This document shows positions 1-33,551 of a stretch of 33,551 bases of DNA, piece by piece (position 1 is the stretch's first letter; each line of letters starts with the position of its first letter). A program made the position numbers and the translations under genes. This DNA is from Candidatus Galligastranaerophilus intestinavium (GTDB lineage: Bacteria > Cyanobacteriota > Vampirovibrionia > Gastranaerophilales > Gastranaerophilaceae), in assembly GCA_018716625.1 (NCBI GenBank), contig DVJQ01000074.1:1-33551 (forward strand), written 5' to 3'. The notes under the pieces were generated by a model. It saw only the letters and a program-made list of their open reading frames with translations. It had not been told where the DNA came from and searched no databases.

Positions 1-1
1 T

Positions 2-214
2 GTACCAAAAGAGTACAAAACTCTCTATGCTTCGCCTGACCCCAAAAGTCCCGCTGTGGACAGTTTTTTCCTTGCAACACATATAACACCTTGGCTTGTA
101 AGGGGTAATTGGATTTTAGTAAAAGTTGAAAATTATGATGACACGCAAAAAACCGGCTGGTTACACTTTAGGAGTGAAACAGGCAGGTTTTTCGGTTTTG
201 CAAATTTAAAATAA
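2..214 (+). CDS. C-terminal fragment of an SH3-like domain protein (5' end outside window)
   Basis: An open frame runs from the left edge to a TAA at 212-214, giving about 70 residues of a protein whose start lies upstream. The visible part contains LYASPDPKSPAV, then WLVRGNWILVKVEN and TGWLHF. This spacing of a short strand, a 'W-x-x-V' strand and a closing 'GWL' resembles bacterial SH3-type domains, which often bind cell-wall peptides or act as protein-protein modules. It lies tail-to-tail with the minus-strand GH13-like gene, whose stop codon is two bases further on, and no terminator separates them. The family call rests on pattern only; the function is unknown. Confidence 0.6.
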   Translation, partial: VPKEYKTLYASPDPKSPAVDSFFLATHITPWLVRGNWILVKVENYDDTQKTGWLHFRSETGRFFGFANLK

Positions 215-216
215 AA

Positions 217-3200
217 TTAGCAAGCTATGTTATATTTATTCATAATTTCAAGATGTTTTTTGCTTGAATTAATAAGCGACTTATAGAAAGTTGTAACGGT
301 ATCGTCTAAAACAATTTTATTTCCATCGGCGCGTCTTAATTTACCTTCAACTACTACATATTTTACAGGGTTGCCCTTAGAGTCAACTTCATCAACAAAA
401 GTAGCCTTGCTTTCATCATAAACTTTTCTTTTCAAGTATTGTTGAGGACTGTTGCCGTAGTCAATTTTATACTCAATGCCGTTTTCGTCCCTAACATTAA
501 TAGAGTCAAGTTCAACTGTTTTAGCTCGATTAGAATCTATGCCAAGGTTGGAAAAAACCTGTATAACATTTGAACCCTTAGAATCATATTTTAAAATCGC
601 ATAAAGTTCTCTTGAGTTATTTTGTGGGAGCGAAATAGGCATACCGCCCGCAATTGCAGAGAGTCCGTACTGTTCATTTAAAGCACAAATTGCTTGTGAT
701 TTATCATAATATTTTTTAACAAAAGGTTTGAAATCTTGCGAATTCGGATCAACCCATTCTCGCCTTATAAGGTTTCTGTTTGCCTGAGTTATATTTTTTG
801 AGGCATATTCGTATCCTGACTGACCAAGATTACCCCCTGCGTAGAAAAATGGCATACCTGTTGTTGCACACAAGAACTCAGTCATTTTGACAAGTTTATC
901 CATTGTAGGCGACATAAATGATTCAAAAACTTCATTTACAATTTTCTTTGCCTCAGGGATACTATACCACTTGACACCTTTTTTTTGAGCAATATACTTT
1001 GCTTCTTCCATAAGGTCATTTAAGGTTATTTCAAAAGGCCACTGTCCAAATGCCTCTGCACGAATAAAATCGTCGTCTTGCCTGTCTTTAAAATGGCCAA
1101 GAGCAAGATTTCTAATGGCTTCGTTTACTATTTCCAACCTTTCTTTATCATCTTTTAGAACCGATGAAAAGGCTTTTTTATACATATCACCCACAACAAC
1201 TGCTTTTGAACTTATCATATCGTAAGCAAAAGGCTTATTTGTATCGGCAGGAATACCCAACACATTTTCAGCTGCAAGTTTTGCATTATTAACATCACTT
1301 TGAGTAATTTTATTAGAATCAATATTTATACCAAACCTTGAGAGATATGCACCCATATCAACCGCAAGACAGTGTGGTCCACGCGGTTTATCATGGTTAT
1401 CCCAGAACACATGCGCATGAGTTATACTCAAAAGCGGTCCTGACTTCATAAAACCTTCCAGTTGGCTTCTTATGGAGTCAAAATTGTCATATTCGCCGCC
1501 TCTGTTTCCATATTCAAAGTTTTTAGAGAACAGATTCGGTGCAAGGTTAAAGAAAACCGAATATTGAGAACCTGTTGTAGCACCTGTTTTTTCATATATC
1601 ATGCGCTCAGCAACGTTAGGATCAATATACTTGCCCCAATCCTCTTTCTTTAAAAACTCTGCTCTGCGAGCAATATCTTCATCGCTTGCATCTTTTCCAA
1701 GTTCGTACCTCGCATTGCGCCTGTAACCGTCGGCATTATTATAGAAAGACCACAAGTCCGTAAGCTCAAGAACAATATATGAAGATGGGTTGATTTTCCT
1801 TACATTTTGTATAAACTTACCCCATATATCAACAATGTCATCCAAAGATTCTTCAACGCTTCTAAGACCGTTTCTTACTGCAGTTAAATCAGCAACATCT
1901 TTTGCAGCATCAAAGCGCCAGTTCAAGCCGCCTTGTGTTTGCTTAACAAATTCATGTGCAAATTTTAAACTTTCTTTTGTATATTGTGCAAAGCCTGCAT
2001 TAGTCAATTTTTCAGACAAAACACTCTGTATATCACCGGTTTTATCTCTGTCCGCCAAGTTTCTTACAATTGCCCTTGCCAGATTTTTACCGTCTTCTCT
2101 TACATTGTTAGAGCTTACAACGCCTGCATCGTATAGTGATGATTTTCTCAGCGCTATTGAAGGCGCTAAAGTACCTTGATTAGGGTCAATTGAAACTTCT
2201 TCATCAGGGAACATACCTTTTAGCATGGCATACCCGATAATTGTAGGGCCCAATAATTCAAGCATTTCCTTGCCAAATTCCGTAAGTTTTACTCTGTTGT
2301 CACTATTTGCAAGTTTATAACTTTTCTCGCGCATATTATGATTTGTTGCATATTCGCCAAAAAGTTTATATTCGTCCTCAGTTGTTATAACATCGCTTGA
2401 TTCCAGTGAAGTGTCTATAATTTTTTCGCCCATTGACTCGTTAAGCTTTACAAGTGTACCCATTACAAAGTCACTCAATATTGCTTGCGACTCGGGTTTA
2501 TTCATGTATTCTTTAAATTCCGGAGTAAATAAAACAGGCTGAATTTGAACGGAAACATCAAGTGTTGGGAATTTAAAATCTTTTATAATTCCGCTAACAA
2601 TACCTTTTGCGTCATATTGAGCTGCTTGTTCCTCAATAGATTCTTGTTTTGCTTTTTTAGCAATCTCCTCAAGCCTATTGTCAGAAAGCTCATTTACCCT
2701 TGCAATTTGCGCTATTTCTTCATTGTTGCCTGCAGCGTAAGCCTTTGCAATATACTGAACCAGACCGTCATTTGCAAATTTTGTCCAGTGCGTAGCGACA
2801 TCCCAAAGGTATTCTCTGGCACTTTGGCAACCTTCAAGACTTTCAAAAGAATGTCCCGGATTTGAGAAATTCATTTTAACAAGGTCAGTATTACCGTCCC
2901 AATAATCAGCTCCCGCAGCTCTTCCTTTTCTTACAATATCAAAATTATCAAATGTAAAAAATGCATCAAGATTATCTATAATCCTTTTTGAGCCGGGGGT
3001 TTCTTTGTTAAATATCTCATGAGTGTCAGTTAACATTTTGTGAGTATAGCCGCTAAATTTATTCCTGATAATTTTGCTCGAATAATCAAGTTCAAAGAAA
3101 TACGGCTGAATTGAATCTTCATGAGTTGAAATTTCATATCTGTCTTTGGGATTTGGATTATCATAACTTGTTATAAGGTTTTTTGTATCCAATTGTTGCG

Positions 3201-4269
3201 CAGTACTTGCAAGTCTGTCATCAAAAAATTGGATATAGCTTGGTTTATTGTGGTCATAACCTTCCGTACCCAAGGCATTTATAATCTTAAAGCCTACATG
3301 CTCAAGAGGGTTTACATGGTTTGGATTTTCACTCTTTATAGGGTCAGGGAAAACACCCAGTTTTATTCTTCCTTTAATTTTAAACCAATCGTAAAAGTAT
3401 GAGTCTTTACCTTTTTTCAAAACATCTTGAAACAAAGGGCTTTGAATACTTTGCGAAGTAAAAGCACCGTCAGCTATATAACCCTTACCTTGCTTATAGA
3501 GTTCTGTTATAACTTCTCTGAATTTTGCTTGAGATGGAACTCTAAAGAAATTTTCACCCCAATATTTATGAGATGATACACTGTCTGCACCAATATATGG
3601 GTTTGTCATTACATATCCATACGGCTTTATTTCATTAGGATATCTTAAAAAATCATCAATATCACCAAGCGCTTTATTAAAGTGGTTTCTTGAATATTTA
3701 GCACGCTTTTCGGGAAGCATCTTAGGGGCATATGAATCATAAAAAATGTGAATAGCAGAGCCTGATTTTGGTGTAACTCCCATTCTGTTTGAAATTACTG
3801 TAAAATCACCAAATTGTGTTCCTACTCTTGTGCCGGCATCAAGAATATTCTTTTTTGATTCTATTTCACCAAACGGATTATTTGTGTTTGTTGAATTGAT
3901 ATTTTTATATGCCTTTTTTGCATCTTCCTTATCTACCAACCTGAACCTATAACCCATATATTCACTGAAATTCGGATCACTGATTATTGTATTTCTGGGG
4001 TATGTGGTAACACCTGTTAATCTTAAATCATTATAGGATTTGTTTATGGTTATGGGAGTTTTACTTCTTCTTTCATCAAACTTAAAACCACCTTTGCCGT
4101 CTTCTACTACAGGGCAGACTTCAAGCAATATGTCATATTTTTCCTTGTCGTAAGGAGGAACAAAAAACTTGTAAACATTATCAACAGTACGTTCTAAACC
4201 TTCAAAACTTACGCTTTGATTTATTACGTTTTTAACATCATTTTGTTGCTCTATTGCAGAAATTTTCAC
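217..4269 (-). CDS. Giant GH13-like (alpha-amylase superfamily) protein with a large internal insertion
   Basis: A protein of 1350 aa, roughly twice the usual GH13 length, starting at GTG (4267-4269). The catalytic set is recognisable: a region-I-like strand YIADGAF near 264-270, WDGNTDLVKMNF near 457-468 (like the domain-B 'PDLN' region), the nucleophile region RFDAAKDV (D787), the acid/base in IVLELTD (E835) and FWDNHD near 955-960 (D960). Catalysis on an alpha-glucan therefore looks possible. About 280 residues separate WTKFANDGL (about 496-503) from the nucleophile motif, where most GH13 enzymes have almost none. There is no signal peptide, so the protein is probably cytoplasmic. The N-terminus carries a short SVSFEG motif. 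A TATAAT box lies in the 97-base gap behind the 595-aa GH13 gene, so it may have its own promoter. The substrate cannot be read from the sequence. Confidence 0.8.
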   Translation of the reverse strand: MKISAIEQQNDVKNVINQSVSFEGLERTVDNVYKFFVPPYDKEKYDILLEVCPVVEDGKGGFKFDERRSKTPITINKSYNDLRLTGVTTYPRNTIISDPNFSEYMGYRFRLVDKEDAKKAYKNINSTNTNNPFGEIESKKNILDAGTRVGTQFGDFTVISNRMGVTPKSGSAIHIFYDSYAPKMLPEKRAKYSRNHFNKALGDIDDFLRYPNEIKPYGYVMTNPYIGADSVSSHKYWGENFFRVPSQAKFREVITELYKQGKGYIADGAFTSQSIQSPLFQDVLKKGKDSYFYDWFKIKGRIKLGVFPDPIKSENPNHVNPLEHVGFKIINALGTEGYDHNKPSYIQFFDDRLASTAQQLDTKNLITSYDNPNPKDRYEISTHEDSIQPYFFELDYSSKIIRNKFSGYTHKMLTDTHEIFNKETPGSKRIIDNLDAFFTFDNFDIVRKGRAAGADYWDGNTDLVKMNFSNPGHSFESLEGCQSAREYLWDVATHWTKFANDGLVQYIAKAYAAGNNEEIAQIARVNELSDNRLEEIAKKAKQESIEEQAAQYDAKGIVSGIIKDFKFPTLDVSVQIQPVLFTPEFKEYMNKPESQAILSDFVMGTLVKLNESMGEKIIDTSLESSDVITTEDEYKLFGEYATNHNMREKSYKLANSDNRVKLTEFGKEMLELLGPTIIGYAMLKGMFPDEEVSIDPNQGTLAPSIALRKSSLYDAGVVSSNNVREDGKNLARAIVRNLADRDKTGDIQSVLSEKLTNAGFAQYTKESLKFAHEFVKQTQGGLNWRFDAAKDVADLTAVRNGLRSVEESLDDIVDIWGKFIQNVRKINPSSYIVLELTDLWSFYNNADGYRRNARYELGKDASDEDIARRAEFLKKEDWGKYIDPNVAERMIYEKTGATTGSQYSVFFNLAPNLFSKNFEYGNRGGEYDNFDSIRSQLEGFMKSGPLLSITHAHVFWDNHDKPRGPHCLAVDMGAYLSRFGINIDSNKITQSDVNNAKLAAENVLGIPADTNKPFAYDMISSKAVVVGDMYKKAFSSVLKDDKERLEIVNEAIRNLALGHFKDRQDDDFIRAEAFGQWPFEITLNDLMEEAKYIAQKKGVKWYSIPEAKKIVNEVFESFMSPTMDKLVKMTEFLCATTGMPFFYAGGNLGQSGYEYASKNITQANRNLIRREWVDPNSQDFKPFVKKYYDKSQAICALNEQYGLSAIAGGMPISLPQNNSRELYAILKYDSKGSNVIQVFSNLGIDSNRAKTVELDSINVRDENGIEYKIDYGNSPQQYLKRKVYDESKATFVDEVDSKGNPVKYVVVEGKLRRADGNKIVLDDTVTTFYKSLINSSKKHLEIMNKYNIAC

Positions 4270-4330
4270 AGTAATTACCCTTTTTGTTCACTTCAAATTC
4301 TATAAAACATCTGAACCTTTAAAATTGCCT

Positions 4331-4336
4331 ATTATA
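4331..4336 (-). promoter_or_regulatory. -10 box for the giant GH13-like gene
   Basis: On the minus strand this reads TATAAT, about 60 bases before the GTG start at 4269 and inside the short gap after the upstream GH13 gene. I see no convincing -35 hexamer at the right distance, so the promoter call is moderate. Confidence 0.4.
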
Positions 4337-4366
4337 TGCGTTTTTACTTAACAGATATTAATTTTT

Positions 4367-6154
4367 TCATGCCGCCCGCGGAAATTCTTGTTGCATAACA
4401 TTTTTTGGATCCGCCTGTTTTTCAATATCAGGTGTATCTATCTCAAAAATATGTGCTTTTAATGGTCCCAAATCAACAGTTAACAAATCATCAGCTTTTT
4501 GGAAGTAACTTGGCTGAGCATAAGTCGGAACAAGGTTTTTGAGTACTTGGTCATTTTTAAAACCCGGTATTTCTATTTTTCCCGTTCTTCTAAGGTTTGC
4601 ATTCCTATTGCCAATAAAAAGAAGCGTTTTACCATTTTTATGACGAGCATAAGCGATGATTTCAGGATTATTTGTTTCAAGTTTTATAATTGAACCATGT
4701 TCAAGTATATCCTTATATTCAGGGTTTATTTCACCGGTTCTTACTTTGTTGGTTGCGGCAATAAACTCTTGAATTTGGGGATAATCACCACCCGGTTTTC
4801 TTGAAAAATTAAATATGTCAAGTCTGCCTGTATGAACTGTGCATTCATAGTTATCTGTTTGAGAAGCGGGGGCTTTTGCATGATCATAAGGATACAAATA
4901 ATAATCACCCGTTTGAACACCGTCTATGTAATATGGATTGACCATAGGCAAAGTTGATTGAAGGGCAGTTGTAAACATTACCCAAGGAGCACCGCCGTAG
5001 TGCATGGGGCTTTGATCATCGTGAGTTGTCATAGAACCTATGAGCGATTTTGGCTCATTTTGTCTGTTTGACATCTCGATATTTTCTTTCATGTAATTAA
5101 ATAAATCATCGGCTTTTGTCCACTGATTAAGTATATGGAACTGTCCGTAATACGAATCAAAACCGCCTCTCAATTGGTCTTCGGGTCTATCGTATGGCAT
5201 ATTAAGCTGAGGTGAAGCATCTTCGTGAGTATATGATTCAGCTAACCAACCAAATTGAGGGTCTTTCATATGTGAGTAGGGGATAATAACATTCCAAAAT
5301 TCTATCGGTTTAGCACGTGAAACGTCAGCTCTTATACCGTCTATGCCCAGCTCTATACAAGCATTAACGTATTGTCTGTGCATATCGACCAATTTTGGGT
5401 TAAGTATACGTTTGCCTTCATCGTCCCACACTCTAAACATTCTGATATCTTGCCAACCCTGTGGAGTTTTATCTTGTCCGTCCTTTTCTTTTGCCATTAG
5501 CTCGGGATGTCTTTTTGCAAAGTCAAGGCTTGCACATGATGGTAAATCAAGCATTACTGATATTCCGCGCTTATGACATTCGTCAATAAATATTTTAAAA
5601 TGATCCCAAGCGGTTCCTTCGGTGTTTGGGTCTTTTAAATTAGGGTCAACCGCCAATTTTCCGTCATCTTCAAGAAATCTGTCCGGCGCATAAAGGGAGC
5701 CTGCCGTACCCATAGCAAGAGTTTTACCTGTCGGGTGTATGGGAAGAATATGCAGCGTATTTATACCCATAGCCTTGATCTCGTCAAGTCTTTCTATGGC
5801 ATTTATAAAGTTTCCGCTTTGCTCACCTGCTTGAATAAGCCCGTTACCGTCAAGATCTTTTGCATTCATTGTTCTTGGAACAACGCCTAAAATTATAGCT
5901 TGGTTGTTTTTCAGCATGTCTTTAAAGTGGTTATGCCATACAACAGAGGCTGTTTTCTTTGTGTCATCAATAGCTTTTACATCTTTAACAGGAAGAATTT
6001 GGCTTGCCTGTTTAATGATATATTTTGACAGCAAAGGATTAAACATAACAACTTCAGTATTTTGAGTTTCTTGTTTTGTTTCTTGAGTTTTCTTGCTCTC
6101 AACTGCTTTTTTAGGGTAAATTAAATAACGAGCTGAAATATTATTTATTTGCAT
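4367..6154 (-). CDS. GH13 alpha-glucan hydrolase or transferase
   Basis: A 595-aa GH13 enzyme with the (beta/alpha)8 landmarks in order: ILPIHPTG near 136-143, MLDLPSCAS (201-209) in the region-I position, GIRADVSRAKP with nucleophile D277, WLAESYT with acid/base E306, and MTTHDD with H378-D379. Region I lacks the usual Asn-His pair (DLPSCA instead of DxxxNH), which may affect substrate binding. Residues 100-111 read DLDGNGLIQAGE, a textbook EF-hand calcium loop. A C-terminal beta-domain follows (about 485-575). The start is ATG with a good GGAGG about five bases upstream, and that ribosome binding site lies inside the end of the preceding gene (14-base overlap). There is no signal peptide. 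It is last in a three-gene coupled operon with two membrane proteins. The exact reaction is uncertain. Confidence 0.88.
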   Translation of the reverse strand: MQINNISARYLIYPKKAVESKKTQETKQETQNTEVVMFNPLLSKYIIKQASQILPVKDVKAIDDTKKTASVVWHNHFKDMLKNNQAIILGVVPRTMNAKDLDGNGLIQAGEQSGNFINAIERLDEIKAMGINTLHILPIHPTGKTLAMGTAGSLYAPDRFLEDDGKLAVDPNLKDPNTEGTAWDHFKIFIDECHKRGISVMLDLPSCASLDFAKRHPELMAKEKDGQDKTPQGWQDIRMFRVWDDEGKRILNPKLVDMHRQYVNACIELGIDGIRADVSRAKPIEFWNVIIPYSHMKDPQFGWLAESYTHEDASPQLNMPYDRPEDQLRGGFDSYYGQFHILNQWTKADDLFNYMKENIEMSNRQNEPKSLIGSMTTHDDQSPMHYGGAPWVMFTTALQSTLPMVNPYYIDGVQTGDYYLYPYDHAKAPASQTDNYECTVHTGRLDIFNFSRKPGGDYPQIQEFIAATNKVRTGEINPEYKDILEHGSIIKLETNNPEIIAYARHKNGKTLLFIGNRNANLRRTGKIEIPGFKNDQVLKNLVPTYAQPSYFQKADDLLTVDLGPLKAHIFEIDTPDIEKQADPKNVMQQEFPRAA

Positions 6155-8750
6155 TTACCCCTCCATTTGTTTTTCTACCATACAGATGTTCATTTTTGAC
6201 CTTTCCAAAGAACAGTTGAGAAACAACCGTAAGAGCCATTACACCAATTGTCAAAGGAAGGAATATTCTCATCCAATGGGTATCATTAAACCTTTTGCTT
6301 GCAGTTTCCATAAACAACTCGGAACCTGCTTTTCCAAGCATAGAATACTGCACCTTAGGACTTGCATTAATATATGCGCCTGCATCGATATGACCGGGTC
6401 TTGCAAGATCTCTGGATGCCGCATATATATTGTAGAAATTTTCTCTTGTTTTATTTAGTGCATCAAGAAGTGAATTATTACAAGAGTTGTAAGTCAGCTC
6501 GCTTAAAGAACCATAAGGAATCTTTGAACCTTCGGGAACAAAATCTGAACGTTTGAACAACAATTCCAAAATCTTTGGACCCAACTCACCATTACCTGAT
6601 ATGAAAAATTTACTTGCCGAGTCATTCATTGTACCGTCGTACATAATCTCGCGACATATTTTAATTATATCGTCACTAAGCTCTTGACCGCCTGTCAAAT
6701 GCTTCCAATAAGCCTCGAGTTCACCTGTTTTAAGTCTTCTTTCAAAATCAGCCGCAAGAATATATCTGTGACCGGTAGCTTTAACACCAGCACTTTTTTC
6801 TTCAACAAAAACTTGCATAACTCTTTGCAGTATTGGAGAAGTCCTTTGATATGGAGGATTTTTAGAATTTTGCTTACAAAATTCAGCCAATTTTTCGACA
6901 CTGATTTCTTGTCCGCCGTTTCTTTTAACAAGTTCTTCATAAGAAACGCCAAGCTCTTGTGAGGCGAATTTCTTTAATTCATCAAAATCATATTTTATTT
7001 CACCCTTAAACACTGAAAGGGGTGAATCTTCAGGTATTTGTTCAAAGACGCCGGAGAGAACTTTGTTAACCCTTTGTGCAATTGAATTAAAAAATTCATT
7101 TACAACCGAATTTTCAAATTTAGCCTGTTTTGAGGTAACATCTGAAATAAATTTTCCGTAAGACTCATCACCGGAAGCAATTTTGCCAAGCTTTGAAGAC
7201 ATCACCGCTTTTGCCTTATTAGGATCAAGTCTTGCTTCTTTAAGTTCGGAATATGATAAATGCAAGCTGTCCATAAATTCATTGAGTGAAGTCAAGTGCA
7301 TACTTGTTTGAACAGACTCGTATTTTTGTCCGCCTATGGAATTTAAAAATTCCGATAAAGTTGTAATTCTTGAACTCATAGGGCGAGTTTGAGTGTTATA
7401 TATGTTTTTGATGTTTTTACATACATCCTCAACAGCCTCTTTTGAATTTGGCTGCAGCCCTAAGCATTCCTTGTACGCAGCAGATACTCTTTCTATATCT
7501 TCAGGGTTATTAATCTTATCCAATATAGCGTTATATACTTCTTCTATTTGTTTTGAAGGTAAATAAGCAGCACCGTCATACTCAAAACCTGTTCTTTTGT
7601 ATGTTTTTTTAATTTCCGAAATAAATTCGGGCTCTGCCACATTTCCCTGTAAATCAGCTACACCTGTACCTAATCGTTTTTTTAATATTTCCATCAGACT
7701 GTGATAATCAACAACGCTTTCGGTAGCGCTCGAAACTCTCTGTTTTTCAAATGCTTCTTCCAAAGTTTTTGCAATTTTTTGCGAATAATTGTTCAGATCC
7801 GCAATTAAATTAGCGTCGTCAATATCCTTAGAATTCATAACCGAATGAAACGGATTGAGAATTGTAGCAGCACGCCTAAAGAACTCGCCGTTCGGATTTG
7901 CAAGTATAGGGTCTGTGAGTACTTTTAAATCTTTTGTATCAATCAAGTTAAATGCAGGGTCTTTTAGCTTATTTATTGCTATTTCTTCAATATTATCAAG
8001 GTTTTTAATCGCCTTATTGCAATTATGATTTACTATATACTTGCTTACGCCTCTTTCTGCAAGATTACATATCATAGAGGTTAAAAGCGGGCTAAAACCT
8101 GCGGTTAGCATCCAAAGTGTGTTACCCTGAAGCGCAATTGTACGCATTTTTTCTTTTGTAAGTTCTCGGTAATCATGTGTAGTTTTATCTATGCCCAATT
8201 TATCGGCAACTCTGTCAATTTCTTCTTGAGAGTACAGATCGGGAACAAATTGGTTATCAAGATACAATCTTTTTTTACGTCCTTGCGCATCAACGTATTG
8301 CTGACGAATATCAAAGCCGTACAACAGTTTCAACGGTTCAGATATAAGTAATCTCGGCCATGCAGCCATTGAGGCAAAAAACGAACCTGCACCTATAAAT
8401 TCCATTAAGCCTTTTGTACTTGTTCCGCGCTTTGTAAACAAATATGAGGCAATACCCAAACTGCCAAGTTTCATGCCAAGGTCATTAAACCTGCCGAGTT
8501 GATTATCGTTTGATTTACCTGTAACAAGAGCCTTGCCCAACTCAACAACATCTTTCCCTGTATCATATGCACCTATTACAATGCTCGAGATAGGATTTCT
8601 GCTCTTTAGAAGATAAGCACGATTTGGTTGGGGAGCAATTGAATTAGCGTTTAAAAGAAAAGCCCTGTATGCGTCCTGTTCAGCTATAGCCTTCCTTAAT
8701 TGCAATGCGTGTTGAGTATTTTGAATAGAGGAATTAATCTTATTGTCCAT
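6141..8750 (-). CDS. Large membrane-anchored protein of unknown function
   Basis: An 869-aa protein I do not recognise. It has a strong hydrophobic segment near the C-terminus (about 830-852, with FLPLTIGVMALTVV) followed by a short basic tail, and hydrophobic stretches near 93-104, 115-138 and 208-228. The middle 500 residues are charged and helical with no enzyme motif visible. Its ATG overlaps the stop of the upstream gene as TAATG, and its own 3' end overlaps the GH13 start by 14 bases. The three products are therefore probably made together at related levels. The context suggests a membrane scaffold or envelope component working with the GH13 enzyme, but that is inference. Confidence 0.72.
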   Translation of the reverse strand: MDNKINSSIQNTQHALQLRKAIAEQDAYRAFLLNANSIAPQPNRAYLLKSRNPISSIVIGAYDTGKDVVELGKALVTGKSNDNQLGRFNDLGMKLGSLGIASYLFTKRGTSTKGLMEFIGAGSFFASMAAWPRLLISEPLKLLYGFDIRQQYVDAQGRKKRLYLDNQFVPDLYSQEEIDRVADKLGIDKTTHDYRELTKEKMRTIALQGNTLWMLTAGFSPLLTSMICNLAERGVSKYIVNHNCNKAIKNLDNIEEIAINKLKDPAFNLIDTKDLKVLTDPILANPNGEFFRRAATILNPFHSVMNSKDIDDANLIADLNNYSQKIAKTLEEAFEKQRVSSATESVVDYHSLMEILKKRLGTGVADLQGNVAEPEFISEIKKTYKRTGFEYDGAAYLPSKQIEEVYNAILDKINNPEDIERVSAAYKECLGLQPNSKEAVEDVCKNIKNIYNTQTRPMSSRITTLSEFLNSIGGQKYESVQTSMHLTSLNEFMDSLHLSYSELKEARLDPNKAKAVMSSKLGKIASGDESYGKFISDVTSKQAKFENSVVNEFFNSIAQRVNKVLSGVFEQIPEDSPLSVFKGEIKYDFDELKKFASQELGVSYEELVKRNGGQEISVEKLAEFCKQNSKNPPYQRTSPILQRVMQVFVEEKSAGVKATGHRYILAADFERRLKTGELEAYWKHLTGGQELSDDIIKICREIMYDGTMNDSASKFFISGNGELGPKILELLFKRSDFVPEGSKIPYGSLSELTYNSCNNSLLDALNKTRENFYNIYAASRDLARPGHIDAGAYINASPKVQYSMLGKAGSELFMETASKRFNDTHWMRIFLPLTIGVMALTVVSQLFFGKVKNEHLYGRKTNGGVNANK

Positions 8751-9799
8751 TAGTGCACCTCATATTCTTTGTCTATGTCAATTTGTGTGTCAGGTTGGTT
8801 ATCTGCAATTCTAAAGCCTCTTGTTGCATTAAAAATTCCAAGAACGGTAGAAGCTAGAGCACCAAATATTAATGTTCTGCCTAATATTTTAGAAGCATAC
8901 ATATACTTGCCGGGATTGCCGTTATAGAGTTGTAAAAAGCTGTCTTTTAGCGTAGTTGCAAAGTTTTTACCAAAACCCTTTATTCTTTCTTTTGTTGTAC
9001 CGCTTACAGGCATAACAACAGGCTTTTCAAAAGGTTCTTGAGCGGCAAGTGCAACACCCAGTGCTGCCCAAATATAAGAGCTTATATATTTTGCAGAAGT
9101 CGCTTTTACTATAACCTCTCTTACTTTATCTTGAATAGTTTGATCAGGTGAATTCAAAGGCGTTTTAAAGCCCATCTTTTTGGCTATTTTATCCCACCAT
9201 AAAAATCTGTTACCCTGTTGTTCGCCCATTTTGTTAATAAGGTCAAAACGAGGGAAATCGGCACTTTCAAATACCCTATGGTATTCAACCCTTGTTAAAT
9301 CAGTATCCCCCTCATGTTCAGGAAGTTCAGTCACTACTTTTTTATACGGCATTTCAAGGTCAATACCTGTTTTGTGTTCTATGCCTTTATTAATAAACTT
9401 TGAACCAAGCCACTTACCAAGAGCATAGAAAACAACCCCATATGCCATTTTTCTGCCCGGTATTGCAGCAAATGCCCTATCAGGATTTCTAAATTTACTG
9501 TTAGCAAGATTAAACAGGGCTATCAGCATGGCAGAGCCTGTTATATTAGGTATTAAACCCATTGATAAAAATTCATAAAAATTAGAGTTGCGAGAACCTT
9601 GCATGCCTTTTGGCGCATAGGTAAAAACACTGTTTACAAGCTTATCTGCGACAATCCTCGCACCTGTGAGCGGAGTTTTTTTAATAATCTGATCAGAAGT
9701 GCTTGAGAGTTTCTTATGCGCCTCGCTTGATGCGTAGTAAGAGTTTTGAGGCATATTTACTAATTTTATCTGATCTTGCACCTTGTTATTGGACTCCAA
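8750..9799 (-). CDS. Unknown multi-pass membrane protein, first gene of the GH13 operon
   Basis: Up to 349 aa with about four hydrophobic segments: 76-98 (LIPNITGSAMLIALF), 118-136, 238-254 and 304-326 (TLIFGALASTVLGIF). No recognised domain. The longest reading starts at TTG 9797-9799 with no Shine-Dalgarno. An ATG at 9752-9754 (residue 16) is a credible alternative, with a TAAAAT about eight bases before it. The stop codon overlaps the ATG of the 869-aa gene by one base (TAATG), a classic sign of translational coupling. Like its neighbour, it resembles no family I can name. It may form a complex with the 869-aa protein, because both are membrane proteins with similar N-terminal style. Confidence 0.7.
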   Translation of the reverse strand: MESNNKVQDQIKLVNMPQNSYYASSEAHKKLSSTSDQIIKKTPLTGARIVADKLVNSVFTYAPKGMQGSRNSNFYEFLSMGLIPNITGSAMLIALFNLANSKFRNPDRAFAAIPGRKMAYGVVFYALGKWLGSKFINKGIEHKTGIDLEMPYKKVVTELPEHEGDTDLTRVEYHRVFESADFPRFDLINKMGEQQGNRFLWWDKIAKKMGFKTPLNSPDQTIQDKVREVIVKATSAKYISSYIWAALGVALAAQEPFEKPVVMPVSGTTKERIKGFGKNFATTLKDSFLQLYNGNPGKYMYASKILGRTLIFGALASTVLGIFNATRGFRIADNQPDTQIDIDKEYEVH

Positions 9800-9937
9800 A
9801 AACTAACACACACATTAATGAAAAAGCCTGAACAAAAATATTTGATAGCAATTTTAAGAAAATTTACATTGGTTAACAAATATTTTTACTTTTCACCAAC
9901 AACATCACTAAATGTAGATAAATCCTTAAAAATTATG

Positions 9938-9943
9938 TAAAAT
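9938..9943 (+). promoter_or_regulatory. -10 box giving a probable leaderless mRNA for the P-loop/TPR gene
   Basis: TAAAAT ends six bases before the ATG at 9950, so transcription would begin at or next to the A of the start codon. There is no purine-rich Shine-Dalgarno sequence in the preceding 25 bases. The -35 region is weak. Confidence 0.45.
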
Positions 9944-9949
9944 AATTAT

Positions 9950-12301
9950 ATGGAAACATCTGATTTTCAATTTAGTAATGAAATTATAGACAAAATAAAT
10001 TATTTTTACAACTCGTCAGATGAGCTATTGCTTTTATGCGGTTTTTCTGGTTGTGCAAAAAGTGAAATTCTAAACAAAACTTTAGAAAACCCCGACGAAA
10101 ATACTCTCGTCTTTAGGCATTTATGCTTTGAAAACACTACAATTGATGATTTTCTGCTAAATTTTTACGATTCTTTCAGAAAATTTTCTCTTGAGAAAAA
10201 AGTCAGTCTTAAAAAAACAATGGGAGAAAGTTTTAAAAATAAAGTCAGCTTTTATTTTAAAAATATAAACAAAAAATGCATTATTGTAATTGACAATTTT
10301 GAACTTGTAGAGAACAATGTCGAGATTTTAAATTTTTTATCACACATTGCAAGTTTTGAAAACACAAAGGTTGTACTCATTTCCAGAAACAATAATGTTG
10401 ACTTTTTTATTGAACAAAATCTGCCCTTGCAAATAATTGAAATACAACCGGACACAAAAGAAATCTTTAAAGAAAAAATTGAAAAAGAAAAAATCGAAAT
10501 AGACGAGAACACTCTTAATGAACTTTACGAACTCACAGAGGGGTGCAAACTATACTTGAGAATGGTTTTAAGATACTCACAAATAACGGGATTAAAGATA
10601 TCAGAACTTCTTTTAGAATTCAAAAAACGAAATGAACCCTTTAGCAATTTTGTGATTTTAAAACTCATTTCACTTGTTCCAAGTGCTTATTTTGCCATTT
10701 TAAAAAATTTATGTGCAATAAACCATGCCGTAAGTATTGATTTCATAAACAATTACAATCTCGGAGATACAAGGCAAATCGAATATCTTGAAAGAAATTA
10801 TCTTATATCAAGGGTAGATAACGAAATTATTTTGAGAAATTATTTCAAGGAATATTTTGTATCCACACTGTCACTTCAGGAAAAATACAAAATTTACTCA
10901 AGACTTGTTGAAATATACGAACAAGAGCTTTCAAAAAGTCCGCGCGACAGGATTTTAAGGCTATCAAGAGAAAGTATCAGAAAACAAGTTGAAATGGTAA
11001 AAAGAAATATTCCTTCTCTTGGCAAACAAACAAACATAAGCAGAGAAAACTTTTCCTACATCTCTCTTGCACAAGAAGGCTCAAACCCTTGGTTTAACAC
11101 AAAAGAAATAGAGCGCAAACAAAAGTATTTGGACAAAAAAAGAGAACTGCAAAACAAAAAACTCACCACAAAAAGAGAATTTATGAGCGAAGAAGATGCT
11201 CTTATGCTAAAAGAGTACAGAAGAAGAAAGTACGAGCAGGAAAAAATAGAGCGCATTGAAAACCAAGAGTTTAATTTTCTCGAAGAATTCAAAAAAGCAG
11301 ATGAGCTTGAGCAAAATTACCAATTTGCACAGGCAAATGAAATATTATCCAAACTAAAGAACAAAACAGACGACGAAAAAACCAAAATAGAAATTTTAGA
11401 GCACTTAGCACACAACAGTGAAAAAATGAACAACTACGAAAATGCTCTTAACTACTACACTCAGGTAAGCTCGCTGCATCTTTTAATTGGCGATTATGAA
11501 AAATATTTCAGAACAGTACTTGAAATTGCAAACCTATACAAGAATTTATACAGGTTTGCAAGCGCAAAAGAGGAATATCTCAAAATCATAAATTCCGATA
11601 AAATTTCCGATAATCGCATAAAAACAAGCGCTTATCTGGGATTAGGGGATATTTTTGAAAGCGAAAATTCTATAAACGAAGCGCTTAAATATTACAGACT
11701 CGCAGGAGATTTTGCAGACAAAAACGACATTTCCATGCTTTGTGAAATATACTACAAAACCGCAATATTATACGATGATATGCAAGATTTTAACAATGCT
11801 GCAGAATTCTATTTAAAAAATATAACAGCAAGCGACAATACTATTCAAAACAGGTGGTTTTCACAAAGCTGCATCAATTTAGGGCTTATTTATTCTTATC
11901 AAAATAACACCGATGAAGCAAAAAAATATATTTCATTGGCGCTTGAAAAAGACAGAAAAGAGAAAAACCCCTCAGGTATATATTTTGCAGCACGTGAGCT
12001 TTCAAAAATATATGAACATGAAAGCTTTGAGATTGCACAAGAATATATGCAAGAGGCGCTAAAATGTGCAAAAGACTTGCATGACGAATTTAAAGAAGCC
12101 TTTGCATATTTAGAATTGGGTGATTTGTATTATAATTTTAATCAGGACGAAGCTGCACTTGAGTGCTTCTTTATGGCAAAAACCGCTCTGGGGGCAAACA
12201 TTTTAGAGGAAAACGAACAAATTATTAATCAGAGAATAAATGATATGAAAATAAAAATGCTGCCCGCAGTTTTTAAAAAAATTGAGGAAAAATATGTTTA
12301 G
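9950..12301 (+). CDS. P-loop (STAND/AAA-like) ATPase with C-terminal TPR repeats
   Basis: A 783-aa protein. The N-terminal P-loop domain has Walker A GFSGCAKS (31-38) and a Walker B-like strand IIVIDNF (111-117), then an arginine-bearing VVLISRNN strand (141-148), as in STAND/AAA ATPases. A helical middle region leads to a highly charged, probably coiled-coil stretch (about 385-440). The remainder, about 445-770, is a series of TPR-like helical pairs with repeated ALNYY, EALKYYRLAG and EALECFF signatures. STAND proteins usually act as nucleotide-controlled switches whose TPRs sense a ligand or partner. No catalytic effector domain is visible, so the output is unknown. It overlaps rsmG by eight bases and probably shares its transcript. 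The start is ATG with no Shine-Dalgarno. Confidence 0.78.
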   Translation: METSDFQFSNEIIDKINYFYNSSDELLLLCGFSGCAKSEILNKTLENPDENTLVFRHLCFENTTIDDFLLNFYDSFRKFSLEKKVSLKKTMGESFKNKVSFYFKNINKKCIIVIDNFELVENNVEILNFLSHIASFENTKVVLISRNNNVDFFIEQNLPLQIIEIQPDTKEIFKEKIEKEKIEIDENTLNELYELTEGCKLYLRMVLRYSQITGLKISELLLEFKKRNEPFSNFVILKLISLVPSAYFAILKNLCAINHAVSIDFINNYNLGDTRQIEYLERNYLISRVDNEIILRNYFKEYFVSTLSLQEKYKIYSRLVEIYEQELSKSPRDRILRLSRESIRKQVEMVKRNIPSLGKQTNISRENFSYISLAQEGSNPWFNTKEIERKQKYLDKKRELQNKKLTTKREFMSEEDALMLKEYRRRKYEQEKIERIENQEFNFLEEFKKADELEQNYQFAQANEILSKLKNKTDDEKTKIEILEHLAHNSEKMNNYENALNYYTQVSSLHLLIGDYEKYFRTVLEIANLYKNLYRFASAKEEYLKIINSDKISDNRIKTSAYLGLGDIFESENSINEALKYYRLAGDFADKNDISMLCEIYYKTAILYDDMQDFNNAAEFYLKNITASDNTIQNRWFSQSCINLGLIYSYQNNTDEAKKYISLALEKDRKEKNPSGIYFAARELSKIYEHESFEIAQEYMQEALKCAKDLHDEFKEAFAYLELGDLYYNFNQDEAALECFFMAKTALGANILEENEQIINQRINDMKIKMLPAVFKKIEEKYV

Positions 12302-12923
12302 CGATAAAAACCTTGAACTTTTAAAAAATGAATTTAACATTGAACCAAACAAAAACACCGTTGAAAAATTAAACTTATGGCACAAGCTTTTTATCGAATA
12401 CAATTCACACACAAATCTTATGAGTGCAAATGACACAAAGGTTCTTTTTGAAAAACATGTTTTTGACTCGCTTGCAATTTTAAAATGGGATGAATTTAAC
12501 CCGAACAAAAAACAAAAAATCCTTGATGTCGGCACAGGCGGCGGTTTTCCATCCGTAATTCTTGCACTTTTTTTCCCTGAACTTGAAATTGTCGCAAACG
12601 ATTCCAGGATGAAAAAAATTAATTTTATCATAGACATAAAAGCGGAATTAGACATAAAAAATTTGAAAATTTCTTATGCAAGAATTGAAGACTTAGAGCC
12701 GCTAAACTGCGACATTGTTATATCTCGAGCAGTCGGTACAATTAAAAACGTCCTAAGACTTTCTAAAAAACACATAAAAGAGGGCGGATATTTTATAATT
12801 TACAAGTCAAAAACCCTTGAAGAAGAATTAGAGCAAATTAAAGACCACAAAGTGCAAATTGTCAGCTATAAGCTGCCTCTAAAGGAAAATTTTGAAAGAC
12901 ATCTTGCAATTATTAAACAATAG
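12294..12923 (+). CDS. rsmG: 16S rRNA (guanine-N7) methyltransferase RsmG
   Basis: This enzyme methylates N7 of G527 in 16S rRNA using S-adenosylmethionine. The SAM-binding motif ILDVGTGGGFPSV is the RsmG hallmark, and VISRAVG further along matches the family's conserved 'SRA' segment. I chose the ATG at 12294 (209 aa) over a TTG twelve bases upstream because GAGG at 12284-12287 sits six bases before the ATG. The start lies inside the end of the P-loop/TPR gene (ATGTTTAG, eight-base overlap), so translation of the two is probably coupled. The length is usual for the family. In many bacteria rsmG sits beside parAB; here it does not. Confidence 0.93.
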   Translation: MFSDKNLELLKNEFNIEPNKNTVEKLNLWHKLFIEYNSHTNLMSANDTKVLFEKHVFDSLAILKWDEFNPNKKQKILDVGTGGGFPSVILALFFPELEIVANDSRMKKINFIIDIKAELDIKNLKISYARIEDLEPLNCDIVISRAVGTIKNVLRLSKKHIKEGGYFIIYKSKTLEEELEQIKDHKVQIVSYKLPLKENFERHLAIIKQ

Positions 12924-12936
12924 TTTATAAGGAACA

Positions 12937-12942
12937 TATACT
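12937..12942 (+). promoter_or_regulatory. Possible -10 box upstream of the sigma-factor leader
   Basis: TATACT, 60 bases before the sigma-factor start. Transcription from here would begin near 12949 and include the whole inverted repeat that hides the ribosome binding site. No good -35 hexamer is visible, so this is tentative. Confidence 0.35.
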
Positions 12943-12954
12943 ATAAAACTTCGT

Positions 12955-12992
12955 CTATCCTCCAAAAGACTATACTTTATTTGGAGGAGTAG
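12955..12992 (+). promoter_or_regulatory. Hairpin sequestering the Shine-Dalgarno of the sigma-factor gene
   Basis: TCCTCCAAA (12958-12966) and TTTGGAGGA (12980-12988) are perfect reverse complements around a 13-base loop. With one bulged G (12989) the stem extends to 12 bp, pairing CTA (12955-12957) with TAG (12990-12992). The right arm contains essentially all of the GGAGGAG Shine-Dalgarno (12983-12989), seven bases before the TTG start at 12997. The loop contains TATACT (12971-12976); a promoter there would start near 12983 and yield mRNA lacking the left arm. It could equally be a DNA operator, being a dyad around a -10 box. It has no U-tract, so it is not a terminator. Confidence 0.65.
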
Positions 12993-12996
12993 TATT

Positions 12997-13932
12997 TTGG
13001 GTATTAATATTTGTGAGCATAAAGAAGATATATTATTAGAGAATTATTTGGAAGAAGAAGAGCAAGAGGAGATAAAAACTTTTTCCACTATTGCAAATAA
13101 AGATGAAATTTTGCAAATGTACTTAAAAGACATCGGGCGGGTAAAACTTTTGAACAGAAACTCTGAAATAGCACTTGGAAAAACAATAAAAGAAGGAAGC
13201 AGAAAAGAGGCACAAATTGCAAAGAAGAAACTTGTGCAGGCAAATTTAAGACTTGTAGTATCAATTGCCAAAAAATATACAGGTCAGGGGATTTTGTTTA
13301 TGGATCTTGTTCAGGAGGGGTCCTTAGGGTTGATTAAAGCAGCCCAAAGGTTTGATTATTCAAAAGGCTTTAAATTTTCAACCTATGCAACCTGGTGGAT
13401 AAAACAAACTATAATCCGCGCCATTGCTAACTCATCACGCTCAATCAGAATACCTGTGCATATGAGCGACAAAATAAGAATGTTGAAAAAAGCCATTGTA
13501 AAATTAAGCGTTCAAAAGGGCTCTGAGCCGACAGACGAGGAGTTGAGCGATTATTTAAAAATCGATGTAAAAAAAGTTAAATCAATAAAAAGAGCAATGA
13601 TAAAAGAGCCTGTAAGTCTTGATACACCTGTGGCTCAAGACTTATGCCTTGAGGATTATATATCGGATGATGAAAATAAACTGCCCGAGATAAGTACGGA
13701 AAAAGAATTTTTAAACAAAGATATAATAAGCATTTTAGACATTTTAAATCAGAAAGAGAGATTTATTATTTTAAACCGTTTTGGTTTAGGGGAGCGCAAA
13801 ACAAAAACCTTAGAGGAGTTGGGGAGGATTTTAGGCTTTTCAAAAGAGAGAATAAGGCAGATTGAAAATGAAGCACTAAAAAAACTAAGACGTTCTCAGG
13901 AGGCAAAAAGCTTAAAAGATTACTTGAGTTAG
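12997..13932 (+). CDS. RNA polymerase sigma-70 factor (group 1/2, RpoD/SigA-like)
   Basis: A 311-aa sigma factor of the primary/primary-like class. An acidic N-terminus is followed by region 1.2 (ILQMYLKDIGRVKLL), region 2 (ANLRLVVSIAKKYTGQGILF, DLVQEGSLGLIKA, FSTYATWWIKQTIIRAI), region 3 (RIPVHMSDKI and after) and region 4.2 (LEELGRILGFSKERIRQIE). All promoter-recognition parts are present, so it should read ordinary -10/-35 promoters. Large non-conserved RpoD insertions are absent. It starts at TTG with a strong GGAGGAG seven bases upstream, which is buried in a hairpin, suggesting post-transcriptional control. Whether it is the housekeeping sigma or a group 2 paralogue cannot be decided from this window. 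Confidence 0.9.
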   Translation: MGINICEHKEDILLENYLEEEEQEEIKTFSTIANKDEILQMYLKDIGRVKLLNRNSEIALGKTIKEGSRKEAQIAKKKLVQANLRLVVSIAKKYTGQGILFMDLVQEGSLGLIKAAQRFDYSKGFKFSTYATWWIKQTIIRAIANSSRSIRIPVHMSDKIRMLKKAIVKLSVQKGSEPTDEELSDYLKIDVKKVKSIKRAMIKEPVSLDTPVAQDLCLEDYISDDENKLPEISTEKEFLNKDIISILDILNQKERFIILNRFGLGERKTKTLEELGRILGFSKERIRQIENEALKKLRRSQEAKSLKDYLS

Positions 13933-13954
13933 CAATGTAAAAGCAAAAAAAATA

Positions 13955-13963
13955 TGCTACAAT
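13955..13963 (+). promoter_or_regulatory. Extended -10 promoter giving a probable leaderless mRNA for the ABC ATPase
   Basis: TG-C-TACAAT matches the extended -10 pattern (TGn followed by the hexamer). The hexamer ends seven bases before the ATG at 13971, so the mRNA would start about one base before it. No Shine-Dalgarno sequence precedes the ATG. Confidence 0.5.
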
Positions 13964-13970
13964 CTGTTTT

Positions 13971-14753
13971 ATGGAAAATTTAGTCGAGATAAAAGACCTC
14001 TATAAAACTTACAGCGAAAACGCAGGGCTCTTTAGTTTAAAAAAAGAGCCCGTCTGCGCGCTAAAAGGAATAAATCTCGATATTAAAAAAGGTGAAATTC
14101 TTGCCCTTGTAGGTGAATCAGGCTGCGGGAAATCAACTCTGGGCAATTGTGTTTTAAAACTTTTGGATGCAACATCGGGCGAGATTTTATTTAAGGGCGA
14201 AAATATTTTAAACTATGACAAAAAACAGACAAAAGCCTTTAGGAAATCTGCCCAAATGATTTTTCAAAACCCCTATTCAAGCCTAAATCCCAAAATGAAA
14301 ATAAAAGAAATTCTCGAGGAGCCTCTTAAAATTCACAGAGAAAAAAATATAAAAGAAAGAGTGCTTGAGACGATATCTATGTGCGGGCTAAACCAAAATG
14401 ATTTAAAAAAATACCCTCATGAGTTTTCAGGCGGACAAAGACAAAGAATTGCAATAGCTCGCGCGCTTGTTTTAAAGCCGGAATTTATTGTGGCAGATGA
14501 GCCTATATCGGCACTTGACGTGAGTATTGCAGCCCAAATTATCAATCTTTTAATTGAATTAAGGGAAAAATTAAACCTTACAATCCTTTTTATTTCTCAT
14601 GATTTAAACATCGTAAAGTACATAAGTACAAGAATTGCAGTATTAAACAAAGGTAAAATCGCAGAGTCGGGCAATACGGATGAAATATTTAACAACCCCA
14701 AAGACGACTATACAAAACTACTTTTAGGCTCAATCCCTAAAATTGAGCTTTAA
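13971..14753 (+). CDS. ABC transporter ATP-binding protein, OppF/DppF type
   Basis: A 260-aa ATPase subunit with Walker A GESGCGKST (48-56), Q-loop FQNPYSSLNP, signature SGGQRQ, Walker B FIVADEP, the D-loop SALD and switch histidine FISHD. The QNPYSSLNP segment is typical of the peptide/nickel importer ATPases (OppF/DppF). It would power import through permeases, but no permease, binding protein or OppD partner lies in the window. OppF proteins are usually 300 aa or longer with an oligopeptide-specific C-terminal region; this one stops soon after the core, so it is short for the family. The gene ends tail-to-tail with queE, the two stop codons sharing TTAA. Confidence 0.88.
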   Translation: MENLVEIKDLYKTYSENAGLFSLKKEPVCALKGINLDIKKGEILALVGESGCGKSTLGNCVLKLLDATSGEILFKGENILNYDKKQTKAFRKSAQMIFQNPYSSLNPKMKIKEILEEPLKIHREKNIKERVLETISMCGLNQNDLKKYPHEFSGGQRQRIAIARALVLKPEFIVADEPISALDVSIAAQIINLLIELREKLNLTILFISHDLNIVKYISTRIAVLNKGKIAESGNTDEIFNNPKDDYTKLLLGSIPKIEL

Positions 14754-15418
14754 CGGATGTCTAAAAACTTGTGCACCTGAGGAATAAGTCTAATATTTTT
14801 GTATTTATCATAAAATTTATTAAAAATTTCTTCTAAAGAAATATTTGGACTTGTAGGCATTTTGGGCTGCAAAACAAGCAATATTCCATATTTTTTTGCC
14901 AAAATTGCAGCCTCCTCTATCTCGGAATTTGTTATATTTTCATCAAAAACAACTTTTGCAAAAACTTCCTTTTGCTTTGCAACTTCAATGAAATCATCAA
15001 AACTTATAAGGCTAAATCTTATGCCTGTAGCACTTTTTAATTTAATATCCATAGACACAATATCAACGTAATCAATAACTTTTTTCAGTTCATTTGCATT
15101 TGTACCGTTAGTTTCAAGGTATATTTTTTTATTCAGTCTGTTTTTATATTTTCTTAAAAATTCGCACAGAAAATCCGCCTCTAAAAGCGGTTCGCCTCCT
15201 GTAAAGCTGATAACCTGAGCATCACTTTGTTTTAGTTTTTCAAAAAACTCGTCAAAGTTATAGTCCTTTGAAGCGTTGTCGCACAAAAAATCCGTATCGC
15301 AATATTTGCAGTTTAAATTGCACCTTGTAGTGCGCACAAAAAGCTGCTTTTCGCCGACATAAGGACCCTCGCCCTGAATTGACTCAAAAATCTCTTTAAT
15401 TGTAATTTTGTCTGCCAT
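14750..15418 (-). CDS. queE: 7-carboxy-7-deazaguanine synthase (QueE), radical SAM
   Basis: QueE converts 6-carboxytetrahydropterin to 7-carboxy-7-deazaguanine on the route to preQ0 and queuosine. The N-terminus IFESIQGEGPYVG is typical, and the CxxxCxxC cluster (C33, C37, C40 in CNLNCKYC) binds the 4Fe-4S cluster with SAM. FTGGEPLL is the GGE motif that holds the SAM amino group. The length of 222 aa is normal. It overlaps the 3' end of the dnaJ-like gene by 23 bases and is probably co-transcribed with it. The other queuosine genes are not in the window. Confidence 0.92.
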   Translation of the reverse strand: MADKITIKEIFESIQGEGPYVGEKQLFVRTTRCNLNCKYCDTDFLCDNASKDYNFDEFFEKLKQSDAQVISFTGGEPLLEADFLCEFLRKYKNRLNKKIYLETNGTNANELKKVIDYVDIVSMDIKLKSATGIRFSLISFDDFIEVAKQKEVFAKVVFDENITNSEIEEAAILAKKYGILLVLQPKMPTSPNISLEEIFNKFYDKYKNIRLIPQVHKFLDIR

Positions 15419-16400
15419 AAAAATCTTCTCTTAAAACATCGTCAAATTCCAAGGAGAACTTACGATACATTTCAATCTCTTTATCTCGCATACAAGGCGA
15501 TATGTCAATAATTACTTTTACCATAAGCGGGTCACGTTTATTTGTTTGAGCATTTAAAAAGCCGCTCTCCAAAAGTTTAAAGGTAGTATTAGTCCTTGTT
15601 TTCGGCGGAACTTTTAAAATTTTAATACCGTTATCCGGACTTGGAATTTTTATTTCTGCCCCCAAAACTGCTTCATATGGGTTAATCGGCACTTCAAGAT
15701 ATGCAAGCCCTTCTAAACATTTAAAAGCGGCATTTTTTTCAATGCGGACAATAAGGTACAAATCGCCGTTTTTACCGCCGAATTTGCCTTCTTCCCCTTC
15801 GTTTTTCACTCTTATTTTTGTGCCGTCTTTGATGTTAGGGGGGATTTTGACGTTTATTTTTTTATAGCTCGTTTTTTCACCGCTGCCGTTGCAAAAAGAA
15901 CACTTTGATCCGTTAACAAAGCGCGCCCCAAAGCATTTTGGGCACTTTTCACTCTGCAAAATATTTACCTTTCTGCTTGTACCTTCTAATGATTCTTTAA
16001 GCGTCAGAGTAACAGAAGTTATAATGTCTTGTCCGTCAATCTTTTTGGGTGTTTTTGGGCGTTTTTTTGTTTGATTAAAATACTTATAAAAATTCTTGAA
16101 AAAGTCATTTTTCTCATAAGATTGATAGCTTGAACTTTGATATGTTTTATAAGAGCTTTTTTCTTTGTTATCTTGCTTTGTTTTTGTTTGGTTAAAACCG
16201 TATGCAAAATCATACTGAAAGCGCATATTATCATCCAGCAGAGTTTTTGCCGCAAGATTAATTTGCTTAAAAATTATCTCTGCCTCAAGAGTATGATTAA
16301 CATCAGGATGATATTTGCGCGCTTTTTTTCTAAAGGCTGATTTTATCTCATCCTTTGTTGCAGTGGGTAAAATTTCTAAAATATCATAATAGCTTTTCAT
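15396..16400 (-). CDS. DnaJ-like co-chaperone with a reduced zinc-finger region
   Basis: A 334-aa protein with an N-terminal J domain (YYDILEILPTATKDEIK, HPD at 31-33) that would stimulate an Hsp70 (DnaK). A Lys/Tyr/Ser-rich linker follows instead of a typical Gly/Phe region. Then come CPKCFGAR (153-160) and CSFCNGSG (167-174), only two of the four CxxCxGxG repeats of canonical DnaJ, followed by the beta-sandwich substrate domain (KINVKIPPNIKDGTKIRV). It is intermediate between DnaJ and CbpA classes. The gene begins at ATG with no Shine-Dalgarno but a good promoter nine bases away. Its 3' end overlaps queE. Confidence 0.85.
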   Translation of the reverse strand: MKSYYDILEILPTATKDEIKSAFRKKARKYHPDVNHTLEAEIIFKQINLAAKTLLDDNMRFQYDFAYGFNQTKTKQDNKEKSSYKTYQSSSYQSYEKNDFFKNFYKYFNQTKKRPKTPKKIDGQDIITSVTLTLKESLEGTSRKVNILQSEKCPKCFGARFVNGSKCSFCNGSGEKTSYKKINVKIPPNIKDGTKIRVKNEGEEGKFGGKNGDLYLIVRIEKNAAFKCLEGLAYLEVPINPYEAVLGAEIKIPSPDNGIKILKVPPKTRTNTTFKLLESGFLNAQTNKRDPLMVKVIIDISPCMRDKEIEMYRKFSLEFDDVLREDFYGRQNYN

Positions 16401-16409
16401 TTGTTTTTG

Positions 16410-16438
16410 ATTTTAATGACATTTTAAAAAAAATCCAA
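16410..16438 (-). promoter_or_regulatory. Promoter of the dnaJ-like gene with near-leaderless start
   Basis: On the minus strand TTGGAT (16433-16438) and TAAAAT (16410-16415) are separated by 17 bases. The expected transcription start, near 16403, leaves only about three bases before the ATG, and no Shine-Dalgarno is present. Confidence 0.5.
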
Positions 16439-16452
16439 TTGTACAACTAATT

Positions 16453-16485
16453 AAAAAGCGGTCGGATATTTACCCGACCGCAAAA
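16453..16485 (-). terminator. Rho-independent terminator after the nucleotidyltransferase gene
   Basis: The arms GCGGTCGG (16458-16465) and CCGACCGC (16474-16481) form a perfect 8-bp GC-rich stem with an 8-base loop. Read on the minus strand, the hairpin is followed by TTTTT, so it ends the gene whose stop is at 16506. It also has a short A/T run on the other side and might work weakly in the other direction. Confidence 0.85.
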
Positions 16486-16505
16486 TTGCACTCCACAAGG
16501 GAACT

Positions 16506-18347
16506 CTAGTGTCCTGCTACATAAATATTGCCCCTGACACTTCCTATGGCGTATTTTTCACAAAATGCACCAAGCGCGTCTTTTGCTTCTTTAGAATCGT
16601 ATACAATACCGCTTTGTAAGTCAGCATTTTTTGCAAAATCATTCAATACAAATTCAGGCACGCCGTAGTATTTATTTTGCTCGCTTGTGCCATGGAGCCT
16701 TACTTCGTTTGCAACATCTTTTATTAATTTTAAATAAGCTTCCGCTGTTCCAATGTCATCCCAAACGGCTGTTTTGCCGCCTTTTGCTTCTAAGGGCACA
16801 GTGTAAACTTTCATCTTGTTACCTTCTTCATCGAGCAATTTTCCTTCATTTGCAAGCTTAACAATTTTTGGCATAACATTTCCGCCGAGACCCGTTTCAT
16901 CAGGCGTCAAAATTCCTTGCGCCATAAGGACTTTTAAGGCTTTATCCGATAAGAAATAAAGTCCGGGGTTTGCAAGAAACTGGCTTTCATCTTTAGGGTT
17001 GATAGCACTTTGAACTTTTCTGAATTGTTCCATAGCCTCGTCATACTTACCGGGTTGAGTAAACTCGTTTGGCATTGGCGCATCGGAAGTATATTGCGGT
17101 TTTTCCAAAAATTCTTTAATTTGCAAATTGCCGTTTTCATCTTCCTTAATTCCCAAAAGCCCGAAAGACTTTGCCCTTTGAGGGTTTACAGGGTAGTAAG
17201 GAATAACAAGGGCAGCGTTGGGCAGAGTTTTTAGTGCTTTATAAGTTCGACTTATATCGGCATTTGTAAATATATCCGCATTTAAAATCATTGCATCGCG
17301 GTCATTTCTTATAATATCTCTGCTAAGTCCCTCTGCTATTGCGCCTCCGTCCGTTTTATATTTTGAAACGTAATATACACCTGCGCCGTCTTTAATTTCG
17401 TGGTTTTGACTTAAATACTTAACATCATCATTCTCACCTCTTAAAACACCTGCTGAGGCTGCAAGATTAAGTGTTGTCCCTATAATTCTGTATCTTTCAT
17501 CCGTCGGAAGTTTTGCAGAGGGCTTATTTTCATATTCTCTTGTAATATTAAAAAATCTTTCACCAAAACCGCCTGCGGGGATAATTACCGTAGGGTCATA
17601 TTTCTCAACAAGATCCGCGTAATCTCCTCTTATAGCGTTTTTTTGTAAACCTGATTCAACATAAGCATCAACCGCACTAATTGTTCTTGGTTCTTTATTC
17701 AAAGTCGTTATAACCGTTCTTCCCGTAAAGGAAACATCCCTAAAACCTTCGTTGGGTGTAGGTTCGTATTGTCCGGGCATTTTGAGAGAAATACCTTCAC
17801 CGATAAGCTCTGAACCTGAGAACATTTTTATTGCCTTAGAGCCCAAAGAAGGGTCTTTTACAGTTATTTCAGGCATAAATTTGCCTTGTTTATAAGTTAT
17901 AACAGGAAGCTGCGCCCTATTGGGGTCAACTTTGCCTATAAAAATAATATTTCCCTTGTCGTTTGAAACGGTATATTTATCAAGACCTTCCGATGATTCT
18001 TTAATAACATTTAATCCTGCAGCGTTTAGTTTTTCATAGCCTTTTGGCATTTTTTTTAAGGGCAGGTCAATATTTTCGGGAATTTCAAGCAAATTTGGAA
18101 TTCTTATTTCTTTTGGAGTAATAATAGATTTTTCAAAATCATTTAACTCCATTGCGCCTGTAAAATTGAGCGTTTTTGCATTTTTAATGCCATATAGTGC
18201 CTGATATGCGCTTGCCAACTTTAGCGCAGATGTTTTTGTACCTGCAAAATTAACGCTCGATTGGCTTTTTTGCACAGTATTTGCGGCAACATCAGCCCTT
18301 CTTGCCTGTGAATATCTCACAGGGCTTAAAGATACCTTGTTCAACAT
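16506..18347 (-). CDS. Sugar-phosphate nucleotidyltransferase (GlgC-like) with long N-terminal extension
   Basis: A 613-aa protein. The nucleotidyltransferase core starts near residue 250, where IIPAGGFGERF (G-G-x-G-x-R signature, about 258-265) binds the nucleotide. MILNADIF, GLLGIKEDENG, IKEFLEKP and VWDDIGTAEAY follow the pattern of glucose-1-phosphate adenylyl- or related nucleotidylyltransferases. The first about 245 residues are not a known domain to me; they contain SVNFAG (31-36), TLNFTG (59-64) and VSFTG (about 205-209). I chose the ATG at 18347 because AAGGA lies eight bases upstream; a longer reading adds 13 residues. The role is probably ADP- or UDP-glucose formation for glycogen-type polymers, fitting the GH13 and GH57 genes nearby. 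The nucleotide used is not certain. Confidence 0.82.
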   Translation of the reverse strand: MLNKVSLSPVRYSQARRADVAANTVQKSQSSVNFAGTKTSALKLASAYQALYGIKNAKTLNFTGAMELNDFEKSIITPKEIRIPNLLEIPENIDLPLKKMPKGYEKLNAAGLNVIKESSEGLDKYTVSNDKGNIIFIGKVDPNRAQLPVITYKQGKFMPEITVKDPSLGSKAIKMFSGSELIGEGISLKMPGQYEPTPNEGFRDVSFTGRTVITTLNKEPRTISAVDAYVESGLQKNAIRGDYADLVEKYDPTVIIPAGGFGERFFNITREYENKPSAKLPTDERYRIIGTTLNLAASAGVLRGENDDVKYLSQNHEIKDGAGVYYVSKYKTDGGAIAEGLSRDIIRNDRDAMILNADIFTNADISRTYKALKTLPNAALVIPYYPVNPQRAKSFGLLGIKEDENGNLQIKEFLEKPQYTSDAPMPNEFTQPGKYDEAMEQFRKVQSAINPKDESQFLANPGLYFLSDKALKVLMAQGILTPDETGLGGNVMPKIVKLANEGKLLDEEGNKMKVYTVPLEAKGGKTAVWDDIGTAEAYLKLIKDVANEVRLHGTSEQNKYYGVPEFVLNDFAKNADLQSGIVYDSKEAKDALGAFCEKYAIGSVRGNIYVAGH

Positions 18348-18462
18348 AAGAGTTTTCCTTTCAACTACTCTCTTTACAACTAACAACCTATTTTTTTGCG
18401 AATTACTCGTGTACTCAAATAAAACACATAAAGATTTTTTTTGAACTGTTTTTTACAAATCT

Positions 18463-19128
18463 TTACTTAACAACTCCCAAATCAAGCACTTCTTTTATTT
18501 TGTTTTTTATTATATTGTGTATTTCTTCTTTGCTTTTTGTGCCGTCAAGCTCAATAAAACCATACTCTTTTTCAAGTTTCTTGTACTCGTCAAGGCACCT
18601 TTTTTGATAAATTTCAAAACTCTTGTATATGTCTGTTGATAATCCTATATCACGACCTGATTCAAAATAATCCAGCCCGCCTGAAGCAATAAGTCTTTTT
18701 ATCAACAAATCGGGAGGCATTTTTAAATAAAACACCAAATCAGGCTCAGGAGCAAATTCGTAGAGCTTTTTAACCCAGTTTATATCATGACCTCGAACAG
18801 AGTCACGAACGTAAGCCGTATAAACGTATCTGTCCAAAAGCACGACAAAACCTGATTTTAGTGCGGGGATTATTACATTTTCAAGCCTGTCCGCGTAATC
18901 TGCCGCATACAAAAGTGAAAAAGTCGTGGTATTAAGTAAATTTTTCTCTTTAGCTTCGTTAATAAGTCCTGAAATAAGTCTTGAGGTTTTCCACTCGGAC
19001 ACAACACAACCGTAGCTCAATCCCTCGATAAAACCTTTAAGCATATTTACCTGAGTTGATTTTCCCGCGCCGTCCGTTCCTTCAATTACAACCAAAAGCC
19101 CGTCATAGCCATGTTTTTTATATGTCAT
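18463..19128 (-). CDS. Thymidylate-kinase-like P-loop kinase (downstream copy)
   Basis: A 221-aa kinase of the Tmk fold with Walker A GTDGAGKST (17-25) and the DRYVYTAYVRD motif near 99-109, in the position of the DR(Y/H) motif of dTMP kinases. It transfers a phosphate from ATP to a nucleotide or related acceptor. The REPGGT motif that follows the P-loop in true Tmk proteins is missing; WKTSRLIS is in its place (about 46-53), so dTMP is not an assured substrate. It overlaps its paralogue upstream by 11 bases and shares much of its sequence pattern (TFSLL, ADRLE, IIPALK, GF, DRYVYTA), so the two arose by tandem duplication. Confidence 0.75.
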   Translation of the reverse strand: MTYKKHGYDGLLVVIEGTDGAGKSTQVNMLKGFIEGLSYGCVVSEWKTSRLISGLINEAKEKNLLNTTTFSLLYAADYADRLENVIIPALKSGFVVLLDRYVYTAYVRDSVRGHDINWVKKLYEFAPEPDLVFYLKMPPDLLIKRLIASGGLDYFESGRDIGLSTDIYKSFEIYQKRCLDEYKKLEKEYGFIELDGTKSKEEIHNIIKNKIKEVLDLGVVK

Positions 19129-19813
19129 TTTCTTCCTCTTTAATTTCTATGCCGCGCTTTTTAAGCACATCAACCACCAATTTCCTAAAATATTGTTGTT
19201 TTTGATGAATTGTATCATTTGCATCAATCTGCACAAGGGAATACTCATCTATCATATTTTTATACTGTTCTATAACCCTGTTTTGAAAAATTACATAACT
19301 TTTATAGGGGTTATTGGACAATTTTAAATCCATGCCTGCCTCATAAAACTTTGGCTGGCGATTTGTACAAATTCTATCCAAAGAAACCTTTGCACTAACA
19401 TCAAAATACACCGTCAAGTCAGGCTTGATTGCAAAACCGTACATGTTTCTGACCCACTTGGGATCAACCTCGCGGGCAACGTCGCGGGCAAAAGCAGTGT
19501 AGACATATCTGTCTGCAAGCACTATAAACCCTGCTTTGAGCGCGGGTATGATTGTACGCTCAAGTCTGTCAGCAAAATCCACCGCATGCAAAAGCGAAAA
19601 AGTCCTGCCTGAGAGCAAATTTTTCTTTTTTGCACGTTTTGTCGTCTGGGAAATAAGCTCTGATGAGTTCCAAGTGGTTAAAATTACATCAAGATTTTTT
19701 GACTTTAGCCAACTGTACAATAAGTCAAGTTGAGTACTTTTGCCCGAACCGTCAATGCCTTCAACGCAAATCAGCACACCTTGCAGTTTATGGTCTTTTG
19801 AAAATCTTAACAT
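19118..19813 (-). CDS. Thymidylate-kinase-like P-loop kinase (upstream copy)
   Basis: A 231-aa paralogue of the next gene, with Walker A GIDGSGKST (19-27), TFSLLHAVDFADRLE (71-85) and DRYVYTAFARD (101-111). As in its partner, the REPGGT loop of authentic dTMP kinases is replaced, here by WNSSELIS. The start is ATG with AAGG a few bases before. The two genes overlap and are probably co-translated, which suggests a heteromer or two related substrates. One copy may still provide dTMP kinase activity for the cell; the sequence alone does not decide this. Confidence 0.75.
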   Translation of the reverse strand: MLRFSKDHKLQGVLICVEGIDGSGKSTQLDLLYSWLKSKNLDVILTTWNSSELISQTTKRAKKKNLLSGRTFSLLHAVDFADRLERTIIPALKAGFIVLADRYVYTAFARDVAREVDPKWVRNMYGFAIKPDLTVYFDVSAKVSLDRICTNRQPKFYEAGMDLKLSNNPYKSYVIFQNRVIEQYKNMIDEYSLVQIDANDTIHQKQQYFRKLVVDVLKKRGIEIKEEENDI

Positions 19814-19830
19814 TTTCTACCTTGTTTTTT

Positions 19831-19859
19831 TTGCCGATTAACAATAATATCTATATAGT
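19831..19859 (+). promoter_or_regulatory. Promoter of the six-helix membrane protein gene
   Basis: TTGCCG (19831-19836) and TATAGT (19854-19859) are separated by 17 bases. Transcription would start near 19866, leaving a leader of about 23 bases with AGAGAG ahead of the ATG at 19889. Confidence 0.5.
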
Positions 19860-19888
19860 AAAACATAAATTTTAAAAGAGAGCAATAA

Positions 19889-20767
19889 ATGTACAGTGCA
19901 ATTAAAAAAAGTATTTCGATTATAATCGACAATCCGATTTTAACTTTAAGTTTTGTGATATATCTTATATTTTTAACACTTTTGATGCCAAAAATTTTTA
20001 TTTCACAAAATATAATTGTTTTTATACTGACGGTTATTTTAACCCTGTTACTTACTTCGGCTTTTTTTGCAGGCTGGCTGCAAATGGTAAAAAGCGCCAT
20101 TTCTAATTCTAAAAAAGAACAAAGAGATGATGAGGAGAGGATTAAAGAATTTCTCAGTATAAAAAGCGACTTTTTTGCCGCAGTTCCGGTATATATCTTG
20201 CCTTTGCTTGCGGGTATTATTCTTTATTTGATAATGTTTTCGCTGCTTGTAGCGTTTAATATCAAATTTGCTAACCATTTTATAGGGAGTTTAGATTTTT
20301 TAATTGAAAAATTAAACTCAATACCAAAAGATTCTCAAGGGCTTCAGGCATTTTTCCTTGGCTTGCCTCAGGAAAAAATCCTTATCATCTGGTATTGGCA
20401 AATACTTTTCTTGTTTACAATAGGGCTTTTTAACTTTTTTATGATGTTTTGGGCATCTGCGCTTTATTATCCCGAAAAATGCACAACCAACCCCTTATCT
20501 GCACTCAAAAATTCTTTGCTTGTTATATTTAAACATCCCGTAAAGTCATTTACTTTATATCTTTTTATCCTGTTTTTAGGCTTTATATTCAGGACTATGG
20601 GGGTATTTTTCTCTACAAACGTTGTTTTATATTTCATATTTATGATTTTAGCCATATATTTCTGGGTATTTGTATTTGTGTTAATATTTGACTATTATGA
20701 GTCAAGATTTTACAATCACAGTGATAACTGGTGCGACATGCTCGGGAAAGACAAAACTGGCAATTGA
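19889..20767 (+). CDS. Six-helix integral membrane protein of unknown function
   Basis: A 292-aa, very hydrophobic protein with about six transmembrane segments: roughly 15-36, 42-66, 94-120, 165-195, 218-240 and 243-270. There is a long loop between the third and fourth, and the aromatic end of the last helix is followed by FDYYESR. No signal peptide cleavage site or enzyme motif is visible. The layout resembles generic 'DUF' membrane proteins with paired helices, and I cannot name a family. It overlaps miaA by 71 bases, so the two share a transcript and miaA may be translated by coupling. The promoter upstream is good. Confidence 0.75.
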   Translation: MYSAIKKSISIIIDNPILTLSFVIYLIFLTLLMPKIFISQNIIVFILTVILTLLLTSAFFAGWLQMVKSAISNSKKEQRDDEERIKEFLSIKSDFFAAVPVYILPLLAGIILYLIMFSLLVAFNIKFANHFIGSLDFLIEKLNSIPKDSQGLQAFFLGLPQEKILIIWYWQILFLFTIGLFNFFMMFWASALYYPEKCTTNPLSALKNSLLVIFKHPVKSFTLYLFILFLGFIFRTMGVFFSTNVVLYFIFMILAIYFWVFVFVLIFDYYESRFYNHSDNWCDMLGKDKTGN

Positions 20768-21548
20768 TTTAGCCAAAAAAAATAACGGCGAAATTATTTG
20801 TGCCGACTCAAGAAGTGTATATAAAAATCTTGATATTGTAAGCGCAAAGCCGACAATTGATGAAATGGAGGGTATAAAACACCATTTACTCGACATTGTT
20901 GAACCAAGCGAAGATTTTAGCGCGGGGGATTTTGTAAAATATGCCAAAGATGTGCTCAAGGAAATTAAAGACAGGGGCAAAAACGTCATTATTGCAGGCG
21001 GAACATGGTTTTATATAAAATCCCTTTTGGATGAAAAAGAGCTGCCCAAAGTAGGTATAAATAAAGAGTTAAGAGAGAAATTAAGCACAAAGAGTAATGA
21101 TGAACTCTGGCAGATTTTATTCGCTCTTGACCCGACTCGTGCAAATCAAATCCACAAAAATAACAAAGATAAAGTTATACGCTCAATTGAGATGTGCAAG
21201 GGCTTAAATATGCCGATTTCACAGTATCAAAGAGAGCAAAAAGAGCCCCTTTGTGCTAATTGGTATATGCCAAAAATTGAGCGCGAGGAGCTTTATAACA
21301 GGATAAATAAAAGGGTCGATGTTATGATTCAACAAGGGCTTTTTGAAGAATGGCAAAAAAATAAAGAGCTTTACCCGAATTCAAAAATACTTGAAAATAC
21401 AATCGGTTACAGAGAATTTTTTGAACTTGAGCGAGGCACTTGGCAAGACTTTAGCCAAGCGGTTGAGAAAATTAAACAAAGAACAAGAAACTTTGCTAAA
21501 AGACAACTTACTTATTTTCGCTCAAACCCTGATATAAAAGAGATTTAA
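20697..21548 (+). CDS. miaA: tRNA dimethylallyltransferase MiaA
   Basis: MiaA adds a dimethylallyl group to A37 of tRNAs that read codons starting with U. The P-loop GATCSGKT (12-19), ADSRSVYKNLDIVSAKP (the family's 'ADSRQIYRGLDIGTAKP' segment) and the C-terminal FAKRQLTYFR are characteristic. I chose the ATG at 20697 (283 aa) over a TTG nine bases upstream because the family's N-terminus begins just before the P-loop strand. No Shine-Dalgarno is evident, and the start lies 71 bases inside the membrane-protein gene, so coupling is likely. The stop codon is embedded in the left copy of a 12-bp repeat that flanks the restriction-modification cassette. Confidence 0.92.
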   Translation: MSQDFTITVITGATCSGKTKLAIDLAKKNNGEIICADSRSVYKNLDIVSAKPTIDEMEGIKHHLLDIVEPSEDFSAGDFVKYAKDVLKEIKDRGKNVIIAGGTWFYIKSLLDEKELPKVGINKELREKLSTKSNDELWQILFALDPTRANQIHKNNKDKVIRSIEMCKGLNMPISQYQREQKEPLCANWYMPKIEREELYNRINKRVDVMIQQGLFEEWQKNKELYPNSKILENTIGYREFFELERGTWQDFSQAVEKIKQRTRNFAKRQLTYFRSNPDIKEI

Positions 21549-21556
21549 AAAGCCTC
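21545..21556 (+). repeat. Left copy of 12-bp direct repeat flanking the restriction-modification cassette
   Basis: TTAAAAAGCCTC at 21545-21556 overlaps the miaA stop codon and recurs exactly at 23753-23764, just after the endonuclease gene. The right copy is the start of a palindromic terminator, so this left copy looks like a half-terminator left behind when DNA was inserted. Confidence 0.6.
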
Positions 21557-21575
21557 TTAAAATTTTATTTTGTAC

Positions 21576-21581
21576 TATAAT
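21576..21581 (+). promoter_or_regulatory. -10 box giving a probable leaderless mRNA for the methylase operon
   Basis: A consensus TATAAT ends six bases before the ATG at 21588, so the expected transcription start coincides with the A of the start codon. No Shine-Dalgarno is present in TAACTC or just upstream. The -35 region is poor. Confidence 0.55.
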
Positions 21582-21587
21582 TAACTC

Positions 21588-22391
21588 ATGCAAAGGTTTT
21601 ATGAAAAAGACAATATAACGTTGTTTCAGGGCAACTGTATCGAGCTTTTAAATAAAGCGACACCGGAATCCGTTGATATGATTTTTGCCGATCCGCCGTA
21701 TATGTTATCTAACGGTGGGATTACATGTCACGCCGGCAAGGTAGTTTCAGTTAATAAAGGAAAGTGGGATGAGAGTAAAGGGATTGATGAGGATTTTGAA
21801 TTCCACAATAAATGGATAAAGGCTTGTAAAAGGGTTTTAAAACCAAACGGAACAATGTGGATTTCAGGAACTTATCATTCAATTTATGCTTGCGGCTTTG
21901 CTTTACAAAAAAACGGATTTAAAATTCTAAATGATATTTGTTGGTTTAAACCAAATGCATCACCAAATATGTCTTGCAGGTATTTTACGGCAAGCCATGA
22001 AACACTTTTGTGGGCAAAAATAGATAATAAAGAAAAACATACATTTAATTATGAGCTTATAAAAAATGGCGATTGGGGTGAAGATTTTATTAAAAAACCG
22101 GAAAAACAAATGCGCTCAGTCTGGGCAATAGGAACTCCTAAAAGCTATGAAAAAGAATTTGGAAAACACCCGACACAAAAACCCTTAGAATTGTTAAGGC
22201 GTATAATTTTAGCTTCAACAAATAAAGATGATTTAATTTTAGACCCTTTTACAGGAAGCTCAACAACTGGTATAATGGCTTTAGAGTTGGGAAGAAGATT
22301 TATTGGAATTGATTTAGAAAAAAAATATTTAGACCTTTCAATTAAAAGGTTTGAACAAGTATTTTCAAAGAAAGAAAAAGTATGGCAGTAG
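21588..22391 (+). CDS. DpnA-like DNA adenine methyltransferase (beta class)
   Basis: A 267-aa methyltransferase. MIFADPPYMLSNGG carries the catalytic DPPY (35-38), and HPTQKP (194-199) with ILDPFTGSSTTG (FTGSST 221-226) forms the SAM site; this DPPY-before-FxGxG order defines the beta class. From memory, the segments VVSVNKGKWD, NGTMWISGT and MSCRYFT closely resemble DpnA of the Streptococcus DpnII system, which methylates GATC in single-stranded as well as double-stranded DNA. It is the first gene of a three-gene cassette and overlaps the next methylase by ten bases. GATC specificity is inferred from the resemblance, not shown. Confidence 0.88.
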   Translation: MQRFYEKDNITLFQGNCIELLNKATPESVDMIFADPPYMLSNGGITCHAGKVVSVNKGKWDESKGIDEDFEFHNKWIKACKRVLKPNGTMWISGTYHSIYACGFALQKNGFKILNDICWFKPNASPNMSCRYFTASHETLLWAKIDNKEKHTFNYELIKNGDWGEDFIKKPEKQMRSVWAIGTPKSYEKEFGKHPTQKPLELLRRIILASTNKDDLILDPFTGSSTTGIMALELGRRFIGIDLEKKYLDLSIKRFEQVFSKKEKVWQ

Positions 22392-23221
22392 TTTTAGAAC
22401 AATTGAAAAATCAAACATATCCGATTGTTAAATGGGTTGGCGGAAAACGTCAGCTAATGTTTGAACTTCTTAAAAATATGCCAAAGTCTTACAACAGATA
22501 TTTTGAACCATTTATCGGTGGTGGTGCCCTGTTTTTTGAGTTGCAACCACAAAATGGCTACATTTCAGATATGAATAAGGAGTTAATAAATTTATATTTA
22601 ACTGTTCGTGATAATGTTTATGAATTAATTGCAGATCTAAATAAGCATGAAGTATCAAAAGAATATTTTTTAGAAATAAGAAATTTAGACAGAACTGAAA
22701 AATATTCAACACTTTCAAATGTAGAAAAGGCAAGTCGTTTTATATACTTAAATAGGACTTGTTTTAACGGATTATATAGAGTAAATTCTCAAGGACAATT
22801 TAATGTCCCATTTGGAAATTATAAAAATCCAAGAATTGTTGATGCTGATAATTTGATAAACTGTTCAAAATTACTTAAACATACAGAAATTAAATGTGCA
22901 GATTTTTCAGAGATTTTAGAGAAAGTCCAAAAAGGCGATTTTGTCTATTTTGACCCTCCTTATGTTCCATTAAATGAAACATCCAGTTTTACTTCATATA
23001 CAAAGGATGGTTTTGACATTGATATGCAGTTTAAGCTGAGAGAGGTTTGCGATGAATTAGATTCAAAAGGTGTTATGTTTATGCTTTCAAATTCTGATAC
23101 TAAATTAGTGAATGAATTATATGCAAATTATGAAATAAAAAAAGTTTTTGCTTCTCGGGCAGTAAACGCTAATGCTAATGGTAGAGGCAAAATTACAGAA
23201 GTTTTAGTGAGGAATTACTAA
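22382..23221 (+). CDS. DpnM-like Dam-family DNA adenine methyltransferase (GATC expected)
   Basis: A 279-aa D12-class methylase. KWVGGKRQL (17-25) and FEPFIGGGALFF (41-52) bind SAM, FNGLYRVNSQGQFNVPFGNY is the target-recognition core, and YFDPPYVPLNETSSFTSY carries DPPY at 191-194. These segments match what I recall of DpnM (YFDPPYIPLSETSAFTSYT, GLYRVNSKNQFNVPYG), so methylation of adenine in GATC is the best prediction. It starts with ATG inside the end of the preceding gene and ends as TAATG, one base overlapping the endonuclease start. Its job would be to protect the host genome from the nuclease encoded next. Confidence 0.9.
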   Translation: MAVVLEQLKNQTYPIVKWVGGKRQLMFELLKNMPKSYNRYFEPFIGGGALFFELQPQNGYISDMNKELINLYLTVRDNVYELIADLNKHEVSKEYFLEIRNLDRTEKYSTLSNVEKASRFIYLNRTCFNGLYRVNSQGQFNVPFGNYKNPRIVDADNLINCSKLLKHTEIKCADFSEILEKVQKGDFVYFDPPYVPLNETSSFTSYTKDGFDIDMQFKLREVCDELDSKGVMFMLSNSDTKLVNELYANYEIKKVFASRAVNANANGRGKITEVLVRNY

Positions 23222-23751
23222 TGATAAAAGATGGCATAGGTGGTGGTAATACAACAACAGGACTTGTATTTGAAAGTAAAGCTGATTTAAAAACACTTTT
23301 AAATGGTATAAAAAATTATAAAGTTGACGATAACAATAATGTCTTTTATAAAGATAAATTAGTGGGCATGATTTTTGTAAAATACGGATTATATAAATTT
23401 CTGGAAAAACAAAATGTAGATTGGAAAAATTATCTTTCAAAGAAATTATTACCAGACGATTCAATTTATGTAATTTTAAACAATACATTTTATATAATTG
23501 AATGCAAATATCAACAAGTTGGTGGTTCAGTAGACGAAAAATTACAAACTTGTGACTTTAAGAAAAAACAGTATAAAAGGCTTTTAGCATCTTTAAATTT
23601 TGAAGTCGAGTATATTTACATATTGAATGACTGGTTTAAAAAACCTGAATATAAAGATGTGCTGGCATATATTCATAGCGTGGGATGCGATTACTATTTC
23701 AACTATATACCGCTCAAAAGGCTTGGCTTGCCCATTTCAAACTTGAACTAA
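23221..23751 (+). CDS. Short PD-(D/E)XK restriction endonuclease of the cassette
   Basis: A 176-aa protein. A PDD (78-80) and a beta-hairpin lead to IIECK (92-96), the PD-(D/E)XK metal-binding pattern, followed by GGSVDEKLQTCDFKKKQY, a stretch seen in several Type II nucleases as I recall. The N-terminus GIGGGNTTTGLVFESK is glycine-rich. It is much shorter than DpnII or MboI (about 280 aa) and shows none of their signature text, although the methylases are DpnA- and DpnM-like. It is translationally coupled to the DpnM-like gene through TAATG. Cutting at unmethylated GATC is inferred from the partner enzymes only. Confidence 0.8.
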   Translation: MIKDGIGGGNTTTGLVFESKADLKTLLNGIKNYKVDDNNNVFYKDKLVGMIFVKYGLYKFLEKQNVDWKNYLSKKLLPDDSIYVILNNTFYIIECKYQQVGGSVDEKLQTCDFKKKQYKRLLASLNFEVEYIYILNDWFKKPEYKDVLAYIHSVGCDYYFNYIPLKRLGLPISNLN

Positions 23752-23752
23752 C

Positions 23753-23764
23753 TTAAAAAGCCTC
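23753..23764 (+). repeat. Right copy of 12-bp direct repeat flanking the restriction-modification cassette
   Basis: TTAAAAAGCCTC, identical to 21545-21556. It begins two bases after the endonuclease stop and runs into the left arm of the terminator hairpin. Confidence 0.6.
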
Positions 23765-23785
23765 CTTTTAAAAGGAGGCTTAAAT
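23755..23785. terminator. Palindromic terminator between the endonuclease gene and hpf
   Basis: A perfect 24-base palindrome spans 23758-23781 with arms AAGCCTCCTTTT and AAAAGGAGGCTT. On the minus strand it is followed by TTTTT, which fits termination of hpf. On the plus strand the T-run is weaker and interrupted, but the hairpin probably also ends the restriction-modification transcript. Confidence 0.8.
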
Positions 23786-23803
23786 ACTTTTAATTATTAA
23801 ATT

Positions 23804-24160
23804 TTAAACTGTTTCCTCGTCAGCAATAGCTTCCGTTCTGATTGAAGGTGAGCCGCTTTTTGCTTTTAAGTATTTTTCTTTGTACTTTCTTACTTGTCTG
23901 TCTAGTTTGTCACAAACAAGGTCAATTGAAGCATACATCGATTCTGCTTTTTCTTCCACTCTTACGGTGTCACCGAGAACCTTACAGTTAATTTCCGCAA
24001 CGTGAGAATCTGCAACGGACGGATTTTTAATAACTGTCAAAACAACGTCGATAGCCTGAATTTGATCATAGTGTGCAGCAACTTTTCCTGCTTTTTCTTT
24101 AACGTAGGCTTTAATAGCGTCTGTAATTTCTACGTTACGTCCGTTTACATGAATATGCAT
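23804..24160 (-). CDS. hpf: Ribosome hibernation promoting factor (HPF/YfiA/RaiA family)
   Basis: A 118-aa ribosome-associated protein: MHIHVNGRNVEITDAIKAYV, DVVLTVIKN, SHVAEINCKV, AESMYASIDLVCDKLDRQVRKYKEK. HPF proteins bind the 30S decoding region and inactivate ribosomes in slow growth. The N-terminal domain is complete, but the C-terminal dimerisation domain of long HPFs is absent; only a short acidic tail follows. It is therefore a short form, which in other bacteria needs a partner such as RMF to dimerise ribosomes. I chose the ATG at 24160 because GGAGA lies four to five bases upstream; a longer reading with 20 extra residues has no support. A TATAAT (minus) lies at 24206-24211. Confidence 0.9.
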   Translation of the reverse strand: MHIHVNGRNVEITDAIKAYVKEKAGKVAAHYDQIQAIDVVLTVIKNPSVADSHVAEINCKVLGDTVRVEEKAESMYASIDLVCDKLDRQVRKYKEKYLKAKSGSPSIRTEAIADEETV

Positions 24161-24205
24161 AGTGTCTCCGTTTCTAGCCGCGCTACCATATTGCGCAACT
24201 TTTCT

Positions 24206-24211
24206 ATTATA
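24206..24211 (-). promoter_or_regulatory. -10 box for hpf
   Basis: TATAAT on the minus strand, with the expected start about 40 bases before the hpf ATG. The leader contains a small GC-rich inverted repeat (GCGC...GCGC at about 24180-24196). No good -35 box is seen. Confidence 0.4.
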
Positions 24212-24265
24212 CAACATCAAGCCATGTTTTTAAAGACACAGAAGATAAAAATTAAACTTTTGTAG

Positions 24266-24271
24266 TATAAT
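24266..24271 (+). promoter_or_regulatory. -10 box for the aminotransferase-hisH pair
   Basis: TATAAT on the plus strand, followed by a leader of about 26 bases containing GAGAGG before the ATG at 24304. The -35 region is not convincing. Confidence 0.4.
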
Positions 24272-24303
24272 AAACCCAAGACGCATTAACGAGAGGAAAA
24301 AGT

Positions 24304-25539
24304 ATGCAAAATTTCAGCAGCTACATGGGCACACTCGAAACTTACATCATGTTTCAAATTAAAGCAAAGATGATTGCAATGACCGAAGAATTAACAAAAA
24401 AAGGTCGAAAGCCCATTGCACTTTCTATGGGTGCGCCTGTTGATATGGTTCCTGATTATGTGATTGAGCGCACAAAAGAACATTTAAAAGACCCCAAAAA
24501 TCACACCTATTCAATACCAAAGGGTGAAGTTCCTTTCCTTGAAGCAGTGGCAAAAAGAATGAAAAATCGCTTCGGAGTTGAGCTTGACCCAAAAAGCGAG
24601 ATATTCTCTCTTATCGGTTCAAAAGAAGGTATTGCAAACTTTATACGCGCACTCATTAATCCTTCAATGGACAAAAAAGAGCAGGAAATTATCTTAATTC
24701 CTGACCCGGGGTATGCTTCATACACTGAAATGATTAAAGTATCAGGCGGCAGAGCTTACGGAATACCTTTGACAAAAGAAAACAACTATATGCCAAACCT
24801 TGATGAAGTTTTTGAAAAATTCATAAAAGAAGGCAACGACCCAAAAAAAGTTAAGGCATTAATTATCAACTACCCTAATAACCCGCTTGGCTGCACATGT
24901 ACTAAAGAATACTTGCAACATTGCGTTGATTTTTGCAAAAAACACAACATAATTTTAATGTCGGATAATGCATATTGTGACATATATTTTGATGAAAAAG
25001 ACAAGCCCAATTCGGTACTTGAGTGTAATGGCGCAAAAGATATTGCTGTTGAGTTTTACAGCTTTTCAAAACCTTATGCCATGACAGGTTGGCGTCTTGG
25101 TTGGGTTTGCGGTAACAAAGATTTAATAGGAACTTTCGGCAAATTAAAATCCAGCCTTGATACGGGTGTTTTTAAAGTAATTCAACTTGCAGGCGCAGAT
25201 CTTTTAAATTCAAAAGAGGGCGATGAGTACATTAAAAATGCAAATAAAAAACTTCAAAAGAAACTTGAAGATTTTGTATCCGGACTAAATGAACTGGGTT
25301 GGAATATAAAAGTGCCAAAAGCTACGTTTTACCTGTGGATTGACTTGCCTCCAAGATATGAATGTGCAAAAGATTTTTGTGATGAATTGCTTGAAAAATC
25401 AGGCATAGTAGCAGTCCCCGGGGACGCTTTCGGTGATGAAGGAAAACGCTATTTAAGACTTTCAATCGTTGCTGATGAAAATGAATTAAAAGAAGTTATA
25501 AGACGTATGAAAGAGGACGGACATACCTTTGTCAAATAA
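24304..25539 (+). CDS. Class I/II PLP aminotransferase (LL-diaminopimelate aminotransferase-like)
   Basis: A 411-aa fold-type I aminotransferase. NYPNNPLG (189-196), MSDNAYCDIYF (D221, Y224) and YSFSKPYAMTGWRLG (Schiff-base lysine K256) are the PLP-binding landmarks, and the C-terminal RLSI stretch (YLRLSIVADE) supplies the carboxylate-binding arginine. DapL makes LL-diaminopimelate directly from tetrahydrodipicolinate in Cyanobacteria and some others. The PNNPLGCTCTKEYL text and length fit a DapL/AspC-like enzyme, but aspartate- or other amino-acid substrates cannot be excluded. It overlaps hisH by 11 bases, so histidine biosynthesis (HisC-like, histidinol-phosphate aminotransferase) is another possibility. 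Confidence 0.8.
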   Translation: MQNFSSYMGTLETYIMFQIKAKMIAMTEELTKKGRKPIALSMGAPVDMVPDYVIERTKEHLKDPKNHTYSIPKGEVPFLEAVAKRMKNRFGVELDPKSEIFSLIGSKEGIANFIRALINPSMDKKEQEIILIPDPGYASYTEMIKVSGGRAYGIPLTKENNYMPNLDEVFEKFIKEGNDPKKVKALIINYPNNPLGCTCTKEYLQHCVDFCKKHNIILMSDNAYCDIYFDEKDKPNSVLECNGAKDIAVEFYSFSKPYAMTGWRLGWVCGNKDLIGTFGKLKSSLDTGVFKVIQLAGADLLNSKEGDEYIKNANKKLQKKLEDFVSGLNELGWNIKVPKATFYLWIDLPPRYECAKDFCDELLEKSGIVAVPGDAFGDEGKRYLRLSIVADENELKEVIRRMKEDGHTFVK

Positions 25540-26119
25540 AATCATAATAATTGACTATGGCGCGGGAAATGTCAAAAGTCTGGGCAATATGCTCGAGTTT
25601 TTGGGCTGCGAGTATGAAATTACCGACGACAGAGAAAAAATCCTTAATGCCAAAAAAATAATTTTTCCGGGGCAAGGGCATTTTGAACAGGCTATGAACA
25701 AGCTAAATGCCAAAAATTTGCCTGAGGTAATAAGAAAAACAATTGATAACGGGGCAAATTTCTTGGGAATTTGCCTTGGCTTACAGGTTTTATTTGAAAA
25801 AAGCGAAGAAGCACCAAATGTTGAAGGTCTTGGAATTTTTAAAGGTGAAGTTAAAAAATTTCACAAGGGCAAAATCCCTCAAATAGGTTGGAACAACATT
25901 AAAACAACACAAGCAAATACTTATCTTCAAGACGATTACTTTTATTTCGTTAATTCATACTATGTTGTACCTGAGGATAAAAGCATTATAAGCTCAATTA
26001 CCAACTATCATATTGATTTTTGCTCATCTGTGCAAAAAAACAACATATGCGCAGTACAATTTCACCCCGAAAAAAGTTCTGAGGCAGGCATAAAATTTTT
26101 CAAAAAGTGGCTTATGTAA
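25529..26119 (+). CDS. hisH: Imidazole glycerol phosphate synthase glutaminase subunit HisH
   Basis: A 196-aa class I glutamine amidotransferase that supplies ammonia to HisF for histidine and AICAR formation. DYGAGNVKSL, FPGQGHF, GICLGLQ (nucleophile C82), PQIGWNN, YFVNSYY and QFHPEKS (H179, E181) are the HisH signature motifs, and the catalytic triad is complete. It starts at TTG (25529) within the end of the aminotransferase gene. hisF is not adjacent. The gene ends tail-to-tail with the GGDEF/HD-GYP gene, overlapping eight bases. Confidence 0.93.
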   Translation: MSNKIIIIDYGAGNVKSLGNMLEFLGCEYEITDDREKILNAKKIIFPGQGHFEQAMNKLNAKNLPEVIRKTIDNGANFLGICLGLQVLFEKSEEAPNVEGLGIFKGEVKKFHKGKIPQIGWNNIKTTQANTYLQDDYFYFVNSYYVVPEDKSIISSITNYHIDFCSSVQKNNICAVQFHPEKSSEAGIKFFKKWLM

Positions 26120-28028
26120 TATTATAAAATTCATCAAGCGCAGCAATGAACTCGTCTGTCAATTCTTCCGAGTATTTCTTTCCTGCTTGACGCTTTATTT
26201 CCTCTATAGCTTCTTCTTGAGTATAAGCACGCCTGTAGGGTCTATCTGAAATCATCGCAAAATAAGAGTCCACTATTAAAATAATTTGAGAAGTTATGGG
26301 AATTTCTTCCCCTTTTATTTGATTAGGGTAACCGCTGCCGTCCCAGTTTTCATGGTGATGTTCAATAATCGGAATAATGTCCGAGATATTTGTAATCGGT
26401 TTTAAAATCTCGCGTGCAGCCAAAAGCGGGTGCTCAACAACTTTATCTTTTTCTTCTTTTGTAAGCGGTGCGGGTTTTTTAAGAATTTCATCAGGCAACA
26501 TAGTGTTACCAATGTCATAAAGCAAAATTGCAATTTTAAGTTTGTCAATTTCGGTTTTTGAAAGCTTAAATTTTTTGGCAACAAGTGTAGCTAACGACAT
26601 TTTAGCCTTTGTAATGCCGTCTTGATTTGAAGCTGTGTAGCTTTGAGAAATAGTGTCCACAACCGAATACAAAAGCTCTTGGGCAGAATTTCCTTTTACA
26701 TTCTCTTGGCGTGTCTGCAATTTATTTGAAAGCTCAAGGGCAAGCTTATTGTTAAAAGGTATTCTGTGTTTCTCAAGAATTTCAACAAAAGCATTCACCG
26801 CAACATCTTGCCAAGAAACATTTTTTTGAGGTTGAGCAAGGCAGACTCTGTTTCTTCCCTGCTCTTTAGCGTCATACATTGCCTTATCCGACATTTCAAT
26901 CAAATCATCAAGATCTAATGTGTGCTCTATAAAAGTTGCAACCCCGATACTTGCCGTAACATTGCCCAAACCCTCAACAGGCTCTTTTTCAATTGATGCT
27001 CTAAGCCTTTCTGCTGCAGCAAGCCCGCCTTGAGCATCAATACCGGGGAGAATTATTGAAAATTCTTCACCGCCGATACGAGAAGCAATATCAACCGAAC
27101 GGGCATTTCTCAAAATTACTCGCGCAACCGTTGAAATAGCCCTGTCGCCCATAGAGTGTCCATATGTATCGTTTATTTGTTTCAGATGGTCTAAATCAAG
27201 CCCGATAAGCGTAAAGGGCTGGTTTAAACGCAGAGCCCGATTTGCCTCGCGCTCAATTGCATCATCAAAAAACCTTCTGTTGAAAAGCTCTGTTAAAGGA
27301 TCCGTAACCGCTTGTTTTTTAACCGTTTCAAAAAGATTTGCTATAGTAATTGCAAGCTCTATTTGGCGGGCAAAAAGGTTTAAGAAATTAAGCTCATCAT
27401 CTTTTGCCTCTCTGCGCGGAGAGAAAACCGCCAAAAAACCCGTAAATTCTTTTGATGCAACAAGGGGTAAAATTATAACAGATTTTGTGAAAGTTTTTTT
27501 TGCTATCTCTTGAGCTTGTTCACCGCTTAATTCAGGAAAAACTTCGGTTAAAATTTCATATAAATCCGTATAGTGCACAGCTGTTTTATTTTCAATTGCT
27601 TCTTGGATTTTACCGTTTTTTTTGATTTTCAGCTTCACATCAAAAATAGATTTTCCTAAAAACTTTTCAAGCCTTTGCGAAAATTCATTTTTTAAATAAG
27701 TTCTAAGCGAGTAAAAAACCCCGTCTTTATCAAGCTGTTTTTGTACAATACAGCTGTACAGATAACCAAACTCACCATGCAAAGACGAAACAATCGTTTC
27801 AAGAACATTAGACAACGGACGAGATGAATTCATCATATCCCAAACATGCTCTAAGGTAAGCAAAGTCTGATTTGCTTTATGCAATTCTTCGGTACGCTGC
27901 GCAATTTCACGTTCAAGAGCTTGATTTCTTTGGTACACTTCAAGATAGTCTTTTTTGTGTTCGTAAATCTGGCTCTCGACTCGTTTTAGATTTTCATTTG
28001 ATGCTTTAATCCAGTCAAAAAAACCCAT
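26112..28028 (-). CDS. GAF-GGDEF-HD-GYP signalling protein (cyclic-di-GMP)
   Basis: A 638-aa protein: an N-terminal coiled coil (about 10-60), a GAF-like sensory domain (about 65-230), a GGDEF domain with intact GGEEF (319-323) and an RxxD inhibitory site (RSVD, 310-313), then an HD-GYP domain. The cyclase part should make c-di-GMP with product inhibition. The HD-GYP part keeps HHHENWDGSGYP (557-568) and IVDSYFAM but has LLYDIGN (502-508) where active enzymes have LLHDIGK, so a metal ligand is Tyr instead of His and phosphodiesterase activity may be lost. No membrane segment is visible. A strong promoter lies seven bases before the ATG and there is no Shine-Dalgarno. Confidence 0.9.
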   Translation of the reverse strand: MGFFDWIKASNENLKRVESQIYEHKKDYLEVYQRNQALEREIAQRTEELHKANQTLLTLEHVWDMMNSSRPLSNVLETIVSSLHGEFGYLYSCIVQKQLDKDGVFYSLRTYLKNEFSQRLEKFLGKSIFDVKLKIKKNGKIQEAIENKTAVHYTDLYEILTEVFPELSGEQAQEIAKKTFTKSVIILPLVASKEFTGFLAVFSPRREAKDDELNFLNLFARQIELAITIANLFETVKKQAVTDPLTELFNRRFFDDAIEREANRALRLNQPFTLIGLDLDHLKQINDTYGHSMGDRAISTVARVILRNARSVDIASRIGGEEFSIILPGIDAQGGLAAAERLRASIEKEPVEGLGNVTASIGVATFIEHTLDLDDLIEMSDKAMYDAKEQGRNRVCLAQPQKNVSWQDVAVNAFVEILEKHRIPFNNKLALELSNKLQTRQENVKGNSAQELLYSVVDTISQSYTASNQDGITKAKMSLATLVAKKFKLSKTEIDKLKIAILLYDIGNTMLPDEILKKPAPLTKEEKDKVVEHPLLAAREILKPITNISDIIPIIEHHHENWDGSGYPNQIKGEEIPITSQIILIVDSYFAMISDRPYRRAYTQEEAIEEIKRQAGKKYSEELTDEFIAALDEFYNIT

Positions 28029-28035
28029 AGCAAAT

Positions 28036-28065
28036 ATTATACAACTATATTTATATATTTTACAA
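28036..28065 (-). promoter_or_regulatory. Promoter giving a probable leaderless mRNA for the GGDEF/HD-GYP gene
   Basis: On the minus strand TTGTAA (28060-28065) and TATAAT (28036-28041) are 18 bases apart. The -10 box ends seven bases before the ATG at 28028, so the predicted mRNA starts about one base before it. No Shine-Dalgarno is present. Confidence 0.6.
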
Positions 28066-28084
28066 TACCACGTTTTGTTGAGTG

Positions 28085-28813
28085 CTAATCTTTCACCCAG
28101 TATTTATCAAGCCATTTTGTCGGTTTTATGTACCTGAAGCCCATTTTACCGAAATAACCCTTATATGCCTGTTTTGGATTGGGCTTACCATGAAATATTA
28201 CAATTTTTGCCTCATCAGGATCGCGCGGCACCTTAAACCAGCAGATTGGAAACTTGTGCAGGCAACATCTTTTAAAACTTACGCACCAGTCTTTGTTCCA
28301 ATATTTTAAAATGCCTTTTTCAAACATTTCATAGGTTAAAAATGCCTGTTCGTTTTTAAAATGTTTTCTTATGGCAGTTCCAAGACCGTAAAAGTGCTCA
28401 AGCACCTCTGGGTGTTTGCCTATCTCAAAGCGAAAAACAGAGGAGTTGCCTATAATATCATCAGGAAAGTCCCAATCTTTTATAATTAAAAACTCTCCTT
28501 CTTCCTCGAAAAAAGCGTCAATGTTTTGACGAATAACGATATCTAAATCCAAAAAAAGCGCACTGCCTTTTAAATCGTACAATTCTTGATTAAAAACAGT
28601 AAGCTTTTTCCACATTCTATCGGGAATTCCGTCCTCCTTTAGAGGCGGAATAGGGAAAGTTTCAATATTTTTATCAATCCCCTCGGGATTATCCGTAAAA
28701 CAGACAAACCTATGAGGCACAGTTATATTTTTTTGCACCATCTTATAAAGGCGATTAACATAAGACGAGTCAAACTTATCGCCCCATTTCATGCATATAA
28801 TATTTTTATCCAT
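28085..28813 (-). CDS. Small DxD glycosyltransferase-like protein
   Basis: A 242-aa protein. NIICMKWG and VPHRFVCFTDN at the N-terminus and ALFLDLDIVI (a DxD metal and nucleotide-sugar site), then GNSSVFRFEIG, match the pattern of small GT-A type glycosyltransferases that decorate surface polysaccharides. The donor and acceptor sugars are unknown. The start is ATG at 28813 with GGAGAG a few bases before; a TTG slightly upstream overlaps that ribosome binding site and is less likely. It sits 45 bases downstream of the 106-aa gene on the same strand and probably shares a transcript with it. Confidence 0.75.
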   Translation of the reverse strand: MDKNIICMKWGDKFDSSYVNRLYKMVQKNITVPHRFVCFTDNPEGIDKNIETFPIPPLKEDGIPDRMWKKLTVFNQELYDLKGSALFLDLDIVIRQNIDAFFEEEGEFLIIKDWDFPDDIIGNSSVFRFEIGKHPEVLEHFYGLGTAIRKHFKNEQAFLTYEMFEKGILKYWNKDWCVSFKRCCLHKFPICWFKVPRDPDEAKIVIFHGKPNPKQAYKGYFGKMGFRYIKPTKWLDKYWVKD

Positions 28814-28858
28814 TACACTCTCCAACAAAAAACATCAAAAGGTGAAACCTTTCAATAC

Positions 28859-29179
28859 TTACGCACCTTCATCAATGTCTTGCAGCGCACCCATTGCCTC
28901 AAGCTGTTTCTTTTTTAAATTATGCATAACAGCGTCTACAAGCAACTCATAAGACTTTGATTCTTTAATTTTTGGCGAAAACTCTTTTGCAAGAGTTTCT
29001 CTTACCATTTTTTCAAGCTTATCGTTATCGTACCCGACAGACTTTTTCTCATCGGGGATAAGATAATCAATGTACTTTGAACCTATTTTGTAGTCTTGAA
29101 TATTTTTATACATAAACCATTTTAATTTTGGGCTTATGTTTGCAAGTTTTCTGACTATTTTAAAATTTTTGAAATTCAT
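28859..29179 (-). CDS. Small basic protein of unknown function
   Basis: A 106-aa protein starting NFKNFKIVRKLANISPKLKW, with a basic N-terminal half and an acidic, helical C-terminal half (KKKQLEAMGALQDIDEG). No membrane span, signal peptide or known domain. The start is ATG at 29179 with a GAGG about eight bases before. It precedes the small glycosyltransferase gene on the same strand and may act with it, but nothing in the sequence says how. Confidence 0.6.
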   Translation of the reverse strand: MNFKNFKIVRKLANISPKLKWFMYKNIQDYKIGSKYIDYLIPDEKKSVGYDNDKLEKMVRETLAKEFSPKIKESKSYELLVDAVMHNLKKKQLEAMGALQDIDEGA

Positions 29180-29311
29180 CCTAACCTCAGATGTTGTGCT
29201 TTCTCTTTATTTAAGTGCCCTGAATAAAAAAAGTGTCAGATTTTCTGAATTTATTAACAAAAGTTTACTTAATTGTATAACATTTTAGCACATTTGCAAA
29301 GTTTTATATTT

Positions 29312-29330
29312 TTGTAAATTTTCTTTACAA
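29312..29330. repeat. 7-bp inverted repeat in the longest intergenic gap
   Basis: TTGTAAA (29312-29318) and TTTACAA (29324-29330) are reverse complements around a five-base spacer. It lies in the 234-base gap 29180-29413 between divergent small genes and could be an operator. I see nothing else certain in this gap apart from the AAAGGAGA ribosome binding site near 29397-29404. Confidence 0.35.
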
Positions 29331-29413
29331 GTTAAGAAAAATCATTAAAGTTTTAGTACAAAAGTTACGATGGTATCAATACAAGGATAGACTCTTAAAG
29401 GAGATAGCGACTG

Positions 29414-29671
29414 ATGTCCACAAATTTCAACATAAAATCTTTCGGTTTAAATGTAATTCCAGATTTAAAACAAGGTAAACACCCCGTACAAAGTGTTGAA
29501 AAAGCAATAGGGGATATGTGGGAGCCTGTGCTTGATTATCTTGCCACAAACGAAAATGTTTTTAGCGGAGAGGTTGCCCAAGAAATTAATAAAATTAATA
29601 TACAAACCATGCAGCTTGGCACAATTGTAAACGCAGACAGAGAAACCAGAAACTTGGATACGAAATTTTAG
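29414..29671 (+). CDS. Small protein of unknown function
   Basis: An 85-aa protein beginning STNFNIKSFGLNVIPDL, with a helical C-terminal half (AQEINKINIQTMQLGTIVNADRETRNLD). A good AAAGGAGA Shine-Dalgarno precedes the ATG, which supports a real gene. No domain is recognised. Its stop overlaps that of the GAF-GGDEF gene on the opposite strand (TTAG shared), and it may be regulated from the long intergenic gap upstream. Confidence 0.65.
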   Translation: MSTNFNIKSFGLNVIPDLKQGKHPVQSVEKAIGDMWEPVLDYLATNENVFSGEVAQEINKINIQTMQLGTIVNADRETRNLDTKF

Positions 29672-31278
29672 ATAATTTCCGTTCTTTCAATAAGTTGGCA
29701 ACCGTCTTTTGAATATGTTGAAACAACATTTTTACCGTTATTTTTTGAATGGTAAAGTGCTGTATCAGCAGCATTTATAAGACTTTTTGGATCTACTCCG
29801 TCATAAGGGTATTGAGCAACTCCTATACTTGTTGTAGGAGATATAGTTGTTGCTTCATTTGCAGCAACTTCTATTTTTGATATATTCTTTCTTAGCCTTT
29901 GTGCAATAACAACAGCGTCTTCTTTTGTTGTTTCGGGTAATATAACAACAAATTCCTCGCCGCCGTAACGTGCGGGAATATCTATCTTTCTGACTGTTTC
30001 AGAAATTGTACGTGCCAACTCTCTTAAAATCTGGTCACCTACCAAGTGTCCGTAAGTGTCATTAACATTTTTAAAATTATCAATATCAAGCATTAAAAGT
30101 GACATATCGCGCTTGTAACGAGCACAACGCCTGATTTCATTTTCAAGCAATGTATAAAAATGTCTGTAAATATAGAGTTTTGTAAGACCATCTTTTGTTG
30201 CAAGTTCGTATAATTTTGCGTTATCAATAGCAATAGCTGCCTGATTTGCAAGAGATGTCATAAATTCCAAATCTTTTTGGTTAAAAAGCTTACCGTTTTT
30301 CTTGTTTGTAATGTTAATTACCCCTATTGCCTCACCCTTTGCAATTAAAGGTACACACAAAAGAGAATGCGTATTTGTTAAAATATCTTTTACAATAAAA
30401 CGGGGGTCTGCGGAACCAAGGTTTGTAATAATAGGCTTCCTTTCCAAAAAGACCATGCCTGCAACCCCTTCTCCTGCTTTAATTTTTGAACACTGAATAA
30501 TTCCGTTATTTATGCCTTCTTCAACTTTTTTATCCTGCAAACCATATACAACCCTCACTTGCAGAGAATTTTGCGAATAATCATAAAGCATAAGTGAGCC
30601 TTTTTCAGCTTCAAGCGTGTCGATTGCTTTAGACAAAATAACTTGCAAAAGGCGCTTTAAATCATCAATAAAATTAACCGCTTGAGAAATGTTGTATAAA
30701 ATTGAAATATTATAGAGAGATTTTTGAAGCTTAATTATTTCATGCTCTTTTTTCAAATCATTCAAATACTTGCCTATAATCGGCTCAATATAGTCAAATG
30801 CCAAATCAAGAACTTCTCTTTGTTCTTTTGTTAAATTAGAAAATGTATCACTTAGCCCTATAAAACAAAAACAAACAGGAACACCGTTTGAAAAAAAAGC
30901 TCTTAAATACTTTGGCTTTAGTTTTTCAAGTCCGTTTTTCTCCCAAAAAGAGGCAAAAAGTATATCTCCATGTTCATTTCTTGTATCTACGATTTTACCT
31001 TCATTAATCGCAGCCAAAAAAGCCTCGTTTTCTTGCTCTGACTCAAAACACTCATCAGCACGAGAATTTTGAGCAGTAACAACACTTCTGAAAATCTGCC
31101 CCTCCAAGACATAAAAAGAAACATTTTGGTTATTTATAAGCTTTACAATGTAGTCAGACATTTTTTTAAGCAGGTCATAAACACCCTGTGCCTGATTTGC
31201 GATAGTACTTATATCAAACATCCTGCTGAGATGGACTACATTATTTTCAATATTTGAAATTTCGTTAGTATCTGACAT
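29668..31278 (-). CDS. GAF-GGDEF diguanylate cyclase
   Basis: A 536-aa soluble signalling protein. An N-terminal region (1-200) of unclear fold precedes a GAF domain (about 205-357; GEGVAGMVFLERKPIITN and HSLLCVPLIAKGEAIGVINI are typical). A short linker leads to a GGDEF domain with MLDIDNFKNVNDTYGH, GGEEF (439-443) and an RxxD inhibitory site (RKID, 430-433). All catalytic elements for making c-di-GMP are present. A ligand or redox signal sensed by the GAF domain probably sets activity. The gene starts divergently from the methyltransferase gene, with TATAAT (minus) at 31304-31309 and a weak AGG-containing ribosome binding site. Confidence 0.92.
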   Translation of the reverse strand: MSDTNEISNIENNVVHLSRMFDISTIANQAQGVYDLLKKMSDYIVKLINNQNVSFYVLEGQIFRSVVTAQNSRADECFESEQENEAFLAAINEGKIVDTRNEHGDILFASFWEKNGLEKLKPKYLRAFFSNGVPVCFCFIGLSDTFSNLTKEQREVLDLAFDYIEPIIGKYLNDLKKEHEIIKLQKSLYNISILYNISQAVNFIDDLKRLLQVILSKAIDTLEAEKGSLMLYDYSQNSLQVRVVYGLQDKKVEEGINNGIIQCSKIKAGEGVAGMVFLERKPIITNLGSADPRFIVKDILTNTHSLLCVPLIAKGEAIGVINITNKKNGKLFNQKDLEFMTSLANQAAIAIDNAKLYELATKDGLTKLYIYRHFYTLLENEIRRCARYKRDMSLLMLDIDNFKNVNDTYGHLVGDQILRELARTISETVRKIDIPARYGGEEFVVILPETTKEDAVVIAQRLRKNISKIEVAANEATTISPTTSIGVAQYPYDGVDPKSLINAADTALYHSKNNGKNVVSTYSKDGCQLIERTEII

Positions 31279-31303
31279 CTTTGCCTAAATCTTTTCTTAT
31301 AAC

Positions 31304-31309
31304 ATTATA
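31304..31309 (-). promoter_or_regulatory. -10 box for the GAF-GGDEF gene
   Basis: TATAAT on the minus strand, 25 bases before the ATG at 31278. The expected leader is about 19 bases. The 92-base gap also holds the plus-strand signals for the methyltransferase gene (TAAAAT boxes and GGAGG). Confidence 0.45.
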
Positions 31310-31370
31310 AAATAATATATGGTAAAATACAATTTTAGAGGGCATTAAAATACACAATTCGGAGGATAAA

Positions 31371-32237
31371 TTGGGCGATATATGTAAAAACTGGACACAG
31401 TGGCTTAGCAAAACTCGTTTTTCTCACATGAGTGAAGTACAAATACAACAAACTTTTAATTGGCTTTTTGCACTCAGAGATATTGTAATCTCAAAAGCCC
31501 AAATAAAAGCAGGTGACAAAATAATCGATATAGGCTGCGGTAACGGGCTTTTAGCCTTTGGTGTAATAGAAAAATTCTCTGACAGCGTAGAAATTATATT
31601 CTCTGACAAATTTCAAGATTGCCTTGATGAATGCAAAAAACTTTTGGGCGAATGCGAAGTAAAAAATAATGCTACGTTTTTGCAAAGCGACTGTCTTGAC
31701 ATTAAACTTGCAGACTGCAGCGTTGATAAAGCTATGACACGCTCTGTTCTGGTACATATAGTCGATAAGCAAAAAGCAATAAATGAAATTTTTCGCATAC
31801 TTAAAAAAGGCGGAATATACAGCGCTTTCGAACCGATAATAAAATCAAACACGAGATACCATGAACTTACAGACCCCTCGCAAATAACCGATTGGCAAGC
31901 TTTTAAAGAGGCGGAGGATGATTTTATGTCTGATATAAATGACCCTCTGACAAACTTTGACGCCCAATCAATTGCCCAAAATCTTGATATAGCGGGCTTT
32001 AGCGATGGCGATATTGATGTTCAGGATACAACTTCAAGCTACATTGCAACCAAAAGTTCTATTGCAAAGTGGTTCGACAGTGCTCCAAGCCCTGACAGGC
32101 CCACATCAAAAGAAAGATTTTTAAAATATTTTGATGAAAAAAAAGTAGACAACTACATACAAGAAGTCCAAAACGCCCTGCACAACAAAATGATAACAGT
32201 TACGTCAAAAACAATTTTTATAAGGGCAACAAAATGA
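31371..32237 (+). CDS. SAM-dependent class I methyltransferase
   Basis: A 288-aa Rossmann methyltransferase: motif I IIDIGCGNG (51-59), an acidic motif II region EIIFSDKFQD, MTRSVLVHIVD in the post-II position, and RILKKGGIYSAFEP in motif III. The substrate is unknown; the layout is like the UbiE/arsenite-type small-molecule methyltransferases but without their extra cysteines. It starts at TTG with GGAGG seven bases before, a clear ribosome binding site. It is translationally coupled to the ylxR homologue (ATGA overlap). Confidence 0.82.
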   Translation: MGDICKNWTQWLSKTRFSHMSEVQIQQTFNWLFALRDIVISKAQIKAGDKIIDIGCGNGLLAFGVIEKFSDSVEIIFSDKFQDCLDECKKLLGECEVKNNATFLQSDCLDIKLADCSVDKAMTRSVLVHIVDKQKAINEIFRILKKGGIYSAFEPIIKSNTRYHELTDPSQITDWQAFKEAEDDFMSDINDPLTNFDAQSIAQNLDIAGFSDGDIDVQDTTSSYIATKSSIAKWFDSAPSPDRPTSKERFLKYFDEKKVDNYIQEVQNALHNKMITVTSKTIFIRATK

Positions 32238-32488
32238 AACAAAGAAAATGTCAAAGTTGCAAACAAACAAAAAATGTGGATTTGATGCACAAAATAACCA
32301 AAGAATTTAAAAGCAAAAAACTGTACCTAAATCCAAACTCAAAAATTCTCGGCAGAAGCGCCTATGTATGCAAAGCCAAAGAATGCATAAATAAACTTTT
32401 AAAGAAAAAAATTCTCTACAAAGCACTTAAAACAGACAGCTTAGAGCAAATAGAAAAAGAGCTTTTGTCAGTCGCTGTTGAGAGTTAA
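32234..32488 (+). CDS. ylxR: YlxR-family (DUF448) RNA-binding protein
   Basis: An 84-aa protein: RKCQSCKQTKNVDLMHKI at the N-terminus (C6, C9) and GRSAYVCKAKECINKLLKK in the middle follow the YlxR pattern of 'R-C-x-x-C' and 'GR-x-AY-x-C'. YlxR proteins are small nucleic-acid-associated proteins usually coded between nusA and infB. Here the gene follows a methyltransferase gene instead, with a four-base overlap (ATGA). The 3' end overlaps the GH57 gene by 21 bases on the opposite strand. The family call is fairly secure; the relocation is unusual. Confidence 0.8.
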   Translation: MKQRKCQSCKQTKNVDLMHKITKEFKSKKLYLNPNSKILGRSAYVCKAKECINKLLKKKILYKALKTDSLEQIEKELLSVAVES

Positions 32489-33550
32489 AAGAACATCCTG
32501 CGGGTAGACTTCATTTATTATTCCGCCCGTTGCGTTCACAACACAAAACTCAACAGGGGTATTTGGGTCCAGACCCAAGTCTTTATAGGAAATTTTAATT
32601 TCAATAACGTCTTTATAAGCATACTCATCATGCTTCATAAGCGTCATTTTCCAAAGTCCGCCCGGTATTGCTACATTCAAAACAGGAGGAAGCAAGTCTT
32701 TTTTATTAAAAGCAAACATAATCTCATGAGAGAAGCTGTTTTTTATTGTAGGGTATATATTTCCCGTTCTTGAAGCTGTTCTTACAGGAGATAAAACACT
32801 CTGCGAAGGAGTCCTTAAATAGATATGTATTTGATTTTTTATAAAATGATTACTTTTTGAAACTGTCTGATGATTAACATCAAACTTAAAATAAAGATTT
32901 TCACTGTTGCAACCGTAATATATTCCTTTTATGGATTTCCACTTTGAAAAAGTCGGAGAATCGGGCAAAAAGATATATCCCGAGTTTTCCCACTCATCAA
33001 GCACACCTCTTTCTATACCGTCTATTGTCGGACAAATATAGCCGCTGACTTGCCTTAGGGGTTTTCCAACCATGGAAATAAGCGGAATATTCAAATAATC
33101 AGGAATTGGAGAGGTAAAAAGCCTGTATACGTTTCTCAGTCTTTCGCGAAACAGATAGTCAAAAATAATATCGCTGCCGGATTCGTTAGGCTCGCCGTAC
33201 CACCAAAACCAGTCAGAACCCTGAGCTATAAATATTTCGTCTTGTGCCTGATATATGGTTTGATTTGCCTGAGCCTTTTGTATATTTGTCTTTGCTTTTG
33301 ATAAAAGCTCCTTGGAAAACTTTTCAAAATCTTCCTTTGTCCTGTTTAAATAATTCCAAGCAACATTTTTGGTAGGTTCGCCCACCCAAAGTTCAAAGCT
33401 CCTGTTTATCCAAGAACCTGATGTTATTTTAGAAAGCTCTTGCGGATTTGATTTGTCGATAAAATCACTCACAAGAGTAGTTTCAAGTGTATTATCTTCT
33501 TCTATCAGTTTATATAAAGTACTCAAAAATTCTTCACCGTCATTTTGGTA
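32468..33550 (-). CDS. GH57 family glycoside hydrolase, C-terminal part (start outside window)
   Basis: The reading frame stays open to the right edge, so about 360 C-terminal residues are visible. SGSWINRSFELWVGEP, EIFIAQGSDWFWWYGEP and IFDYLFRERLRNVY match the helical C-terminal part of GH57 alpha-amylases and related enzymes as I recall them. A beta-sandwich region follows (SPVRTASRTGNIYPTI onward). The catalytic residues lie upstream and cannot be checked. An internal TTG at 33524-33526 could be mistaken for a start, but the frame continues through NDGEEF before it. The role is probably in alpha-1,4-glucan metabolism, in keeping with the GH13 genes. Confidence 0.75.
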   Translation of the reverse strand, partial: YQNDGEEFLSTLYKLIEEDNTLETTLVSDFIDKSNPQELSKITSGSWINRSFELWVGEPTKNVAWNYLNRTKEDFEKFSKELLSKAKTNIQKAQANQTIYQAQDEIFIAQGSDWFWWYGEPNESGSDIIFDYLFRERLRNVYRLFTSPIPDYLNIPLISMVGKPLRQVSGYICPTIDGIERGVLDEWENSGYIFLPDSPTFSKWKSIKGIYYGCNSENLYFKFDVNHQTVSKSNHFIKNQIHIYLRTPSQSVLSPVRTASRTGNIYPTIKNSFSHEIMFAFNKKDLLPPVLNVAIPGGLWKMTLMKHDEYAYKDVIEIKISYKDLGLDPNTPVEFCVVNATGGIINEVYPQDVLLTLNSD

Positions 33551-33551
33551 G

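Follow-up and report, generated by a model that had tools for sequence, protein, structure and literature searches.

RNA thermometers of the rpoH, fourU and ROSE types comprise a stem that hides a Shine-Dalgarno sequence, in the rpoH type that of a sigma factor gene, and the enterobacterial RNAs RybB, MicA and MicL are sigma-E-dependent small RNAs. Gastranaerophilales are an uncultured gut lineage, relatives of the cyanobacteria; a search of the open-access literature returned nothing on sigma factors in this order, nor anything dealing with Melainabacteria and their small RNAs and sigma factors.

Two other described systems bear on the locus reported here. In Streptomyces coelicolor, sigma-E, acting through the same type of motif as that described below, drives the sigma factor gene hrdD (PMC6767563), and an actinobacterial sigma-E controls sigB (PMC10012870). 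In bacteriophage T4, the long early transcripts of gene e are repressed approximately 100-fold, and transcripts initiated at the late promoter, which lack the 5' arm of the leader hairpin, are translated (PMC3014915). The same architecture characterises the T4 gene e (lysozyme), soc, 49 and I-TevI leaders (PMC3014915): the promoter resides in the DNA of the hairpin's 5' arm, the hairpin hides the ribosome binding site, and only RNA from the arm promoter is translated.

The window, a contig (C58) of 33,551 nucleotides forming part of a 1.76-Mb genome, carries a corresponding arrangement comprising the following features:

12297..12923, plus strand: rsmG (gidB), NCBIfam TIGR00138, E 1e-40
12931..12935, plus strand: ECF-type -35 element GGAAC, invariant in 15/15 genus members
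12952..12955, plus strand: ECF-type -10 element CGTC after a 16-nt spacer, invariant in 15/15 genus members
12958..12966, plus strand: hairpin left arm TCCTCCAAA, mostly 5' of the predicted start
12964, plus strand: predicted ECF-dependent transcription start, about +/-2 nt
12980..12988, plus strand: hairpin right arm TTTGGAGGA, covering the Shine-Dalgarno sequence
12983..12989, plus strand: Shine-Dalgarno sequence GGAGGAG, 7 nt 5' of the TTG (12997)
12997..13932, plus strand: group-2 (RpoD-like, alternative) sigma factor, 311 aa, TTG start

As with hrdD and sigB, an ECF sigma factor with a promoter of the GGAAC/CGTC or GGAAC/GTT type would here drive a primary-like sigma factor in a two-step cascade. 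Unlike hrdD, the present gene belongs to another phylum and is preceded by the motif in almost all genomes sampled from the order; furthermore, hrdD has several promoters, and the gene of the ECF sigma factor considered here as the putative activator has no such motif of its own.

The sigma factor gene and its ECF-type promoter

The product of the gene at 12997..13932 contains the Pfam domains Sigma70_r1_2, r2, r3 and r4, corresponding to regions 1.2, 2, 3 and 4. It scores below the cut-offs of the NCBIfam RpoD equivalog models, and a separate, longer canonical RpoD is encoded on contig C76; the combination of RpoD-like regions 1.2-4 with a separate primary sigma factor in the same genome therefore assigns the protein to group 2, the alternative sigma factors. 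A prior reading made from the sequence alone had taken it to be of primary type, which is correct in that it is primary-like, but not in the sense of its being the primary sigma factor. Besides the RpoD of C76, the genome encodes two more RpoD-like and two ECF sigma factors (C61 and C64), and two further sigma factors appear, on our own reading of their sequences, to be FliA/SigB-like. The TTG start, which may lower output, is kept in all 15 genus members, and ATG is called as the start in 80 of the 92 orthologues elsewhere in the family.

In region 2.4 (13381-13440), the window sigma factor reads WWIKQTIIRAI, compared with WWIRQAITRAI in RpoD. The position equivalent to T440 of Escherichia coli sigma-70, the reader of position -12, is occupied by isoleucine; since T440I reportedly changes -12 specificity, an altered -10 box may be recognised by the window sigma factor. 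Upstream of rsmG lies a gene (9950-12301) that may belong to the transcription unit reading into the sigma factor gene; its ATPase-like product of 783 aa is tetratricopeptide-like in its C-terminal part and shows weak similarity to the sensor kinase FimS. Elsewhere in the window, two diverged thymidylate-kinase-like genes lie side by side on the minus strand (18463-19813), and a pair of DNA methyltransferase-like genes, together with a small gene after them whose product may be a restriction endonuclease (21588-23751), resembles, by inspection, a DpnII-type restriction-modification set.

The rsmG stop codon is only 7 nt from the -35 element, too short a distance for a terminator, and on this basis the rsmG mRNA would continue into the sigma factor gene. 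Between the two genes lies GGAAC-N16-CGTC (12931-12955), of which the spacer and flanks vary across the 15 species of the genus whereas GGAAC and CGTC do not. Across the family, (GGAAC/GAAAC)-N15..17-CGTC was found 5' of the orthologue in 106 of 119 genomes, compared with an expectation of 0.25 from shuffled sequence, one match in reversed sequence and none on the opposite strand. The spacer was exactly 16 nt in 100 of 107 scored promoters, and several of the 13 family genomes lacking the motif contained what we read as near matches, e.g. GCAAC-N16-CGTC. In four other families of the order, GAAAC-N16-CGTC was located upstream of all nine orthologues at -107 to -466 from an aligned start that often lies inside the gene, some of these motifs being 270-470 nt before it; among the 21 other sigma hits, the motif was absent save for two incidental matches. 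In the promoters of S. coelicolor sigma-E, an AAC and a CGTC element are separated by almost the same distance (PMC6767563), and GGAAC is present in sigma-H and sigma-E promoters (PMC6411747, PMC10012870). With -35 and -10 elements at a fixed spacing, GGAAC-N16-CGTC is almost certainly an ECF-type promoter, and the solid result of these comparisons is an order-wide conserved promoter that would place the group-2 sigma factor under ECF-type control.

A scan of the strict GGAAC-N16-CGTC motif through its own genome returned only three matches, one of them coding, and the strict regulon is therefore very small. An equivalent scan for GAAAC-N16-CGTC in seven other genomes yielded, among 30 inspected loci, mostly coding matches; the others were the sigma factor promoter and an S41-protease-like gene in genome G021. 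At the latter locus (L383; G021:C3:238748), GAAACTTTTTTTATTTTATTTCGTC lies just 5' of a gene with a signal peptide whose product resembles, by inspection, a C-terminal processing protease (S41); a Pfam scan of the first 49 aa of this protein returned no match. An S41-protease-like gene behind the motif fits an envelope-stress regulon. A third recurrent GGAAC-N16-CGTC was observed just 3' of ispE in genus members (L174, L175, L270-L276, L278), where the contigs stop soon after the motif, as would fit a collapsed rRNA operon downstream.

A probable small RNA behind the same motif and the candidate ECF sigma factor

A conserved intergenic sequence on contig C60, with counterparts elsewhere, is likewise preceded by the motif within the genus:

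L038:1501-1610 (G000:C60:39026-39137): unannotated small RNA of roughly 50-90 nt with an ECF-type promoter
L251, L252, L254, L256, L257, L262, L263, L279-L308, L310-L350: further small RNA loci

Near the predicted 5' end is an invariant 16-nt core, ATGCCGTATTTGCTAC, the complement of which is AGTAGCAAATACGGCAT. When the core alone was used as the query, with the motif playing no part in the search, 32 of 382 genomes of the class matched. Thirty of these loci were examined, 29 being intergenic and one a coding match, and the promoter was present at all 29 intergenic sites, the core starting 10-14 nt past CGTC. A scan of named genomes returned 47 stretches, mostly from Gastranaerophilales, one Helicobacteraceae and one Pantoea record among them being likely chance matches. 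A stem resembling that of an intrinsic terminator followed the core in 43 of 44 distinct sequences, the stems differing yet remaining complementary (GGCTCAAAG/CTTTGAGCC, GGCCTTTGT/ACAAGGGCC, GGCCGG/CCGGCC and others). The core is invariant also at codon third positions, and a gene is made unlikely by the shortness and variability of the stretch; a small RNA is therefore the best reading. The occurrence of the same motif before this unrelated conserved unit supports the reading of the motif as a promoter, and the new small RNA would share the strict regulon with the group-2 sigma factor gene.

In being a short RNA with a conserved 5' segment, an intrinsic terminator and an ECF-type promoter, the predicted C60 transcript is like RybB, MicA and MicL; unlike them, it has no sequence relation to those RNAs, and a search of Rfam returned no match. 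Its predicted pairing with the sigma factor mRNA was best in G000 and G003 (P 0.01-0.04), and poor in most other genomes.

Both ECF sigma factors of the genome are widespread, that of C64 being present in 125 and that of C61 in 118 of 126 good genomes. The C64 gene is followed by one for a zf-HC2 protein, and such proteins are typical of ECF anti-sigma factors. The promoter is kept in several genomes with no C61 match (e.g. G029, G064, G074 and G096); it is also present in G065 (99% complete), which has no C64 match, a result that counts against C64. On balance, the C64 ECF sigma factor with its adjoining zinc-finger, anti-sigma-like protein is the best candidate for the sigma factor of this promoter, and quite likely the correct one. 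Self-regulation of the ECF genes through the motif was considered and rejected, the motif being absent upstream of either gene in the 60 loci inspected. A comparison of residues covarying with GGAAC versus GAAAC, which was confounded by phylogeny, did not identify the ECF partner.

The hairpin over the Shine-Dalgarno sequence

The sequence-only reading had drawn attention to a hairpin in this leader, and its structural particulars were confirmed: the perfect 9-bp stem of TCCTCCAAA (12958-12966) with TTTGGAGGA (12980-12988), its extension to 12 bp by CTA (12955-12957) and TAG (12990-12992) around a bulged G12989, the burial of GGAGGAG (12983-12989) seven bases from the TTG at 12997, and two TATACT boxes, at 12937-12942 and, within the loop, at 12971-12976.

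In the open complex of sigma-H, the ECF -10 triplet spans positions -11 to -9 (PMC6411747), which would place the start at about A12964, and the distance from CGTC to the small RNA core served as a second basis for this assignment. A12964 lies inside the left arm; an ECF-initiated mRNA would therefore lack that arm, save for an AAA representing all that is retained of it, and have its Shine-Dalgarno sequence exposed, while a read-through mRNA would form the hairpin. The T4-type disposition of promoter and start within the 5' arm is thus present in the sequence (CGTC ending at 12955, start at ~12964, arm at 12955-12966). In predicted foldings, the mean probability of an unpaired Shine-Dalgarno sequence was 0.04 for the read-through RNA versus 0.42 for RNA from 12964; that the short mRNA is open only in part, even in the model, counts against a silencer switch.

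Taken together, these observations suggest the following mechanism. An ECF-type sigma factor would switch on the sigma factor gene from GGAAC-N16-CGTC (12931-12955), and the RNA starting near A12964, with most of the left arm gone and its Shine-Dalgarno sequence largely free, would be translated. Read-through RNA from rsmG would include the left arm, form the hairpin and give rise to little sigma factor; much as in T4 gene e, the promoter DNA would double as an anti-Shine-Dalgarno code by which read-through is silenced. The group-2 sigma factor would then appear mainly upon firing of the ECF pathway. This combination of an ECF promoter as on switch and a hairpin silencing rsmG read-through is, as a whole, somewhat favoured over the alternatives. 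Sequence and conservation support the promoter and the fact that it overlaps the left arm; we infer where transcription starts, which ECF sigma factor acts there and that read-through is silenced. To the promoter result a read-through silencer would be a reasonable addition, and the chances that the hairpin acts as one in this clade seem about even. The parallel with T4 is limited in that the present case concerns a chromosomal sigma factor gene, an ECF-type rather than a phage-late promoter and a clade-specific hairpin; translation only of the arm-promoter RNA is here a prediction.

Conservation of the hairpin and rival readings

The strongest rival holds that the ECF promoter is real and the hairpin a by-product with no regulatory role, TCCA being kept for the promoter and the purine-rich TGGAGG as ribosome site, with the extra pairs added by drift. 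It has a substantial, if lesser, claim to be correct. Of the 15 congeners, two have the perfect hairpin, six a shorter one (at least 7 bp) and seven none, and TCCA is the sole invariant part of the left arm, both of which favour a by-product; against it, a stem of at least 7 bp occurs at the same place in eight related species. In an alignment of the 14 distinct leaders, 68% of cells were paired with many pairs broken, and two-sided changes did not exceed those in shuffles. The sequence-only reading had itself named, as one of two results that would tell against its proposal, loss of pairing in relatives without compensation, and such loss is what seven of the 15 congeners exhibit.

The hairpin alone (-11.9 kcal/mol) is more stable than expected (z -3.3), and the stability of the longer leader is not unusual (z -0.8). 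Shuffling of the upstream sequence around an unchanged Shine-Dalgarno sequence produced a stem of at least 9 bp on the latter in 0.4-0.8% of shuffles; it is thus unusual for a single gene, but several chance cases are expected among the genes of a 1.76-Mb genome, again in keeping with a by-product. The hairpin is real, but the conserved feature is the promoter, not the hairpin.

The principal evidence against a by-product comes from the wider family, in which it was asked whether the sequence 5' of the predicted start masks the Shine-Dalgarno sequence beyond expectation. Relative to shuffled upstream sequence, 43% of the 92 genomes outside the genus fell in the most masked 12%. Relative to upstream sequence swapped between genera, a control that retains the promoter architecture, the native sequence masked the site more in 24 of 33 genera (mean 1.4 kcal/mol; Wilcoxon p=0.0009). 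In a subset with a control window, the excess was confined to the Shine-Dalgarno site (p=0.018, versus 0.41 in coding sequence). A duplex-only masking score was not significant (p=0.06), a result favouring a by-product, and the start-codon window gave p=0.09. Roughly one quarter to one third of the genera exhibited the opposite direction. Since these tests were designed after the data had been seen, and genera are not fully independent, family-wide masking of the site in read-through RNA by upstream sequence is treated as suggestive, and extension of the same silencing principle across the family as a tentative proposal, rather doubtful at present.

An RNA thermometer or ligand-responsive leader, in which a single transcript carries a hairpin opened by heat, RNA or protein, was among the possibilities raised in the sequence-only reading and is very improbable. 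The stem does hide the Shine-Dalgarno sequence of a sigma factor gene, as in the rpoH, fourU and ROSE types, but it is neither conserved nor covarying, being absent from seven of 15 congeners; the predicted promoter would leave most of one arm outside the main transcript; and in most genomes, pairing between the small RNA of the same regulon and the sigma factor mRNA is predicted to be poor. Nothing supports opening by any of the three agents.

The same reading had proposed two sigma-70 promoters, represented by the two TATACT hexamers, of which one gives a long transcript that stays silent and the other a short one that is active. The logic of two such transcripts fits the ECF-type promoter; the promoters named do not, and this version is scarcely credible. 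Both hexamers exist, but the first lies inside the ECF spacer and varies or vanishes in congeners, the second is shared with the closest relative alone, no -35 element is recognisable by inspection at the right distance from either, and a start near 12983, as had been suggested in place of the ~12964 now predicted, would cut into the Shine-Dalgarno sequence. Equally remote is a DNA operator, the inverted repeat being a repressor or activator site: the repeat is a palindrome lying across the promoter start, but half of the genus has lost its symmetry and still retains the promoter, and the ribosome site accounts for one arm.

Returning to the favoured reading of an ECF promoter with a read-through-silencing hairpin, the locus could tentatively represent an order-wide chromosomal switch of the T4 gene e kind within a cascade from an envelope-stress ECF to a group-2 sigma factor, together with an ECF-driven small RNA family in several genera, although the complete picture is at present on the doubtful side. 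If the masking is true, it would illustrate a way in which a bacterial regulator gene can be shielded from continual read-through with no terminator. For the Gastranaerophilales, the outcome is a concrete proposal of a sigma cascade in two steps, comprising a defined promoter motif, a putative pair of ECF and anti-sigma factors, and a small RNA under the same control.
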